A stretch of 64,000 nucleotides of DNA from Haloarcula sp. CBA1129 (lineage in GTDB: Archaea; Halobacteriota; Halobacteria; Halobacteriales; Haloarculaceae): assembly GCF_008729015.1 (NCBI RefSeq), contig NZ_RKSM01000001.1, positions 1,054,001 to 1,118,000 of the forward strand, given 5' to 3'. Below, in pieces: positions 1-64,000 of this stretch. The translations under genes and the position numbers were made by a program. Every line of letters starts with the position of its first letter. Position 1 is the first letter of the stretch. A model generated the notes under the pieces. The model was not told the origin of the DNA and did not search any database. It worked only from the letters and a program-made list of their open reading frames with translations.

Positions 1-142
1 ACGGGAGTCCGACAGCAACGGCGAGGGGCCGGACGGCCGCGGCCGGAGAGAAGACGACGGCGGCGACCAGCACAACGCTGGCCACGACGGCCAGCAGGTC
101 TGCCGTAAGCACCTTGCCGCCTCCGTCACTCGGCTTTTGCAT
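1..142 (-). CDS. N-terminus of a membrane protein (runs off window)
   Basis: An ATG on the minus strand at 142 opens a frame that stays open to the window edge, so only about 47 residues are visible. A short polar, glycine-rich start is followed by one strongly hydrophobic segment of about 25 residues rich in Val, Ala and Leu, which reads as a first membrane helix or signal anchor. The next gene starts well away and points the same way. The family cannot be named from this piece; a DUF1616-like membrane protein is one possibility but is a guess. Confidence 0.5.
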   Translation of the reverse strand, partial: MQKPSDGGGKVLTADLLAVVASVVLVAAVVFSPAAAVRPLAVAVGLP

Positions 143-252
143 AGCGACTCCTCTGCGGAGGACAAAGAAAAAGGCGCGGTAACAAGCTCCGACATGTTCA
201 GTCCGACCTCGTAGCCGATGACGACCACGAGCCGGGTAAAACTATTTCATCA

Positions 253-1590
253 CTATCGGGTAAGTTCAGTCTCAACGAGTTCGCGCGCCTGCTCCAGAAG
301 TTCGTCAGTGGTGGCTGCTTCGCGGGCTTCTGCAGTCACCCTTATTTTCGGTTCCGTCCCAGACGGCCGGATCAGGAACCAACCGCTATCCGAGTCGACA
401 CGCACACCGTCCAGCGTCGTCACGTCGTCATAGCGCTGACGCACCGTAGCGCTGATTCGTGCCATAGCCTCGGTTTTATCAGTGGTTTCGACAACCGTGC
501 GCTTGATCGGGTACCGGTCGATACGTTCGAGTCTGGCCGAGAGCGGTTCGACGGCTCCAAGTACGGCGAGTTTCACTGCCGCAAGCGGACCATCGGGACA
601 GAGGGTTTCCTCTGGGAAAATCCACGCTCCAGACGGTTCACCGCCGAAAACCACGTCGTCATCGCTAGCTCTTTGGGCGACGTACACGTCTCCTACCCGG
701 GTATGAACGAGTTCCGCGCCGAACTCGGCAAACGCGTCGGTGACGGCTAGACTCGTATCGACCGGTGCAGCGATTCGGTCGCCCGCTTTCGCAATCTCCT
801 GTCCGAATATCGCCAGCAGCATATCCCCGGGGATGAACTCGCCCTCGTCGGTGACGGCCATCATGCGGTCGGCGTCGCCGTCGTGAGCAATACCAATATC
901 CGCATCGACAGCGTCGACAGTAGCGGCGAGTGTTGTACACGTTTCCACGGTCGGCTCACTGGGCCGACCGGGGAATCGGCCATCCTGCTGGGCATTGATG
1001 GTTTCGACATCCGCCCCGAGTTCGAAAAGGGCGTCGGCAGAGACCCCGCCCATTCCATTGCCGAGATCAACAACAACCGATAGCGAGGAGAGTGAGACGT
1101 CGGCTCCGGCAGCGTCTTGCCGTCCCGTCGCAACGAGTGCGTCAGTGTGGTGTTCGGTTGCATTGTCCCAGGATTCGTAGCCACCCTGACCCGTCCAGTC
1201 GGCGAGTTCGTAGGCCTCAGTTTCGATTCGGGCTTCTATCTCGGTCTGCTGTTCCGGTGAGAACGCTTGTCCCGAAAGCGTCCACAGCTTGAGTCCGTTG
1301 TCCTGCGGTGGATTGTGTGATGCCGTGATGATGATACCCGCGTCTGCAGACCGGGCCCCTATTGAGCGGGCGACAGTCGGCGTTGCGGCCCGGCCGATAT
1401 CAACCACATCGACGCCCGTTTCGCGCAGGCCGGCCATCAAGGCACCTTGGAGTGTATCGCCCGTCTGTCGCGCATCACGACCGACGACGACTCGGTCGGC
1501 GTCGGCACCGACTGCGCGTCCGACGGACAATGCGACGGCAGCGGTGACAGACTCGCCAACTCGGCCCCGAATCCCGCTTGTCCCGAACAT
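253..1590 (-). CDS. glmM: phosphohexomutase, phosphoglucosamine/phosphomannomutase type
   Basis: A 445-residue alpha-D-phosphohexomutase. It should interconvert hexose-6-phosphate and hexose-1-phosphate (glucosamine, mannose or glucose) for nucleotide-sugar and glycan synthesis in the cytoplasm. The frame is open for another 91 codons upstream, but the family N-terminus MFGTSGIRGRVGES begins at 1590, so that ATG is chosen. The phosphoserine loop TASHNPP (Ser91), the metal loop DGDADR near residue 228 and the C-terminal phosphate-binding RPSGTEPKIRV are all visible. Length fits the family. Archaeal GlmM, ManB and Pgm cannot be told apart reliably by motif, so the symbol is a best guess. Confidence 0.85.
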   Translation of the reverse strand: MFGTSGIRGRVGESVTAAVALSVGRAVGADADRVVVGRDARQTGDTLQGALMAGLRETGVDVVDIGRAATPTVARSIGARSADAGIIITASHNPPQDNGLKLWTLSGQAFSPEQQTEIEARIETEAYELADWTGQGGYESWDNATEHHTDALVATGRQDAAGADVSLSSLSVVVDLGNGMGGVSADALFELGADVETINAQQDGRFPGRPSEPTVETCTTLAATVDAVDADIGIAHDGDADRMMAVTDEGEFIPGDMLLAIFGQEIAKAGDRIAAPVDTSLAVTDAFAEFGAELVHTRVGDVYVAQRASDDDVVFGGEPSGAWIFPEETLCPDGPLAAVKLAVLGAVEPLSARLERIDRYPIKRTVVETTDKTEAMARISATVRQRYDDVTTLDGVRVDSDSGWFLIRPSGTEPKIRVTAEAREAATTDELLEQARELVETELTR

Positions 1591-1796
1591 GGCACTATCA
1601 CCACCCACGCCCTCTTGTGTTTGCCGGTCGGTTACATAATTGACATATTCGGTCAGGACTCCTCGATAAGATTCGCAACTAGGACTGAAATGTTTTTCAA
1701 TCACATCCTCGGCGCCGAATATTCTCTCGCTAGTTATGAATGTGGTATTGGTGATAATATCACATGGGATAAATTTATTCCCACTGTGTCCGTTCG

Positions 1797-1952
1797 ATGA
1801 GTGTGACGACCCCCAGCGAGACCGACGCGTCCCCCTCTTGCTCAGCGGGATCGGTCCCACCATCCTTTGAGAACCAGCGAGCTAGTATCGGATGCGGGCT
1901 GGGCTCATGCCGGTCGCGGGCTACCCACGAGCGGCCGGTCACGGGGACATGA
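1797..1952 (+). CDS. possible 51-residue small ORF coupled to the next gene
   Basis: An ATG at 1797 lies 20-25 bases after an AT-rich AAATTTAT box (1771-1778), as in leaderless haloarchaeal transcripts. Its frame ends in a TGA that overlaps the ATG of the following membrane-protein gene (ATGA at 1949-1952), which is typical of translational coupling. The peptide is rich in Ser, Thr, Pro and Arg and has no recognisable domain. It may be a real small protein or only a leader whose translation delivers ribosomes to the next gene. Confidence 0.35.
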   Translation: MSVTTPSETDASPSCSAGSVPPSFENQRASIGCGLGSCRSRATHERPVTGT

Positions 1953-2494
1953 CTGAGGGTACCGAGCGCGCGACGGTGAGGCGTATCGTCGAGATTGATC
2001 CGGGGGCTCTGGCCGTCCTAAGCGGGGCCATTACAGGACTGACTGGCGCGGTCGCATACTTCCTCTTGCCCTTGGTGACCAGCGAGTACGTCATCAACGC
2101 TGGTGGCCGCGATGCCTTTGAGATTACCTTAGTTATCATTGATTTTTTCTTGGGGCAGTCGCTTTTGTATCACGGTGGGGTTCTGGTCCTCGTGCCGTTC
2201 GTAACAACAGCAGTAGCACTGTCACTCGCCCGGCGGGGTGGGAACGGCGGTCGGTCAACAGATGTGGCCGTCATCACCATGGTCGCCATCGTGCCGTTCG
2301 TAACGGTCTGGCTCGGGGCGATTATCGCTTGGGTCGCAATCGCGTCTCAGCATTGGGCCACCGCTCTCTTTGGTATCGTGATTGCCTTTGGCGTCGCGAC
2401 CGGTCTCTCGATATGTGTGGCCATCGTCATGGGGGTGAGCGCACTCGGCGCCTACGCGCTGGTGAAACGTGTCGGACCCCAACCTTCAGACTAG
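1949..2494 (+). CDS. four-helix membrane protein of unknown function
   Basis: 181 residues. After a short charged N-terminus (MTEGTERATVRR) come about four hydrophobic segments, at roughly residues 22-45, 60-90, 105-130 and 137-170, separated by short loops, one of them RRGGNGGRST. No catalytic or binding motif is seen. A longer start at 1892 is possible, but the added stretch is Gly/Arg/Pro-rich and would lose the overlap with the small ORF, so 1949 is preferred. Probably an integral membrane protein of a haloarchaea-restricted family. Confidence 0.65.
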   Translation: MTEGTERATVRRIVEIDPGALAVLSGAITGLTGAVAYFLLPLVTSEYVINAGGRDAFEITLVIIDFFLGQSLLYHGGVLVLVPFVTTAVALSLARRGGNGGRSTDVAVITMVAIVPFVTVWLGAIIAWVAIASQHWATALFGIVIAFGVATGLSICVAIVMGVSALGAYALVKRVGPQPSD

Positions 2495-2912
2495 TTGCAG
2501 GCAGAGGTGCTGCCCCGTCACAGGCAACGGCAGGGGCTAGGACAGTTGGCGCGTCACACATCGCAGTTCACGGGCGCCGATTTTTGACATACCTGTTGTC
2601 ACATTCCGGACAAAATATAGTGCACTACGAAATCATCCCCCTGTATTGAGCGGTTTTTGGCCTGCGATGAACAATTTACGGGCTGTACTTCTAGGTTTGT
2701 GCTACTGAATCGCACATAAAATAGTACCTTCCTATTGACTGCAGATAAGTTAGAAGTATTATCGGAAAGGGATTTCAACAGAGTGAAATTCGGACAGCTT
2801 CAGGTATTGCAACCTCACTAAATTCGCTGTAATCTCAACTCGTATAGTCTCAAAGAATGGGTTCGATGTGTACCTCTAAGAATGATGAATTATGTGGAAA
2901 TTACTTCTGAGT
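2495..2912. other. non-coding stretch before an IS remnant
   Basis: About 420 bases, more AT-rich than the flanks, with no open frame of convincing length or codon use on either strand. No hairpin-plus-T-run terminator stands out. It ends at the left inverted repeat of the decayed IS6-like element. Confidence 0.5.
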
Positions 2913-3705
2913 GACACTGTCTAGTTGAGCGAATTTGAGAAGTGAGCAGGCCGTAGCGAGAGGTGTTCATGTCACAGACCTGCTCAGAGAAACGTTGAAC
3001 GAGGACAGCCAAGACGTTTGGGAGAACGAGCGCACCCCGACACCCGCCCGGCGATTTGGGGTGCGTCTCCATGCAGCGTGGCTGTCGATCAGGGAGACGG
3101 TAGTAATCTTAGAATTATTGGGTGTCGACCGTTCTCACGGTGCAGTTTGGAACTGGGTTCATACACTGTCTGAAGCATAGAGCGACCCGCCGACGGCGTC
3201 GCCGTCGCGGGTCGCGGTCGACGAGAAACAAATCGAGGTTGACGGAGAGAACAAGTGGCTGTACGCCGCTGTTGATACCGAATCAAAACTGCTACTCGAA
3301 GGTGACGTGTTCAGCCGCCGCGGGACTGACCCCGCGGCGTTAACGAGAGCATGCTCTCGTTCGCACATCAGAAATCTTCGATTTCTGAGGACGGCGTTCC
3401 TGCATCGACTCACTCAGAAACACGATGTCGGTGATACAGAGGTTCTCGTCGATGCTGGCGGCTATCTGACTGCCCTCTCTCGCCACGATTTGAGCGGTCG
3501 ACTCGACTATCGAGTCCGGAACCACATCGAAAAGTGGTTCCAGACTGTAACCATGCGAATCGACCGCTTTCACACGTTCTGGCGCGGCAGTCAATCCAGC
3601 GCGAAACAGTTGATACGACGCTTCAGACACTACTAAACCACGAACGCCGAATCAAGCGGTCGACGGTAAAGCACCAGCCGATGTCATCCAGAACTAGACA
3701 GTGCC
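2913..3705 (+). mobile_element. decayed IS6-family insertion sequence, about 793 bp
   Basis: The ends carry matching terminal inverted repeats: CACTGTCTAGTT at 2915-2926 and its exact complement at 3692-3703, extended outward with one mismatch (GACACTG against GGCACTG). GGCACTGTCTAGTT-type ends are characteristic of haloarchaeal IS6 elements. The 8-bp flanks (TTCTGAGT and GTCCAATA) do not match, so no target duplication survives. The transposase inside carries a nonsense codon and a frameshift, so the copy is dead. Confidence 0.85.
2935..3690 (+). pseudogene. IS6-family DDE transposase pseudogene
   Basis: The frame begins with the N-terminal part typical of halophile IS6 transposases (TPARRFGVRLHAAWLS, HGAVWNWVH). 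It meets an in-frame TAG at 3178-3180 where relatives have a sense codon, probably CAG. The same frame then resumes with the catalytic core: AVDEKQIEVDGENKWLY, LVDAGGYLTAL and RNHIEKWFQ hold the D-D-E positions. It contains an extra stretch after DPAALT that looks like an internal duplication or insertion near 3345-3390, and ends early at 3636. A shift near 3630 moves the C-terminal NHER motif into another frame. At least two disabling lesions mean it is not functional. Confidence 0.85.
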
Positions 3706-3724
3706 GTCCAATACGAACAGTATG

Positions 3725-3733
3725 TTTTAATAT
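3725..3733 (+). promoter_or_regulatory. TATA-like box for the PQQ-repeat gene
   Basis: TTTTAATAT is centred about 26 bases before the ATG at 3755, the spacing expected of a haloarchaeal core promoter giving a leaderless transcript. This supports that start codon. Confidence 0.5.
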
Positions 3734-3754
3734 GTGTCGAATTAGTGATAAATT

Positions 3755-5014
3755 ATGGATTCTTCCCCATCAGTCTCTCGTCGTGGACTTTTCACTGCAC
3801 TGGGTGGGGCCGTTTCAATCGGCGCTGCGGGGGTTCTCGGTACGGACAGCTTCCGCCCCGCACTTAATCTCTCTCGCCGCGGACCCTCCTATGAGTGGCG
3901 GATGGCAAAGAGTTCTCCAAACCGTTGGGGGTATCAACCGGAATCCGCGCCACAAGCTGGACTTAGCGAGCAGTGGCGTGGCGAAGCTGGTCCGTCAAAT
4001 ATCGTTCAGTCCGGGATAAGTGTGAGTGGTGGTCGTGTTTTTACCGTCGGACGGTACTCGATCAGTGCGTTCGATAATCAACAGGGGACCGTCGAGTGGA
4101 GGAACCGCCAGCCTGACCAGTTTTCGGGTAGCCTCTCCGATGAACCCGAGTTCGAGTTTATCCAGTCCGGCCCCACTGTGAGCGGTGATCGGGTCTTTTC
4201 GGTCTCTTCGGTAACGCTCTACGAGCGGAATGTCGCCACCGGAAAAACGGGGTGGGCGTTCCGAACGACCAGCAGTTTCGATCACGTCCTCCCAGTCGGA
4301 AATGTCGTTTTCAGCGGTATCAGTATCGATGGAGAAAACCAGTTAGTCGCCCTCGACCAATCGACTGGACTCCGACAGTGGGCCCAGCCAGTAAATGAAG
4401 TGCCGTTGGCATTCGGATGGGCCGCCGACCCTGGCTCGGAAACAACGCTCCTCGTCACAGGTCGATGGGGTGGCAGCGCTACCGACGAACTGGTCGCCCG
4501 GGACCCGACCGACGGGAGTTTTTTGTGGCGGACAACTGATCTCTCCCCAGAGTTCATAGACTTGCTGCTGCCCGCAGTCGGACGTGGTCGCGTCTACGCT
4601 GGCGGAAATGGGGTGACTGCATTCGACGTAACCGACGGTAGCGTCGTATGGAGGGTCGACACGTCGACACTGTCGCCGTCCGGGGCGCCGGTAACTAACG
4701 GCGACCGGGTGTACATCACGGGACCGAATACTGCCATCAGCATAGATGCATCTTCTGGTGAGGAGCTGTGGTCCACGACAGTCGAAGGGATTTCACGTCT
4801 TGTATCGCCAGTTGTCACCAACGATATGCTGTATCTTGCCGCAGGCTCGACTGTGGTTGCACTCGATGCCACTGACGGAACTGAGCAGTTCCGAAAGGCG
4901 GTGTCAGATCGCAGGGAGTTGATTCACGACCTCGCTAGTGCTGAAGGATATCTTTACGTCAGAATCGGACATTCGATTCGGGCGTTTACCGACGTCTCGG
5001 AGGGTGAGACATGA
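3755..5014 (+). CDS. Tat-exported PQQ-type beta-propeller protein
   Basis: 419 residues. The N-terminus SRRGLFTALGGAVSIGAAG is a twin-arginine signal, so the protein should be folded in the cytoplasm and exported by Tat, perhaps held by its uncleaved helix. The rest is a series of about seven repeats of the PQQ/WD-like kind, with recurring units such as GRVFTVGRYSISAFD, VVALDATDGTEQF and ISIDASSGEELW: a strand, an Ala/Leu-Asp turn, then a Gly-Trp strand. Such propellers either bind PQQ in dehydrogenases or act as BamB-like scaffolds; no dehydrogenase active-site Asp or Cys pair is evident, so scaffold or binding is more likely. It overlaps the next gene by 4 bp. Confidence 0.85.
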   Translation: MDSSPSVSRRGLFTALGGAVSIGAAGVLGTDSFRPALNLSRRGPSYEWRMAKSSPNRWGYQPESAPQAGLSEQWRGEAGPSNIVQSGISVSGGRVFTVGRYSISAFDNQQGTVEWRNRQPDQFSGSLSDEPEFEFIQSGPTVSGDRVFSVSSVTLYERNVATGKTGWAFRTTSSFDHVLPVGNVVFSGISIDGENQLVALDQSTGLRQWAQPVNEVPLAFGWAADPGSETTLLVTGRWGGSATDELVARDPTDGSFLWRTTDLSPEFIDLLLPAVGRGRVYAGGNGVTAFDVTDGSVVWRVDTSTLSPSGAPVTNGDRVYITGPNTAISIDASSGEELWSTTVEGISRLVSPVVTNDMLYLAAGSTVVALDATDGTEQFRKAVSDRRELIHDLASAEGYLYVRIGHSIRAFTDVSEGET

Positions 5015-5445
5015 GCGAAGACCGGGAGTGGGTGTCGGTGCCGAATCCCGTGAGCACGGTCGGTCGCGGGTTCGTCTACTTCGTAATTTTGCAGTATTCG
5101 GTCGGCATCGCTATCCGTACCATACTCGAGCGGGCTATTATCGTGACCCCGCTGCAGACAGGCGGGTTCGTGTCTGCTGGTGTCGTGTTCGCGCTAGCTG
5201 GAATACTGGCGCTAGATCAGTTCTCTCCAAGCTATCGGCGACTCATCGTCTTTAGCGCGTTCTCACTCACACTCTGGTGGCTCGCTGACAGGGCTATCAG
5301 ATTCGGTGAGGGACACATAGCATCACTATACTCTACTGTCCAAACTATTCTCATATGGGTGGGGGCATTCCTCCTCGCATACGCGCTGGTATTCGAGACA
5401 GAGTCGGCATTGCTTGCTGACTCACCTGATGAGACGAGGAAATGA
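5011..5445 (+). CDS. four-helix membrane protein downstream of the propeller gene
   Basis: 144 residues, starting in an ATGA overlap with the stop of the propeller gene, so the two are co-translated. There are hydrophobic stretches at roughly residues 20-38, 46-66, 72-92 and 105-128, then a short acidic tail. No domain is recognised. The tight coupling suggests it is the membrane partner of the exported propeller protein. Confidence 0.7.
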   Translation: MSEDREWVSVPNPVSTVGRGFVYFVILQYSVGIAIRTILERAIIVTPLQTGGFVSAGVVFALAGILALDQFSPSYRRLIVFSAFSLTLWWLADRAIRFGEGHIASLYSTVQTILIWVGAFLLAYALVFETESALLADSPDETRK

Positions 5446-6161
5446 TGCAGCTGATATCCTCGCTTTCGCGCAACCTCACTCACGCAAGCTGATACAAAAT
5501 CAATAGATATCACCTCGCAGGCAATCACGAAACAGCACCTCCGGTGGGCCACAGTCGCCGCAGCTCTGTTCGTCGCTTCAGCCGCAGTCATCGTCGTTCC
5601 ACTGTTCGGCTGGCCGTCTTTGTCAAATTCCGATGGGGCGTTCGTAGTCGCTATTCTCTTGGCTGTGGCACTGGTTGGGTGTGTGAGTTGGTTCGGTGTT
5701 GAACGGTACAGTGGTCGGCATCCAGTACTCGGTGGCGTGGGTGCTGGTATCGTCACCAAGGTTTGGCCCACCCGGTCGCATGGGTCCTAGAGCCTGTCGT
5801 CGCTCGTTCAGACCTTGGAGGGGGCTCGATTTTCTTGCTTCCGTTCATGTCGGTCTGGAGTCTCCTGTTGTTGGTCTGGTTCACTGTTCGAGGAGCAACC
5901 ATGAAAGACAGAAACGAAGCCAAAGACGAGATGTCCGAACGACTCGGGCAGCAATTTAGCGACGAAGAGACGGATAAGGAAGATAATGCAGTTGAGCCAG
6001 ATAAACCAAATAAACAGAATAAATCTGTTAACCAATATAGGGAGACTATGGAGACTAAATCAGATAAATTGGCTAAAGACTATAAGGACGCTTGGGGAAG
6101 TAAACTCATTCATTGCCAGACGAACTGCTGGACCCAGTCGATGACGAGTTCAAGCGAATGA
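5445..6161 (+). pseudogene. membrane-protein gene broken by two frameshifts
   Basis: An ATG overlapping the previous stop (TGATG) encodes 15 residues before a stop at 5490. The coding signal continues at once in the +1 frame as a membrane protein (RWATVAAALFVASAAVIVV, VVAILLAVALVGCVSWFG) up to about 5760. It then returns to the first frame (VAWVLEPVVARS, FLLPFMSVWSLLLLVWF). Reading across both shifts gives one three- or four-helix protein, third gene of the propeller operon. The end, from about 5901, is unusual for a haloarchaeon: AT-rich and Lys/Asn-rich. Two compensating shifts could be true decay or sequencing errors. Confidence 0.6.
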
Positions 6162-6295
6162 GCTACGAGTGTGACTGGGACGTGAAGAAGGAGCGCCACT
6201 ATTACCCAGTCGTGGTCGCACGCGGGATTGAGGCCGTCCAAGAAATGTCTGCTGCTGAGTTCACGGACGCTGTTGAATCGCTCGAATTGCGGTAG
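6113..6295 (+). CDS. 60-residue hypothetical protein
   Basis: It begins at a TTG and runs LPDELLDPVDDEFKRM through an acidic, well-composed sequence to a stop at 6295. It overlaps the end of the preceding broken gene in another frame, so it may be the 3' part of a larger gene cut off upstream. Codon usage looks haloarchaeal. No family is recognised. Confidence 0.4.
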   Translation: MPDELLDPVDDEFKRMSYECDWDVKKERHYYPVVVARGIEAVQEMSAAEFTDAVESLELR

Positions 6296-6367
6296 CTAAG
6301 ACGCTATATTTGCGTGATACACATGAAACAGTGGGGTGTGAGAACACATCGATGGCGGGGTGTTTGG

Positions 6368-6411
6368 GCTAACCAACAAGAGCGCTATTTGGCCCGGTTG
6401 TGTTGGTTAGT
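6368..6411. repeat. 22-spaced inverted-repeat site, copy 1
   Basis: Left arm GCTAACCAACA (6368-6378) and right arm TGTTGGTTAG plus one mismatch (6401-6411) are inverted and 22 bp apart. Four further sites in the window have the same arms and the same spacer length but unrelated spacers. This one lies between a short hypothetical gene and the HalOD1 gene. Confidence 0.75.
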
Positions 6412-6520
6412 GGTCTTTGTGAATGCGGTGGTTCTATTCACCACATCGCATCCATATTTGCTCAGTACAGAGAGGCAAGTATCGCACTGACCCTCGCTTT
6501 ATCCAGTTCCTGTCGGGGTG

Positions 6521-6559
6521 TATGCAAGACTTAGAGAGTGTATGCAGCACTGATCGATT
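6521..6559. repeat. imperfect 39-bp repeat, copy 1
   Basis: The stretch reading ATGCAAGACTTAGAG then GTATGCAGCACTGAT recurs with scattered mismatches at 7720-7758. The two copies flank the HalOD1 gene and the following non-coding stretch in the same orientation. Nature unknown. Confidence 0.5.
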
Positions 6560-6649
6560 CTGTCAGTGATTAACTCGGAATGACTTCTGCCAATGTAACT
6601 CAGATCCTCACAATAGAGCCTTATGTATGGGAATTGTACATTGTTTTTG

Positions 6650-6991
6650 ATGAGAAACTCTAAATTAGCGCTGACTCGGAGCTGTACGGTAGTTAGTGAT
6701 AGAGAGTTCGAGAAAAACGGGGACCAGACGCTCATGGAGGCGTTTGTCAATGCAATTGCTGAGGCTGAAGGCGTTGCCCCAACTGAACTGCCGCCATTGT
6801 ACGAGTCAGTAGATTTTGACGCACTTACTCAGTTGATGGAACCATCCGATGGAGCTACTGATGGGAATGTGCTAATGGCTTTGCAGATCGGCAAATGGAA
6901 CGTATTCGTGAGTGCCAACAGCCGCATTCGTGTCTGTGACGCGACCATAGAGACCGACCCCGAACCGATTTTCGAGGATGAACCGGTATAG
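6650..6991 (+). CDS. HalOD1 output-domain protein
   Basis: 113 residues. The pattern is that of the haloarchaeal HalOD1 output domain: an N-terminal strand, then MEAFVNAIAEAEGVAPTEL with the acidic helix, then LPPLYESVDFDALTQLM, and a C-terminal strand pair ending in VFVSANSRIRV. This domain occurs alone or after receiver domains and is thought to act in signalling; its target is unknown. The ATG at 6650 is preferred over 6623 because an AT-rich TTATGTA box lies about 28 bases before it and the family alignment starts near SKLALTRS. It stands alone here. Confidence 0.75.
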   Translation: MRNSKLALTRSCTVVSDREFEKNGDQTLMEAFVNAIAEAEGVAPTELPPLYESVDFDALTQLMEPSDGATDGNVLMALQIGKWNVFVSANSRIRVCDATIETDPEPIFEDEPV

Positions 6992-7896
6992 ATTACATGA
7001 TGTCCCTTCGCAGTAGTCCTTTCTATGTATCGAACGCTCTCTTCGCACACTATTCGACCAGAAAGTCGTGCAAGACTTGCGCCCTGTATCTTGCATGACA
7101 CTCAGTACATCATTTGGAGATGATAGGAATTTCAGCGGTCCATTCGCAGGTCTACTGAACGATGTATTCTCCCGTGCGATCTTGAAATGAAGCGCCTCCG
7201 GTAGTAACGACTTCTCTCAGACGTCATGAGTTGGTCTGTACAGGGTACGTAGTGAGCAATTGAACAGCAATAGCTTTCTAGTTAGTCTCCGATTGTTTAT
7301 CTTTGTTGATTATATGAAATAAAACAGGGATTATACCCAGTCACGGAGTAGTGTGGTATGGGAACAATGGTACCACTGACAAGCGGTATGATTCAGAACT
7401 CATAACGTTGGTACCACATTCCCAGTCGAAGCGAAAAGGCGGGCACTGGACTGTGACCGTGAAGCATGGATCAAGAGTTCGCCTTTTCGCGCAGCCCCCC
7501 TTTCGTAGTAAGACGCGTAGTTCCACGTGTATATTGATAGTTTCCTATCCCACCGTCAGAAGAGAGTTTGTAGCCGATACGCAGACATACCGAGCGGCCA
7601 TATCTCAAAGTCACACCTGACATACTGAGTAACGACTTATCCGATAGGTCCTATTTCCGTCGGTACAGAGTGGCTACGCGTCACTGGCCGCCGTTCTATC
7701 CCGCTTCTATCCCGAGCGATGTGCAAAGCTTAGAGCGCGTATGCAGCACTGATTGGATGGTGGGTGAAGCGTCTGCAAGCACGTACTTTTTTCAGTTCTC
7801 CCGACACCTGTACACCCAACCCAGCGCTATAGTTCTCTGGACCACCGGCAATGGGAGGTGTTCTCGTTCGAATGAGGCCTGGAGAGACTACCATTC
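6992..7896. other. 900-bp stretch without a convincing gene
   Basis: AT-rich for this genome. Open frames exist (for example 7351-7620) but have poor codon bias, basic composition and no recognisable domain, so none is called. It contains the second copy of the 39-bp repeat (7720-7758) and ends just upstream of the CDC48 start. Confidence 0.5.
7720..7758. repeat. imperfect 39-bp repeat, copy 2
   Basis: Matches 6521-6559 in the same orientation, sharing GTATGCAGCACTGAT exactly and most of the preceding CTTAGAG segment. Confidence 0.5.
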
Positions 7897-10101
7897 ATGA
7901 AACTTGTTGTCAAGCCGCTCGACCGGCAGAGTGCAGGAAAGGGTATCGCAGCAATCGATAGCGAGGCGATGACGGAACTAAATCTTAGTAGCGGTGACTT
8001 CGTTACAATCCAAGGTGAGGAGGGCACTGCAGTCGCCCGTGTTCGACCGGGACGAGCGGGCGAGCGACAGCGCGGCGTCGTTGGCATTGACGGCCAAACG
8101 CGCAAGGCCACTGGAGCACGGATCGACCAACTCGTTGATGTAGAACAGGCCGACGTGGCACCGGCAGAGGAGCTGTCGGTCGCGCTCCCGGCCGGCCTCC
8201 AGATTCGCGGTGACCTCACATCGTACCTCCGTGAGAAGCTAACCAACCGCGCGGTCCAGACGGGACAGACCGTCCCAATCGCGCTCGGATTTGGCTCCCT
8301 GATGGGCCGATCCAACCGCCGGATTCCACTCCGTATCGTCGATAGTGAACCTGATGGGACTGTAATCATCACCCAATCCACGAACATCAACGTGGTTGAG
8401 CAGTCCGCCGAGGAGGTCGACGTGGAGCGCGGCGACGACGCGACCGGTAGTTCAGAGCCGCCGGGAGTAACCTACGAGGACGTCGGCGGCCTCGATAACG
8501 AACTGGACCAGGTTCGAGAGATGATCGAACTGCCGATGTCCCATCCCGAGCTCTTCCAAGCACTCGGCATCGAGCCACCGCAGGGCGTCTTGCTCCACGG
8601 ACCGCCCGGAACTGGCAAGACACTGATCGCGAAGGCGGTTGCAAACGAGATCGACGCCAGCTTCCAGACCATCTCTGGTCCGGAGATCATGTCGAAGTAC
8701 CACGGCGAAAGCGAGGAGCGGTTACGTGAGGTATTCGACGAGGCCGAGGAGAACGAACCCGCAATCGTCTTCATCGACGAGATTGACTCCATCGCCCCGA
8801 ATCGAGACAACACGCAAGGTGATGTCGAGCGCCGCGTCGTCGCACAGTTGCTCTCGTTGATGGACGGCCTCGAGGACCGCGGTCAAGTGACAGTTATCGG
8901 GACGACGAACCGCATCGACGCCATCGACCCCGCACTCCGCCGCGGCGGCCGGTTCGACCGTGAAATCGAGATCGGCGCACCGGACACCAAGGGCCGGACG
9001 GAAATCCTCCAAGTCCACACCCGCGAGATGCCGATCGCCGAGTCGGTCGATCTCGAACAGTACGCCGAGAACACCCATGGCTTCGTTGGCGCTGACCTCG
9101 AGAGTCTCGTCCGCGAAGCGGCGATGAACGCACTCCGACGTGTCCGCCCGGACCTCGACCTCGAAGGCGACGAGATCGACGCCGAGACGCTCGAAACGCT
9201 CGAAGTAACGGAGAAGGATTTCCGAGCGGCACTCCGGGAGATCGAACCCAGCGCGCTCCGAGAGGTCTTCGTTGAGACGCCCGACGTCACCTGGGACGAT
9301 GTCGGCGGTCTCGAAGAGACCAAAGCCCGACTTCAGGAAGCTATCCAGTGGCCACTGGAGTATCCCGATGCGTATGGACAGGTGGACCTCCAGTCACCGA
9401 AGGGGATTATGCTCCACGGGCCGCCCGGAACCGGGAAGACGCTGCTGGCGAAGGCCGTCGCGAACGAAGCCCAATCCAATTTCATCTCGGTGAAAGGGCC
9501 TGAACTGTTCGACAAGTACGTCGGTGAGTCCGAAAAAGGCGTCCGGGAGATATTCGAGAAGGCGCGGTCGAACGCCCCGACTGTCATTTTCTTCGACGAA
9601 ATCGACTCAATCGCGACAAAGCGCGGGAGCGGCGGCAGTGATTCCAACGTCGGCGAACGCGTCGTCTCACAGATGCTGACCGAACTTGACGGGTTGGAAG
9701 AACTTGAAGACGTGGTCGTGATTGCAGCAACGAACCGACCAGACCTCATCGACGACGCCCTCACACGTGCGGGTCGAATCGAGCGCAAAATTGAGGTGGG
9801 AGAGCCCGACGAGGAGACCAGGCGCGAAATCCTGGCAATACATACCCGGACCCGGCCATTGGCTGACGATGTCGATCTTGACCACCTAGCAGCCGAAACG
9901 GACGGCCTCGTGGGTGCCGATCTGGCGGCGTTGTGTCGGGGGGCGGCGACGGTAGCAGTTCGTGAGCACGTCCAGGCCCAGACAGAAGGGAAGGAGGCAG
10001 CTGTCGAGGATATCGTACTTACGCAAGCACACTTCGAAGAGGCACTTAAAGAGATCAGTCCGGAAGACGCTGATATCGATGACGAGGTAGACAGCTTGTA
10101 A
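7897..10101 (+). CDS. CDC48/VCP-type AAA+ ATPase
   Basis: 734 residues, full family length. The N-terminal double-psi barrel region (to about 190) opens with [16 protein letters not shown]. The two AAA modules have Walker A motifs GPPGTGKT at residues 235 and 508, Walker B VFIDEIDS near 291 and FFDEIDS near 565, and arginine-finger regions RRGGRFDRE and TRAGRIERK. The protein should form a hexamer that unfolds substrates, often feeding the proteasome. Haloarchaea usually carry several paralogues. It is monocistronic, with nearest genes about 150 bp or more away. Confidence 0.95.
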
Positions 10102-10258
10102 AAATATCCTTCATTCGAACTACGATTGTGCTGTAGTCAACTCCCCTACAAATATTGCTCGTTGGGGTCGGATTCAATATAATGACGCAGTGGACAGCGT
10201 CCTGATCATGGTACAATTTGTCGTAGACCTTTACAGTTGGAAGCCCACGGGACAGACG

Positions 10259-10915
10259 ATGGCTACCGAGGCGACGTTCACGGTTCTGTCAGACCAATTT
10301 CCCTTGGGGACAGTGTTCAACCAACTGCCGAACGTGACGGTCGAACTTGAGCGACTTATCCCCTCGCGGGACGTGGTGATCCCCTACTTCTGGGTTCGGG
10401 GAACCGGGATCATCGACATCGAGAGCAAATTCACCGAGCACCCGGGCGTGGCGAAGATTCGGCTCGTCGACTCGGTCGAGGACGAGTACCTGTTACGCGT
10501 CGAGTGGGCACTGGACTACGAGGGCGTGCTCACCGTGTTGACGGAGACAGAGATACCGCTCATCAGGGCTATCGGCACAAATCAGCAATGGACGTTCGAG
10601 ATCCGCGCCGATCATCGAAGCGACATCACAGACTTTCACCGGCGCTGTCAAGAACTGGACATCCCGATCACGTTGACGGAACTGCACGCGCTCACACCGC
10701 TTGAGACGGCGACTGTAGCCGCCCTCACCGACACTCAACAAGAGGCACTGATCCTCGCCTACAAGCGCGGCTACTTCGAGTCCCCACGGCAGGTCACGTT
10801 GGAAGACCTCGGCGAGGAACTCGGCATCTCACAGCAGGCCGTCGGTTCCCGTCTCCGGGGTGGGATCAACAACATCCTCGGGAGTACGCTTTCGGATCTC
10901 ATAGCCCGTTCCTGA
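10259..10915 (+). CDS. bacterio-opsin-activator-type HTH regulator
   Basis: 218 residues. The C-terminal third has the HTH-10 signature of Bat-like regulators: LTDTQQEALILAYKRGYFES, then LEDLGEELGISQQAVGSRLR, a helix-turn-helix in which the recognition helix follows GIS. The N-terminal two thirds (LERLIPSRDVVIPYFWV, WTFEIRADHRSDITDFH) resemble the sensor region often found before HTH-10. The ATG at 10259 (MATEATFTVLSD) is chosen because family members begin this way; an upstream start at 10190 adds an unconvincing leader. Targets are unknown; the adjacent DUF7344 gene may be one. Confidence 0.85.
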   Translation: MATEATFTVLSDQFPLGTVFNQLPNVTVELERLIPSRDVVIPYFWVRGTGIIDIESKFTEHPGVAKIRLVDSVEDEYLLRVEWALDYEGVLTVLTETEIPLIRAIGTNQQWTFEIRADHRSDITDFHRRCQELDIPITLTELHALTPLETATVAALTDTQQEALILAYKRGYFESPRQVTLEDLGEELGISQQAVGSRLRGGINNILGSTLSDLIARS

Positions 10916-10983
10916 GCGGCTTTATAAATGGTTTGTGTTTGAAAAAACCAGTGTGATTGCCGATAAGGCCTGCATTGTATATA

Positions 10984-11343
10984 ATGAGTGGGTCATCCCT
11001 CTCTTTTGATTCGTTGCTCAACCTGTGTCAACACCAGCATCGTCGGATCGTCCTTGCAGCACTTACAGAAGAACAGCGCTCGTTGACGCTCGATGAACTC
11101 ACACAGGCAGTCCTCAAGCACAATCATCAGACCGCAATTACAGAGGTGTCTGAGGATGTGATAGCAGAAATTCGCAACTCACTCTATCACGTCCACCTTC
11201 CGAAGTTGGCTTCTGGAGGGCTCATCTCCAATTATCCAGACCGACAGTTCGTGGAACCGGGTGAACAGTTCGATCAGGTACAGCAGACCGTGTCTGCGAT
11301 CCTTGATGCTGACCCTACACTCGAAGGGCCAATAGAACTCTAG
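10984..11343 (+). CDS. DUF7344-type winged-helix protein
   Basis: 119 residues starting MSGSSLSFDSLLNLCQHQHR. The pattern RRIVLAALTEEQRSLTLDELT, then helices and HVHLPKLASGGLISNYPDRQ, is that of the short winged-helix domain common in haloarchaea, in which a beta hairpin follows the last helix. Probably a small DNA-binding protein. An in-frame start at 10957 adds nine residues and is less likely. Confidence 0.7.
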   Translation: MSGSSLSFDSLLNLCQHQHRRIVLAALTEEQRSLTLDELTQAVLKHNHQTAITEVSEDVIAEIRNSLYHVHLPKLASGGLISNYPDRQFVEPGEQFDQVQQTVSAILDADPTLEGPIEL

Positions 11344-11344
11344 T

Positions 11345-11753
11345 GTCGATCAACCGCTGTCCAGTCTCAGCTCTATCAAGGTCGAACTGGGCGATCCATT
11401 CAAAGAGCAGGACCTGAATAGCCTCATTCACGATATCGTCGGTGAGGGCGCCGAAGCCTCGGATCCTACGCTCCGAAAGTGGCGTCGCATGGTTCTGAAA
11501 GAACTCGGTGCGGAACCACATCCGAAAAACGACGACCTCTGGATTACTGAAGCGTCTGCAGAGAGTCTCACCCCCGACGAAATCCCAACGGTCTGCCGCA
11601 AGCCAGTTGAATTACTCTCTGACGAGGAATGTGCAGCTGGATGAACCTACTGAGATGACTATCGACCAGTTCAACACCGCAGCAGGGACGTCGATGGATG
11701 ATATCGTGCAGGCGACGGTCGTTCCTGATGGGGGTATCAGTGACGGTGACTGA
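11345..11753 (+). pseudogene. remnant of a plasmid-type hypothetical gene
   Basis: From about 11345 an open frame without a start codon encodes an acidic, well-composed peptide (KVELGDPFKEQDLNSLIHDI, then WRRMVLKELGAEPHPKNDDL) ending at 11644. A second short frame follows (MTIDQFNTAAGTSMDD, 11655-11753) in a different register. The lack of an initiation codon and the close packing suggest the 5' end was lost when the DUF7344 gene region joined here. Function unknown. Confidence 0.45.
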
Positions 11754-11815
11754 GTCCTATGGCTGTGAATGCACCTGTAGGCCGTCAAGACGCATCGCCA
11801 CCTGCTGGACTGTGT

Positions 11816-12007
11816 TCAGCTACCCAAGGCGTACTCGACCCAGTGCTGGAGACTGTCCTGCATCTGCTGCAGTTCTTCGACAACGCCGTCGTAGCCGGCT
11901 TGCTGAGGTGCATCGATATACTACTGGAAGTTCATACCGCGTGGGCTGATTGACTCATCGAGCGCTCTGAAGTACCCCAGTAGCTCGTGAAAGGCGTCCT
12001 CGTCCAT
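11816..12007 (-). pseudogene. small acidic gene with an internal amber codon
   Basis: ATG at 12007 starts MDEDAFHELLGYFRALDESI and continues to an in-frame TAG at codon 29, after which the same frame goes on for 34 residues (APQQAGYDGVVEELQQMQDS) to a TGA. Both halves have haloarchaeal codon use and acidic composition, so a single nonsense change in a 63-residue gene is the simplest reading. No family is recognised. Confidence 0.4.
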
Positions 12008-12245
12008 CGTCGGATGGGAGAAACATCAAAACGAACACGGACACACCGGCCAGTTGGAGTGTATCCAGTGCCTGCCAGCCCAGCAAGCAAGTGGTTTTTC
12101 GTTGGTCATTCCAGGGGAGCTGCCAAGCGGAGAGTATCCTCCAGTAGAGCGAGTGTACACTCCTGAAGCGGGGCGAAGCCATGGGGAGGTTGGGTCTCGA
12201 TAATAAGTTGGAACAGTCGAGCCAATTGACTGAACCCTCGCTCCG

Positions 12246-13031
12246 CTAAGTGCTGTATTCCCTACAGAACAGATCTTGTAAATCAACGAGGGTCAAGTTG
12301 TGGGTGCTAGTTAGTGTCCGGAGCACCGAAATTCGCTGAGAGAGCTCTGTAGGAGTATGGCTGTCCGACCCCAGTACGAATTGAATACCCTGCTCGGTGA
12401 ACAATTCGAACATTCCTGGATCAGGATGGACGCGGCCAAGAGACCGGTGGACGCGGCCAGCGTTCACCTCCGGAACTGTCCGCGATCGAGCGAGGGCTTG
12501 TGCAACCCGCTCGTAATCTGCTTGTGTCGTGTGTCGTCGGAGTGCGGGAATCCGTTCTGGGAGATCGAGATGCCCCACCACCTCGAAGAGCTCGGAGTCG
12601 ATAAGCGCGACGAGGGCGTCATAGTAGCGTTCGACAGCGGCGCGCCGCTGTGACGTATCCGCGTCTACATACTGTCTCTCACTGGTGTAGGTGTACTGAC
12701 CAGCGAAATGCACGCTCCCGATTGTGTACGCGAACTCCGCCACATCGAGAAACGCCGCGGTCTCTGACTCAGCACCCTCCACGTAGCTCACCTCTGCCGC
12801 GTCATAGAGCCTGAGTTCAGTCGATTCTCTTGCGGTGTCGATGGCTTCCCGGCGCTGCTGGTATGTCTCGACGAGGTCATACTTTGCTCGCCGGCCGAAG
12901 TCATCCTCAGGCACGATGCAATGGTCGGTCAGACCCAGAGCGGACAAGCCCGCAGCCTCGGCGGCTCCAATCATTGCGGTGAGATCCGACCCATCCGAGT
13001 ACGTCGTATGCGTGTGGATGTCCGTCTGCAT
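12246..13031 (-). CDS. PHP-domain phosphoesterase
   Basis: 261 residues. The N-terminal metal-binding motif TDIHTHTTYSDGS, then LGLTDHC, EVSYVEG, VGHLDL and the C-terminal LGSDSHTP give the PHP-fold metal ligands seen in histidinol phosphatase and related enzymes. It should hydrolyse a phosphate monoester with a metal trinuclear centre in the cytoplasm; the substrate is unknown. It is the last gene of the ECF operon; its ATG overlaps the stop of the ComB-like gene (TGATG), so the two are translationally coupled. Confidence 0.85.
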   Translation of the reverse strand: MQTDIHTHTTYSDGSDLTAMIGAAEAAGLSALGLTDHCIVPEDDFGRRAKYDLVETYQQRREAIDTARESTELRLYDAAEVSYVEGAESETAAFLDVAEFAYTIGSVHFAGQYTYTSERQYVDADTSQRRAAVERYYDALVALIDSELFEVVGHLDLPERIPALRRHTTQADYERVAQALARSRTVPEVNAGRVHRSLGRVHPDPGMFELFTEQGIQFVLGSDSHTPTELSQRISVLRTLTSTHNLTLVDLQDLFCREYST

Positions 13032-13777
13032 CACGCGGTGTCCGTTGTACTGACGTCGTAGAGCCGCTGGCCGTCCAACTTCGGCACGACATCCCGGCTG
13101 TCGAAGTTGAGCGTGTACTCGTAGAGATCCCGCCGCTTGATTGGGGGTTTCTGCTCGTACTTCGGCCCCTTCCCGAATTGGACAACCTCCCGGTAGACCT
13201 CGCGTTGCTCCGGCGTCAACGGCTTCCCATGGAGATACCGGGCGATGTACAGCGCACCGACGAGGTCCTCCGGTGAGGGCTTGCCTTTCGATCCCGCAGC
13301 GACGAAATACGTCTCCCGGTCGTCATCCGCGAGATGGTCCGCCACCGCCTTCCCGTTCGTCAACCCGCCGACATAGATATCGACGTCTTCACCACCAGCA
13401 AGACGAAGATCCGTGACCGCGTTCCCACCATTCGTTGATGTCATTGCCGTCGGCCGGCCATCCACATCGACGTCTTGGACGAAACTCGGTGAGTTGAAGA
13501 AATCATAGCCGTCCTCGCCACGGTAGTTTGGACCGGAACTCCCGCCGATTTTTGTATCAGGATTCTCTGCCTTGAATTCCGGTTCGTTCCCGCGCTCCTC
13601 AGTAATGTAGATGTACGCTGCACCGTTCGCGAACAGCTCCGGTACCGTCGTCGAAAACTGGGCGATATCAACAACGACGTAGTTTCCGGGATCAGGGTCC
13701 TTTGGGATTTGTGCACGCCCCGGAATCATCGTCTCTAGAAGCTTTGATTCGAGCGGGTCGTCAGTGACTTGGCTCAT
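13031..13777 (-). CDS. ComB-like phosphatase (2-phosphosulfolactate phosphatase family)
   Basis: 248 residues with the ComB family layout: an N-terminal VVVDIAQFSTTVPELFANGA region, then NSPSFVQ followed by MTSTNGGNAVTDL, and the VGGLTNGKAVADHL and GSKGKPSPEDLVGALYIAR segments. The named family enzyme removes phosphate from phosphosulfolactate in coenzyme M synthesis. Haloarchaea do not make methane, so here the substrate is probably another phosphorylated acid. It lies 106 bp after EcfT and overlaps the PHP gene, suggesting two phosphatases acting after uptake. Family assignment is firm; the substrate is not. Confidence 0.8.
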   Translation of the reverse strand: MSQVTDDPLESKLLETMIPGRAQIPKDPDPGNYVVVDIAQFSTTVPELFANGAAYIYITEERGNEPEFKAENPDTKIGGSSGPNYRGEDGYDFFNSPSFVQDVDVDGRPTAMTSTNGGNAVTDLRLAGGEDVDIYVGGLTNGKAVADHLADDDRETYFVAAGSKGKPSPEDLVGALYIARYLHGKPLTPEQREVYREVVQFGKGPKYEQKPPIKRRDLYEYTLNFDSRDVVPKLDGQRLYDVSTTDTA

Positions 13778-13883
13778 ATTTTAGGCTCAAACTGTCATCC
13801 CAAAAAGACCACTAAGAGACCTATACCCGGGACATGTGTGCTATATACCGTTCAATAGATGTAGTGTAGTGGTGGCTGAGTGG

Positions 13884-14696
13884 TTATGCGAGAGCGGCAA
13901 CGACAGCAACGAGGACGAGCGACCCCGCGAAAAATCCGATATCCAAGGGACGGATTTCCATATCTGCGAGTCGAAGGTCCGTACTCGCATCGTTTTGAAG
14001 GGAGTGCGAGAATCCACGGGCTTCCATGGCTTCGACGGTGACGCGGCTGCGCTTGGCGACGTTGAATATCATTGGGTAGAACGCTCGCATCGAAAGTTTC
14101 AGCAAGTAGGCGTAGTGCCGCCACCGGAACCAGCCGGGGTTGCTGGGGGCGGTGCTGCGCAGTCGAAAAGAGTTAACGAGATCGTGGTATTCCTCAAACA
14201 GCACCGGGAGCATTCGGTATCCGTAGGTGATGAGGAACGTGAACTGGCGCGGAATTCCCAGACTCCGGAGGCCTTGGGAGAGGCTCTTCGGCCCCATACT
14301 TGAGAACACGGCGAGACTCGACACTGAGATAATCGTCAGCTTCAACGTGAACGGAATGAGCGCGCGCACTGCCGCAACTGGATCACCCGTAAAGACAGTG
14401 ACAACAGCGTACGACCCGAGTGTCGTCGCAACAGTAACGGTCATCAAGCCCACCAAAAACAGACTGACACGGGACAACATCGCGAGTGCCGATACGAACA
14501 CGAGCAATCCGAGCAGGACCGTCACATCGTAGAACAACCACGGCACGAAGAGGAAGACAACATACCAGAGAAGCAAAACTCTGGGATCCAACTTGTGCAG
14601 GAACGACCCCTCGTTCTCGTAGGCCGTCCGCAGCAGGTCTGATTTAATCGCCGCAACAGACGTGGCTTCGCGGAGATCGTCGAGCGCTGCCATCAT
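13884..14696 (-). CDS. ECF transporter membrane component EcfT
   Basis: 270 residues (or 269 from the second ATG). Five or six membrane segments lie between about residues 40 and 145 and at the C-terminus. The cytoplasmic helices SMGPKSLSQGLRSLGIPRQF and VEAMEARGFSHS contain the paired coupling motifs of the EcfT family, including the conserved A-R-G. EcfT joins the substrate-binding S component to the ATPases. The ATG overlaps the stop of the ATPase gene. Confidence 0.88.
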   Translation of the reverse strand: MMAALDDLREATSVAAIKSDLLRTAYENEGSFLHKLDPRVLLLWYVVFLFVPWLFYDVTVLLGLLVFVSALAMLSRVSLFLVGLMTVTVATTLGSYAVVTVFTGDPVAAVRALIPFTLKLTIISVSSLAVFSSMGPKSLSQGLRSLGIPRQFTFLITYGYRMLPVLFEEYHDLVNSFRLRSTAPSNPGWFRWRHYAYLLKLSMRAFYPMIFNVAKRSRVTVEAMEARGFSHSLQNDASTDLRLADMEIRPLDIGFFAGSLVLVAVVAALA

Positions 14697-16420
14697 TCGA
14701 TCTCCCCTGTTGTTGCAGACGCGTCATCGTGAAGATAGTCGGCAAATGCCTCGACTGTGAGTGGCGCTTGCTTAAGCCCGAGTTCGGTCCCAAGTCGGAC
14801 GGTCTGAGGCGGGCGGAGGTTCGCTCTCTCCAAGACGTCACAGTCGGCGAACACGTCATTCGGGTGGCCATCAGCGATGATGCTGCCGCTGTCCAGTACA
14901 ACGACGCGAGTCGCCCACGACGCTGCGAGCTCTAAATCGTGGGTTGCAATCACAACCGTTTCGACGCGCTCGCCAGCTCGGTCGATGGTGCGGCCAACCT
15001 CTTCACGGCTCGCCAAATCGAGGCTTCCCGTGGGCTCGTCAAGCAGAACGATTGACGGGTTCGTCGCCAGCCCGATTGCCAGTGATGCCCGGCGTTGCTG
15101 GCCAACGCTCAACAATCGGCCATCACGGTCCTCTAAGGCCTCCAAGTCGAGGAAGTCGATGACGTCATCAACACGCTGCTCGACGTCTGTATAGTCCCTG
15201 TCCTTGAGATAGTGTGCGACATCGGCCCGCACGCTGTCATCGATGAACATCTCTTCGGGGTTTTGTTTGACGTAGACGACTTCGTCGGCCAACTCCTCTG
15301 GGAGGACACGCTCGGTATCCGTGCCGTCAACGGTCACCGTACCGCTGTCTGGCATCTCTAACCCAGTCAGTAACTGCATCAGCGTGGACTTTCCTGCACC
15401 GTTGCTTCCGACAAGTACCACTCGTTCGTCCGGATAGACATCGAGTGAGAGGTCATCAAGGACGTGTTTGGTCCCACTCCGAAGCGTATCGTACGAGTGT
15501 GAGACATCCTCGACAGAGATGACCGGCGTTCCCTCTGGGACCGGCTCCGAATCCCCGTTCAGCCGCCCTCCATCGGGGATGACACGTTCGGCAAACCGAG
15601 TAGCAGCGTCTGAGATTGTCACTGGTAGTTGCTCACTATTGTCGAGGACGCGTTCAGCGATGCGTGTCACCTGCGGCGGGTGGACATCCTGTGCTCTGAG
15701 GTCCGTTAACTGGTTGAGCGCGTCTTCGACGGGACGTTTCCAACTGACAACGCCGTCTTCGACGAGAACCACGCTATCACAGTACTCGGCAATGAACTCC
15801 GTTTGATGCTCGATTGTGACGATAGTCTTGCCGTGGGTCTGGTTGAGCGTAGCGAGTCGCTCGTACGTCTCCCGTGCATTAATCGGGTCAAGTTGTGCAG
15901 CTGGCTCATCAACGACGAGGATATCGGGATCAAGCGACAGTGCAGCCGCAAGCGCAACGAGATGTTTCTGACCACCTGAAAGCTCCCAGACGAACCGGTC
16001 CTCCAATCCGTCCAAGTCGAGTAAATCGAGCGTTCGGTGGACGCGTTCACGGTAGTCCTCATGTCCGTAATTCATCGGTGCGAACGCGACCTCCTCAAAG
16101 ACGGTCGGACTGACGAGTTGGTTGTCGAACTCCTGAAACACGTATCCGACGTGCTGTGAGAGTTCCGCAACGGAACTTGCAGCCACATCGTGGCCTGCGA
16201 CCGAAACATCGCCCTGCATGTCGCCCTCGTAGAAGTGAGGGATGATTCCGTTGAACGACTTGCACAACGTCGTCTTTCCGGACCCGTTCCCGCCGACGAC
16301 AGCGACGAATTCACCGGGCTCGATGGTGAGATTCGCGCCATCTAGGACGTACTCGTCCGTACCGGGATATTTGAACTGCAGTTCGGCAACGGCAATTTGA
16401 GAGTTGTGTATCGCGGTCAT
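14693..16420 (-). CDS. fused double ABC ATPase of an ECF transporter (EcfA-EcfA')
   Basis: 575 residues made of two ABC ATPase domains in tandem. Walker A is GGNGSGKTT near residue 42 in the first and GSNGAGKST near residue 340 in the second. Signature motifs are LSGGQ and LSVGQ, and Walker B segments are ILVVDEPAAQLDP and IVLLDEPTGSLDL. Most ECF systems use two separate ATPases; the fused form replaces both and drives import through EcfT. It overlaps its neighbours by 4 bp on each side. Confidence 0.92.
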   Translation of the reverse strand: MTAIHNSQIAVAELQFKYPGTDEYVLDGANLTIEPGEFVAVVGGNGSGKTTLCKSFNGIIPHFYEGDMQGDVSVAGHDVAASSVAELSQHVGYVFQEFDNQLVSPTVFEEVAFAPMNYGHEDYRERVHRTLDLLDLDGLEDRFVWELSGGQKHLVALAAALSLDPDILVVDEPAAQLDPINARETYERLATLNQTHGKTIVTIEHQTEFIAEYCDSVVLVEDGVVSWKRPVEDALNQLTDLRAQDVHPPQVTRIAERVLDNSEQLPVTISDAATRFAERVIPDGGRLNGDSEPVPEGTPVISVEDVSHSYDTLRSGTKHVLDDLSLDVYPDERVVLVGSNGAGKSTLMQLLTGLEMPDSGTVTVDGTDTERVLPEELADEVVYVKQNPEEMFIDDSVRADVAHYLKDRDYTDVEQRVDDVIDFLDLEALEDRDGRLLSVGQQRRASLAIGLATNPSIVLLDEPTGSLDLASREEVGRTIDRAGERVETVVIATHDLELAASWATRVVVLDSGSIIADGHPNDVFADCDVLERANLRPPQTVRLGTELGLKQAPLTVEAFADYLHDDASATTGEIE

Positions 16421-17274
16421 TGGTCAGCTGTTTGGGTCGCGCGATACCAGATGACCGCTGCGACGACTGCAGAGATCACAATCGGGACTGCGATGTAGTT
16501 CTGGCCGTACATCGCTAGGAATTCAGGCTCCCAGACAACATTGATTGCCCCACCGACTTCGCTGGCTGCTTCAGCTACGAATGCGAGGGGAAACGCGACG
16601 AGCACCGCCAGCAGCGCCTTTCCGGAAAAGCCACGGCGCATTGGTGCGCCACGCTCGCCTTCGAACGGCTCCATGCCGAGCAGCGGCTCGACTTTCCCGT
16701 GGAGTTTCGGGTAGAGGTACAGCGCAGGAACCACGCCGAAGATGATCCCTGTGATCAGCATCTGTGTGATAAAGTCGACACCCTCCAGAACGACGATACT
16801 CTCTGGGAGCCCCGGTACCGCTTCCAATTCTTCGACGCCGACGTAGACTTTCCCGATATCGATGGAGGTGGCGAAGAACTCCTCAAGCGCTTCAGCGATG
16901 AACACGACGATTGCCAACTGCGTGGTGTTCTCGGGATCTTGGAGCAGTTTCGCGGCGAAGTAGTAACAGACTGGAATCAGAATCAGGCCCTCCATCGCTC
17001 CCAGCCCGTCGAATTCGCCGAGAAGAATTTCACCAAAGACGATCTCTCCAACGGGGACAGCGAGTGCAGCCCAGTATGTTCTGAACAGCAAGACGAGAAC
17101 GATTGGGATGAAGATGAATCCGCCGACGCCTAGTTCGAGCGGTCCCACAGTGAACTCGGGGAGGATTTCAGTGAATGCGTTTTGTAACCCGGTGAGGGAC
17201 ATGACGAGAATGAATACCATCATGTCCTGTCTGTCGAACGAGAATCGACTCCCTGTACCAGTTAGCGTACTCAT
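16417..17274 (-). CDS. ECF transporter substrate-binding (S) component, substrate unknown
   Basis: 285 residues with about six to seven hydrophobic segments. The start is MSTLTGTGSRFSFDRQD, and hydrophobic stretches appear at 17-35, 50-70, 75-105, 115-130, 170-195, 220-245 and 260-280. A long acidic periplasm-side loop (DIGKVYVGVEELEAVPG) is notable. Position as first gene before the ATPase and EcfT identifies it as the S component; the sequence matches no vitamin-specific group I can name. An AT-rich TTATAATAATTC box (about 17311-17320) precedes it and may be the operon promoter. Confidence 0.7.
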   Translation of the reverse strand: MSTLTGTGSRFSFDRQDMMVFILVMSLTGLQNAFTEILPEFTVGPLELGVGGFIFIPIVLVLLFRTYWAALAVPVGEIVFGEILLGEFDGLGAMEGLILIPVCYYFAAKLLQDPENTTQLAIVVFIAEALEEFFATSIDIGKVYVGVEELEAVPGLPESIVVLEGVDFITQMLITGIIFGVVPALYLYPKLHGKVEPLLGMEPFEGERGAPMRRGFSGKALLAVLVAFPLAFVAEAASEVGGAINVVWEPEFLAMYGQNYIAVPIVISAVVAAVIWYRATQTADQ

Positions 17275-17465
17275 GTTACACTGAAACAGATGATGAGTTT
17301 GTCATTTGAATTATTATAATAGGAGTCCTGACTGATATTGCACACCAACCACGGACTATATTTCTATATACTATATCTCTGATCAGGGAGGCTCTCACCG
17401 TTCCGTTCATACACACACTGACCACTCGTTCTTGCGCTATTCCAGTGAATAAATTAGATCGTTGC

Positions 17466-17648
17466 TCAGATTCGCCGCATCGTCGTCATGACCTCCCGCC
17501 CAGTGACCCGCCACTGACACCCGTTCCAGACGACCTCACTGCGCTCGAAACTACCATCGGTCCGTGGGTCGAACTCGATCTTCCGCTTCGGCCCCCGCAC
17601 TGGCTCGTAGACGAAGCCATTCGCGTCAGCGACAGACTGCCCGTTCAT
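17466..17648 (-). CDS. 60-residue small protein, family B copy 1
   Basis: Intact 60-residue ORF (MNGQSVADANGFVYEPVRG, KRKIEFDPRTDG, NGCQWRVTGREVMTTMRRI). About 80 percent identical at nucleotide level to the intact copy at 38460-38642, with partial copies at 18.5, 39.1 and 44.2 kb. The sequence suggests a small beta-rich protein; function is unknown. Its ATG overlaps the stop of the family-A gene just upstream, so A and B form a coupled pair. Confidence 0.55.
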   Translation of the reverse strand: MNGQSVADANGFVYEPVRGPKRKIEFDPRTDGSFERSEVVWNGCQWRVTGREVMTTMRRI

Positions 17649-17900
17649 GCCTCAACACCCCGAACGAGATCGTCGACGAGCGACCCACCGACATTTGGAC
17701 CAGTCGCCTAACCACGCTCGAGCGTGTGTATTTGCACTAGACTGGGAGCGTCTCAAACGGCGTCGTTGCCAGCTCGACCGTCTCTGCGTCGTCAGCAACT
17801 GCGACAACGGCCACGGCGAATTCGTAGCTGTTCCAGTAGCGGGCCGCGCCTTCGTCGCCGACGCTGAGGAACAGCGGTCGCCCCTAAGTGAGGAGTTCGC
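17645..17900 (-). pseudogene. family-A small gene, broken copy 1
   Basis: The minus-strand reading gives LFLSVGDEGAARYWNSYEFA, then DDAETVELATTPFETL, then an in-frame TAG where another copy has Trp, followed after a frame change by NVGGSLVDDLVRGVEA and a stop that overlaps the family-B ATG. Other remnants lie at 38.64, 40.6 and 43.5 kb. All are damaged. Confidence 0.5.
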
Positions 17901-18021
17901 GGATGGACGGTCAGTACAAGACAAGCAGCGAACCTAATTCGTTCACTCGGGGTGGCAATAGCACAACCACACTAGGGAGTCGATTTTTCTGGACACTGAC
18001 AGTACTTTCCGTCGCCAGCAA

Positions 18022-18029
18022 TTATATAT
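18022..18029 (+). promoter_or_regulatory. TATA-like box for the VOC gene
   Basis: TTATATAT lies 27-34 bases before the ATG at 18056, fitting a leaderless haloarchaeal promoter. Confidence 0.5.
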
Positions 18030-18055
18030 CCTTGCCCGCCTGATGCTTCTCATGC

Positions 18056-18418
18056 ATGGTAGATATAGAATTTATTACCTTCGCTTGTACCGACCCGGGC
18101 AGACTGGCCGACTTCTGGATGGAGGCGCTGGGGGGTGAGCGCCGCGAACTACCGCCGTCAATCGAGCCAGAAATCGTAGACCGGCCCGGTGAAGGACCGA
18201 GTCTACTGTTCAAGGAATTGTCGAAAGGAACCGAGCGGGATCTGCCAATCCACCTCGACCTGTCGACTGACAATCGAGAGGCGACCATCGAACGACTGAG
18301 GAATCTCGGTGCTTCGGTCCGTGAAACAAAAACCGAATCTTACGAAACCCACACTTCGACGTGGACTATCATGGAAGATCCGGAAGGCAACGGTTTCTGC
18401 GTGAGCGAGTATGAGTAA
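18056..18418 (+). CDS. VOC-family (glyoxalase-like) protein
   Basis: 120 residues forming one vicinal-oxygen-chelate module pair: FITFACTDPGRLADFWMEAL at the start, HLDLSTDNREATIERLRNLG in the middle and MEDPEGNGFCVSEYE at the end. Metal-ligand-like residues are His in IHLDL and Glu in the final strand. Such proteins act as dioxygenases, glyoxalases or resistance proteins; the substrate here is unknown. It is a single gene lying inside a block bracketed by repeats. Confidence 0.85.
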   Translation: MVDIEFITFACTDPGRLADFWMEALGGERRELPPSIEPEIVDRPGEGPSLLFKELSKGTERDLPIHLDLSTDNREATIERLRNLGASVRETKTESYETHTSTWTIMEDPEGNGFCVSEYE

Positions 18419-18484
18419 TAAATCGAGTTCGAAGTGCGATCAGATCGCAGACCTACTGAACAGACGGTTCTGAATCTGTTCAGT

Positions 18485-18800
18485 AAAAGAATCCAAGCTG
18501 GCTCTCAAACCGCCGCATCGTCGTCACGACCCCCCAGTGACCCGCCACTGACAGCCGTTCCAGACTGACCCATTCAACCCAATACCGACGGCGGCGTGGC
18601 CTACACCTTGACCTTTCGATCCAGTAGTAGCCCCGAGCGGCCGTGAGTGAGGTCGCTGCTGGCGCGTCCTACAGGACTTAGTCCCGATGTTACCCCCACA
18701 TGCCAATTTGGGCGCGAGAAGCGACGACAATGCGATTAATCCCAATTCAACGGCGTTAATTCGGCGAAAACCGGCCACAATTCGTCCTCATGGCTTGGCT
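18485..18800. repeat. 300-bp dispersed repeat C, copy 1
   Basis: Begins with the 3' end of family B (minus-strand VWNGCQWRVTGG) and continues through GGTCGCTGCTGGCGCGTCCT to TCAACGGCGTTAATTCGGCG. The whole block recurs in the same orientation at 39045-39350 with scattered differences. No intact gene lies inside. Confidence 0.65.
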
Positions 18801-19045
18801 CCCAACACACTATTCACTGGCGGTCAGCAGTCACTTGCTCAGTGCCTAATTCTTCCCACACCGGCGCAGATATTAACCGCCGTAGACAATGGAACCGACC
18901 GCTTAAATTCCGGTTTAATCATCCGTTGATGGTATTTACCAACGCGAAGACAATCAAACTGCATGACATTGCGCCGCCCTGATTGTATCAGTCACATGTC
19001 GTGGAGTACCGCACCGGCTGTCCACTGGGACAGAGGTGAATTGCA

Positions 19046-19810
19046 ATGAGAGGTAAACCGATAGCCATTCTCGCAGGGGTGGTTGTTGCGGGGCTTATCA
19101 TCGGTGGTTCGGTCGGAGGAATGTCCGTGATCTCCAGCGGTTCAGCCGCCACCGATACACAGCAGCACGCAGCAGATATTGGTAGCTTAGAACAGAATGA
19201 GACCGTTATTACGACCAGCGGAGAGCAGCTAACGTTACAGACCACGGCTGCCGAACAGATCCATGGACAGACGGCTGTCTCCCCAGGATCGAACGTGACA
19301 GTTCGTATCGAGAGTAGTGATACACAGAATCCGTTCCTCATTCCGCAATCAACACCCGTCCGTGAAAACGGAACGTTCGCTGTCAAGGTCGACCTGTCGG
19401 GTATCACGAATAATACGAGTGCAGTCGTCTCTGTCTATCACAACACGACAGAACTCACGAACCAGACTGCTCGTATTGAATCCGTTCGAACAAAAAGCAC
19501 GCCTGCAACGGCGGAATCATTGCCACGGTTTGTCTTTGATGGAAACCAGATATCCGTTGCAAGCGCTCCGAATCAGACCATTCGTGGCGAAACGACATTC
19601 GATTCGAGAACCAATGTTACAGTCCTAATCAAGAGCACTGACTCGTCTTCCCCGTTTCTCAGGAGCCAACAAGCTACAGTACGGAGCAACGGCTCAGTCG
19701 CCACACGATTTAACTTTACAGCCGTCCCGGAAGGAACGACGTTCCAAGCCGAACTCCGAAAGAACGGAACCAGCCTCACCGATGCGGAAGGACAGGTAAC
19801 GGGTGATTGA
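19046..19810 (+). CDS. secreted BGTF-type surface protein
   Basis: 254 residues. An N-terminal hydrophobic signal or anchor (PIAILAGVVVAGLIIGGSVGG) is followed by two related beta domains that each contain NVTVRIESSDTQNPFL- or NVTVLIKSTDSSSPFL-type strands and a V(R/K)xNG(T/S) turn. This pattern resembles the BGTF surface domain of halophilic glycoproteins. Many N-x-S/T sequons suggest N-glycosylation. There is no C-terminal anchor, so it is secreted or held by its N-terminal helix. Stand-alone gene. Confidence 0.7.
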   Translation: MRGKPIAILAGVVVAGLIIGGSVGGMSVISSGSAATDTQQHAADIGSLEQNETVITTSGEQLTLQTTAAEQIHGQTAVSPGSNVTVRIESSDTQNPFLIPQSTPVRENGTFAVKVDLSGITNNTSAVVSVYHNTTELTNQTARIESVRTKSTPATAESLPRFVFDGNQISVASAPNQTIRGETTFDSRTNVTVLIKSTDSSSPFLRSQQATVRSNGSVATRFNFTAVPEGTTFQAELRKNGTSLTDAEGQVTGD

Positions 19811-20028
19811 TCTCGCAGTCCACAATCAGATGAACGGACTGAAGCGGCTATTGCAGGTCAATAGCAGTCTTCGCTAGTTAGCACTTTCATACTTTCTTAT
19901 CACATGAGCGTTGCGTAGCTCCTGAATGATTTCATCGACTTCTTGATTTACCTCCGACTTCTCAAATTCGCTCAACTAGACAGTCCCGCAGAGGACACTT
20001 CGCACAACGTACCCAACACAGTCGCTGC

Positions 20029-20142
20029 CTATACACTATCTTGCGACAGATCTGTGCCACACTCTGGACACTGTTCATCAGTGATTGTTACCTCGAGATC
20101 ACAATCCGGACAGTAATCGCGATAACACGCGGACTCGCCCAT
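20029..20142 (-). CDS. 37-residue zinc-ribbon microprotein
   Basis: The ATG at 20142 gives a 37-residue protein with two cysteine pairs, CPDCDLEVTITDEQCPEC, an arrangement that binds one zinc ion. Small CPxCG zinc-finger proteins are numerous in haloarchaea. It follows the Mrp gene by 31 bp on the same strand and may be the eighth gene of that operon. Confidence 0.65.
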   Translation of the reverse strand: MGESACYRDYCPDCDLEVTITDEQCPECGTDLSQDSV

Positions 20143-20173
20143 AGTCTCTATCGTCTGTCGACCAACATAGCAG

Positions 20174-21418
20174 TTATGCTGAAATTTCAGTTGTGTCGGG
20201 ATCGGTTTTGGATATCTGTAGCGCCCACAGACCGGGCTGTTTCTGTTCTGTGGCCACGCGCGGCGGTACCGAAGCGAGGTCTGCAAGAACCTCTGTGACA
20301 TTACCTGGGCGGGTATCGGTCAGGAGATGGAGTGATTCTCCGGGGGCGAGCGCACTAAACTCGGCACAGACCTGTTCGATTCGTGCCCGGTCAGGGACAC
20401 CGCGGAGATCGAGTGCGGTTTCTGGAACGGTGACAGTCGTCCGGTCGGTAAGTGTCGCACGCACTGTTTCACCCAAGTCACGGAAGGCTGCAGGAACCGC
20501 TCCGTCGGTCGAGCGAAGCGATTCGTCGAGAGGGAGCTCCGCCAGCACGTTCGTACTAAGATCAGAATTGTTACCGAACGGTGTGTGTTCGTCGCCACAG
20601 GTCGGGCAAGTGAACCCGGCCATATTGAGGACGGCACCAAGTACTGGAACACCCTCTTCACGGAACAAGGCCATTGAGCGCTCTGTATCGCTGGCAGCGG
20701 TGGGAAACGGCGTCGTCACGAATACTGCTCCGTCAACCGGAAACGACTGCAGCGTCGTCAACACGATGTCGCCGGTCCCCGGCGGCAGGTCAAGCACCAG
20801 CGTATCGACATCCCAGGCGGCGTCGGTCAGCAGTTCCTCGACAGCCTCGTGCGCCATCGCACCGCGCCAAGCCATCGGTTCGTCGTTGGCGATCAGACCG
20901 ACACTGACGACCTGCAGCCCGTCGACCGTGACCGGCTCCGCGCGGCCGTCGTCGGTCGAACCGAGCGGGCCCTCGATATCGAGCAGTTCCGGCGTGTTCG
21001 GGCCGTACACGTCGGCGTCGAACAGGCCGACCCGCTCACCGGATGCAGCCAGTCCACGCGCCAACTGAGTCGCCACAGTGGTCTTGCCGACGCCGCCTTT
21101 CGCGCTGGCGACGGCGATGATGCGGTCCACGCCGGGCACGACGGTACCGTGGTCCGGTTCCGGCGCATCCGCGTCTATATGGACCTGCTCGACGCCGCTA
21201 CACTCTAGCACCGCCGCCCGCATCTGATCGGTAAGTGCGTCCGCTGTCGCAGGGGCCATCTGGGACAGCGTCGGGTCGACCGTGACGGCCCCGTCGGCGA
21301 CGGTCACGGACTCCACCAGCCCCGTAGCGATCACGTCCCTGTCGCCGTCGGGAGCGGACACAGTTCGAAGCGCTTCTCTAACCGCGTCTTCCGTGGGTTC
21401 GGTCACCTCGTCGGACAT
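20174..21418 (-). CDS. Mrp/ApbC-type Fe-S carrier ATPase with N-terminal MIP18-like and C-terminal DUF2249 domains
   Basis: 414 residues. An N-terminal DUF59/MIP18-like domain (about 8-80) is followed by a ParA-type ATPase with the deviant Walker A ASAKGGVGKTT at 103-113 and DLPPGTGDIVLTT. The cluster-binding pair CPTC lies near residue 275. The C-terminal 75 residues (GESLHLLTDTRPGNVTEVLA) match DUF2249. Members carry and insert Fe-S clusters. Here it ends the molybdoenzyme operon, so it may mature the Fe-S-rich alpha and beta subunits. The DUF2249 tail is related to a stand-alone gene at 30046. Confidence 0.85.
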   Translation of the reverse strand: MSDEVTEPTEDAVREALRTVSAPDGDRDVIATGLVESVTVADGAVTVDPTLSQMAPATADALTDQMRAAVLECSGVEQVHIDADAPEPDHGTVVPGVDRIIAVASAKGGVGKTTVATQLARGLAASGERVGLFDADVYGPNTPELLDIEGPLGSTDDGRAEPVTVDGLQVVSVGLIANDEPMAWRGAMAHEAVEELLTDAAWDVDTLVLDLPPGTGDIVLTTLQSFPVDGAVFVTTPFPTAASDTERSMALFREEGVPVLGAVLNMAGFTCPTCGDEHTPFGNNSDLSTNVLAELPLDESLRSTDGAVPAAFRDLGETVRATLTDRTTVTVPETALDLRGVPDRARIEQVCAEFSALAPGESLHLLTDTRPGNVTEVLADLASVPPRVATEQKQPGLWALQISKTDPDTTEISA

Positions 21419-21419
21419 G

Positions 21420-22031
21420 TTACCACGTTTCTCCGTGTTCGGTCTCTGGTTCGGGGCCGTCGTCGTCGTCCATCAGCGTGCCGCCGTACGGGCGATACTC
21501 AACCCCAAACACGCTGTCAATACGCTCTAGCAGGTCTTCCCGCTGGCCGATGAGATCAGTGTCGAACTCGGCAGCCTCTAGCGCCGCGACGAGTCCATCG
21601 TCGTCGAGTCGCCCGTCACCGTACGCGGCGGCGACACCGTCCCGGAACGTATCGGCATTGCGCCGACACCGCAGGCCCTCATCGATGTCCGTTTCTGCAT
21701 CGTTCCGGTCCCCGTCCAGCGGGACGGCCTCGAAGTGCTCGATTGCCCGTCGGTCGAACTCGGCGGCCTTCGAGAGCACCTCGGTCGCCTGCTTGACCGG
21801 ACGCAACTCCGCCCAAGCGTCCCGCGCGGCGGGGGCGACCATTGTGTCGACGACATCATCCCAAGTCGTCGCTCGCTCAGGGTCTTCCAGCGCCTCGGCG
21901 ACAAACGCACCGACGTGGTCCTCCGGAACGGTCATGCCCAGCGACGACTCAGCGCCGCCGCCCTCGTCGCTTTCTGGCTCGTTCTCGTCCTGTGCCGCTG
22001 CCGTGCCGGTCGAGTCGAGTTCGTATGGCAT
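21420..22031 (-). CDS. acidic hypothetical protein of the molybdoenzyme operon
   Basis: 203 residues, no membrane segment. A low-complexity acidic N-terminus is followed by helical sequence (VPEDHVGAFVAEALEDPERA, VKQATEVLSKAAEFDRRAIE) and an acidic, aspartate-rich tail (DDDDGPEPETEHGETW). The helical middle could be a cofactor-free chaperone. Two bases separate it from the HEAT gene and one from Mrp, so all three are translated together. No family is recognised. Confidence 0.65.
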   Translation of the reverse strand: MPYELDSTGTAAAQDENEPESDEGGGAESSLGMTVPEDHVGAFVAEALEDPERATTWDDVVDTMVAPAARDAWAELRPVKQATEVLSKAAEFDRRAIEHFEAVPLDGDRNDAETDIDEGLRCRRNADTFRDGVAAAYGDGRLDDDGLVAALEAAEFDTDLIGQREDLLERIDSVFGVEYRPYGGTLMDDDDGPEPETEHGETW

Positions 22032-22033
22032 CG

Positions 22034-22948
22034 TCAGGTCCTATCCTCCGGGTCGGTGTTCAGGTCGCGTCGGGGGTCGAAACCGGGCGCGCCGCCGGGA
22101 GCCGGTGACTCGCTCCCGGCCCGCGTTGAGCTGAAGGAGCCCGCAGGGTCGTACCCGTCGACGGACTGTTCGGCGGGCGTATCCGGTCCGCTTCCGGGGG
22201 CCGACGGCGGCCCGATTTCGACATCCAAGTTCTCGGGGTCGGTCCCACGAGCACTTGCAAGCGCCTGTTTGGCTGTGCGGGCGACATCCTCGCTCTGGTC
22301 GGTCACGCCGTGAGCTTCGAGCGCCTGCTCCGCTCGGTCGGTCCCGAGCTGACCGAGGCTTTCGGCGGCTTTCGCCCGGGCGAAGGCGTTCGGTTCTCGG
22401 GCCAGCATCGCGGCCAAGATGCGTTCAGCCTCCGAGACGTCCTCGGCGACGCTGCTGAGAAACTGGGCAGCGTACTCCCGGACAGCTGGATGGGGGTCAG
22501 TCTTTATACAGTCGACAAGCAGCGGCTGGTCGGCCTCGCCGCGTTTGCCCAGCGCGATGACGGCGTTCCGTCGGACCCAGCCGCTGTCGTCGTCAAGCGC
22601 CCCCTCCAACTCGGCTGCGTTGCCGCCGACCCGCGAGAGGGCGACGACGGCTTCGGCCCGGACCCACGCCTCGGGGTCGTCGAGCGCTTGCCGGACGACG
22701 GCCGGCGCGGCCCCTGCGACCCCCAGAGCTTCCACAGCGAACTGCCGTACTTCATGATCTTCGTCCTCCACTGCGCGTTCTCCGAGCGCGTCGATAGTCG
22801 AGCGGTCAAGGCCGGAGTCGGCCGCATCGACCAGTGCGATGGCGGCGTCCTGCCGGGTCCGCACCCGCCGAGCGTCCAGTGCATCACGGACCTCTGTCTC
22901 TGTCTCGCCCGGCGTCCGACCGCGCGCGCTCCAGTTCTCGTAGCTCAT
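22034..22948 (-). CDS. HEAT-repeat protein of the molybdoenzyme operon
   Basis: 304 residues. From about residue 20 to 240 it consists of five or six HEAT/PBS-like repeats, visible in units such as VRQFAVEALGVAGAAPAVVR, PEAWVRAEAVVALSRVGG, SGWVRRNAVIALGKRG and HPAVREYAAQFLSSV. The C-terminal 60 residues are disordered and Pro/Gly-rich. HEAT proteins in redox operons are usually protein-protein scaffolds. It overlaps the gamma gene by 4 bp. Confidence 0.8.
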   Translation of the reverse strand: MSYENWSARGRTPGETETEVRDALDARRVRTRQDAAIALVDAADSGLDRSTIDALGERAVEDEDHEVRQFAVEALGVAGAAPAVVRQALDDPEAWVRAEAVVALSRVGGNAAELEGALDDDSGWVRRNAVIALGKRGEADQPLLVDCIKTDPHPAVREYAAQFLSSVAEDVSEAERILAAMLAREPNAFARAKAAESLGQLGTDRAEQALEAHGVTDQSEDVARTAKQALASARGTDPENLDVEIGPPSAPGSGPDTPAEQSVDGYDPAGSFSSTRAGSESPAPGGAPGFDPRRDLNTDPEDRT

Positions 22949-23967
22949 CGCGCCAGCCTCCAGTAGAGGACCGTCCAGCCGGCGACCGTCGCCGCGACGA
23001 GCGTTCCGATTGAGGTGAACAGCGGGTTGCTGCTACCGCCCGAACCACCGTCGCCGCCACTGGAATCGCCCCCGGCGGCGCTACCTGAACTCGAACTGTC
23101 CCCGCTGCCGCCGCTCTCGGGTGCCGTGAGTTCGCCGGATGTAGTGTCCAGTGTGCTGTACTGCATCGTCAGCGACTTCTTGCCGTTGACCTCGTCTGCG
23201 CTCCCGTTCCAGACGGCGAAGGCCAGATACATCGTCTCGTTCTGCGAGAAGGTCGCGTCGTGTTGTCCTTCCCCAGTGTGATCGCGAACGAAGACGACGG
23301 ACCACTCGTCGCCGTTGCGTGTGGCCTGCGCGTCGACGTTCTGCTGTGGCGCATTGCTCAGCGAGCCATACCCCGCCGCGTAGTAGTTCTGGCCGTAGTT
23401 TTCGTACTGGCTCTGTGAGAGGGGGTTGCCAGCGGCCATGCCCGGTTTGGTCTCCCCATCCGGGTGGGGATAGGCGTACATGTCGCCGCTCCACTCGGCC
23501 GGGGTGTCGTTCCCGTACTGCCACTGTGACCGCCAGTACCAGATGTTGACCGGGTCGCCGTCCGCGCCCATCGTTATCGGCGGCTTCTCGCCGCTTTTGA
23601 GCATCACGGCGGCCGCGTCGCTGTAGTTCTCCGGCGACCGGATGTTCGTGTCCTTCGTCGGGTCCTCCCAGGTCAGCCGGAAGGCGACGTGGGTCTCGTT
23701 GGTGAGCGCCTGTACCTCCATCTCGTCGATGCTCCCGCCGCCGTAGGGGACGGCCATCTGCTGTTTCGACAGCGACACAGTCCGGGACGGGGCCTCGGAC
23801 CAGCGGTCGCTCTCGGCGGTCTGTGGGATCTGGTCCGTCGCGACCATGGGTTGCTGGCCGCCGGTGACGGCTGCGGCGACGGCCATCTGGCCGGCGACCA
23901 GCAGCGCCATGACGAGCGCCGTTGCCATCGTTGCCCGGCGGGCCGCCTCGTAGTCCAGTTCAACCAT
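22945..23967 (-). CDS. gamma subunit, EbdC/DdhC-like heme b protein
   Basis: 340 residues. The N-terminus has a hydrophobic export helix after RR (RRATMATALVMALLVAGQM); the C-terminus has a Ser/Gly linker and a terminal helix (LVAATVAGWTVLYWRLAR), so it is held at the outer face. The middle carries the ethylbenzene-dehydrogenase gamma pattern (EMEVQALTNETHVAFRLTWE, MYLAFAVWNG), which binds one heme b in type II DMSO-reductase-family enzymes and passes electrons to or from the beta subunit. It overlaps the chaperone gene by 8 bp. Confidence 0.82.
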   Translation of the reverse strand: MVELDYEAARRATMATALVMALLVAGQMAVAAAVTGGQQPMVATDQIPQTAESDRWSEAPSRTVSLSKQQMAVPYGGGSIDEMEVQALTNETHVAFRLTWEDPTKDTNIRSPENYSDAAAVMLKSGEKPPITMGADGDPVNIWYWRSQWQYGNDTPAEWSGDMYAYPHPDGETKPGMAAGNPLSQSQYENYGQNYYAAGYGSLSNAPQQNVDAQATRNGDEWSVVFVRDHTGEGQHDATFSQNETMYLAFAVWNGSADEVNGKKSLTMQYSTLDTTSGELTAPESGGSGDSSSSGSAAGGDSSGGDGGSGGSSNPLFTSIGTLVAATVAGWTVLYWRLAR

Positions 23968-24679
23968 CGGCTCTCACCCCCGTTCCGGGCGACACCGGAT
24001 CGGGATGGCTCGCTTCGTCGAACTCGACGAGGGCCGCCGCCAAGTCCGCGGCGGCGGCGTAGACGGCGCACGTTTCGGGCACGTCACGGTCGGACGTGCC
24101 ACCACCGTCGACGGTTTTCCGGACCCGATGAGCGAACGCGGGAACGAAGTCGCCGAGATGCTCGTCCAGTACGGTCGCGCCCGCTCGTGCGAGGCGAACA
24201 GCCGTTTCGTCGTCGCCGTCGTCGAGGGCGACCGCCCGCTGTGCGGCAAGCACCTGCAGCAGTTCCAGTTCGACGGTGACGTGGTCGTGGCGCTCGTCGA
24301 AATCATCGCTGATTTCGAGGCCGAACTCCTCTAACAGGCCGACGACCGTGGCGATACGGCGCTGGCTCTCGTTGACCTCCTCGCCGGTGGTGTAGTGGGC
24401 CTCGTATGGGACGACCGGATACGTCCCTTCGTCGCTCGGGAGGCCGAACAGACGGTTGTACGCCGGTTCGAGTGAGTCGCGGTCGACGCCGTCGAGCGCA
24501 TCAAGCAGTGCGTCGACTTCGGTTTCGAGGTCCAGCGCAGCACCGGCCTGCCGGACGGCATCCTGGACCGCTTCGTCCTGCAGGTCGCCGACGACGGCTT
24601 CGTCGGGGTACTGGAAGACCGTCGCGGCGAACCCGTACAGCGCGGCGCGTCGCGTGTGGTGTTGTGGCGTGTTCTTCAT
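23960..24679 (-). CDS. TorD/NarJ-type chaperone for the molybdoenzyme
   Basis: 239 residues of helical, acidic sequence. RRAALYGFAATVFQYPDEAV begins the TorD-like fold, and the family turn YEAHYTTGEEVNESQRRIA lies near residue 105. It would bind the alpha-subunit Tat leader and hold the enzyme until the cofactor is loaded. The ATG at 24679 is preferred; an upstream start at 24751 would add 24 residues within the beta gene. It sits between beta and gamma, as in other type II operons. Confidence 0.82.
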   Translation of the reverse strand: MKNTPQHHTRRAALYGFAATVFQYPDEAVVGDLQDEAVQDAVRQAGAALDLETEVDALLDALDGVDRDSLEPAYNRLFGLPSDEGTYPVVPYEAHYTTGEEVNESQRRIATVVGLLEEFGLEISDDFDERHDHVTVELELLQVLAAQRAVALDDGDDETAVRLARAGATVLDEHLGDFVPAFAHRVRKTVDGGGTSDRDVPETCAVYAAAADLAAALVEFDEASHPDPVSPGTGVRADG

Positions 24680-24689
24680 TGTACGCACC

Positions 24690-25871
24690 TCACGGCTGGT
24701 TGGTCCACTGTTCACCCTCGCGGACCTCCATGGGCTCCTCGATTGGCACATCGACGACCTTCTCGCCGTTGCGGTCCCAGCCCTTCACGCGGTTCTCCTT
24801 GACGTTGTAGGTCTCGATGAGCCGCGTCGTCGCCCCGAACAACTGGAGAATCCCGAGCACCTCGTGGCTGGGGTTGCGGGCCCGCTCCTGCACGATACGG
24901 ACCGACTCCTCGTAGGTGTCGCCCGGCCACTCGTTTTCCTTGACCTCGGTGTTCGGGGTGAACATCTGGGTCAGGAACTCCGGCGGGACGTGGTACGGCG
25001 GCATGTAGAACACCTGCGGCTGGGTCCCGAACTGCGGGTACAGCGGCAGGGCCACCTTCTCGTCGGAGTGGACGAGGTAGTTGATAGGCGAGCGCCCCGA
25101 CGCGGCTGAGGACTTGCCCCCCGCCGGCCCGGCGTCAGGTCCGCGGTTGATGTTGCCGTGGAGCCGCGTCTTCCCGATACAGGAGGAGACACACCGCGGG
25201 ACGTTCCCCTCCTCGATGCGGGGGTAGCAGCCGACCGGTTTCTCGGTGACGCCAGTCTCAGGGTTGTACATCGGCTTGTGGTACGGACAGGCTTTCACAC
25301 AGCGGCGGTAGCCCCGGCAGCGTTCCTGGTCGAGCAGGACGATGCCGTCTTCCTCGCGCTTGTAGATGGCTTTCCGCGGGCACGCAGCGAGACAGGCGGG
25401 GTTCTTGCAGTGGTTACAGAGCCGCGGGAGGTAGAACTGCCAGATGTCGTGGTACTCGTCGTTTTCGAGGTCGGACTCGACGACCTCGCCTTCGGGGTAC
25501 TCCCCGTGGACCTGATCGTCGCCCAGCGCGGGGTACTCCCAAGCCTGCTTCTCGGCGATGTACCCGCGGACCTGCTCGCCGTTTTCCGCGGCGTCGAAGA
25601 TGGTCTGATCGGCCTCCAGATCATCGAGCAGCCGCATGTCCCAGCCCATCGGGTAGCCGCCGTAGGGCTCGGTCTCGACGTTCATCCACCACATATACTC
25701 CTCGCCCTCGCCGCTGGTCCAGGTCGACTTACAGGCAAAGGAGCAGGTGTTACAGTTGATACACCGGTTCGTGTTGATGACCATCCCCCAGTGGTAGTCC
25801 CGCTCTTCCTCGCGGTGTTCGTAGGGATAGCTGTGCTCGCGGCCGAGTTGTGGGTTGTACGTTTGTGCCAT
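24690..25871 (-). CDS. beta subunit, four-cluster Fe-S electron-transfer protein
   Basis: 393 residues. Four cysteine groups bind the Fe-S clusters: CINCNTCSFAC (37-47), CNHCKNPACLAACP, CRGYRRCVKACPYHKP and CYPRIEEGNVPRCVSSC. The family layout is that of NarH, DdhB and EbdB. It passes electrons between the molybdenum centre and the heme subunit. It has no leader of its own, so it is expected to travel through Tat attached to alpha. Its ATG overlaps the alpha stop (TGATG). Confidence 0.92.
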   Translation of the reverse strand: MAQTYNPQLGREHSYPYEHREEERDYHWGMVINTNRCINCNTCSFACKSTWTSGEGEEYMWWMNVETEPYGGYPMGWDMRLLDDLEADQTIFDAAENGEQVRGYIAEKQAWEYPALGDDQVHGEYPEGEVVESDLENDEYHDIWQFYLPRLCNHCKNPACLAACPRKAIYKREEDGIVLLDQERCRGYRRCVKACPYHKPMYNPETGVTEKPVGCYPRIEEGNVPRCVSSCIGKTRLHGNINRGPDAGPAGGKSSAASGRSPINYLVHSDEKVALPLYPQFGTQPQVFYMPPYHVPPEFLTQMFTPNTEVKENEWPGDTYEESVRIVQERARNPSHEVLGILQLFGATTRLIETYNVKENRVKGWDRNGEKVVDVPIEEPMEVREGEQWTNQP

Positions 25872-28800
25872 CAGTCATCGCCTCCTGAGGTCGATGTTCC
25901 GGTACTGCCAGAGCTGCTACCGCTTGGCTGCAGCGACCCGCCGATGTAGTCCTCAACGAGGTCGTCCCGGCGGGCGTCGCCGGGCCACCAGTCCGCTTCC
26001 TCGTACTTCTCGACGTCCACGAGGTCGTCCCGGTTGGTCCCCGTCGGGGCCCACACCGTCTCCTCGTAGCCGTGTTCCAGTTCCGCGCCGTGCCAGGCGA
26101 TGTCCTCGTCGACGATATCGGAGATGTTCGGATCGCCGAACACCGCCTTGTGGACGAGGTCGTCGGTCTCCTGCAACGGGTCGAGCCAGATGTTCGTGAT
26201 CGTGTTGTACCCCTTGACGCCGTCCTCGTCGGCCTCGTCGTCGGGGAAGTGCTGGGGCCACCAGCCGTGCCACAGCGTCAACTGTCCCATGTCACCGGCC
26301 GACCGCGGGCGCTGGCGCTCGCTGACCATCGCCCTGACGACGAGGTCACCGCGCTTGCCGGTGATGCGGACGTAGTCCCCGTTTTCGACGTCGATGTTCT
26401 CAGCATCGCTGGGGTGCATCTCGACGAAGGCCTCACCGAGCGGCGCGACGTCTTCGGACTCGCCGTCGCCGGTCGGGAACGAGAAGTCGTCGACGAGGCG
26501 GTCGGTCCCCTCCGGGTCGCCGCTGACGCTGCCGAAGTCACGCGAGGCCCAGATGAGGTTCCAGTCGGTCATCCCCCACGAGGAGTGGGTCCGGTACTTC
26601 GGGTGTGGGGTGTTGTAGTAGAACTGATTGCCCTCGTCGTGATAGAGGGGGTTCTCCTCGTCTTTTGCCTCGTCCCACTTCTTGTTCACGCCGTAGGGGG
26701 TCCCCTCGACGCTCTCGACGTGGTCGATGTCGTCCCGGTCGAGTTCGATGAAGCGGTCCTCTTCCTTGTGGAACTCCATCCGGCCGGTCTTCGTGTAGAA
26801 CGGCCGGTCCTCGTGGACCTGCGAGTAGAACGGGACTCGGGGGTAGGTCTTCAAATCCAGCCGTTCCGGCCCGTCTTCCAGGTCCTCGACGTCGATGCTC
26901 TGGGTCGTCATCCCGCGGTCGAACGTCTCCTGGATGTACTCGGTGACGTCGCCGTCGTCGTCGAGGAACTTATCGAAGTACGCCCGGTAGGAGTCGACGT
27001 TGCGCTCCTCGGGCGGGATTTTCTCGTCGAGTTTCTCCGCGACCATCGCGACGGCTTCCCCGTCCTGTTTGGTGTCGTACATGGGGTCCATCACGCCGCT
27101 ATCCATCTGGACGAAGGGGTTCTCCGGTCCGACGGTGATGTCGGGGTACTCACACTCCAGCCAAGACGGCACCGGGAGCACGATGTCGGCGTGTCGCGCC
27201 GAGTAGGTCATGTGCATGTCCGAGACGATGAACAGGTCGTTCTCCGTGTCGGGGTGTTTGACGAAGTTCTCGATGACGTGCTCCTGATGTTTGGTCTGGT
27301 TTAGGAGGTTGCAGTTCATCGTCCACAGAATCGACGGCTTGGACATCGTGTACGAGCCGGCGTTTTTCGGCATCACCGGCTCCTCGGCGTCGCCCTGCGG
27401 AACGAGGTCCAGTTCGCGGTCGAAGTCCCCACGAACCTCGTGGGGGTCGAGTTTCTCGCCGCCGAAGAAAGCGAAGGCGTAGCCCGGATACATCCCGTGG
27501 GCGGCGTTGCCGTCCGGGTTGACGTAGTGGGGGTAGCCGTCCAGCAGTTCGATCTTGTACTGGCCGGAGTAGTTGTAGTACCCCTGGCCGGCATCGCCGA
27601 TGTTGCCCAGCATCGCTTGGACGAGGAACACGGCCCGCTGGAGCGCGTCGTTGGAGTGGAACCAGTGGTTGATGCCTTCGCCGGTGAACCACTGCCCCTT
27701 CTCGGCGTCGGCGAACTCCCGCGCCGTCTGAGCCAGTTTGTCGGCCGGAATCGTGGTGATGTCCTCGACCGTCTCTGGGTCGTAGTTTTCGATGATGTTG
27801 TCCCGCTGACGGGCGAAGTCGCTCTGGACGGTGACTGTCGAACCGTCGGTCAGTTCGATATCGGTGTCGACGTCTAACTGTGGCGTGGCCGGCATCTCCT
27901 CGCCGACCTCCTCGCGTGTCATCGGCACGGGCTGGCTGTCCTCGTCCAGCACGACGAAATCCCCCCAGTCGTTGTGCTCATGCTGGTCTTCAAGGTCCTC
28001 TGGGGGTTCATCGTGGTCCTCGAACACCTCGTGTGCACGGAGGTACTTGCCGGTGTCCTCCCGAATCAACAGCGGGAGGCTCGTGAACTTCCGCATGAAC
28101 TCAGGGTCGTACAGGTCCTCGTTGATGATGACGTGCGCGATGCCGAGTGCGAACGCCGGGTCGCTGCCTGGCCGAACCGGGAGCCACCGGTCGCACTTCT
28201 GGACCGTCGGCGAGTAGTCCGGATAGACGCCGACCATCTTCCCGCCGCGCTCGCGGGTCTCCTGCAGAAAGTGGTTGTCCGCGAGTTTGTTGTGGATGAG
28301 GTTCTTCCCTTGGATGATGGTGTAATCGGCTTTCCGCCAGGCGGCGGCGTCGGCGTCGGAGGTCTGATACCCCGTCGTGATGACGTGGCCCGGCGGCAGG
28401 TCGGCGTACCAGTCGTACTCGGTCCACTCACAGCCGCCGAAAACAGAGGCGAGTCGACGGCCCGACCCGTGGCGAGTGAACAGCCCGTCGGCCTTGATGG
28501 CGTTGAAGATATGGAACTGCTTATTGTCCTCCAAGTTGGCCATCTTCTCGGCGATGAGGTCGATCGCCTCGTCCCAAGAGACGCGTTCGAACTCGTCTTC
28601 GCCGCGACCCTCCGGATTAGGGTCATCGGGATCCCACCCCTTCCGGACCATCGGGTACTTGATGCGGGACGGCTCAAAGGTACGGCGATGGAGTGACAAC
28701 CCCTTCATACAGCCCCGCGGGTTCCAGTGCTGGCTCACGCCGGCGTCCTCGTAGCCCGACGGACCGACCGAGGGCTCCTCGTTGTGGTACACCTGCTCTG

Positions 28801-29065
28801 CTCGTATCGGGACGCCGTTTTTCATGTAGAAGTTCAGTGCACACGACTGGGTACAGTTGGGGTGACACACCGTCCAGTCCACCCCGTCGTACGCGTAGAT
28901 GTCGTGATACACTTGCTCCCAGTCCCGATTGGGGTAGGATTTGAGCGGGTTGTCCACGCTCGTTATCGGTTCCGTTGACTGTGTCGCGCCCCATGCACCT
29001 TCGACGAGCGCGCCAACCGCTCCCGCGCCCGCCGCAGTCAGGAAATCACGCCTCGATAGTTTCAT
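25871..29065 (-). CDS. catalytic alpha subunit, type II DMSO-reductase-family molybdoenzyme
   Basis: 1064 residues. The Tat leader LSRRDFLTAAGAGAVGALV sends it to the outside. The Fe-S motif is C67-x3-C71-x3-C75 with C119 later; NarG has His at the first position. The stretch YDWYADLPPG near residue 220 is the type II segment carrying the molybdenum-ligand aspartate. The ending has a Ser/Thr/Gly-rich tail. Substrates of this subfamily include nitrate, chlorate, selenate, dimethyl sulfide and hydrocarbons, and no motif decides between them. The gene leads an operon of seven overlapping or near-contiguous genes, alpha to Mrp. Confidence 0.9.
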   Translation of the reverse strand: MKLSRRDFLTAAGAGAVGALVEGAWGATQSTEPITSVDNPLKSYPNRDWEQVYHDIYAYDGVDWTVCHPNCTQSCALNFYMKNGVPIRAEQVYHNEEPSVGPSGYEDAGVSQHWNPRGCMKGLSLHRRTFEPSRIKYPMVRKGWDPDDPNPEGRGEDEFERVSWDEAIDLIAEKMANLEDNKQFHIFNAIKADGLFTRHGSGRRLASVFGGCEWTEYDWYADLPPGHVITTGYQTSDADAAAWRKADYTIIQGKNLIHNKLADNHFLQETRERGGKMVGVYPDYSPTVQKCDRWLPVRPGSDPAFALGIAHVIINEDLYDPEFMRKFTSLPLLIREDTGKYLRAHEVFEDHDEPPEDLEDQHEHNDWGDFVVLDEDSQPVPMTREEVGEEMPATPQLDVDTDIELTDGSTVTVQSDFARQRDNIIENYDPETVEDITTIPADKLAQTAREFADAEKGQWFTGEGINHWFHSNDALQRAVFLVQAMLGNIGDAGQGYYNYSGQYKIELLDGYPHYVNPDGNAAHGMYPGYAFAFFGGEKLDPHEVRGDFDRELDLVPQGDAEEPVMPKNAGSYTMSKPSILWTMNCNLLNQTKHQEHVIENFVKHPDTENDLFIVSDMHMTYSARHADIVLPVPSWLECEYPDITVGPENPFVQMDSGVMDPMYDTKQDGEAVAMVAEKLDEKIPPEERNVDSYRAYFDKFLDDDGDVTEYIQETFDRGMTTQSIDVEDLEDGPERLDLKTYPRVPFYSQVHEDRPFYTKTGRMEFHKEEDRFIELDRDDIDHVESVEGTPYGVNKKWDEAKDEENPLYHDEGNQFYYNTPHPKYRTHSSWGMTDWNLIWASRDFGSVSGDPEGTDRLVDDFSFPTGDGESEDVAPLGEAFVEMHPSDAENIDVENGDYVRITGKRGDLVVRAMVSERQRPRSAGDMGQLTLWHGWWPQHFPDDEADEDGVKGYNTITNIWLDPLQETDDLVHKAVFGDPNISDIVDEDIAWHGAELEHGYEETVWAPTGTNRDDLVDVEKYEEADWWPGDARRDDLVEDYIGGSLQPSGSSSGSTGTSTSGGDD

Positions 29066-29566
29066 CGAGTGTCCCTCCGTTGGACAGCGCTCACACGCAT
29101 GGTGGGGCAGTTCGACTCGTACCTAATGAACCGCTATACGGGTTCTCAGAGGCGTGGAACGCCTGCGAAGATGTTCGCCGAAATAGTTTGTAGAGCAAAC
29201 GAGCAGACCTATCCCTGTGAGTGGGCTACGAAGCGAACCACCGTACCGTAGCCGACAGGTTCGGGAAGACATTGCTCTCCACTACGGCCTCATCGTTGGA
29301 ATAATCCAATCTCTGTCTCTTCCGGACTCTCAGGGACGTAGCCAAAAGTATAGCATCGGTTCACCGACGTGACGAGAGTCCCATCATACAGCCCCGTTCA
29401 GTACTAGCTGATACACGTATCGGCTCGCTCGGCCCGTCGGATAGATGGGGTTCCTCGTGAGTGACTTGTTCGAAACAAGCCGGAACGCTGTTTCTGGTGT
29501 ATGCAGACCCACCTGAAAACAATAGGATGACTGATGGTATAGACGATACTATCCCGTCCCACCCAG
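29066..29566. other. upstream region of the molybdoenzyme operon
   Basis: About 500 bp containing no gene I can support. It should hold the operon promoter (minus strand) near 29066-29130. No clear TATA box, and no Fnr-like or Bat-like operator, is recognised. Confidence 0.4.
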
Positions 29567-29857
29567 TCAGTTGGCGATCGGCTGCTCAGTGTACAGTGAA
29601 TAAATCAACATGACGAATCCGACTGTAGTAAATAGGCTCTGGACAATCGAACTCTTGATTATCGGGAACGTCAGCAGCTGGTGTGCGCTCCCAGCCAGTA
29701 ACGTCCCTGTTGTGATACAGCCCATTCCGAGCCAGAGTGCTCGCATCGGTGCTGCTCCCGTCCGACGGTACGTCTTGTACGTAAGCCAAGTGAGGATCGC
29801 TCCACAAACTAACGTCACCGTCTTGAGTACGATCAAGACCACAGTGTCTACGTACAT
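29567..29857 (-). CDS. DUF7521-type membrane protein, copy 1
   Basis: 96 residues with three hydrophobic segments (TVVLIVLKTVTLVCGAIL, MRALWLGMGCITTGTLLAG, LFTTVGFVMLIYSLYTE). The same layout is found at 34433-34708. An ATG eight codons upstream exists, but the TTTATAATA box (29884-29892) is centred about 30 bases before the ATG at 29857 and almost touches the earlier ATG, so 29857 is chosen. The family often sits beside an ArsR-like gene; here no partner is present. Confidence 0.7.
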   Translation of the reverse strand: MYVDTVVLIVLKTVTLVCGAILTWLTYKTYRRTGAAPMRALWLGMGCITTGTLLAGSAHQLLTFPIIKSSIVQSLFTTVGFVMLIYSLYTEQPIAN

Positions 29858-29883
29858 TATAGCTTCCTGTCTACTGGACATGG

Positions 29884-29892
29884 TATTATAAA
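29884..29892 (-). promoter_or_regulatory. TATA-like box for the DUF7521 gene
   Basis: On the minus strand this reads TTTATAATA, centred about 30 bases before the ATG at 29857. This decides the start between two in-frame ATG codons. Confidence 0.5.
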
Positions 29893-30045
29893 CGGATGGA
29901 GTTTGTCATATTTTGAGAAAGGGTGGTGAAAATAGACTATTCCAAAATTTTGAGTGGGGGTTGACTAAAAGTTGAAGGAACGTATTCGGCTGGGGAATTA
30001 AATAAAACCGGGGAAGCCACCGTAGCCCGTGTTTTGATTGGCGGG

Positions 30046-30279
30046 TTATTTTTTCGGGAGTGTTGCAATGAACTCATTCGGCCCGACACGATCGACAGTA
30101 TAAGCCTCGGCGTCGAACGATTCGACTTCAGCAGCCATCTGGTGGTATAGTGGTGTCGGTTCGTGGTCGTTAACGAGTGTCAGTGACTCACCACTGTCCA
30201 ACTCCTCGAAGGCGTCAAATATTTTCGGATGTCGTCGTGGTGGTGGAATCTCACGTAGATCAAGTTGCTGTTGTGCCAT
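30046..30279 (-). CDS. stand-alone DUF2249 protein
   Basis: 77 residues: LDLREIPPPRRHPKIFDAFE, SGESLTLVNDHEPTPLYHQM and the C-terminal FIATLPKK are the conserved DUF2249 signatures (two beta-alpha units around an H-x-P turn). The domain is common near nitrogen-oxide and redox genes and is fused to the Mrp protein 9 kb away. Function unknown. Confidence 0.85.
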   Translation of the reverse strand: MAQQQLDLREIPPPRRHPKIFDAFEELDSGESLTLVNDHEPTPLYHQMAAEVESFDAEAYTVDRVGPNEFIATLPKK

Positions 30280-30743
30280 CTCGGTAGTGACGTTACAGCC
30301 CGCTATCCAAACGGTTGTTGCGAAGATATTCGGACACCGGTGACACCGAATATATACAATTACGCGAGCCTGTCATAGAATGATTCTCGGCCGAAATACT
30401 TCGATTGTTCTTGTCTGAATGATGTAAATACCTTCCGTTCAGGAAGTCTCCAGTAAATATGTCGCTCATTAGGGGTACGGACTGACTATTGTCGGGTATC
30501 TCAGAATTGGAGGGGATCTGAATCGTGTGCAAGATCGAGGGCGCATATCTTGCCGTCTCCTGTATCCTGTCGTAAACGCTGCTATGTGAATCTGGACAGC
30601 ATCTTTTCGACATTCAATTCGTACAGTTGCAAAGAGATGCCGAGCTTCGCATCCATGCTTGTCCTGTAAGTCTCCTGACTCCCTTGCAACCATGGCACAT
30701 GGCTGAATAAGAAATATTTGACATCCCTTTATAGCTACCAGTC
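30280..30743. other. non-coding stretch before the carboxypeptidase gene
   Basis: About 460 bp, AT-richer than average. Open frames on the minus strand have poor composition and are not called. AT-rich CTTTATAGCT (about 30725-30734) lies only 10-20 bases before the GTG start at 30744. Confidence 0.4.
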
Positions 30744-31796
30744 GTGCCTGAGTTTCGTACTCCACCCCCTGTCGAACCTGGTGATCAGGTCGCAGTTGTC
30801 GCACCGGCATCAAACGCACCCGAGTCTGCACGGTTCATCTACAAACTCGGTCTTGAACGAATGCGCGAGGTTTTCGACCTTGAGCCGGTTGAGTATCCGA
30901 CTGCAACCGCCGACCCGGAGTGGCTTGCGAACAATCCAGAGGTACGCGCGGAAGAGGTTATGAACGCCTTCCGCGATCCGGATATCTCGGCCGTGATCGC
31001 TAATATCGGAGGCCACGACCAGATCACAATCCTCCCATATCTTGATGGGGACGTACTCCGCGAACACCCGACTCGATTCTACGGATACTCAGACAACACG
31101 AATCTATCCCTGTTCCTCTGGAATCACGGGATTGTTTCGTACTACGGTGGATCGACACTGCTTGAATACGCGATGGATGGCGAGATGTTTGACTACACCG
31201 AAGAGTACCTACGGCGTGCGCTCTTTGAGGATGCTGTCGGTGAGTGGACGGAAGCAGAGGTCTTCACTGATGAGGCCGGTAACTGGGAAGATCCGGAGTC
31301 AGTCAAAACCACGCGCGAGATCGAACAGTCTGATGGTCGAATCTGGCGTGGTGGTGAAGAGACTGTCTTAGGTCGAATCTGGGGCGGGTGTTATGCAGTC
31401 CTCATCGAGCAGTTCCTCTCTGATCGCTACCTGCCTGATCCCGACGCACTGAACGGCACTGTTCTTGCATTGGAGACGAGCGAACTGGTCCCTGACCCGG
31501 CTGTCGTCGGTGCGAACCTCCGGGCACTCGGCGAGCGCGGTCTTCTCGAACGGTTCGACGGCGTACTTGTCGGACGCGCCGCCGCACGCTCACATACTGA
31601 AGAAAACCCACGAGAATGGCGAGTGAAGTATCGAGAGCGCCAGCGCGATGCGATTTCTGACGTACTCGAAACGTACAACCCGAACGCTCCCGTTGTCTTT
31701 AATTGTGAGTTCGGACACACGTATCCGACGTGTCCCATTCCAATCGGCGGTAAGGTCGAAATCGAACCCGCAACCAAATCCATTCACCTTCTTTGA
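30744..31796 (+). CDS. LD-carboxypeptidase/MccF-like serine peptidase (S66 family)
   Basis: 350 residues. The catalytic serine lies in GYSDNTNL (Ser116), the general base glutamate in LALETSELVPD and the histidine in CEFGHTYP, completing the Ser-Glu-His triad of S66 enzymes. PGDQVAVVAPAS at the start is family-typical. Bacterial members cut murein peptides or give microcin C resistance; archaea lack murein, so detoxification of peptidyl-nucleotides is more likely. The start is GTG. It is monocistronic. Confidence 0.88.
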   Translation: MPEFRTPPPVEPGDQVAVVAPASNAPESARFIYKLGLERMREVFDLEPVEYPTATADPEWLANNPEVRAEEVMNAFRDPDISAVIANIGGHDQITILPYLDGDVLREHPTRFYGYSDNTNLSLFLWNHGIVSYYGGSTLLEYAMDGEMFDYTEEYLRRALFEDAVGEWTEAEVFTDEAGNWEDPESVKTTREIEQSDGRIWRGGEETVLGRIWGGCYAVLIEQFLSDRYLPDPDALNGTVLALETSELVPDPAVVGANLRALGERGLLERFDGVLVGRAAARSHTEENPREWRVKYRERQRDAISDVLETYNPNAPVVFNCEFGHTYPTCPIPIGGKVEIEPATKSIHLL

Positions 31797-31958
31797 TTTC
31801 AGGGCAGACAGTACCCTGTCTGCCACTCGCTTGCTAAACCACCTGTCCTAAGTTCTCAACTCGCAGCTCTCATCGACCAACTGTTTCAGCGTCGCTTGTG
31901 TCTGAAAAAGAGCAGTTCGACAGAGCCAAAAAATTGAAACTCCGGTACATCTTCTGGT

Positions 31959-32864
31959 TCACGACACGACCCCCTGAACGTAGATATGTGCGTATGCGCT
32001 CGCCCACACGATGGAGAGCAATTCACCGGCACTCAATGAGATGATATGCAAAACCGGATGCACCACCGTCAGCCCTGTTTCGGTTTGGGGCAGAGCTGCT
32101 GGTAGATGGAAATTGACTGCACTTCCAATAGCAATGACTACGATAAGCAAGAACTTTCCTCGGTAGTTCGATGTAATGCGCCAACTCACTCGTAATGATT
32201 TGAACGGGCCATACTGGCCGATGACACACGCTTCGGGTGCGAACCAGAACTTGAACAGGAAAAAAAGAAACGGCACGGCGAATATGATCATGCCGACCGC
32301 TACGGCGACGGGAAAATTGACTATGTCCACCGGCGTGACCGGGAGCATACCGACCAGAAGGAAGAGCGGAACCAACACAAGAAACGGAATCGTCATTACA
32401 GAAAACACGATGATGAGTATAAGGCCGACCAACGCCGGTGTCCGGACAATACTGCGACGTAGTCCCTCGCGTATCGTGACGGGGTCATCGGTTAGTTCTC
32501 CGGCGACGATTGTTCCCACGTAGGCACGTAATGAGATAATAAACACGAACGCTGTCAGGCCCTCAATGATGTCGATTACGGGCATGGGAAGCACCGCGAC
32601 GCTATCTGTTTCGAGAAGACGGTTTGCGAGGATAACCATGCCAGTGAAGGCAAGGATCGACGGGTAGGACCGAAATAGTCGAACCGACCAAACGAGCGCG
32701 TCAAGAACGGTTCGATTGGTGGTGGTCGTCTCGATGTTTCGGCATTCGAGACACCCACAGCCATCGACATCATCTCGGGCCTTAATCGTCGGTGCCACGT
32801 CACACGTAGCTGTACTGTGGCCAGTAGAAGTACTTCGGATCAGTGAGTCGGTGTCTTCGCTCAT
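31959..32864 (-). CDS. membrane protein with an N-terminal CxCxxC motif
   Basis: 301 residues. The cytoplasmic N-terminus contains DGCGCLEC, which could bind a metal or form a thiol switch. About six membrane segments follow (for example LALGLILIIVFSVM-like segments near 150 and FPVAVAVGMIIFAVPFLFFLF near 195). It overlaps the upstream ArsR-like gene by 4 bp, so the pair is coupled and the regulator may respond to, or control, this membrane protein. Confidence 0.7.
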   Translation of the reverse strand: MSEDTDSLIRSTSTGHSTATCDVAPTIKARDDVDGCGCLECRNIETTTTNRTVLDALVWSVRLFRSYPSILAFTGMVILANRLLETDSVAVLPMPVIDIIEGLTAFVFIISLRAYVGTIVAGELTDDPVTIREGLRRSIVRTPALVGLILIIVFSVMTIPFLVLVPLFLLVGMLPVTPVDIVNFPVAVAVGMIIFAVPFLFFLFKFWFAPEACVIGQYGPFKSLRVSWRITSNYRGKFLLIVVIAIGSAVNFHLPAALPQTETGLTVVHPVLHIISLSAGELLSIVWASAYAHIYVQGVVS

Positions 32865-33313
32865 TCAGCAGTGACGAACTGGGAAATGGATTCGCCAGCG
32901 GCAAGTAGAATCGACGGTGCCCCCAGTAGCGAGGCGAAGGATTTGAACGCGCGTTTGAGACTTGGCTGATCGTCCTCGGTACCGAGAAAGAGGAGCGTTG
33001 GGTCCTCAGAAACGACGAACACGCTCATTTCACGGCCTTTCTCCGAATAGCAGGTGTCCGTGACTTCGATTACTCCAGCCGCTTCAAGATTCTCCAAGTG
33101 GTAGTGGACGTTCTGCATACTTTGGTCGAGTTGCTCAGCGATACGGGACGGGGTTGCCGGCGTCTCGTTGAGCAGTTGGAATATTTCGTAGGCGGTTTCG
33201 GAGGATAATGCTTCGATTACGTCCCGTGTCGTGTCGTCGTCGAGACTCAGTACAGCTGGGGTATCGCTTCGTTCGACGGTGGCGTCCGTTTGTGTTGGAA
33301 GGAGTCGTGACAT
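32861..33313 (-). CDS. ArsR-like winged-helix regulator
   Basis: 150 residues. The winged-helix domain spans about residues 30-105: AYEIFQLLNETPATPSRIAE, then the recognition helix SMQNVHYHLENLEAAGVIEV, then a wing ending in VFVVSEDPTLLFLG. The C-terminus has a short helical tail. It probably represses its own operon with the membrane gene that overlaps it. Confidence 0.85.
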   Translation of the reverse strand: MSRLLPTQTDATVERSDTPAVLSLDDDTTRDVIEALSSETAYEIFQLLNETPATPSRIAEQLDQSMQNVHYHLENLEAAGVIEVTDTCYSEKGREMSVFVVSEDPTLLFLGTEDDQPSLKRAFKSFASLLGAPSILLAAGESISQFVTAE

Positions 33314-33404
33314 ATGTACAGTTAGCTTCTGTGGATAGTGGTCGCGGGGACCCTGTTCGACCGGTGGGTGTTCGAAGCGCTCGTTTGTAATTATTTGTCG
33401 GTGT

Positions 33405-34202
33405 TTATGTTGATTCCGGGGTAGCGATTAATCGCATATAGTAGGCCGTGTACACCGTATAGAAGTATGCGAACCCAATCGCAGAAAGAGCAATCCCGAC
33501 CGGGAGGAGGACAGCAATCGGAATCTCGAGGTCGATCGGTAATCCACCGATAAGCTGAGTGTCCGTCATCGTCAACTGGAGCAGGTAATCGGGAATAAGA
33601 AAGACGTTCATGAGGACAACCCACACCAGCGAGAACCCGGCGACGCTTCTCAGGTTAGAGCGGACGAGTCCGATGCTTCTCCGGAAGGCGTCAGTAACGT
33701 TTTGCTTTTCGATGACGATTGCGGTGTCGTAAAACTGCACGAACATAATGACAACAAGGATCGACACCAGCCAGATAAGCAGCGAGCCGACGCCTGCGAC
33801 GAACGCAGCCATCTCATGAACTGTGGCGAGCGCTATCGTTCCGATACCGAGGATGAATCCGAGGAGTCCGAATCCGATTGCAGTTCCAAGGACGAGTAGC
33901 ACGAACAACACAGTTGCAAGGAGAAGTCGAAGATAGTGTGTCCGGGCTGCAGTGAAAAACCGGGTGAGCGACGGGTCTGTTCCGTCAATCGCGGCTCGAG
34001 CGGTGCCGATGAATCCACCGAGAACGAACGGGTAGACGATTAGCCAGCCAAGGGACGCACCTGCCGAGAGTAATGGTGATTCAATCAGATGGTCGACGTA
34101 TTGTAGCTGGCTGCTGGCTCCAAGGAGGAGGCCAGCGACGAGCAGGACTGGATTCGCGCGGAGGGCGGTAAATCCGTCTCTGAAGGCGGAGACTGTGGCC
34201 AT
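33405..34202 (-). CDS. multi-pass membrane protein, DUF7847-like
   Basis: 265 residues with about six hydrophobic segments and the internal repeat FRDGFTALRANPVLLVAG / AFRRSIGLVRSNLRSVAGF. A two-fold architecture with an amphipathic segment before each helix pair is typical of haloarchaeal DUF7847-like proteins. No catalytic motif. It belongs to the same strand cluster as the membrane/ArsR pair but is separated by about 90 bp. Confidence 0.7.
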   Translation of the reverse strand: MATVSAFRDGFTALRANPVLLVAGLLLGASSQLQYVDHLIESPLLSAGASLGWLIVYPFVLGGFIGTARAAIDGTDPSLTRFFTAARTHYLRLLLATVLFVLLVLGTAIGFGLLGFILGIGTIALATVHEMAAFVAGVGSLLIWLVSILVVIMFVQFYDTAIVIEKQNVTDAFRRSIGLVRSNLRSVAGFSLVWVVLMNVFLIPDYLLQLTMTDTQLIGGLPIDLEIPIAVLLPVGIALSAIGFAYFYTVYTAYYMRLIATPEST

Positions 34203-34432
34203 TGTATCTACTGATTCTCTCGGCCATATATTAGGTCGAACGTAGTATCAAAATCAGATTTGATCATTCTGAGTGCCTCTAAACCCTGTTCGTGAGTGCA
34301 ACGCAAAGAACAAATTTGGTTTAAGCAATCTGGGTTTTGAAACACTCTATCAAGGGTGAGCGAAGTAGGGTGGGGTAGTTGAACGGACTCCAACCACTGT
34401 CTCAAGAACTCTTCGTCGTCATGCCCGGCTGT

Positions 34433-34708
34433 TCAGGGTTCCGGGGTATACAGAGCGTAGAGGATAGACAGCATCCCAGCTGCGGTGACAAGTGCTGCGA
34501 GGAATCCCGCCTCGAAGATCGACACCTGAATAAGCTCGAAAAGCACGCCCTCGAGAAGGCCACCAAGCCCGACCAATGCGAAGCCGGCCGCGACATACAA
34601 GAGCAACTTCGTGTGATGCCGTTTGTATCCACGATAGGCCTGATAGGCGATTACCAGCGCTAACGCGGTCGTGAACAGTTTGCCGATGACAAACAATGTG
34701 TGTTTCAT
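34433..34708 (-). CDS. DUF7521-type membrane protein, copy 2
   Basis: 91 residues with three helices (LFTTALALVIAYQAYRGY, LLLYVAAGFALVGLGGLLEG, FLAALVTAAGMLSILYAL). It resembles the protein at 29567 in length, helix positions and the closing pattern LYxxEP. It directly follows the ArsR-like gene by 2 bp, the common haloarchaeal pairing. Confidence 0.75.
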   Translation of the reverse strand: MKHTLFVIGKLFTTALALVIAYQAYRGYKRHHTKLLLYVAAGFALVGLGGLLEGVLFELIQVSIFEAGFLAALVTAAGMLSILYALYTPEP

Positions 34709-34710
34709 AG

Positions 34711-35067
34711 TCAGTCCCCTCGCATCCTCTCAAAGATAGATATGATCCGGTCGGCGGGGTCCGGCCGGACATCGATCTGGACATCGAAGCCTTCCGCTTT
34801 GAGGAGGATTTCGACGCGTTCGAGCCGTGCCTCGTACTCGCTGTAGTGCCGTCCCCCTGGGTCGACATGCGTGTACTCCTCGAGAAGGCCTTGCTCAACG
34901 AGGTGTGCAACACGGCGCGAGACGGTCGGACGGGACATATCGCATTCCTCGCTGAGTTCCTTCGCGGACAGCCGGTCGGTTTTCGTCGCTACGAGGATGT
35001 CGCGAGCGTACTCGTCGTCGAGTGTCGCAAACACCTCCGGTGGGTCGAACTCCTCGGTCACACTCAC
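34711..35067 (-). CDS. winged-helix regulator paired with DUF7521
   Basis: 118 residues. DDEYARDILVATKTDRLSAK, then ECDMSRPTVSRRVAHLVEQG with the recognition helix, then HVDPGGRHYSEYEARLERVE form an ArsR-like domain. The tail (KAEGFDVQIDVRPDPADRI) ends in a short dimerisation helix. It probably controls the coupled DUF7521 gene, and the divergent DoxX gene starts about 110 bp away. Confidence 0.85.
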   Translation of the reverse strand: MSVTEEFDPPEVFATLDDEYARDILVATKTDRLSAKELSEECDMSRPTVSRRVAHLVEQGLLEEYTHVDPGGRHYSEYEARLERVEILLKAEGFDVQIDVRPDPADRIISIFERMRGD

Positions 35068-35175
35068 CTACTCGCGGCAGGGGCATAATATAGCCCGCCG
35101 GTTTTCTGACTCAGAACGCTGGCTCGCCGTTATATCGTCTCTTCCCTCCTACTGATAGTTGAAGGTGCAATAATT

Positions 35176-35736
35176 ATGTCTACACTCGACTCCGGCATGA
35201 ACCAACTCGAGAGCAAAGTCGGCAGCCTGACCGTCGGCGGGAAAGTCCACAGCCTCAGCGCGTGGTTCGTGCTCGCACTCCGTCTCATGATGGGCTATGC
35301 GTTCGCGTACTCCGGGTTCACGAAGATCACCGGTGAGTTCGCCGCCGGCGGCTACCTCTCGAACGTTGCGGCGACGAACGGCAACCCGCTTGCTGGGATG
35401 TTCGCGTGGATGGGTTCGACGCCGTGGTTCGTCGAGTTCGCGAACGTCGCTGTGCCCTACGGTGAGCTGTTCATCGGTCTTGGCCTGCTTGTCGGCGCGT
35501 TCGTTCGCCTCGCGGCGTTCTTCGGCGCGCTCATGATGCTCATGTTCTACTTCGGGAACTGGGAGATGGCCCATGGGTTCATCAACGGCGACTTCGCGTA
35601 CATGCTCGTGTTCCTGGCTGTGGCCGCGTTCGCTGCGGGCCGCATCCTCGGCCTCGACCAGTACATCGAACAGTACGAGGTCGGCGGCGAGGCGCTCGTC
35701 GAGCGCTACCCTGCCCTCGAATACGTCCTCGGCTAA
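35176..35736 (+). CDS. DoxX-family membrane protein, copy 1
   Basis: 186 residues with four helices. ALRLMMGYAFAYSGFTKITG, then VPYGELFIGLGLLVGAFVRL and AFGAGRILGLDQYIE-like ending motifs are typical of DoxX and thiosulfate:quinone oxidoreductase-like proteins. Function in haloarchaea is not established; related proteins affect quinone redox. It is followed by the SHOCT gene. A second DoxX lies at 40021. Confidence 0.85.
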   Translation: MSTLDSGMNQLESKVGSLTVGGKVHSLSAWFVLALRLMMGYAFAYSGFTKITGEFAAGGYLSNVAATNGNPLAGMFAWMGSTPWFVEFANVAVPYGELFIGLGLLVGAFVRLAAFFGALMMLMFYFGNWEMAHGFINGDFAYMLVFLAVAAFAAGRILGLDQYIEQYEVGGEALVERYPALEYVLG

Positions 35737-35764
35737 CCACGCCGGGACCGTTGGGAGTACAACA

Positions 35765-36154
35765 ATGCAAAATCCAATTCAAACACGCGGGATTCGGTCT
35801 CTAGGATACATCGTCATCGGAGCGCTGTCACTAGCCGTTGTCGGCGGGATGGTGCTGACGCACGCGGCTGTCCCGGATGCAATGATGTGGGGCTGGCACG
35901 ATGGAATGTGGACTGGCGGCCACATGTCCGGGTGGAGTGGATGGGGCTGGGGGATGATTCTGTTCGGTCTCCTGTGGATGGCCCTCCTCGTCGCCCTCCC
36001 TGCCTATCTCGTCTACTGGTTGGTAACGTGGGCGCAATCAGACGGGTCTGCCGAGGAAAACGCGCTTGCCGTCCTCCAAGCCCGGTACGCTCGCGGCGAA
36101 ATCAATGACGAGGAATACGAACACCGTCGAGAGGCGTTCGAACGAGACACCTGA
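35765..36154 (+). CDS. SHOCT-domain membrane protein
   Basis: 129 residues starting MQNPIQTRGIRS 28 bp after the DoxX stop. Two hydrophobic segments are separated by a Met/Trp/His-rich loop (MMWGWHDGMWTGGHMSGWSG) that could bind copper or another soft metal. The C-terminus LQARYARGEINDEEYEHRRE is a SHOCT domain, an oligomerisation motif. Confidence 0.8.
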   Translation: MQNPIQTRGIRSLGYIVIGALSLAVVGGMVLTHAAVPDAMMWGWHDGMWTGGHMSGWSGWGWGMILFGLLWMALLVALPAYLVYWLVTWAQSDGSAEENALAVLQARYARGEINDEEYEHRREAFERDT

Positions 36155-36383
36155 ATCCATCCATCGATGACCACGACTGGAGAAAATGGGGCTTCGGAAT
36201 GCTCAACGGCGTTGAAAGCCAGTCCACCGACTTTTCGAGGAGACTATCGCTCGTGAATTTGAATAAGAAGCACAGATGAGTAGTAATACGCTCGATATCC
36301 TGACGAAATCGTCTCACAGATCGTCAACTACGACGATGTTGCAATAAAGATCCTCGAATACAACCTCGACGAAGCATTCTACG

Positions 36384-36600
36384 TAAACTACCCTCCCCTA
36401 CTTCGCTCGGGGTCTAAGGACCCACTCGCTCGTTGAGGGTAGGGGCTTTCGCGTGGACTCCCGTTCTACGCCTCAGATGAGGCGGGAAGGTCGTAGTCTC
36501 CACTCACGTTCAATGTCCCGCGATTCAAGCGCACGTCTACGGGTGCGCCTCCGTCGTCTGCGTTTTGCCGACGCCGGAGATACTGCAAGCCGATATTTTT
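36384..36600 (-). ncRNA. possible omega RNA at the tnpB 3' end
   Basis: In TnpB systems the guide RNA covers the 3' end of tnpB and the right end of the element. Here that position holds a GC-rich stem (CTACCCTC with GAGGGTAG) and further short stems. The presence of an RNA is inferred only from position and structure. Confidence 0.35.
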
Positions 36601-37674
36601 GGAAGCATTGTAGTCAGCGTGGTTCTGGTAGCCACAATCCAGACACTCAAAGCTCTCACCGTGGCGGTTGTCGTCGTGGGTAAACCCACAGGTCGAACAC
36701 CGCTTCGACGTATTTCGTGGGTCCACTTGGACAACTTCGACACCCTGCTCTCTGGCTTTGTAGGCGACGTACTCGTAGAGCCGATGGAACGCCCACAGAT
36801 GGTGCTACGATGCTTCTGGAAGCCGCTCACGAATGTCTGTCAGTTCCTCAAACACGATATGCGAACAATCGTGTTCGGTGGCTTCAGCTACAATTTCATT
36901 GGCGACACGGTGCAGGAATATCTCAAAGCGTCCGTCCTCTTTGCGTTCGACGCCTGCAATCGCGTCGTGAGCCGCTCTCGTCCCGCACTGTTGGAGGTCG
37001 CCACGCCGGTTCTCGTACTCTCGCTTCCAGTGGTTGAACTCGTCTGCCGACCAGAACCGCCCGGTCGAAGCGACCGCAAGTTGGGTCACACCGAGGTCCA
37101 CACCGAGGACTGTTCTGTGCCCGGTGGTAGTGTCGGTGTCGTCGTCCTCTTTGAGCATCGACGCATGAAGATACCAGTCGCCGTCACGTCGATGGAGTGT
37201 GGCCCGCCGAAACTTGTAGTCCTCGTTTGTGACGTACTTCGTCGGCGGTTTCTCCGAGTCATCGGGGAGACTGTAGTCACACTTGATACGCCCGTCCGGT
37301 GTCGATAGCGAAACGTGGTCACGGTGGAACGTGGCACTACGCTTGTCGTAAACGGCAGTATCCGCCGTAAACATCGGACGTGACGTATCGTGGTCGTTTT
37401 TGAGCCGTTCGACACCGCTCTTGATGGCTTCGACGGCCTGATGAATCCCTTTCTGGACGAGGTTTGCGGTCAACTCTGTATCCTCGCGTAGCTGGTCGTA
37501 CAGCGCATCTTCGGCCTTTGCTTTCGAGGTGACGTGGTAGCCGTCGTCGCCGTGCCAGCACCACTCGCTCGCGGTGTTGGAACAGTATTTGAATTGCTCG
37601 ATAGTCTCCCGCAGGTGTATATCCGCTCCTTCGGGTGTATCGAGCTTGATAACGGCGGTTCGACGGTATTCCAC
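36466..37674 (-). pseudogene. tnpB: TnpB nuclease gene with one amber codon
   Basis: Read through, 402 residues. The first catalytic aspartate is in GVDLGVTQLAVAS and the glutamate in FEELTDIRERL. The zinc finger ([21 protein letters not shown]) and third aspartate ([12 protein letters not shown]) lie downstream. A single TAG at 36805-36807 splits the gene where relatives have Trp (PEAS[15 protein letters not shown]), and the frame is otherwise open. It is therefore a recently inactivated gene, and the C-terminal part is unlikely to be translated. Confidence 0.85.
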
Positions 37675-37764
37675 TGTATTTTCATATATATTGTGTTAGT
37701 TACTTAATAATTGGGAGTTAGAAGGCAACAGTCTGGCAGTTGGTTGATATCGGGTCGGCTTCCT

Positions 37765-37826
37765 CCCCACCCTACTCGCTTGTGCTTCCGCCGGGGCCGG
37801 AAGCCCGGCGCTCCTTGAGGGTGGGG
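37765..37826. repeat. hairpin resembling an IS200/IS605 right end
   Basis: CCCCACCCT (37765-37773) pairs with AGGGTGGGG (37818-37826) around a GC-rich inner stem. The motif TTGAGGGTRGGG is shared with the tnpB element's right end at 36434. It lies about 90 bp beyond the tnpB start, so it may be the scar of another related element. Confidence 0.45.
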
Positions 37827-37933
37827 CCTCCGCCTCGAATTAGGTGAATACGGTAATTCTATTCACGGGATTTGTAGCAAGCAGTTGGTCAGTACAGACA
37901 AAGCACTTACCATAATAGGCGTGTAATCTCACT

Positions 37934-38362
37934 GTGTTCCAGTCCACTTCTGTGAAGGATATGGGTGTCGTAGTGGCTGTATTCGTTATTTTTGTCGGGA
38001 CTCTGCTACCCTGGGTAAGGAAACTACCGGCCGGCTACACCGACGGTGAGCCCTACTATACCGACGAGCTGGTATGGGGTTTGAATCCCGGATTCGAACT
38101 TCTCGATGCGCTGATTCTCGCACCGGCGCTAACGGCGATACTGGCCCTCATCCTAGTCGAAAAACGGGAGTGGATCACCGATCTCTGGCTGCTCACCGCG
38201 GCGACACCAACTCTCTGGCTCGGAGGACAGCGTTACCTTCGATACCAGGTCGGAGCGACATACGCTATCGAACCGGGTCTTTACCTCGTTTTGGTTGGCG
38301 GCCTTCTCCTCATAACACTCGGTGTTGGAGATCTCGTTGTTCCAAATCGAACCATCAGTTGA
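37934..38362 (+). CDS. four-helix membrane protein
   Basis: 142 residues from a GTG at 37934, or 133 from an ATG at 37961. Hydrophobic segments lie at roughly 10-27, 58-75, 85-100 and 115-133, with an outside loop containing ACTGY-like polar residues (PAGYTDGEPYYTDELVWG). No family is recognised. Confidence 0.55.
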   Translation: MFQSTSVKDMGVVVAVFVIFVGTLLPWVRKLPAGYTDGEPYYTDELVWGLNPGFELLDALILAPALTAILALILVEKREWITDLWLLTAATPTLWLGGQRYLRYQVGATYAIEPGLYLVLVGGLLLITLGVGDLVVPNRTIS

Positions 38363-38459
38363 AGTGGGAAGTGAGAGTCCACTCGGAACGTGTTCTATTC
38401 GCACACCTACTGACCAGTCGTTTCTGATTCTCTGAATCAAAAAAAGGCGGACCCGTCGT

Positions 38460-38642
38460 TCAGATCCGCCGCATCGTCGTCACGACCTCCCGACCGGTGA
38501 CCCGGCACTGACAGCCTGTCCAGACAGCCTTGATGCGCTCGACGGTGACATCACTTCGCGGCTCAAACTCAATCTTCCGCTTCGGGCCTCGCACCGACTC
38601 GTACACGAAGCCGTTCGCGTCGGCCACAGACTCCCCGTTCAT
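38460..38642 (-). CDS. 60-residue small protein, family B copy 2
   Basis: Intact 60-residue ORF (MNGESVADANGFVYESVRG, KRKIEFEPRSDVTVER, GCQCRVTGREVVTTMRRI). Its ATG overlaps the stop of a family-A fragment. The other intact copy is at 17466. Codon use is haloarchaeal and substitutions between copies are mostly at third positions or conservative, which argues for a real protein. Confidence 0.55.
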   Translation of the reverse strand: MNGESVADANGFVYESVRGPKRKIEFEPRSDVTVERIKAVWTGCQCRVTGREVVTTMRRI

Positions 38643-38708
38643 GGCTCAACACCTCGAACGAGATCGGCGACGAGCTCGCCGACGTGCGGGCCATCGTCTC
38701 AGGCGGCG
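38639..38708 (-). pseudogene. family-A C-terminal fragment, cut at the inverted-repeat site
   Basis: The minus-strand reading ends HVGELVADLVRGVEP and a TGA overlapping the family-B ATG. Upstream of about 38708 the similarity stops, exactly where the 22-spaced inverted-repeat site begins at 38711. Confidence 0.5.
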
Positions 38709-38710
38709 CG

Positions 38711-38754
38711 GTTAACCAACACTTCCGGGTAAGAGTGTTCGACTGTTGGTTAAC
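38711..38754. repeat. 22-spaced inverted-repeat site, copy 2
   Basis: Arms GTTAACCAACA (38711-38721) and TGTTGGTTAAC (38744-38754) are perfect inverted repeats 22 bp apart. The spacer is unrelated to the other copies. Confidence 0.8.
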
Positions 38755-38791
38755 AGACGGTCACAGTCGCTAACCGGCCAGTAGAGCAACG

Positions 38792-38947
38792 TTACTGGCC
38801 GTCCGGAGGTTCGTAGTCGTCTGAAAGGAAGATGCTCTGTCGGTCCGGGTCGAAGTAAACATCTAACGCCCGAAGCGTGCCGGCATAGGCCGCTCCCATC
38901 ACGAACACGAACCCAATTAGGGCTGGCAGGAGGTACTGAAGGATCAT
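38792..38947 (-). CDS. 51-residue membrane peptide
   Basis: ATG at 38947: MILQYLLPALIGFVFVMG followed by AAYAGTLRALDVYFDPD and an acidic tail ending DDYEPPDGQ. A single hydrophobic helix followed by a soluble acidic tail suggests a membrane-bound microprotein. It lies between the inverted-repeat site and repeat C. Unknown family. Confidence 0.45.
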   Translation of the reverse strand: MILQYLLPALIGFVFVMGAAYAGTLRALDVYFDPDRQSIFLSDDYEPPDGQ

Positions 38948-39044
38948 CGCTTGCACTGTTTCGCGGCTGTCGATAAACAGATACTGGTAACGGAGCACAC
39001 ATACGGACCGGCCGTTCCCGCACTATTCCAGCGAAGAAATCAGG

Positions 39045-39350
39045 CCGTTGCTCAACCGCATCGTCGTCACGATCTCCCGCTCGGTCACACGCCACTGACA
39101 CCCATTCCAGACGGCCTCACTCCATCCAACACGACGGTGGCGTGGCCTCCTCCTCGCCCTTCCAATCCAGTAGTACGTCCCGAAGGGACGTGAGCGGGGT
39201 CGCTGCTGGCGCGTCCTGCACGACCCAGTCCCGATAGTCCCCCCAAATACCGATTTCGACGTGAGAAGCGATGGCAACGCGATTAATCCCTAATTCAACG
39301 GCGTTAATTCGGCGAAACTCGGCCCCAAATCGGCCTCATCGCTTGGCCTC
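39045..39350. repeat. 300-bp dispersed repeat C, copy 2
   Basis: Same order and orientation as 18485-18800: the family-B 3' end (VWNGCQWRVTEREIVTTMR on the minus strand), then GGTCGCTGCTGGCGCGTCCT and TCAACGGCGTTAATTCGGCG. Confidence 0.65.
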
Positions 39351-39383
39351 CTTATCATCTCCCACCCGATAGGCCGAGTTGCA

Positions 39384-39653
39384 ATGTTCGAAGCAGATCC
39401 GCTAACGATGGTCCAGTTCGCAACCGACACGGCGCAGATGGCGATGCAAGCGGGCCCGCCGACAGACCTTCCCGGACAGGTTCCGGACTTCGTCGGGAAC
39501 ATCTTGGCTGAGGTCAGCTCCGCGGTCGGCGGTGAATCTGGTGGCATCGGTGAGACGATTAGCGGTATGACTCCGGGCAGCAGTGAGGCCGGAGCCGTAG
39601 AGAACGCGACGTCGGCCACGAACGGGGCCGCGGACAATGCTCCTGGCCGATAA
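39384..39653 (+). CDS. 89-residue acidic hypothetical protein
   Basis: MFEADPLTMVQFATDTAQMA, then AGPPTDLPGQVPDFVGNILA and a Gly/Ser/Ala-rich tail. Composition and codon use are haloarchaeal. The conserved-looking PPTDLPxxVPDFVGxIL core suggests a real small protein; no domain is known. Confidence 0.5.
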   Translation: MFEADPLTMVQFATDTAQMAMQAGPPTDLPGQVPDFVGNILAEVSSAVGGESGGIGETISGMTPGSSEAGAVENATSATNGAADNAPGR

Positions 39654-39822
39654 GCACGCAGTGGTTCCAACAGAAGGGCCTGATCGAGACAGTAGTGGAA
39701 TGATGTTCCGGCGGTAAACGCTTCTTTTGATGTTCTGAGCAGGTGTAACCACAGTTTCAGCGTCTGGTTGCGTGACGAGGAAATCGAGAGTGTTGGGGGA
39801 GTGAATGGTTCGGTGGGTCGTA

Positions 39823-39866
39823 GCTAACCTACGCAGGGAGTACTTTAGTGTAATTTGTTGGTTAGC
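39823..39866. repeat. 22-spaced inverted-repeat site, copy 3
   Basis: Left arm GCTAACCTACG (39823-39833, two differences) and right arm TGTTGGTTAGC (39856-39866), again 22 bp apart. It lies about 155 bp before the second DoxX gene. Confidence 0.65.
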
Positions 39867-40020
39867 ACTGTAGAGTGGTTTTCGGGCTGGTCAGCGCAAT
39901 GAGGATACCCGAAACCGGGACGAGAAAAGGTTCTTGGCACCGCTATGATATCATTTCGAACACTCTCAGATTCAAAGAATCTCCCAAACAAATATATCAT
40001 AAATTCCTCAATGTTTGTGT

Positions 40021-40593
40021 GTGAGTACCAAACAGACTCTACAGTCGGAGATGCTCGGGCGCAGCGTCACGTTCGATTATTCGGAGACGTGGGTCGGCTA
40101 CTCCCTGTTCTTCATGCGCATCGTGATGGGCTGGACGCTGTTCCAGGGCGGAATCACGAAACTCATCACGTATCTCGACGGCGACCCCGCGACCAACTGG
40201 ACTGCGGCAGGATTCTTGCAGAACGCGGTGCCGGCAGGGAACCCGTTTACGGGCTTTTTCGCCTCGATGGCGGGGATGCCGATCATCGACTGGTTGAATA
40301 TGCTCGGACTGACCTTGACGGGCCTTGCCCTCTTGCTGGGCGCGTTCGTCCGGTTCAGCGCGTTCTGGGGCGCAGTGATGATGCTGTTCTACTGGCTCGC
40401 CGCGTTACAGGGCGGGCTGATGGCCGGCCTCCCCGTGGCGCACGGCTGGGTCGTCGACGACCACATGGTCTATGCTGTGTTGCTGTTCGGATTGGGTGCG
40501 TTCGGCTCGGGCCGTATCTTGGGTCTGGACAGCTATATTGAAGATCTGTCGTTCGTACAGAACAACAAGTGGCTCAAACTCCTGCTGGGCTGA
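40021..40593 (+). CDS. DoxX-family membrane protein, copy 2
   Basis: 190 residues from GTG at 40021 (MSTKQTLQSEMLGRSVTFDY). Helices at about 27-45, 90-112, 118-140 and 145-165, with GWTLFQGGITKLITYLDGDP and GLALLLGAFVRFSAFWGAVM matching the first DoxX gene's motifs. The ending GSGRILGLDSYIEDL is shared. It is a paralogue of 35176-35736. Confidence 0.82.
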   Translation: MSTKQTLQSEMLGRSVTFDYSETWVGYSLFFMRIVMGWTLFQGGITKLITYLDGDPATNWTAAGFLQNAVPAGNPFTGFFASMAGMPIIDWLNMLGLTLTGLALLLGAFVRFSAFWGAVMMLFYWLAALQGGLMAGLPVAHGWVVDDHMVYAVLLFGLGAFGSGRILGLDSYIEDLSFVQNNKWLKLLLG

Positions 40594-40599
40594 CCCGGG

Positions 40600-40775
40600 A
40601 GGTACCGAGCTACTCGCAAACGGAAAAGACATTTCAGTACCCGTTTCGAAGGGCGCATCGACTAACACAACTTTCTCTGCATCGCCATCAGCCACAACAA
40701 CAGCGACGGCAAACTCGTCGCTATCCCAGTAATACGCTGCACCGTCGCCGTCAAGACCGAAAAACAGCAGGCCGT
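40600..40775 (-). pseudogene. family-A truncated copy 3
   Basis: Minus-strand reading LLFFGLDGDGAAYYWDSDEF, then AVVVADGDAEKVVLVDAPFE, after which similarity to other A copies stops. It abuts the stop of the adjacent HTH gene and is overlapped by the DoxX 3' region. Confidence 0.5.
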
Positions 40776-41321
40776 CTACGTGAGAAGCACGATATTCCCC
40801 ATTCCGCGGCGCTTGCGCTCAATGAGGTCTCTAGTTTCGAGGCTGTCCAGCGTACGACTGACGGTCGCTTTCGAGAGGTCCGTTTGATCGACGATTTCGC
40901 TCTGTGGTAGGACACCATCGGCGTCGAGTACTGTCTTATACACCAGTTCCTCATTGTTCGCAAGCCGTTCTGAGACGGTCTCCCACTCCTGTCGACGGGC
41001 CTGTAGTAGTTCGTTGCTAGTGCTGTCGGTGGACTGCGTTGTCTGTAGATTTTGGGCCTCGGTGTCCGATGCCGTTGCTGCCGCCGAGTCAGCATTCGTA
41101 AGGAGCACTGTTGCGCTCGCTCCAGCAGCACATGTCGCGACAGCGATGACAGCCGTGTTCCAGGGCCCGAACCGCCAGCCGACGGTTCCGAGCCGCACAC
41201 TCTCATCGCCGACCGCGACAACGGCCGGTGTCGCGCTTAGAAACTGTGCGACGACAACTGTCGTGGCAGCGACGAGCACACTCGCAGCAAGCATCTCGGA
41301 GCGTGAGCGTATCTTCGTCAC
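40776..41321 (-). CDS. membrane-anchored winged-helix regulator
   Basis: 181 residues from a GTG. Two N-terminal hydrophobic segments (SEMLAASVLVAATTVVVAQF and WNTAVIAVATCAAGASATVL) precede a linker and a MarR-like winged helix: EELVYKTVLDADGVLPQSEI, then DLSKATVSRTLDSLETRDLI and KRRGMGNIVLLT. This layout is a common haloarchaeal one-component regulator that may sense membrane state. Target unknown; the exported gene at 41458 is a neighbour. Confidence 0.8.
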   Translation of the reverse strand: MTKIRSRSEMLAASVLVAATTVVVAQFLSATPAVVAVGDESVRLGTVGWRFGPWNTAVIAVATCAAGASATVLLTNADSAAATASDTEAQNLQTTQSTDSTSNELLQARRQEWETVSERLANNEELVYKTVLDADGVLPQSEIVDQTDLSKATVSRTLDSLETRDLIERKRRGMGNIVLLT

Positions 41322-41457
41322 GGTGTATCACCGAAGCGAGTGGGAAGCAACCACAGTCTGGCACATTCTGAGGAAGCGGTGTGACTGATAGCGACGGCGA
41401 GTAGATGCCATGCAGAGCCACGGAAATCGATCTTGCGATGGAGGTGACCGTCGGGAC

Positions 41458-42099
41458 TCATCGGTCTGCGTGGTCGAGTTGAACAAGTGATTCAATGGTC
41501 TCGGTGCGGAGATTGACCACGACACTGTACTGCGTCCCAGATTCGGTCGGTGTCACGACGACGAGCAAACGGTCGTCACTCCACTGCGATTCGCGCCGCT
41601 CGAAGACAATGGTATCGTCGTGCTGACGGACGGTGAATGCAGACGCATTGGGTGCAATTGCCATCCGAAGTGATGCGTTCGGTGTGGCTCCGATAGCCGC
41701 GGCGCGGTCGCTGGAGAGTCGTGCTGGAATCCGACGAACGGCGTACACCGCACTGTCAGTTGTCGGGATGTCGCCACCAATGGTCTTCGCGGAGGTGACG
41801 ACCTGCTTCGCTCGCACACGCGTTTGTGAGTCCACTGTATTTGACTCACGGTCGATTGTTCGGACGACGTAATACCCGTCTACGCGGCTGATCTCGATTT
41901 GGGAAATCGTACGTACATCTTCGACTAGTACGTGCTGTTGCTCGGCACCGGTTGTGGCGACGAGGGAACCGTCCTCAATGTCGAATTCATGGGTTTCGTC
42001 GGGGACGATACCAGTGACACTGCCAAAGACCGCGAGACTGCCGCCGAGGAGGACCAGCGAGAAGACCAGTGCCAGTCTGGAGGGAGGGACCGGGAACAT
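41458..42099 (-). CDS. exported hypothetical protein
   Basis: 213 residues from ATG at 42099. An N-terminal anchor (LALVFSLVLLGGSLAVFGSV) precedes a beta-rich exported domain (DIEDGSLVATTGAEQQHVLV, YYVVRTIDRESNTVDSQTRV) and C-terminal strands (LLVVVTPTESGTQYSVVVNL). No domain is recognised. It is divergent from the exported gene at 42370. Confidence 0.6.
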   Translation of the reverse strand: MFPVPPSRLALVFSLVLLGGSLAVFGSVTGIVPDETHEFDIEDGSLVATTGAEQQHVLVEDVRTISQIEISRVDGYYVVRTIDRESNTVDSQTRVRAKQVVTSAKTIGGDIPTTDSAVYAVRRIPARLSSDRAAAIGATPNASLRMAIAPNASAFTVRQHDDTIVFERRESQWSDDRLLVVVTPTESGTQYSVVVNLRTETIESLVQLDHADR

Positions 42100-42369
42100 G
42101 CTTCGTTCTCGAAACAACGACAGTATGAATCTGATGGTTTTCAGGGCATGAAACGGCTATGAAACGCGTTTCAGTCGTGTTCCGCAGCCGTTTCCAACGG
42201 TGATTTACAAGGACTTTCTTACAAGCTACGAGTACAGCAGTCGGCGATGACCGCCCCAGTCGTCTCCGTCCCGGTGTCACGGTCTCCGTGGCCGCCCTGC
42301 CGGTCCTCGCCTAGCTGTTGTAAGAGAACCCCATGAGACGATGTAACCGATTCGAATGGAGTGAGAGTA

Positions 42370-43350
42370 ATGCAACGTGATTACAAACTTGCGATCTATG
42401 CCCTCGGCATCTCGGCTGTCCTGCTCGTGGCCAGTGGTGGCGCCGTCATCGCAGGAGCTAGTCTATCCTCCAGTCCGACAGACAATCCCGCCAGCGAGAC
42501 GGATGTCACACAACTGGACTCGGACCACCACCAGCAACTCAACGCGACAGTGACACAGTCCGACAACAGCACATACACCTTGCAAAACGCCAAACGCACG
42601 TGCAGTGGCGCCCTCCGCCTCAACGAACCAGACCGCAACAGCACCAGTCACCAGGTCGGGGATGTGACCGTCACAGTGGTCTCTCATCACAATAGTGCTG
42701 GGGTCGACGAGATCGGACGGCAGCGGTTATCCGAACTCGTCGTTGAAGCGACGGGTGACCGTGCAGGTCTCGATGAGTACAGCCATCTTGAGGTACAGGT
42801 TAATCAATACTACGAGTCCACGGCGCGTGAGGAACCACTGGAGATCGCTGGGATCCACGTTCGACCTGCTGATGACTGCCTACCGTCGGTCCGCGGAACA
42901 GTCAATACCACCAACGAGACGGTAACAGTGCAGACTGTCCGTCCGGACATCAACGAGGTAAGTCTCAATTACACCGATAGGAGTGGCGTGCTGGATCAGG
43001 ACGAGCGAGAGCTAATCGAGCGCCTCGTCGTGGCCGATGGCCAGACGAGTTACAACGTACGGACACACCTAGATGCCACGGCACTGGAAGCGACTGTCAC
43101 GGAAGCGACGGCCAATCGCCACGTTGATCTCGAACTGCAGCGTCCCGACGGGAACGGAAGTTCGGTCATGCTGACTGTCGATCTCGATGCAGAGACGGTC
43201 GTCCACTCGTGGGTCGAAATACAGATTGATGAGTCGAACATCGAGATGGCTGACAGCGACAGCTGGGTCGAAGCTAACGAAACCTCCGAAAGCGTTGCAA
43301 TTGATCTCAACAAGTCGAACATCACTGTAGTGAACGACACGAGCGGGTAA
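42370..43350 (+). CDS. exported Asn/Thr-rich hypothetical protein
   Basis: 326 residues from ATG at 42370. A signal-anchor (LAIYALGISAVLLVASGGAV) is followed by an acidic exported region with many N-x-S/T sequons, suggesting N-glycosylation. It contains a repeated V-H-(S/L)-x-hydrophobic pattern but no named domain. It lies divergent to 41458-42099 with a 270-bp shared intergenic region. Confidence 0.65.
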   Translation: MQRDYKLAIYALGISAVLLVASGGAVIAGASLSSSPTDNPASETDVTQLDSDHHQQLNATVTQSDNSTYTLQNAKRTCSGALRLNEPDRNSTSHQVGDVTVTVVSHHNSAGVDEIGRQRLSELVVEATGDRAGLDEYSHLEVQVNQYYESTAREEPLEIAGIHVRPADDCLPSVRGTVNTTNETVTVQTVRPDINEVSLNYTDRSGVLDQDERELIERLVVADGQTSYNVRTHLDATALEATVTEATANRHVDLELQRPDGNGSSVMLTVDLDAETVVHSWVEIQIDESNIEMADSDSWVEANETSESVAIDLNKSNITVVNDTSG

Positions 43351-43519
43351 GATTGACACTGGTCGGAGCTGACCACCGACTTCCGAAATGCTGTGGCGAC
43401 TGAGACAAAAATATCATCTGGAAGTTCACGCTGCCGGCCGTCGACGACGCCCACGATGGGTTGGAGAGCTATATCGAGCCCTCAACCCGAGCCGAGGAAC
43501 TGGCGACAAAGACTGGCGG

Positions 43520-43755
43520 ACGGACGACCTGATCGATGAGATCGTCTACGAGCGACTCGCCGACGTGTAGACCGATATCCCACCCACGTGCCGAGCGCGT
43601 GTATTCGCACCACTCCGAAAGCGTCTCGAAGGGCGTCGCTGCCAGTTCGACTGTCTCGGCGTCGCCATTAGCGGTGACAACGGTCACAGCGAATTCGTAG
43701 CTGTCAGTAGTGAGCAGTACCGTCGCCGTCGACGCCGAGAAACAGCGGGTACTGG
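43520..43755 (-). pseudogene. family-A copy 4, frameshifted
   Basis: The minus strand gives YPLFLGVDGDGTAHY, then a TGA where another copy has Trp-Asp, and after a one-base shift SYEFAVTVVTANGDAETVEL, PFETLSEWCEYTRSARGWDI and LHVGESLVDDLIDQVV. One lost base at the Trp codon accounts for the break. This copy has the fullest C-terminal part. Confidence 0.5.
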
Positions 43756-43818
43756 CCCAGTCGTTCGCAGGCGAGACCGCTATACAGTCCCTCCGCCTAC
43801 CAGCACTTTTTCATTGAC

Positions 43819-44166
43819 ATGATGAGTAGCTGTTCTGTGCGCCGTTTCACTCGATACATCATTGCCTTGGTTATTGCTGGTGGTATCACTGCCGGAGTTG
43901 CGACCCGGTATCACTCAGTGATTCTTCTCCTCGGAATTTTCCAAATTTATACGGTGAGCATTGCGATCATACTGCGGTATCCTGCTCTTGTGTGGGACTC
44001 CGAGAACGGGAACCGATGGGCGTCAGGAGTGTTCTCCGGTGGCTTAACTTTCGGCGTGCTTTCCCTTGCACAGGGTCTCAACGTGGAATTCCACTTTGGG
44101 GCTGGCGTCCTTGGCTTTGGTCTCGCTGTGTTCGGTTTGGCGTGTGGTGTTTGGATGGCTGATTGA
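43819..44166 (+). CDS. 115-residue membrane protein
   Basis: Four hydrophobic segments (IIALVIAGGITAGVATRY, VILLLGIFQIYTVSIAIIL, ASGVFSGGLTFGVLSLAQG, VLGFGLAVFGLACGVWMAD) with short loops. No family recognised. It lies between a family-A remnant and a family-B fragment. Confidence 0.6.
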   Translation: MMSSCSVRRFTRYIIALVIAGGITAGVATRYHSVILLLGIFQIYTVSIAIILRYPALVWDSENGNRWASGVFSGGLTFGVLSLAQGLNVEFHFGAGVLGFGLAVFGLACGVWMAD

Positions 44167-44199
44167 CGGAACTGGGACAAGTTCAATTGACTGTACCTG

Positions 44200-44396
44200 T
44201 TATCCGCGAACGGACTCGTAGACGAAGCCATTCGCGTCAGCGACCGATGGACCTCATCGCCCGCGACGAGCTCGACGCTCGGACGAACGTGTATACGCTG
44301 ACTGACGCTGGCATACAACTCCTCCAGCGCCACGCCGACACGCTCGCCGGCCTGTGTGATCAGCCCCGGCCCGTCGTTGGAGGTGCCCGGCAGTGA
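44200..44396. pseudogene. family-B fragment joined to a winged-helix C-terminus
   Basis: On the minus strand 44200-44245 reads SVADANGFVYESVRG, the N-terminal part of family B. Immediately after, on the plus strand, 44247-44396 reads DLIARDELDARTNVYTLTDA and ends GGARQ, the C-terminal wing of a PhiH1-like repressor. The two pieces have been joined by rearrangement. Confidence 0.45.
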
Positions 44397-45014
44397 GTAT
44401 CCATTATCATCACAACAATATCAAACCAGTTTTATATTCCACCCAGAAAGGATATTTCGGGCGACCATGGGCACAGAACGAGTCGCCCGGTTGTTGTCAG
44501 AGGCACATACGGATTCTGGGTCCAGTCCAGTCGCTCGCTCAGATGGGCTGTCTGAGCAAGCAGGGCAGCGACCCGAACCCGTTTAGAGCTAATTCGCGTC
44601 CAGTAATTATTTCTTATGTCACACATTCGCACAGGTCTGGGCGGTTAAGAACGAAATACGACAGATCCGCCAGCATCGCCATTGACACCGGCGCAGACCC
44701 AATCTCTCACAGTCGGACACGGAACGCCCTGCTCAACAGCGCGAAGCAGCAAACGGATGGTGGACAGCCGAGGTGTGGGGGGAGTGGGAGTGGCGTGTCC
44801 ACCGTTGGGGGTCGTCATCCACGACGACGGGTTCTGGACCCGGGCCAATCGATGAATTTGGGGGATTCAAGAGGGAGTGGAGCGGGGACCAGAACCCAAT
44901 CGAACGGTATGTGATTGGTAAACAAAACGTCTGTGATATCGTCCCACTGTTTATTGATTTGCTGCCCAGCGGTCACGCGCTGACAAGCCAAGCCCGTTGC
45001 GGGGAGGTGGCGCG
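44397..45014. other. 600-bp stretch without a gene
   Basis: Only poorly composed open frames are seen. It marks the left boundary of the plasmid-type region that begins with the gene at 45015. Confidence 0.4.
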
Positions 45015-45314
45015 ATGACGCCCCAGCCCACTGCCGGCGAGATCGTCGCGATCACGACCACCGACAGCGACCCCCGCTTGCTCGTCTGTACTGTCGACGA
45101 CGACCAGATTACGGGCGTCTTGCTGGCGGATCTTGCGACCGAGACCATCCGCCGACTACGAGCGTCCGAGCCGGACACAGCCACCCGTCGGGAGCTCGCC
45201 ACCGCCGTCGAGCGCGCTGACGAGTGCATGAGCTTCACCGTTCCGACGACAGACTGCGCGCTCGTCGAACGCGACAGCAGCCGTTCTGGGCCGTTCACCG
45301 GAGGTGAGCACTGA
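45015..45314 (+). CDS. 99-residue plasmid-type hypothetical protein
   Basis: MTPQPTAGEIVAITTTDSDP, LVCTVDDDQITGVLLADLAT and TRRELATAVERADECMSFTV give an acidic protein with a beta-rich first half and a helix. The stop overlaps the next ATG (ATGA), so the two are co-translated. No known domain. Confidence 0.6.
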   Translation: MTPQPTAGEIVAITTTDSDPRLLVCTVDDDQITGVLLADLATETIRRLRASEPDTATRRELATAVERADECMSFTVPTTDCALVERDSSRSGPFTGGEH

Positions 45315-45523
45315 TGGCCTGCGCCGACACCACGGCCACGACTGCACGCGATACAGCGCCCGCACAGCCCGACGAGTGGCGGCTCCGCTACATGGTCGGT
45401 GATCTCGTCCACTACACCGAGTGGACGACCGACTTCCCCACTGTCGAGAACTACTACGAGCAGTATCGCCGCGGTGACTGCGCCCACGACGTCGTCATCG
45501 AGCGTCGGGTGGTGGTGGACTGA
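45314..45523 (+). CDS. 69-residue plasmid-type hypothetical protein
   Basis: Acidic protein (DEWRLRYMVGDLVHYTEW, YYEQYRRGDCAHDVVIERRV) overlapping the previous gene by 1 bp. Paired small ORFs of this type recur at 60-64 kb. Function unknown. Confidence 0.55.
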   Translation: MACADTTATTARDTAPAQPDEWRLRYMVGDLVHYTEWTTDFPTVENYYEQYRRGDCAHDVVIERRVVVD

Positions 45524-45629
45524 TGCTGGGGTCCTGTCAGGCCGAGACTGTTCGTTTCTGGAGAGTATCTCACCCGGAGGCTGCCACGAGGCAACACCGC
45601 CAGCCAGCGGAGCAGTACCACAAAAGAAC

Positions 45630-45705
45630 TCCCTAGCCCGTGCCGTGGTCGGCACAGCCCGGTTCGATTCCGGGTCGGGCCCTGTGGTACCCATGCCACG
45701 AGATA
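45630..45705. other. tRNA-like hairpin structure
   Basis: GTACCACA pairs with TGTGGTAC about 60 bases on. Inside lie a GTGCCG-TGGT-CGGCAC hairpin and a T-arm-like CCCGGTTCGATTCCGGG followed by TCGGGCC. This resembles the 3' half of a tRNA but no matching 5' half is seen, so no tRNA gene is called; an old attachment-site remnant is possible. Confidence 0.3.
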
Positions 45706-46082
45706 CTGCTCCCTACAAGGGGGTCTTTTTACGATATCAATGTGGGTGAGAAAGTCGCCGATGCCACGGGCCAACTCGATGGAGGTTGCGTCGTGCTCAC
45801 GTACCAGAGAGCTACTCTGGCCGCAGATATTCCGGAATCCAAATCCGCCCTCTGCCAGATACACCTCCAACGGGTCCGTTGTTTCTCTCCATGGATAGTG
45901 CGGCCGCTGTCGTCGAGCCACGACAGTAGCTGTGGAACCGCATCAATGAGCTGCTGGATCCGCTCCTCCGGCTCTCTAACATTGCCTTTTTTCGCCTGCG
46001 CAACTGCCCCTTCCCGATCAACCACTGACTCGAACTCGCGTGCAGAGAGCTTGGTTCTCCCGAATGGCAGTGGGACTGTCAT
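45700..46082 (-). pseudogene. frameshifted gene next to the HTH regulator
   Basis: ATG at 46082, 3 bp after the HTH stop, starts MTVPLPFGRTKLSAREFESV and continues PEERIQQLIDAVPQLLSWLD. Near 45890 the protein-like signal moves to another frame: TTDPLEVYLAEGGFGFRNIC, then TSIELARGIGDFLTHIDIVK. One indel explains this. Family unknown; its position suggests it belongs with the regulator and possibly the restriction-modification module. Confidence 0.45.
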
Positions 46083-46084
46083 AG

Positions 46085-46339
46085 CTAGCGCTTCAGATCT
46101 TCGACGATCGCTTCGCCCGCCCCGGTCGCTGCCCACAGCCGTCCCTTCTTTTTTTTCGGTGTTATACACTCGGCAAGCCCATGACTGTTAAGATCCGATA
46201 AGACGTTACTGACGTGGCTGAGATAGTAATCGTTCATCTCGGAGAGTTCTTTCGGCGTCCTTGGCTTCTCCTCGACCGCGAGCAGGATGTTCTCGCGATA
46301 CTCACTCGCCTTCACCCACGAATATTCCTCGACATCCAT
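46085..46339 (-). CDS. small winged-helix protein beside the methyltransferase
   Basis: 84 residues: EYRENILLAVEEKPRTPKEL, then NDYYLSHVSNVLSDLNSHGL and KKKKGRLWAATGAGEAIVED form a winged helix with a basic wing. It is transcribed away from the methyltransferase, sharing a 115-bp intergenic region with AT-rich ACACACATTATACACACAT. It may control the restriction-modification genes. Confidence 0.7.
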   Translation of the reverse strand: MDVEEYSWVKASEYRENILLAVEEKPRTPKELSEMNDYYLSHVSNVLSDLNSHGLAECITPKKKKGRLWAATGAGEAIVEDLKR

Positions 46340-46454
46340 TCAGCCATTGGATAGACCGCAGCGGTGTATTTAACTTGGTTACAAAGTACACACATTATAC
46401 ACACATGCAGAGAAGAGGAAGTTTAAACGAGCACGCCCGCATTGGTCTCTACAG

Positions 46455-47813
46455 ATGAGTGAAGAACGTCTCACAGCCATCGACCTGTTCTGTGGTGCAG
46501 GCGGGCTCTCGCAGGGACTTCACGACGCCGGGTTCGAGACTCTCTGGGGGATTGATCACGAGGAGAACACAAAACCGACCTACGAGGAAAACCACGACTG
46601 CGAGATGACGGTCGGTGATATCCGGGAAGAAGAGCCCCCTGATCTTGGACTCGGAGAGGGTGAACTGGATCTGGTTGCTGGCGGCCCGCCCTGTCCGACC
46701 TTCTCTCTCGTCGGCCGGAGCAAGATTAACTCGCTTGATGGCAGAGACAATCAGAGTGATGACCGGCATCTGCTCTACGAGGAATTTCTTCGATTCGTCG
46801 ACCACTATCAACCAAAAGCGTTTCTCATGGAGAACGTCGAGGGGATGCTGTCTGCGGAAAACGAGGATGGCAAACCGGTCGTCGATACAATAAAGGAACA
46901 GATACGTGGTGAGCGGCAGGTTGCCGACATGGACCTTGACCTGAATTACAGCGTCAGAGTTCAGCTACTCGATGCGGCTAATTTTGGGGTGCCCCAGCAC
47001 AGAAAACGTCTGTTCTTCATCGGGAATCGGATCGGTGCGGAGAACCCGGATATGGAACAGTGGGAAACCCACCGGGAGCCGAAGGCCGAGGAAGAGAAGA
47101 AAATCACCTACAGAGAGGATCCGTCGAAGCGGTCTGACGAGGACCAGCAGACACTCAACGGATTCGTTGACGACCGGGATGAGGAAGAGTTCCCGACGTT
47201 CCGGAAGAACAGACAAAAGAAGGAACCTTGGAATACAGTGGCCGACGGAATTCTCGACCTCCCGCCTGTTTCTCCCAGTGGCGATACGCCACCGACGAAG
47301 GCGGAAGAGCACGAACTCGGTCCTGTATCAGAGTTTCAGTACTGGGCTCGCGACCTTGACGAGGAAGAAGACTGGGAAGAGCAACCGCTGCTGAATCACG
47401 AATGCCGGGGACACAATATGCGTGATCTCACCCTCTACAAACTTCTTGGTGAGGGGACCTCGTACATCATCGGAGATATTCCTGAAGAGCACCAGCCGTA
47501 TCGAACCGATATCTTCCCGGACAAGCTGAAGAAACAGAATCCGAAAGAGCCGGCGACAACTATCGTGGCACATCTGTACAAGGACGGTCATATGTTTATT
47601 CATCCGAATGAGGCACGGTCGATTACTGTCCGGGAAGCGGCCCGTCTCCAGTCGTTCAAAGATACCTTCGAGTTCCCTGTTTCGCGGACACACGCGTTTA
47701 AACAGGTCGGGAACGCAGTGCCGCCACTGCTGGCACAGGCGCTGGGTACGGCTATTCGGTGGGAGATATTGAATCAGCCTGTGCAGGAACAGGAACCTCA
47801 AAAAGCTGACTGA
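46455..47813 (+). CDS. DNA cytosine-5 methyltransferase
   Basis: 452 residues. Motif I is DLFCGAGGLSQG (10-21), the catalytic Cys is in GGPPC (Cys80), motif VI is MENVEGM, motif VIII QHRKRLFFIG and motif X NAVPPLLAQALGTAI. It methylates cytosine in a target sequence and protects host DNA. A TTTAAAC box lies about 30 bp before the ATG. The convergent nuclease at 48032 is the partner. Confidence 0.93.
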   Translation: MSEERLTAIDLFCGAGGLSQGLHDAGFETLWGIDHEENTKPTYEENHDCEMTVGDIREEEPPDLGLGEGELDLVAGGPPCPTFSLVGRSKINSLDGRDNQSDDRHLLYEEFLRFVDHYQPKAFLMENVEGMLSAENEDGKPVVDTIKEQIRGERQVADMDLDLNYSVRVQLLDAANFGVPQHRKRLFFIGNRIGAENPDMEQWETHREPKAEEEKKITYREDPSKRSDEDQQTLNGFVDDRDEEEFPTFRKNRQKKEPWNTVADGILDLPPVSPSGDTPPTKAEEHELGPVSEFQYWARDLDEEEDWEEQPLLNHECRGHNMRDLTLYKLLGEGTSYIIGDIPEEHQPYRTDIFPDKLKKQNPKEPATTIVAHLYKDGHMFIHPNEARSITVREAARLQSFKDTFEFPVSRTHAFKQVGNAVPPLLAQALGTAIRWEILNQPVQEQEPQKAD

Positions 47814-47863
47814 ACATTGGGTTAAACAGAATCCTACACCTCAGTGACGTGCCTCTGGCCAGT

Positions 47864-48028
47864 TTAGCCGTTTTCTGTTCGTTCGATATACCGTTCAATC
47901 GTCTCTTTTGAGACTGTTCCCGCCGTTCCGATGTAGTACGACTGCTCCCAAAACCCAACTCCCCACAGATACCTCTCCAAGAACGGTTCGTGCTGTTCCC
48001 ACATTTCCCGTGCCGTGATGGCTTTCAT
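47864..48028 (-). pseudogene. tnpA: tnpA C-terminal fragment of an IS200-type element
   Basis: The minus strand from 48028 reads MKAITAREMWEQHEPFLERY, then LWGVGFWEQSYYIGTAGTVS, KETIERYIERTENG. It is the end of a Y1 transposase, with Tyr in the last helix. Its N-terminal HUH half is missing and no tnpB lies beside it. It is the scar of an IS200/IS605 element between the methyltransferase and nuclease genes. Confidence 0.7.
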
Positions 48029-48031
48029 CAG

Positions 48032-49102
48032 TCATTGTCCCTCCACACCGGTAAACTCGACCACATCTTCGATGAACTGATCTGCTGGACGGAGTGTGTA
48101 CGCTAGCTCGGAGTCGTCGCTGTATCGGTTCCAGACGAAGGAATCGCGTGGGACATAGATCCTGCTTCCATCGTTGCTGATATCTTGGATTTTCTCCCTC
48201 GAAACGTCAGCCATCAGTAGGGAAACGAACCAGACCTCGTCAACCCCGATCTCGGCTTCCCGCGAGAGGCTCTGTCGGAATCGTTCCCGGAGAGTCCGTT
48301 TACATGAGAATCCGATGCTACCCTTGGGTCCCTCTACCATGTTGTCTATTTCGAGATCTCCGAAGTGGGCGGGATCGCCCGTCGCGGGGATTCCGAACTG
48401 ATTGAAGATGTACTGCAGCCCGGTCTCAAGGACGTTTCCGGCGGTAGATGCGCGACTCTGACCAGCACGCCGCTCGTATTCCTGAATGATGCCCGAGATA
48501 ATTCTCGCAACTTCTCTTTTTCCTGTCTTGGGATCCGTCTGCAGCTCCGATATCTTCTCGTGGATGTAGTCGATAAGTGGTTCCCGCTGTGCCCCGAGCT
48601 GGTACGCTTCCCCCTCGAAATCGACGTTGAACAGGGCATCGTAGGCCCTAGCAGGGTCAGGGGTCCCGGATTGCGTCTGGAGGGTTTCGTCGACGATTTC
48701 GATTATCTCGTCCCTGCCGAAACTTGCTGTCGTTTCCAGAATCTCGCTTGTCCGAACGACAGCGTCGACCGCAATCCGAAACTCACGGATATCGTTCGCT
48801 GATTCAATACGTCGGAGGATGCGCTCGACAAGGTCCTCAGTCTGCAGATATCGCTTCGAGATATCGCCTGCATATGTTCTGTTGACCGAGTCGGTGATTG
48901 TATCCCGGATGAATCGTTTTTGCCTGTCGACAGAGGCTTCGTCGGTGAGCCGGTCGTCTTCGAGTTCGTTCCCCAACTGTACTGATAGCTCTCTGAGCGT
49001 CTCTTTCTCTTTTTTCGCGTAGCTTCCGTAACTGGACGCGATCAGATCCCGTGCAAACCAGTACACCTTGTATTCGGAGGGGTCGCCCGAATAATCTGCC
49101 AT
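48032..49102 (-). CDS. type II restriction endonuclease, EcoRII-like
   Basis: 356 residues. The C-terminal part contains an active-site segment typical of EcoRII-C-like PD-(D/E)xK nucleases: Asp in HFGDLEIDNMV, then GFSCKRTLRERFRQSL near residues 255-275, then VDEVWFVSLLMADVSREKI. The N-terminal half is helical (DLVERILRRIESANDIREF). It cuts unmethylated DNA at the same site as the methyltransferase. Convergent to the methyltransferase. The recognition site cannot be read from sequence. Confidence 0.75.
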   Translation of the reverse strand: MADYSGDPSEYKVYWFARDLIASSYGSYAKKEKETLRELSVQLGNELEDDRLTDEASVDRQKRFIRDTITDSVNRTYAGDISKRYLQTEDLVERILRRIESANDIREFRIAVDAVVRTSEILETTASFGRDEIIEIVDETLQTQSGTPDPARAYDALFNVDFEGEAYQLGAQREPLIDYIHEKISELQTDPKTGKREVARIISGIIQEYERRAGQSRASTAGNVLETGLQYIFNQFGIPATGDPAHFGDLEIDNMVEGPKGSIGFSCKRTLRERFRQSLSREAEIGVDEVWFVSLLMADVSREKIQDISNDGSRIYVPRDSFVWNRYSDDSELAYTLRPADQFIEDVVEFTGVEGQ

Positions 49103-49344
49103 CTAAAAGCGGCGACGGCAGTTAATATCAAGTAAGCAGATTACATTTTACATATACTATACACACATCAGGCCCTCGTCTGCCCGCGAAATTGAGGTAA
49201 TAGTGAAGGCACTGACCGTAGCTACTACTGGGTGTGTCAGCCCTCACTTCGTGTGTGCTGTCAGTGTGTGGAGTAAACGGTCTCGGGGTCAAACCCCAAG
49301 GCACTCGGGCATCTCCGCCTGTGGAGAGCCCTATTGTAGGCAGT

Positions 49345-49388
49345 GCTAACCAACAGGGCCCCGACAGAGGACATTTGTGTTGGTTAGC
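49345..49388. repeat. 22-spaced inverted-repeat site, copy 4
   Basis: GCTAACCAACA (49345-49355) and TGTTGGTTAGC (49378-49388), perfect arms, 22 bp apart. It lies in the 510-bp gap between the nuclease gene and vapB, which otherwise holds no gene. Confidence 0.8.
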
Positions 49389-49614
49389 AAACCGGCCGCT
49401 AATAAGCGGGTCAGCGCGATAACTTGCCATCGTCGGGACTATTGAGAGGCCGCCATCGCAACGACCAGCACGCCTAGAAGGTAGTGCTTTCTACGGCCCC
49501 GCGAAAAGGTGCGCGTTTTATATACTCAACCCCCACCGTAGGAAGTTCCGGTTCGCCGTTTCGTTTAGACACCCAAATCTTGATTCCGACAGAGCGTCAA
49601 CGCTGTCAACAAGT

Positions 49615-49845
49615 ATGTCACATCAAGTCCGTCTCGAAGACGATGTATATGAACGAATCAAGGCGAACAAGCGCGATGATGAGTCGTTCAGCGATGCCGT
49701 GGAGCGGCTGATCGGCGGACGCTCACTCAGAGATCTCCGTGGTGTGTTCGATGATGGCCAAGTGGCTGAGATGCGGGACGCCATTGAGCAGGCTGAGCAG
49801 GAAGACCGCGACGAGGCTCGTGATGTCGCGGAGCGATTTGAATGA
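49615..49845 (+). CDS. vapB: VapB-type antitoxin
   Basis: 76 residues: MSHQVRLEDDVYERIKANKR and DESFSDAVERLIGGRSLRDL form a ribbon-helix-helix-like N-terminus, and the acidic tail (EQEDRDEARDVAERFE) should bind the toxin. The stop overlaps the toxin ATG by 4 bp. Confidence 0.8.
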   Translation: MSHQVRLEDDVYERIKANKRDDESFSDAVERLIGGRSLRDLRGVFDDGQVAEMRDAIEQAEQEDRDEARDVAERFE

Positions 49846-50249
49846 TTGTCGATACGAGCTTTATTCTGGATATCATCGACGGCGTAGAAGCAGCAGTCGA
49901 GAAGGAGCGGGAGCTCGAAGCAGCGAATGTTCCATTGGTGATTCCTTCGATGACTGTCTTGGAACTCTACATCGGGGTCGGAAAGGTCGCGAATACCCCG
50001 GAAGAACGCCAGACGGTAGAAGCTGTGCTTGACTCATACCCGGTGGTGGACATGACCCCAAGTATCTCCCGCCGCGCTGGTCGGCTACTTGGGCAACGGA
50101 TGGCTGAGACAAACGACGGTGAGGGGCCTAGTATTGGCAAAGGGGATGCAGCAATCGCTGCAACCGCCTTGGAACGGGATGAGCCTGTTCTTGCAGGTGA
50201 CCACCACTTTGATACCATTCCCGGTGTCACGCACGAAAGCTATCGGTAA
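49842..50249 (+). CDS. vapC: VapC-type PIN-domain toxin
   Basis: 135 residues. PIN-domain acidic residues are in IVDTSFILD (Asp4), VLELYIG (Glu41), GKGDAAIAATAL (Asp102) and AGDHHFDT (Asp120). VapC toxins cut RNA, often tRNA. With vapB it forms a toxin-antitoxin module that helps stabilise the element. Confidence 0.88.
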   Translation: MIVDTSFILDIIDGVEAAVEKERELEAANVPLVIPSMTVLELYIGVGKVANTPEERQTVEAVLDSYPVVDMTPSISRRAGRLLGQRMAETNDGEGPSIGKGDAAIAATALERDEPVLAGDHHFDTIPGVTHESYR

Positions 50250-50261
50250 CGGGAGGCTTCA

Positions 50262-50345
50262 CAGTTCGAGTTCTGCAAACGCGTCGTCGATGACGTCTTC
50301 GCTGGGGGCGTTCAGGTACGGCTCGATGGCGGCGAAACTATCCTA
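50262..50345 (-). pseudogene. integrase C-terminal remnant
   Basis: The minus strand reads DSFAAIEPYLNAPSEDVIDD and ends AFAELEL, nearly identical to the end of the integrase at 51332-51892, including the nucleophile Tyr. Everything upstream of this point is missing. It lies in the same orientation about 1 kb from the full copy, so the interval is flanked by direct repeats. Confidence 0.75.
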
Positions 50346-50429
50346 GCCGCTACATCACGATGCAGGGAACCGAGATCGGTGCTGGCGTGGGCTCTGCCCG
50401 TCGAGAAGTGGGTGCCTGAGGTTGACCGT

Positions 50430-50834
50430 TCACGCACTTGCCGGTGTGGTATCGATGTCGTCGACGAGCGGGTAATCGATGTGCATCTCAATTCGGTCGA
50501 ATGGAACGACCGGCTGCATCGCACCACCGGGGCCGCCCTCTTCGAGTTCGAGTATTCCGAGGACTTCCAGATGTTTGAGATCCGAGTGGACATCGGAGAC
50601 ATCGCGATCGACGAGACGAGCGGCTTCGCGCATGCTCTGGGGGCTGTCCTCGGCGATGGCTTGGATCAGCTCTAGGCGAATGGGTGTGAGACTGTCGACG
50701 AGGTCGTCGTAACTCCCGAACTGAATGACTGCCGTCTCATCGTGCTCGCTGCGTTCGCCCGCCTCCTGAACGAATTGCAGTGCGTCCTCACGGAGCTGTT
50801 CTCGGCTGCCGACGGTGATGTGGAGTGTGGTCAT
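50430..50834 (-). CDS. TumA-like HTH antitoxin
   Basis: 134 residues. TPIRLELIQAIAEDSPQSMR, then RDVSDVHSDLKHLEVLGILE and the wing PVVPFDRIEMHIDYPL form a winged helix of the HVO_A0114-like group. The gene follows the TumE-like gene by 23 bp and is read with it. It should bind the toxin and its promoter. Confidence 0.75.
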   Translation of the reverse strand: MTTLHITVGSREQLREDALQFVQEAGERSEHDETAVIQFGSYDDLVDSLTPIRLELIQAIAEDSPQSMREAARLVDRDVSDVHSDLKHLEVLGILELEEGGPGGAMQPVVPFDRIEMHIDYPLVDDIDTTPASA

Positions 50835-50857
50835 GGTTGGCTGGTGGGTCGCTGTGG

Positions 50858-51175
50858 TCAGTAGGGCCGGTCGGGGCTGCCGTTGACGGCATCCCAGTAT
50901 TCGTCCGCACTCGCCCAGAATTCGATGAGACGTTCTTCCATGCCGGGGAACTCAACGTCATCGACATCGCCGGCTGCGGTATGATGTTCGTGCCCTTTGG
51001 TGTCTTCGTGTGCGTTATCGTACCGGACGAGCGTCAGGTCTTCCAGTGTGCCCAGATGGAGCGTGTACTTCCAGCCCGAGGGATACACCTCAGTATCGTC
51101 AGTCCGCCGGACGACGACGTTCTCGACAAGCCCGGCTTCGACATGGGTATACTGGAAGGTTTGCTCTGTGGGCAT
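50858..51175 (-). CDS. TumE-like (DUF6516) toxin
   Basis: 105 residues. The core LEDLTLVRYDNAHEDTKGHE followed by HHTAAGDVDDVEFPGMEERL matches the DUF6516/TumE signature (RYDN, then a HxH-containing stretch). TumE proteins are thought to act on RNA; activity is not proven here. Partnered with the TumA-like antitoxin downstream. Confidence 0.75.
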   Translation of the reverse strand: MPTEQTFQYTHVEAGLVENVVVRRTDDTEVYPSGWKYTLHLGTLEDLTLVRYDNAHEDTKGHEHHTAAGDVDDVEFPGMEERLIEFWASADEYWDAVNGSPDRPY

Positions 51176-51182
51176 CCGCTAC

Positions 51183-51233
51183 GTGTTGGTCTGTTCCCCA
51201 ACAGCGTAAGACTGTTGGATTTTCACCCAACAC
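51183..51233. promoter_or_regulatory. nested inverted repeats before the TumE-like gene
   Basis: GTGTTGG (51183-51189), CCAACAG (51198-51204), CTGTTGG (51212-51218) and CCAACAC (51227-51233) form nested inverted repeats just upstream of the toxin ATG (minus strand, 51175). Likely operator for autoregulation by the antitoxin. Confidence 0.45.
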
Positions 51234-51331
51234 CAATGGTCTCAGGACGCGGTTGTTCATGTATTCGTCGACGAGGCGTGTTGCGCGGCGACGCAACACG
51301 GTGCTTACTACCAACCGATAACCGGCCGGTA

Positions 51332-51892
51332 TCAGAAGCCGATGTCGGCAAACGCGTCGTCGATTACGTCGGCACTCGGCGCGTTGAGGTAGGGTTCTAT
51401 CGCGGCGAATGAGTCCCAGCCACCGACGGCCATCACCACACGGGGATTCATCTGTTCGTCGACGAGGAGCCGCTGTGCGAAGCGGCGGCGGAGATCATGG
51501 GTGCTGACCTTCTCGAAGTCCACATCACCAGTCGCCTCAGCCGCGCGGGCAGCTGTCCGTCGAACCACAGCCCGGACCCCCGGTTGCGTTAAATCGATGA
51601 AGGGGTCTTTCGGTGCGATGTTGTGCTCGTTCTGGTAGCGTTGGAGATCACGCTCGACGTCGGCGGGGAGGAAGGCATCGCGAGGCTTCCCACCGTTGCC
51701 GCTGGTATCCTTCCCGGCTTGGACGCGGAGTCGGTACTGTCCGCTGTCAGTCTGCTTGACGTCGACGGGCCGAACCTGTGGAATCTCGAATGCACGGAGG
51801 CCGACGAACGCACCGAGCTGGATGATAAGGTCGTCACGCTGGCTGTTCGTCGCCCGCCGGAGGTCCTCGATCTCACTGTCGGTGAGCCACAC
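51332..51892 (-). CDS. tyrosine recombinase, catalytic domain only
   Basis: 186 residues from GTG at 51892. Conserved residues are Arg33 in GLRAFEIP, His132-x-x-Arg135 in STHDLRRRFAQR, GGW at 157-159 and nucleophile Tyr168 in AIEPYLNAP. The N-terminal arm-binding and core-binding domains of full-length integrases are missing. The frame is open upstream (VTEAKVIVIRIEATDGNEHK) without a start codon, so the true start is uncertain and may be a shortened gene. Likely mobilises the surrounding plasmid region. Confidence 0.8.
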   Translation of the reverse strand: MWLTDSEIEDLRRATNSQRDDLIIQLGAFVGLRAFEIPQVRPVDVKQTDSGQYRLRVQAGKDTSGNGGKPRDAFLPADVERDLQRYQNEHNIAPKDPFIDLTQPGVRAVVRRTAARAAEATGDVDFEKVSTHDLRRRFAQRLLVDEQMNPRVVMAVGGWDSFAAIEPYLNAPSADVIDDAFADIGF

Positions 51893-52084
51893 TTTGTGTT
51901 CGTTTCCGTCGGTCGCTTCGATGCGAATTACGATTACTTTAGCTTCCGTAACTAAAGAGGGTACTGGTCGGTCGAAGACACCACGGTTTCCGCTGTTATT
52001 CGGCGAATCTGTTACGACTTGTCGGGCAAGTCGTCATGCATAATGGTGACCCCGCTGTGCAGTGCTGGTCACAGATTGATGCAC

Positions 52085-52255
52085 TCACTCTGGGGTGGGA
52101 TATGTTCGTTCACCCTGTTTAATTTCCTCGATAATTTGTGTTCTGTCAGACTCAGTTAGTGACTGCCACGAGGCAATTTCTTGTACTGTCCGTCCACAGC
52201 CTATACAGATATCATCGTCGACAGCACACACGTTCCGGCATGGACTCGTAACCAT
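52085..52255 (-). CDS. DUF1289 small iron-sulfur-type protein
   Basis: 56 residues from ATG at 52255. SPCRNVCAVDDDICIGCGRT followed by EIASWQSLTESDRTQIIEEI is the DUF1289 signature, with four cysteines arranged for metal or cluster binding. It is a single gene beside origin 1. Function unknown. Confidence 0.8.
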   Translation of the reverse strand: MVTSPCRNVCAVDDDICIGCGRTVQEIASWQSLTESDRTQIIEEIKQGERTYPTPE

Positions 52256-52375
52256 TGGATACGCTCTACTGCCAGCAGATGTGTATAGGTTTGGACTGAT
52301 CTCATTGCCTTCAAGCCTGCGGATGTCAAGGTAAAACTGGACTCGTCGCTTCAACCACCAGTAACACACCGGGGG

Positions 52376-52862
52376 ACGGGGGGTATGAGAGTGTAACTAC
52401 TGACGGCTTGGAACCCATTTAGGCCTCAGTCAACTGACCTTCACGGGGGGTGAAAGAGTGTAAAACCAGTAAATTCAGCAATTAGAGAGCATCCTACACT
52501 CAAGATTTGGACCTAGACTTCTCTTGGACTTCTTGGGTGTAGTATAATTTTATAAATCTTTTGCTACGTACTAGTATAGTAATAGATAGAAGTAATGTGT
52601 AAAAAGTAGTGTACAGGCGGGAGACCTCCTCTAACACTTAATTAAATATATTAACTAGACCACTAGATTTCTTCATTCTCTGGCGTTTTATACCTGAAGT
52701 ATCATCTCGACTGTCGCAGTCCCCTCCCCCCCCCACACTCCTGTGACTGTTTACACTCTTACACCCCCCGTCCCCGTGGAGTTACACTCTCGGCCACCCC
52801 ATGTCACTCTCATCACTCTACCGGGGGGTTTTATGAAATAAGAGATTTATACCTCAAACAAG
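52376..52862. other. origin region 1: inverted repeats around an AT-rich element
   Basis: Copies of an ACGGGGGGT(G)NNAGAGTGTAA-type repeat are at 52376-52397 and 52443-52466 (plus orientation) and at 52749-52771 (inverted), with a partial inverted copy at 52782-52800. They enclose an AT-rich segment (about 52530-52680) with runs such as AATTTTATAAATC. An orc gene starts right after. This is the usual layout of a haloarchaeal replication origin (origin recognition boxes plus unwinding element). Confidence 0.75.
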
Positions 52863-54122
52863 ATGACACAGGGATTCGGGGATAGGGACACAATATACGA
52901 AGATATTGATGTCCTTGAGGCTGATGTCGGGAAATACAAACCGACTGATCTTCCCGAACGGGAGGAAGAACTTGACAAGATCCATATGGCGCTACGGCCT
53001 GTAACTATGGATGGCTCTCCTCGCGATATTCTCGTTTATGGTCCGACTGGTCAAGGAAAAACTGCGGGTGTCAAACTAAAATCTGAGCAGCTTCAAGAGT
53101 GGGCTAATCAAGAAGGGGTGCAACTGGAAGTCATCCATCTCCCCTGTAAGGGAGCTGATCGTTCATACCATGTCCTAACCAGACTTGTCAAAGAACTTCG
53201 CGAAGTACGCAAGGGCCAGGGTGTTGACGAACCCAGTGGATACCAGCGGAAACGGCTGTTTGAGATGGTTCTCGACGAACTTGAGACTATTGGCGGGACT
53301 GTCATCATCATTCTTGATGAGATTGATGCCATTGGGGAAGATGACTATATTCTCTACGAACTCTCTCGAGCTAACCCCGACGACGTCAAAATCGGAATCA
53401 TCGGTATTACGAACGACCTACAGTTCAGGAATAATCTCGACGCTGATGTCCGTTCATCGCTTGGACAGCGTGAAATCACCTTCAATCCCTACAACGCTGA
53501 TCATCTTCAAAATATTCTTGCTCGTCGTACTGCTCAGGCGCTCCGGGACACACACTTTGAAGACGGGTATGAGGATTTTGCCCATCTGAAAAGCGATGTA
53601 CTTGAGGAGGGTACGATACCTCTGACTGCATCACTCGCCGCACAAGAAACAGGCGACGCTAGACAGGCCATCGAATTGCTGTCCTACGCCTGCGATCTCG
53701 CTGATGACGAAGGTGTCGGAATGGTTGGCGAACGCCATGTTCGTGCGGCGAAAGAGGAGATTGAGAGAGAAGCCCTCATCGATACGATTGGTGCTGAAAC
53801 TACGCAGCGGAAAATCGCACTCCTCACCGTTGTTTCTGCCGAACTGAATGATGGGACGGGCGAAACGACGGCACTCCACCAACTGTACTCCAATCTTTGT
53901 GAGTACATTGATGCCAATGAACTCAAACAGCATACATTTAGAGAAAAGCTGAATGATCTTGTCCATTCGAATGTCTTGTCGAAAGACCGTCATGGACGCG
54001 GACGGGGACAAGGTATGTCGAATATGTACACACTCGCTGGAGATGTCAACCCCGATTCGGTCTTAGATGCCTTGGAAGATGATTCGCGTGTTGGACATAT
54101 TGTGGAAATCATTGGCCCCTGA
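52863..54122 (+). CDS. orc: Orc1/Cdc6 replication initiator, intact
   Basis: 419 residues. Walker A GPTGQGKT (60-67), Walker B ILDEIDAIG near 150, sensor and arginine regions, and the C-terminal winged-helix domain (TFREKLNDLVHSNVLSKDRH). It binds the repeats upstream and loads the helicase. Family members number several per haloarchaeal genome, each tied to its own origin. Confidence 0.92.
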   Translation: MTQGFGDRDTIYEDIDVLEADVGKYKPTDLPEREEELDKIHMALRPVTMDGSPRDILVYGPTGQGKTAGVKLKSEQLQEWANQEGVQLEVIHLPCKGADRSYHVLTRLVKELREVRKGQGVDEPSGYQRKRLFEMVLDELETIGGTVIIILDEIDAIGEDDYILYELSRANPDDVKIGIIGITNDLQFRNNLDADVRSSLGQREITFNPYNADHLQNILARRTAQALRDTHFEDGYEDFAHLKSDVLEEGTIPLTASLAAQETGDARQAIELLSYACDLADDEGVGMVGERHVRAAKEEIEREALIDTIGAETTQRKIALLTVVSAELNDGTGETTALHQLYSNLCEYIDANELKQHTFREKLNDLVHSNVLSKDRHGRGRGQGMSNMYTLAGDVNPDSVLDALEDDSRVGHIVEIIGP

Positions 54123-54209
54123 TTTCAGGATCATAAACCAGTTTGATCAATTCGCCTTGGTTTGCCTCTGACACAGACTTTGTGCGTTCCTTCGTGGTGT
54201 GGAGCAATC

Positions 54210-54488
54210 ATGACTGATGCACAACCAGACTATGAGCAGTTTGAGCGCCGTCAACTCACACAAGATCAAGATAACACACAAGACCGAGATAATCAACGAG
54301 TACAGACGGTTGACGCCGATAAGTCCAAAGCACGGCTGATTATGCAGGATCTTAGGGCCGCTGGGATGTCAAGTCAGTGCCCGAGGACCAATGGTTCTTA
54401 CACCGGCCTTCCAGCGAAAGATTTGATTCTGATACCGCTTTTGGTCCATTTTCACCAAGGCTGGGAAGCGACCACCGACGAAGCATAG
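54210..54488 (+). CDS. hypothetical protein after orc
   Basis: 92 residues. A charged N-terminus (MTDAQPDYEQFERRQLTQDQ) is followed by DADKSKARLIMQDLRAAGMS, after which composition becomes atypical. A different frame from 54377 looks about as plausible, so a frameshift near 54370 is possible. Function unknown. Confidence 0.4.
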   Translation: MTDAQPDYEQFERRQLTQDQDNTQDRDNQRVQTVDADKSKARLIMQDLRAAGMSSQCPRTNGSYTGLPAKDLILIPLLVHFHQGWEATTDEA

Positions 54489-54499
54489 CCAACAATGGA

Positions 54500-54814
54500 T
54501 TAGTCGTCAGGATTAGTAGGGCCGATGTACTTCGACTTGATTTTGTCTCCATCACGCCATTGCCAGTATCGGTAGCGATTGTCGTTAATTTCCTTGACTG
54601 TGACTGATGCCCCGGCTGGGACCCCATCGGGTCTGTCAGCAGATTCCTCACCCGACGACTCGTCTTCGGCTTCGAGTCGTGATTCCCGCTCACGATACTC
54701 AGCTAGTGACTCGGCGTACTTTGCGAGGTCTTGAAGCTGGTCCGCTGACAGAGATGTACACTCATCACCGATGCCCGGTGGGAGCGTTGTCGGTGGCATG
54801 GGTTCCGCAGGCAT
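54500..54814 (-). CDS. acidic small protein with a DUF6788-like end
   Basis: 104 residues from ATG at 54814. The N-terminus is Pro-rich, the middle is helical and acidic (LQDLAKYAESLAEYRERESR), and the C-terminus NRYRYWQWRDGDKIKSKYIG is the DUF6788 pattern found in many plasmid proteins. It diverges from the ArdC-like gene, with an inverted-repeat site between them. Confidence 0.6.
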   Translation of the reverse strand: MPAEPMPPTTLPPGIGDECTSLSADQLQDLAKYAESLAEYRERESRLEAEDESSGEESADRPDGVPAGASVTVKEINDNRYRYWQWRDGDKIKSKYIGPTNPDD

Positions 54815-54817
54815 GGT

Positions 54818-54861
54818 GTTAACCAACATTTCGAGCCAGAACTTTCACTCTGTTGGTTAAC
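54818..54861. repeat. 22-spaced inverted-repeat site, copy 5
   Basis: GTTAACCAACA (54818-54828) and TGTTGGTTAAC (54851-54861), perfect arms, 22 bp apart. It starts 3 bases outside the ATG of the leftward gene and 67 bases before the ArdC-like gene, so it fits an operator between divergent genes. Confidence 0.8.
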
Positions 54862-54927
54862 GGCAATTTTCTGACCCCCAGTGGAGGTGCGGGGGCGTAC
54901 CCGAGAGTGCGTCCCGGAAACAAACCA

Positions 54928-55887
54928 ATGTCAACGATACAGTCAGACACTCCAGAGCAGTCCAGCCAGCAGAGCACCTGTACATTCGACGACTCGGAAT
55001 CTCGCGACGACGAGATGCGAGAGCGCCTTGATGCATGGGTGAGAGACCTCTCCGATCTTACGAACGAAGCACAGGCCAGCGAGCAGTTCCAAGAATGGCT
55101 TGACGTACAGTCGAAGTTCCATGACTATAGCGCTCGGAATACCCTCCTCATCAAACTCCAGTGTCCCGGGGCAACACGGGTTGCTGGCTACCAGACCTGG
55201 AAAGACGAGTTCGACCGGTACGTCCAGAGCGGCGAGAGCGCAATCTGGATTTGGGCTCCGATCATCACGAAGAAGTGTCCTGAATGCGGGAACTCGCCCT
55301 CGTATCACCAGAATACGCAGTGTGAGTACGACGAGACAAAGCCCGAGGAGTGGCAGCGGGGGCTGGTCGGATTCCGCCCAACATCGGTGTTCGATGTCTC
55401 CCAGACCGAGGGCGAGCCACTTCCCGAACTAGAGACAGCAGCTCACGGCGATTCGGATGGACTTGTCGGAGACCTGCTAGATGCCACCGACGAGATTGGC
55501 GTCGACGCACGAATCGTCGCCCCAGAGGAGTGGGAGCATGGGTCTGCACGGGGTGTCTGCCAGCGCCGAAGCGTTGTGACAACGAACCCGATGGTGGAAG
55601 CGGTTGACCGGGATAATCGGGCCGCCCTTGCGAGTACACTTATCCACGAGTTTACCCATGCAGAGCTTCACTTCGACGTCGACGATGAGACGGAGCGCTC
55701 GAAGCGAGAGGTCGAAGCCGAGGCGGTCGCCTACGTCGTGAGTCGCCATTTCGGGCTGGATCCGGAGAACTCGGCGTTCTACCTTGCAGCGTGGGACGGC
55801 GATGCTCCCGAGACGTTGCAGGACCGGCTGAACCGTATTTCATCGACTGCGGCGGATCTGATCGACGCCGTCGAAGGTGACAGCTAA
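54928..55887 (+). CDS. ArdC-like antirestriction protein
   Basis: 319 residues from ATG at 54928. The N-terminal ssDNA-binding part (DVQSKFHDYSARNTLLIKLQ, VAGYQTWKDEFDRYVQSGES) has an inserted zinc-ribbon-like segment (KKCPECGNSPSYHQNTQCEY). The C-terminal metallopeptidase has HEFTHAELHF with the HExxH motif and downstream EVEAEAVAYVV. ArdC-type proteins protect incoming plasmids from host restriction, fitting an element with its own origin. Confidence 0.82.
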   Translation: MSTIQSDTPEQSSQQSTCTFDDSESRDDEMRERLDAWVRDLSDLTNEAQASEQFQEWLDVQSKFHDYSARNTLLIKLQCPGATRVAGYQTWKDEFDRYVQSGESAIWIWAPIITKKCPECGNSPSYHQNTQCEYDETKPEEWQRGLVGFRPTSVFDVSQTEGEPLPELETAAHGDSDGLVGDLLDATDEIGVDARIVAPEEWEHGSARGVCQRRSVVTTNPMVEAVDRDNRAALASTLIHEFTHAELHFDVDDETERSKREVEAEAVAYVVSRHFGLDPENSAFYLAAWDGDAPETLQDRLNRISSTAADLIDAVEGDS

Positions 55888-56451
55888 GCGGAACCGTGTG
55901 TGTTCGGGATGCCTGAGAAGCGTCTTTTGTGACTCCCCTTGCTGGGCGAGGGAGAATACACGTTCAACAGCAGCGTCAGGTAGCAGTCCTGTCGGACCAT
56001 TCTTGAGGGTCTGTTGAAATCCTCTTCCTCAGATCGGTAATCGGGTAAAACAGCCGCTCAGTAGGGATGCGAATCGAGCATAATCTATCCAGTCAGAACC
56101 ACCAACGCCATGAGTCAATCGTCGTCTTCGAGAGACTCCACCGCGTTTTGAATCACTTCCTCATCCGTGTTGCACACTATCTTTCGGTAGTATGTTAATA
56201 TCTTCGACAGAGCGTTTGAAATCCAGTTATCGCGGGACTCGTGGTTTGCCCAGTTATGCCTACCGCTCGACCTCCGACTAAAGACGAAGGTATGCGCTAC
56301 CGGGCCGTATCAGAGATGTGCGCGAGGTTTTGTTAGCGCCCAGTCTTCTGGCGACCCGTCTGTCCACGTCCAGTACCGGCCAAGGGTACTGTCACATAAG
56401 AACAGCGAGTCATCTCAGCAAGAGGCATACTAATTCGGGGCCAACGGGCGA
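55888..56451. other. non-coding stretch downstream of the ArdC-like gene
   Basis: About 560 bp of AT-richer sequence with no acceptable frame. It leads into the origin-2 repeats at 56452. Confidence 0.4.
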
Positions 56452-56750
56452 ACACATCGATAGAGGGGTGTCTGGTTATCTTTTCTACTACTGATTCTGT
56501 TTCAATAAAATCAAATATGCAAATTCATGGGGTTGATGTTACTCGGAGAATAAACGCCTCGAAAAATTCGATATATATGATTTCAATAGTCCCTAAGCTT
56601 CTACGAAGTAATCACACATCGATAAAGGGGTGCAACAAGCGTCTGACGGAGAGAACAGTATTTCATACCACTATTTTGACTTAACTAGAGTGGATTCCAA
56701 GAATATGTGCCGTAGTAGCGTCTACCGGGTACACATCGATAAAGGGGTGT
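56452..56750. repeat. origin-2 iterons, left group
   Basis: Three same-orientation copies of ACACATCGATAGAGGGGTGT or a close variant: 56452-56471 (exact), 56614-56633 and 56731-56750 (the last two with AAAGGGG). They lie beyond the 3' end of the broken orc gene and match the group at 59.4-60.0 kb. Confidence 0.7.
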
Positions 56751-57477
56751 CTTCCCAGCTTTAGGGATTATCGTAAAACTGGTTCCTAAGTTTGATCTCG
56801 GATCTGGGCTTTCACCACAGACTCAACCGCATCGGTAGATACCATATCGATACGTGAATCTTCACGAAGCGTTTCAAGAATCGTCTCGGGTCGCTCACCA
56901 AACTGAAATTCTAAAAACATCCCAGATGTTGGGCCATGGCTCCGCCGCTCAAAGTCAACGAGTGAATACGTCGTCAATTCTTTCATCTTATTCACATACG
57001 TTTCTTGATGGTACTGGTCAGCATCGAGCGACTCAGTAAGAAATTGGTAGACACGATACCCGGTTGTGCTTCTGGCAGTTCCATCGTTAGCTTCGGCAGC
57101 GACCATTGCTGTCGCGTAGAGACATAGTTTTTTCTGGGTGCTGATACCCCGAACGACCTCGAGGACGCGGTTCTTTTCGACCTTTTCTTGAGCTTCTCGG
57201 ACGTGTGCCTCTTGAACGCGATCATCCCCTTCGCGTTCGGCAAGTTCACCAGCAACGCGGATGAGGTCGATCGCCTTCCGGGCGTCACCGTGTGTTTGCG
57301 CTGCAAAGGCTGCTGTAAGAGGGATGACATCGTCATCAACAACATCATCGTGAAAGGCGTCTTGCCGTCGACGAAGGATTGCTTGTAGCTGGTTTGCGTC
57401 GTAGTCGTTGAAGTGAACATCTTCCGGAGTGAACGAACTCAGTGCTCGGCTTCCCACAGACTCCATCATCCTAGTAT

Positions 57478-58547
57478 GAGGGTGTCATAGAACTCTTGTC
57501 ACACCGTGATGATCGTGCTTCCCGGATTGTCTCCGCGTTCGTAGTTGGTGATAGCGACGACGAGGCGAAGGCACAGAGCAAGAAACACCTGCGATCGTGC
57601 GTGGACGCGGCCTCGGGCGTGCGTTCGCCCGAGGCCGCAGTCCTTCACTGATTCGTTGGTTCGTTCGACGCCAGTACGGCGGTTGTACGTCTCGTCTAGG
57701 ATTGATTGCTTCAGCTGGACGCCCTCACTGTGTTCCTCGATGCGGTCTTCGATCCTGTACTCGATGTCTTTCGGGTCATCAGTGTTTCGCGCGTTGTACG
57801 GAGCGACTGGCACGACCCCTGCGGTCAGCAGGTGGTCGTGCCAGTCGAGCGTGTCGTAGGCGCTGTCACCAACCATCCAGATTGGTTGCTCAACGGCGAG
57901 CGCGTCACGTGTGACGCGCATCGCCGTCTCTTCCGGTGCTTGTTTGCTCTCGGTGAACTCGGCTGCAATCGGGATCTTTTGCCCGGTCGAGACGATCGTG
58001 CAACCGTAGCCGTAGTAGTACTCGTCGTCGGTTGGATCGTAGCACTTCGACGCGTCTGGATCGGTGGGCATCGCCCTCACGTCGGTTGAATCGATACAGT
58101 AGGTCAAGTCGAGCAGGCCGCGTCGGGCGGCCTGCTCGACGAGTCGGTCAAAGACCTCGTTGACGACGTGTTCGAGGTCGGTGAGAAAGCGATCGACCGC
58201 GTCTCTCGACGGCGGTCGATCGAAGCCACAGCTCAGCCAAACAACCGTGTTCCGAAGCTCCCGCTCAACCGGACGAATGCCGTAAATGTCCTTGTAGTAG
58301 CAGTGGAGAAAGCCACGCATCAGCTCTGGTGGTTCGTGGTCTCGTGTTCGCCCCGTCTTTGCCGGGGCGAACACGTCGAACCCTTCGAGAAACTCGAAGG
58401 AGAGGTGCTCAAACAACGCTAACGTTTCCGTCTCCACGACATTGAAGAACGACTCTACCGAAGGATCATCTTGCAGGGTCGCTGGACTCATCCACCTCAG
58501 CGTTCACCCTGCTCTTTGGTGTGCTACTCGTTCTATGACACCCTCTC
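57478..58547 (-). mobile_element. IS5-like insertion sequence, 1070 bp, recent
   Basis: Terminal inverted repeats GAGGGTGTCATAGAAC are perfect over 16 bp at both ends. Target duplication TCCTAGTAT is at 57469-57477 and 58548-58556, 9 bp, perfect. Length and 9-bp duplication resemble the IS903 subgroup. The perfect ends, intact transposase and clean interruption of orc point to a recent insertion. Confidence 0.9.
57499..58491 (-). CDS. DDE transposase of the IS in orc
   Basis: 330 residues with the DDE fold: first Asp in YCIDSTDVRAMP, second in WMVGDSAYDTLDW, Glu in RTGVERTNESVKDCGLGR. The N-terminus (MSPATLQDDPSVESFFNVVE) carries helical DNA-binding sequence. The gene is intact. Confidence 0.9.
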   Translation of the reverse strand: MSPATLQDDPSVESFFNVVETETLALFEHLSFEFLEGFDVFAPAKTGRTRDHEPPELMRGFLHCYYKDIYGIRPVERELRNTVVWLSCGFDRPPSRDAVDRFLTDLEHVVNEVFDRLVEQAARRGLLDLTYCIDSTDVRAMPTDPDASKCYDPTDDEYYYGYGCTIVSTGQKIPIAAEFTESKQAPEETAMRVTRDALAVEQPIWMVGDSAYDTLDWHDHLLTAGVVPVAPYNARNTDDPKDIEYRIEDRIEEHSEGVQLKQSILDETYNRRTGVERTNESVKDCGLGRTHARGRVHARSQVFLALCLRLVVAITNYERGDNPGSTIITV

Positions 58548-59370
58548 CTAGTATCGTTAGATATTGCGATCACCGAAATGTATGCCGTGAGGTCGTCGTT
58601 AGCGCCAGCTCGCGAGAGTTGATACAGAAGCCGCGAAAATGCTGGCTCCTGTTTATCTCGACGACCGACGAGCATATCGAGTTCATCAAGCACGAAAGCA
58701 ACAGAATCGAAATGTTCGTTCACAATCCGATAGAGTTCGTCCCATTTTTCTTTCGTCGCAACGCCATGTTTTGGGACTTCGACATCCACGCCAGCTTGGT
58801 CAGCTGCTTGTTTCGCCAGTTCATAGACCGCAACCCCAAGGGTGTCGAGATCTTGGCAGTTGACCTCAATCGTTCCAAAGCTGATATCGCGAGATTCACA
58901 GATGCGACTGATGTTGTTACAGACCGCTTTCGTGATAAGTGACTTGCCGGTTCCGGACGGCCCATAGAGGAAAAGATTTGGTGGTCGATTATCCCCGAGT
59001 GCGACACGAAGCATCTTAGTGACTTCCTGAAGTTGCTCGTCACGGCCGACGATCCGATCCTCTTCAACGACGTAGTTTGGGTCAAGAAGCGACCGATCAC
59101 GAATCAGTCCGTCCTGTTCCTCGAATTCAAGTAACATATCCTCGATCGACTGGGAGGAGTCGTCAGAGCTGAAATTAGTTGACGACGATTGTTCGTCGAC
59201 AGTTGAGGCGTTATTGGAGGTCGGCTCCGGTTCCAGTTCAGCCGTATTGGAAGAAAGGTCTGCTTGTGTCGTGGTCTCGTCCTCCGGTGTTCCCGAATCA
59301 TCTCGAGAACCATCGGAGTCGTCAGTACCCATATTGGAGAGCATACAGGCAAGTTATAAAAAATGTTCCC

Positions 59371-60018
59371 CACCCCTATCGAAGTGTGATCTCTCGTCTC
59401 AGTACATTATTCAAGCCAATAGCGGATATTCAGTTAGAGGCTTTGATAAGATATCTAACGCCTGACGAAGTGTTCCAGTAACAATAGGGATGAAACACAC
59501 CCCTCTATCGATGTGTTCATCTCTCCAAGGAAGAAGGGTTTGATCGAGCATCTAACACCTGATGAAGTGGTTCAACAACAATAGGGGAAACACACACACC
59601 CCTCTATCGATGTGTTCGATTTATCCGAGGAGGAGGGGTTTGATCGGATAATTCATCACGTGAAGAAGGTACGAGAGACATCATACCGTATGATTTCACG
59701 GGAGAGAGGAACCAACAACGCGAATATAGCCTTGAAGAAATCATAGAAATCGTCGGTTGCTTTTCTTTCTTCTAGTTTTCTAGAACAAACATACACACAC
59801 ACCCCTCTATCGATGTGTTCTATGTGCTGTACCTATCTGCAGCTGTGTCCCTTGCTTTACGACAGTTCTAATACTAGTCACATTATTATCTACCCCATTA
59901 TTTTAGCGGCAGTACGGCCTCTCGGCCCCATTTTTATTCGACTGTTGTTCTAATTCGAATCTTTCCAGCTGTCAATCCCTTCTACTAGAACAGATCGAAC
60001 ACATCGATAGAGGGGTGT
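59371..60018. other. origin region 2: iterons upstream of the split orc
   Basis: Copies of the ACACATCGATAGAGGGGTGT iteron lie at 59497-59516, 59596-59615 and 59799-59818 (inverted) and 59999-60018 (direct), with a variant at 59371-59388. The segment between 59819 and 59998 is AT-rich (ATTATTATCTACCCCATTA) and could be the unwinding element. Layout matches an Orc-dependent origin. Confidence 0.75.
59454..59647. repeat. tandem 97-bp repeats carrying iterons
   Basis: The unit starting TCTAACGCCTGACGAAGTG at 59454 is repeated at 59551 (TCTAACACCTGATGAAGTG), each containing an iteron and a GGGTTTGATCG segment. A partial third unit precedes them. Confidence 0.65.
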
Positions 60019-60062
60019 GTGTCCATTCCATGAACCTCTCTGTATGGATCGTGAGCCAGTGC

Positions 60063-60094
60063 AATTTTCTGTTCCTCTGGCGGATGAGAGGATG
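60063..60094 (+). promoter_or_regulatory. shared 32-bp leader, copy 1
   Basis: Identical at 30 of 32 bases to 62539-62570: AATTTT(C/G)TG then TTCCTCTGGCGG(A/G)TG and AGAGGATG. The last ATG is where the second copy's gene starts, and GAGAGG before it may be the ribosome-binding element. Confidence 0.55.
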
Positions 60095-60156
60095 ACCCAC
60101 TCAGCATCGACACGACCGCAGTCGTTCCAGCATCGCCCGCCAACAGACACAGGAGA

Positions 60157-60558
60157 GTGTTCCTGTCCGATCACGCCGATGGCGACCCGTTCATCGCGCC
60201 GCTTGGGGTTCGATTCGCTGACCACGTCGCCGGCGACACAATCGTCGAGGCCGCACGGATTTGTCTCGGTGTCCGGATGCCAAACCTCGCTTCAGCGGCG
60301 TTGGCTTGCTCACAGGAGCGATTCTTAGCAGGCGACGACCGCGACACTCGATTTCTCCTGACGTGGGTTCGCTCGGACTACGACGGGGCAATGGTTCGAG
60401 CGCTGAAAGACAAGGGTTGGACCTGTACCGGCTATCGTGAGCCGGGGCAGGCAAGCAACCGCGAGGACAAGCCGATCCGTGAACACTACAAGTGGCGGTT
60501 TCTCTGTCCTGTCGAGACTGCTCGCGAGCAATCAACACTTGCACGGTGGTCTCGGTGA
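60157..60558 (+). CDS. plasmid-type hypothetical protein
   Basis: 133 residues: DPFIAPLGVRFADHVAGDTI, RMPNLASAALACSQERFLAG and RDTRFLLTWVRSDYDGAMVR. The GTG at 60157 is the only start in this frame, yet the coding signal extends upstream to the repeated leader (ATG 60092) in a shifted frame. So the first part may be frameshifted. The stop overlaps the next GTG. Function unknown. Confidence 0.5.
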   Translation: MFLSDHADGDPFIAPLGVRFADHVAGDTIVEAARICLGVRMPNLASAALACSQERFLAGDDRDTRFLLTWVRSDYDGAMVRALKDKGWTCTGYREPGQASNREDKPIREHYKWRFLCPVETAREQSTLARWSR

Positions 60559-61085
60559 CCGACATCCAGCCCGAAGCAACGGCTGACCAGTGTCGGTTCT
60601 GCGGGGACAGGACAGCCGATATTTTCGGCGAGGCACGTACGTACGTCCGGTGGCCCGACAAGGTCGACCGAGCGGATGGTGTGTTCCAGTTCACGATCTG
60701 CAAGCAGTGTGCGCTCCAGCGCCGTTCCAACGTCGAGCAGGCGGCTTCGCTCTTCCACGAGGCAGATCGAGACTACCTCCTAACCTGTAACGTCTGTGGG
60801 GCTGTTGGCTGCCAGTCTGCAAGCACTCGTCGTCCAGCAGCGGACACGTACCGGATTGCGAGTATCGTCACTTGGTCGGTGACGATCAACGGCTTCGACG
60901 GAGCAACACGCTCTTGCGTTGACTGCAGTCCCATCGTACCGGTTGAGTGTGTCAAGTATCCAGATCGGACGTACAACGACGCAGTGCCCCGTCTCGTTGA
61001 ACCGCCGTTTGACTCAGTTGCGGAGACAGCGGACGACGCTCCAACTGACAGTGAACAAGTTGAGATCGGTGGCTGGGTCGGCTAG
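60555..61085 (+). CDS. cysteine-rich zinc-binding plasmid protein
   Basis: 176 residues from GTG at 60555, overlapping the previous stop (GTGA). Cysteine pairs CRFC, CKQC, CNVCGAVGC and CVDC could hold two zinc ions. Function unknown; perhaps DNA- or protein-binding. Confidence 0.6.
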   Translation: MTDIQPEATADQCRFCGDRTADIFGEARTYVRWPDKVDRADGVFQFTICKQCALQRRSNVEQAASLFHEADRDYLLTCNVCGAVGCQSASTRRPAADTYRIASIVTWSVTINGFDGATRSCVDCSPIVPVECVKYPDRTYNDAVPRLVEPPFDSVAETADDAPTDSEQVEIGGWVG

Positions 61086-61171
61086 CTGGCTGCGGATTTG
61101 TGCCAGATGAGTCTGCTTCCCTGTTGTGTGAGCAATACAGGAAGGAAATATACCGAATGCGGGTGCGTCAC

Positions 61172-62401
61172 TTATCGGATCGCGGGAGCGTCACTCACAT
61201 CAGTCGCATCGGCTATCCACTGCGGTTGCATCGAGAGGATTTTTCGTGGCAGGTCATTCACGTCAAAGAATCCGACCTCAAGAGCTTCATCTCCTCCGGC
61301 TTCGGGTGTTCCTCCTTCAAGAGTACACCGGAAGCAATTCGTGATAAAGTGAACTGCCTTTCCAGAGGGGTATGCAAACACCTGTTGTTTTGGGTGTGAA
61401 TAGATGCCGGTCAACTGTTCGACAGTGATACGGAGCCCCGTTTCTTCCTCCACTTCCCGTGCGATAGCCTCTCTGACAGGCTCGCACTGTTCGACTGAAC
61501 CTGTCGGCAGTGCCCATTGCCCCCTATCAGCGCGTTTTACCAATAGCACCTCATCCGAATCGTTCAGTACGACAGCCCCAACGCCGGGATGAATCCCATC
61601 CGGCCACGAGTAAGGGGGCGACTCCCATGTATTAAATGGCTCTGTAAACAGCTCTGCAAGCGTTGAAATCGTTGCGTCTGGTTGCTGAAAATCGCGAGCA
61701 GATTCAGCAGAGGGTTCGTCTTCGGCTACTAGAATCCCTGTCAGGCCTGCTCGATGGGCACCGAGAACATCCGTCGCTGGATTATCACCGATCACAACGG
61801 GTTGGACATCGTCAGCCAACTCATCGAGTGCCATCTCGAACATGAGAGGTTCCGGCTTGCCCACTATCGTCGGAGTCGTGCCCGCTGCTGCTTCTACCGC
61901 TTGAACAATGGCACCGGCACCGGGTGAAGGCCCTTCCGGTGTTGGGAACGACCCGTCGGGATTCGTCCCCACAAACGTCGCCCCCCGATGGATGTGTCTG
62001 GCTGCTCGTTGAATATCCTGATACGAGGTGTGTCTATCTGCACCGACAACCATCGCTTCGGGATTGTCTTCTGTAATTTCGATACCTGCCTCTTGGAGTT
62101 CAGTTTGTAGTTCCTCGCTGCCCACGACAGCAGCGGTGGTTACACCCTGTTGAGAGAGGTAATGTGCAGTCGCCCAGCCCGATGTGATAATCTCGTCTTC
62201 CCCTGCGTCAATGCCGAGGTTCCGAAGATTGCTTGCAATAGTCTGCCGCTTCGGACGTGGGTCGTTCGTCAGGAATCGAGCCTCCTTGTTCATCTCGTAC
62301 AGACGATTCACCGATTCAGCTGCATCGGGAAGCGCCTCATCCCCTAAGTAAACTACGCCGTCGAGGTCGAGCAAAAATACGTCAAACTGATTAACAATCA
62401 T
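61172..62401 (-). CDS. HAD-Nudix fusion hydrolase
   Basis: 409 residues. Residues 1-255 form a NagD-like HAD-IIA hydrolase: LLDLDGVVYLG (nucleophile Asp12, Asp14), TNDPR, VGTNPDG and IGDNPATDVLGAHRAG. Residues 265-409 form a Nudix domain with the box GSVEQCEPVREAIAREVEEE plus TGL at 301-323. Together they may act in sequence on a phosphorylated nucleotide or sugar-nucleotide. Such fusions are uncommon. It is the only plainly metabolic gene in the right-hand 12 kb. Confidence 0.88.
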   Translation of the reverse strand: MIVNQFDVFLLDLDGVVYLGDEALPDAAESVNRLYEMNKEARFLTNDPRPKRQTIASNLRNLGIDAGEDEIITSGWATAHYLSQQGVTTAAVVGSEELQTELQEAGIEITEDNPEAMVVGADRHTSYQDIQRAARHIHRGATFVGTNPDGSFPTPEGPSPGAGAIVQAVEAAAGTTPTIVGKPEPLMFEMALDELADDVQPVVIGDNPATDVLGAHRAGLTGILVAEDEPSAESARDFQQPDATISTLAELFTEPFNTWESPPYSWPDGIHPGVGAVVLNDSDEVLLVKRADRGQWALPTGSVEQCEPVREAIAREVEEETGLRITVEQLTGIYSHPKQQVFAYPSGKAVHFITNCFRCTLEGGTPEAGGDEALEVGFFDVNDLPRKILSMQPQWIADATDVSDAPAIR

Positions 62402-62538
62402 ACAACAGGATTACACAATCAACAACTTATATTCTCTTGTAATAGGCTGAAGAGACTTTTATATACGCAGACAGACTGAGCGGGCATTTCGGGCACCTAA
62501 GTAGGTAAATAAACCGAATACATAGCCCCCTCAGCCCT

Positions 62539-62570
62539 AATTTTGTGTTCCTCTGGCGGGTGAGAGGATG
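62539..62570 (+). promoter_or_regulatory. shared 32-bp leader, copy 2
   Basis: Matches 60063-60094. It ends at the ATG of the following gene (62568). Confidence 0.55.
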
Positions 62571-62870
62571 TCTCGAAATATGTCTCGTCGTGGCCCAGAA
62601 GACCTGTCTCGGTCAACCACTCCGAAGCTCGTTGAGTCCATCGCGACGACTGTTCGAGCGCAGTCTGACAACGTCGATGTTGAGGCTGCGGTCCTCCGTG
62701 CTGTGGCCCGCCGCTCGGACAGCATTGCCCTGCCGGACGTACTCGAACTTCGCTCACTGCTGGACGTCGACGGCGAGCAAGCCGACACTCTAGAGGAACG
62801 AGTCCGGACCATCATCAACGCTATCGACGCCGAACTGGCTGGCTGGGACCGACGTGAGGTCACTGCATGA
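62568..62870 (+). CDS. plasmid-type hypothetical protein
   Basis: 100 residues: RSTTPKLVESIATTVRAQSD, VEAAVLRAVARRSDSIALPD and DTLEERVRTIINAIDAELAG, helical and acidic. Starts right after the repeated leader; stop overlaps the next ATG (ATGA). Confidence 0.6.
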   Translation: MSRNMSRRGPEDLSRSTTPKLVESIATTVRAQSDNVDVEAAVLRAVARRSDSIALPDVLELRSLLDVDGEQADTLEERVRTIINAIDAELAGWDRREVTA

Positions 62871-63181
62871 CGCCAGCTTGTGCGGCGACGTTGGGCGATT
62901 TCGGCGCTGGTGGTCGCCGGTCGGATGCACTGATCGACACGGAGGCCGCAGCACAGGAGGCCGTCGCCGGCGAGTGGGAATTTCTCGCCGTCGGAAACGA
63001 CACAATCGGCTGGCACATTCCCGACACCGGAGCCACAGTCCTGCTCAAAGGCGGCGACGATGGTTGGAGGCTCGAACGCGCAACCAAACTGGTTGGGACC
63101 CGAAGCTCACTCGATGCCGGGCTGGAACTCGCCCACTCCTACATGGCGGATCGACCGGAGGGGGCATCCACATGGCGATGA
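62867..63181 (+). CDS. plasmid-type hypothetical protein
   Basis: 104 residues, with a low-complexity N-terminus and a beta-rich region (GEWEFLAVGNDTIGWHIPDT, TVLLKGGDDGWRLERATKLV). Overlaps neighbours by 4 bp on both sides. Confidence 0.55.
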   Translation: MTPACAATLGDFGAGGRRSDALIDTEAAAQEAVAGEWEFLAVGNDTIGWHIPDTGATVLLKGGDDGWRLERATKLVGTRSSLDAGLELAHSYMADRPEGASTWR

Positions 63182-63378
63182 TCGAACGCGACAACTGGCA
63201 TCGCGAGGAACGCCAACGGGTTCTGGCCGCGCTGGCACGGGCCCGGTTCTGGCAGTCGGTTACGCCGCACAAGGTTGGGTTCTGGGAAGCCGTCGATGAG
63301 ACCCTGTTAGCTGATTATCCGCACTGTCGGTACAGGCGCAAGACAACACTCGCTGACTTCCGGGAGGGAGATGCATGA
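63178..63378 (+). CDS. plasmid-type hypothetical protein
   Basis: 66 residues: MIERDNWHREERQRVLAALA, RARFWQSVTPHKVGFWEAVD and PHCRYRRKTTLADFREGDA. Charged and helical. Overlaps both neighbours by 4 bp; an ATG at 63172 is also possible. Confidence 0.5.
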   Translation: MIERDNWHREERQRVLAALARARFWQSVTPHKVGFWEAVDETLLADYPHCRYRRKTTLADFREGDA

Positions 63379-63611
63379 GCGACGCCGACCCGATTCTCGA
63401 CAAACTCCCGCCGGAGCGGCTGCTGGACGCCGATGATCTCCAGCCAATCGTCGCTGGCATCAACTGTATGCACTCAATCGAGACGATCCAGCAGTATCTC
63501 GCCCACGAGAATCAGCACGCGAACCGGACGCCAGTCCAGTCTCGCCTTCGAGAGCGGGCACGCGAGATCCGTCGCGACGAATCGGATGCTGGGGAGCGAG
63601 CCGCCACGTAA
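63375..63611 (+). CDS. plasmid-type hypothetical protein
   Basis: 78 residues: MSDADPILDKLPPERLLDAD, GINCMHSIETIQQYLAHENQ and SRLRERAREIRRDESDAGER. Overlaps the previous gene by 4 bp. Unknown family. Confidence 0.55.
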   Translation: MSDADPILDKLPPERLLDADDLQPIVAGINCMHSIETIQQYLAHENQHANRTPVQSRLRERAREIRRDESDAGERAAT

Positions 63612-63668
63612 TTTCTGTGCCCCAACTGGGTGAGGGGCGTCCGACAGCGGGCGCTCTACCTACCGATC

Positions 63669-64000
63669 ATGACTAAGAGCAAGACAGACGAAACGGCCGC
63701 ACAGCAGTGCGACGACCTCGATATCGAACCCGACGCGGTAGATATCGGTGACGGACTGAAAACAGCCGAAGACGCGCCCGAAGTTGTCGTCGGTGGTGTT
63801 GACGCGGAAAACAAACGCGTGAAGGTGTACTCTTCGTCCGGCGAACTCCGAATCAATCGCTGGGTCAGCATGGACCTGTTCAGCGTCCACTCTCCAAACG
63901 AGGACATCCAGACTGACGCCGACCGCGAAGAGTGGCTGAACGAGACGCTGCCGAAGAAGGCCACGCATATCGACGGAAACGTGTACCCACTCAGGTATGC
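63669..64000 (+). CDS. plasmid-type hypothetical protein, runs off the window
   Basis: At least 110 residues from ATG at 63669: MTKSKTDETAAQQCDDLDIE, VDIGDGLKTAEDAPEVVVGG, NRWVSMDLFSVHSPNEDIQT. Acidic with haloarchaeal codon use; open to the end of the window. It follows the small-ORF cluster on the same strand. Unknown function. Confidence 0.55.
   Translation, partial: MTKSKTDETAAQQCDDLDIEPDAVDIGDGLKTAEDAPEVVVGGVDAENKRVKVYSSSGELRINRWVSMDLFSVHSPNEDIQTDADREEWLNETLPKKATHIDGNVYPLRY

Follow-up and report, generated by a model that had tools for sequence, protein, structure and literature searches.

An ECF importer with phosphatase-family partners in Haloarcula and its relatives in archaea and bacteria

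The ECF transporter locus

ECF transporters are known importers of vitamins and metals. In the window, i.e. the whole stretch of 64,000 nucleotides that was analysed, five genes on the minus strand encode an S component, a fused double ATPase, an EcfT, a ComB-like protein and a PHP-family protein (Table 1). Overlaps of a few bases were observed between the S and ATPase genes, between the ATPase and EcfT genes and between the ComB-like and PHP genes; the PHP gene starts at GTG 13034 or, likelier, at ATG 13031. The initial annotation had described one mostly overlapping five-gene unit, and the genes and the three overlaps agreed with this description, but the ComB-like/PHP pair starts 106 bp past EcfT. 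The gap showed no Rfam match and no clear terminator-like site on the minus strand. Because of this gap, and since in other genomes the ComB-like gene precedes S or is oriented the opposite way, the five genes probably form two transcription units.

Table 1. Genes and intergenic gap of the importer locus (positions within the window)
Feature	Position	Strand	Basis
S component, 285 aa, ECF S fold	16417..17274	-	ORF; AF2 model fold
Fused EcfA-EcfA' double ATPase, 575 aa	14693..16420	-	TIGR04520, ABC_tran
EcfT transmembrane coupling protein	13884..14696	-	PF02361 E 1e-13
106-bp intergenic gap, EcfT/ComB-like	13778..13883	-	sequence
Divergent ComB-like protein	13031..13777	-	PF04029 E 1e-21
PHP-family metallo-phosphoesterase, HisJ-like	12246..13034	-	PF02811 E 8e-16

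The double ATPase contained two ABC_tran stretches (E 3e-60) and scored 372 bits against TIGR04520 (cut-off 315); two ECF-type ATPases and an EcfT are thus encoded together with S in a run of overlapping genes. Similar genes were found in Haloarcula mannanilytica, with identities of 93% for S, 95% for the ATPase and 96% for both EcfT and the ComB-like protein, by which the window was assigned to the genus Haloarcula. Two further EcfT genes in the window's genome adjoin, as read from the sequence, CbiM-like genes in one case and BioY-like genes in the other, so that uptake of cobalt/nickel and of biotin looks to be supplied separately. An apparent molybdopterin oxidoreductase operon was also read by eye on the minus strand of the window (20174-29065), comprising large, iron-sulfur and membrane subunits, a chaperone and an Mrp-like ATPase.

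No match to an S-component family of Pfam or NCBIfam was obtained up to an E-value of 5 with 23 members of the S family. The AF2 model of the window protein (mean pLDDT 80) showed the six-TM S fold with two additional C-terminal TM helices. Its best 18 structural matches were all S components, with Z-scores of 8.8-13.9, the first unrelated row having a Z-score of 7.5; Foldseek E-values were weak, with ThiT on top (E 0.067). The predicted fold supports an assignment as ECF S component, which had previously been a guess. On the side predicted to face outwards, judging by the established topology of S components, the conserved charged residues were eight acidic ones (E36, E82, E95, D139, E149, E151, E158 and E164) and a single basic one (K142). 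According to the model, such a face is a better match for a ligand that is cationic, zwitterionic or polyhydroxylated than for a bare anion, and would not suit a bare phosphate dianion.

The importer shares the S fold, the double ATPase, EcfT and the overlapping S-A-T order with ECF transporters that have dedicated A-A'-T modules (vitamin importers; HmpT, ThiT, FolT, RibU and BioY structures). It differs from these in its two extra C-terminal helices, its position outside the Pfam and NCBIfam families, its phosphatase-family partners and the lack of an Rfam riboswitch, which was found neither in the window nor ahead of the Niallia copy. The whole window showed no Rfam match at the gathering threshold, and only sub-threshold snoRNA-like matches were observed upstream of S; a look for riboswitches near S homologues had been proposed in the initial annotation. 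Among six related loci, the only Rfam family hits were two guanidine-I riboswitches in Niallia, located at other genes on the minus strand (L126:17054-17153 and 24123-24228).

The S gene was present in 34 of 292 Halobacteria genomes, in 17 of 77 genera, with a patchy distribution and several copies on plasmids. A profile search of the phylum yielded no distant relatives of S in the 393 genomes that lie outside Halobacteria, nor did a search of viral contigs. A plasmid search, however, revealed S homologues in Streptomyces cavourensis and Niallia taxi, 44% identical to the window protein, accompanied by fused ATPases (46-49% identity) and EcfTs (38-39% identity). The S-A-T order was retained in all 36 further haloarchaeal loci and in the two bacteria, which argues that this arrangement is not due to chance. 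Conservation of the order of all five genes was thus confirmed for S-A-T, but not for the position of the ComB-like gene or the nature of the second enzyme, both of which vary.

Phosphatase-family partners of the importer

The ComB-like protein scored 77.7 bits against PF04029 (cut-off 26.4), and ComB proteins of the ECF type match only part of the 226-position model, approximately residues 13-163. Residues were aligned with those of 1VR0, 2Z0J and haloarchaeal ComA-linked ComB, all of which have the canonical Arg and Glu. The window protein keeps D37, N95-S96-P97 and T115-N116-G117, but has Q40 in place of the Arg of the DxxRA[ST] motif and S80 in place of the Glu of the GGE motif; the ECF-linked relatives that were read carry Gln or His and Ser or Gly, respectively, at these positions. 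The ComB equivalog cut-offs of TIGR00298 (45.7 vs 175 bits) and PRK00886 (47 vs 235 bits) were missed. Compared with the 2-phosphosulfolactate phosphatase ComB (PF04029; 1VR0, 2Z0J), the D, NSP and TNG motifs are common to both, while the window protein covers the model only in part, has both Arg and Glu replaced and is linked to an ECF importer instead of to ComA. ComA was found neither in the window's genome nor in 32 of the 34 S-bearing genomes.

The coenzyme M pathway had been taken to be absent from haloarchaea, which is too strong a statement. ComA and ComB are adjacent in G225 and G255, two haloarchaea that lack this S component, indicating from their gene content that the initial steps of the pathway are not wholly missing from the class. 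In these loci (L113:7623-9536 and L110:7566-9693) ComA, a small VOC-like gene and a canonical ComB adjoin each other, and ComA in L113 matched PF02679 with an E-value of 2e-83; sulfolactate or coenzyme M-type synthesis is possible in these organisms. The annotation '2-phosphosulfolactate phosphatase' in haloarchaea should not be taken to denote a coenzyme M gene.

PF04029 genes were also observed in other surroundings. In four loci of one genus (L101, L102, L104 and L105) a stand-alone ComB-like gene adjoins pst/phoU-type genes, in two of them (L101 and L104) together with an inositol-monophosphatase gene. Another PF04029 subfamily adjoins a phosphotransferase-like gene in L111, L112, L114, L115, L116 and L127, most of which have an acyl-CoA dehydrogenase gene nearby. 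In L106:4482-11689, ComB-like and PHP genes occur without this importer in a cluster of sugar-acid type, with aldehyde dehydrogenase-like, HpcH/HpaI aldolase, Gfo/Idh/MocA and mandelate racemase family genes.

A PF04029 gene was present in 32 of 34 S-bearing and in 22 of 258 S-less genomes (Fisher p 7e-26, ignoring phylogeny), and within the Haloarcula sample in all nine S-bearing genomes and in none of the six S-negative ones. In all 31 genomes with both genes on one contig, the PF04029 gene lay at most 6.3 kb from S: on the same strand downstream in 18 and upstream in six, and on the opposite strand downstream in five and upstream in two. As such counts ignore phylogeny, better evidence is provided by the varied arrangements and by the trees of S and ComB, which were strongly discordant; for example, the ComB proteins of L013, L058 and L062 grouped in a single clade (100/99), whereas the corresponding S proteins fell into separate clades. 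The four arrangements and the discordant trees indicate that S and the ComB-like gene have been re-linked repeatedly, which argues that they share a function.

The PHP protein carries a PHP domain with metal-binding motifs. Its nearest solved chain was 2YXO (E 1e-16), to which the D/H/E metal motifs align, and D5-x-H7-x-H9, E81 and D224-x-H226 were invariant in seven PHP proteins. The similarity to HisJ/PHP histidinol-phosphate phosphatases such as 2YXO is full-length and the metal motifs are common to both, but the cut-off of the HisJ family TIGR01856 was missed (82.0 vs 90.2 bits) and the window protein is linked to the ECF and ComB-like genes, not to his genes. Across 36 loci, the second enzyme was a PHP protein in 20 and a PF01261 TIM barrel in 11; the two were never found together in one locus (p 7e-6, ignoring phylogeny). 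The TIM barrel retains the nine trinuclear metal ligands of Escherichia coli endonuclease IV, the first His being three columns off in the alignment yet present in all rows. Compared with endonuclease IV and other PF01261 proteins (Nfo; MJ1311, 3WQO), it has the same nine ligands as Nfo but is short and divergent. In two loci (L016 and L060) no second enzyme was recognised next to the ComB-like gene, and the contig of L008 stops after EcfT. In single lineages, a creatininase-family gene adjoins the TIM barrel (L013:7493-8311) and an aldehyde ferredoxin oxidoreductase gene lies immediately 3' of EcfT (L058:13014-14699).

In the two S-bearing genomes without PF04029 (G241 and G268), inositol-monophosphatase genes adjoin S-A-T, and the same arrangement was observed in Natrialba aegyptia (L015). 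Between G241 and G268, the adjacent inositol-monophosphatase and an uncharacterised protein are about 62% identical, the S proteins being more divergent. A PHP identity was considered for the uncharacterised protein but found no support, with no Pfam match and a profile comparison probability of 9.7. The gene order in Streptomyces is LacI-type regulator, tandem HAD, S-A-T, and that in Niallia is divergent RpiR-type regulator, S-A-T, PHP. Regulators of the LacI and RpiR types usually have sugars and sugar phosphates as ligands. Phosphatase-family neighbours thus recurred in nearly every copy examined, in line with the link between importer and phosphatases drawn in the initial annotation; a loss of the phosphatases from most copies was not seen, other families having taken their place.

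Candidate substrates of the importer

The gene neighbourhoods lend good support to a coupling of importer and phosphatases. The explanation that we tentatively favour starts from a dedicated ECF importer, in which one S component has its own A and T proteins. It would import a scarce small molecule, most likely a phosphoester whose organic part is sugar-like or zwitterionic, and a cytosolic module of two enzymes would then strip the phosphate: the divergent ComB-like protein and a metallo-phosphoesterase, which would be the PHP protein in the window and the endonuclease IV-like TIM barrel in other loci. The phosphatase families that recur beside S suggest that the imported compound is dephosphorylated. 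The partner proteins would act as phosphatases, and on this compound, which would already be phosphorylated at import; a sugar-like nature is suggested by the LacI- and RpiR-type regulators beside the bacterial copies. However, members of PF04029 and PHP need not be phosphatases, the two canonical residues replaced in ECF-type ComB and the loci L016 and L060 speak against this explanation, and neighbourhood alone does not prove a common substrate for enzyme and importer. Our confidence is held below an even chance because the acidic face of S counts against a phosphorylated compound.

The same acidic face, with its single basic residue, favours import of a vitamin-like compound that is cationic or polyhydroxylated and carries no phosphate, the phosphatase-family enzymes acting later on the product of a housekeeping kinase or detoxifying a by-product. 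Solved S components of the same fold also serve vitamins (thiamin, folate, riboflavin and biotin). We regard this explanation as rather unlikely, though still to be reckoned with: no kinase gene was seen in the neighbourhoods read by eye, and the chemistry that recurs beside S is phosphoester hydrolysis. Import of an organophosphate chiefly as a source of phosphorus is improbable. The stand-alone ComB-like genes beside pst/phoU-type genes, with an inositol-monophosphatase gene in two of four genomes, would agree with such scavenging, but they belong to one genus only and lack this importer, and the bacterial copies adjoin LacI- and RpiR-type regulators.

An uptake of sulfonates such as sulfolactate or phosphosulfolactate, which would give the ComB-like protein the role that ComB has in coenzyme M synthesis, had been hinted at in the initial annotation. 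Although membership in PF04029 exceeds the curated cut-off, the partial coverage of the model, the substitution of Gln or His for Arg and of Ser or Gly for Glu, the missing ComA in 32 of 34 S-bearing genomes and the acidic face of S make this very unlikely. Even less can be said for a cofactor of the 2-oxoacid dehydrogenases, e.g. lipoate. In six loci (L009, L010, L011, L051, L065 and L066), from two lineages with differing internal arrangement, the ECF unit does have lipA on one side and the PDH operon on the other, so that some copies have a cofactor gene nearby. But the S-negative Haloarcula genomes G051 and G083 have lipA directly next to pdh, the window's own genome, which has lipA, shows the same adjacency at 2.72 Mb, and most S copies have no lipA nearby. 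As this adjacency also occurs without S, it represents ancestral synteny, and the position between lipA and pdh an insertion site and not a pathway link. That importer and hydrolases are unrelated chance neighbours on a mobile island would agree with the patchy distribution and the plasmid copies, but is scarcely credible given the linkage in 31 of 31 assessable genomes, the four arrangements, the discordant S and ComB trees and the occurrence, in two bacterial phyla, of homologous S-A-T genes with phosphatase-family neighbours.

In its widest form, the proposal would be an undescribed ECF importer family of archaea and bacteria for a phosphorylated (sugar-like) metabolite, whose members always come with a phosphatase, the phosphatases being interchangeable and drawn from at least five unrelated families; in this form it is doubtful. 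No description of this importer-phosphatase system was found in the literature searched, which lay mostly outside subscription papers. The S family is unclassified and recurs in three phyla with phosphatase-family partners of differing ancestry. This recurring pairing hints at a nutrient that has so far gone unrecognised or at ECF substrates of a new class, and it sets a testable constraint, since one ligand has to fit both the S component and several unrelated enzymes.
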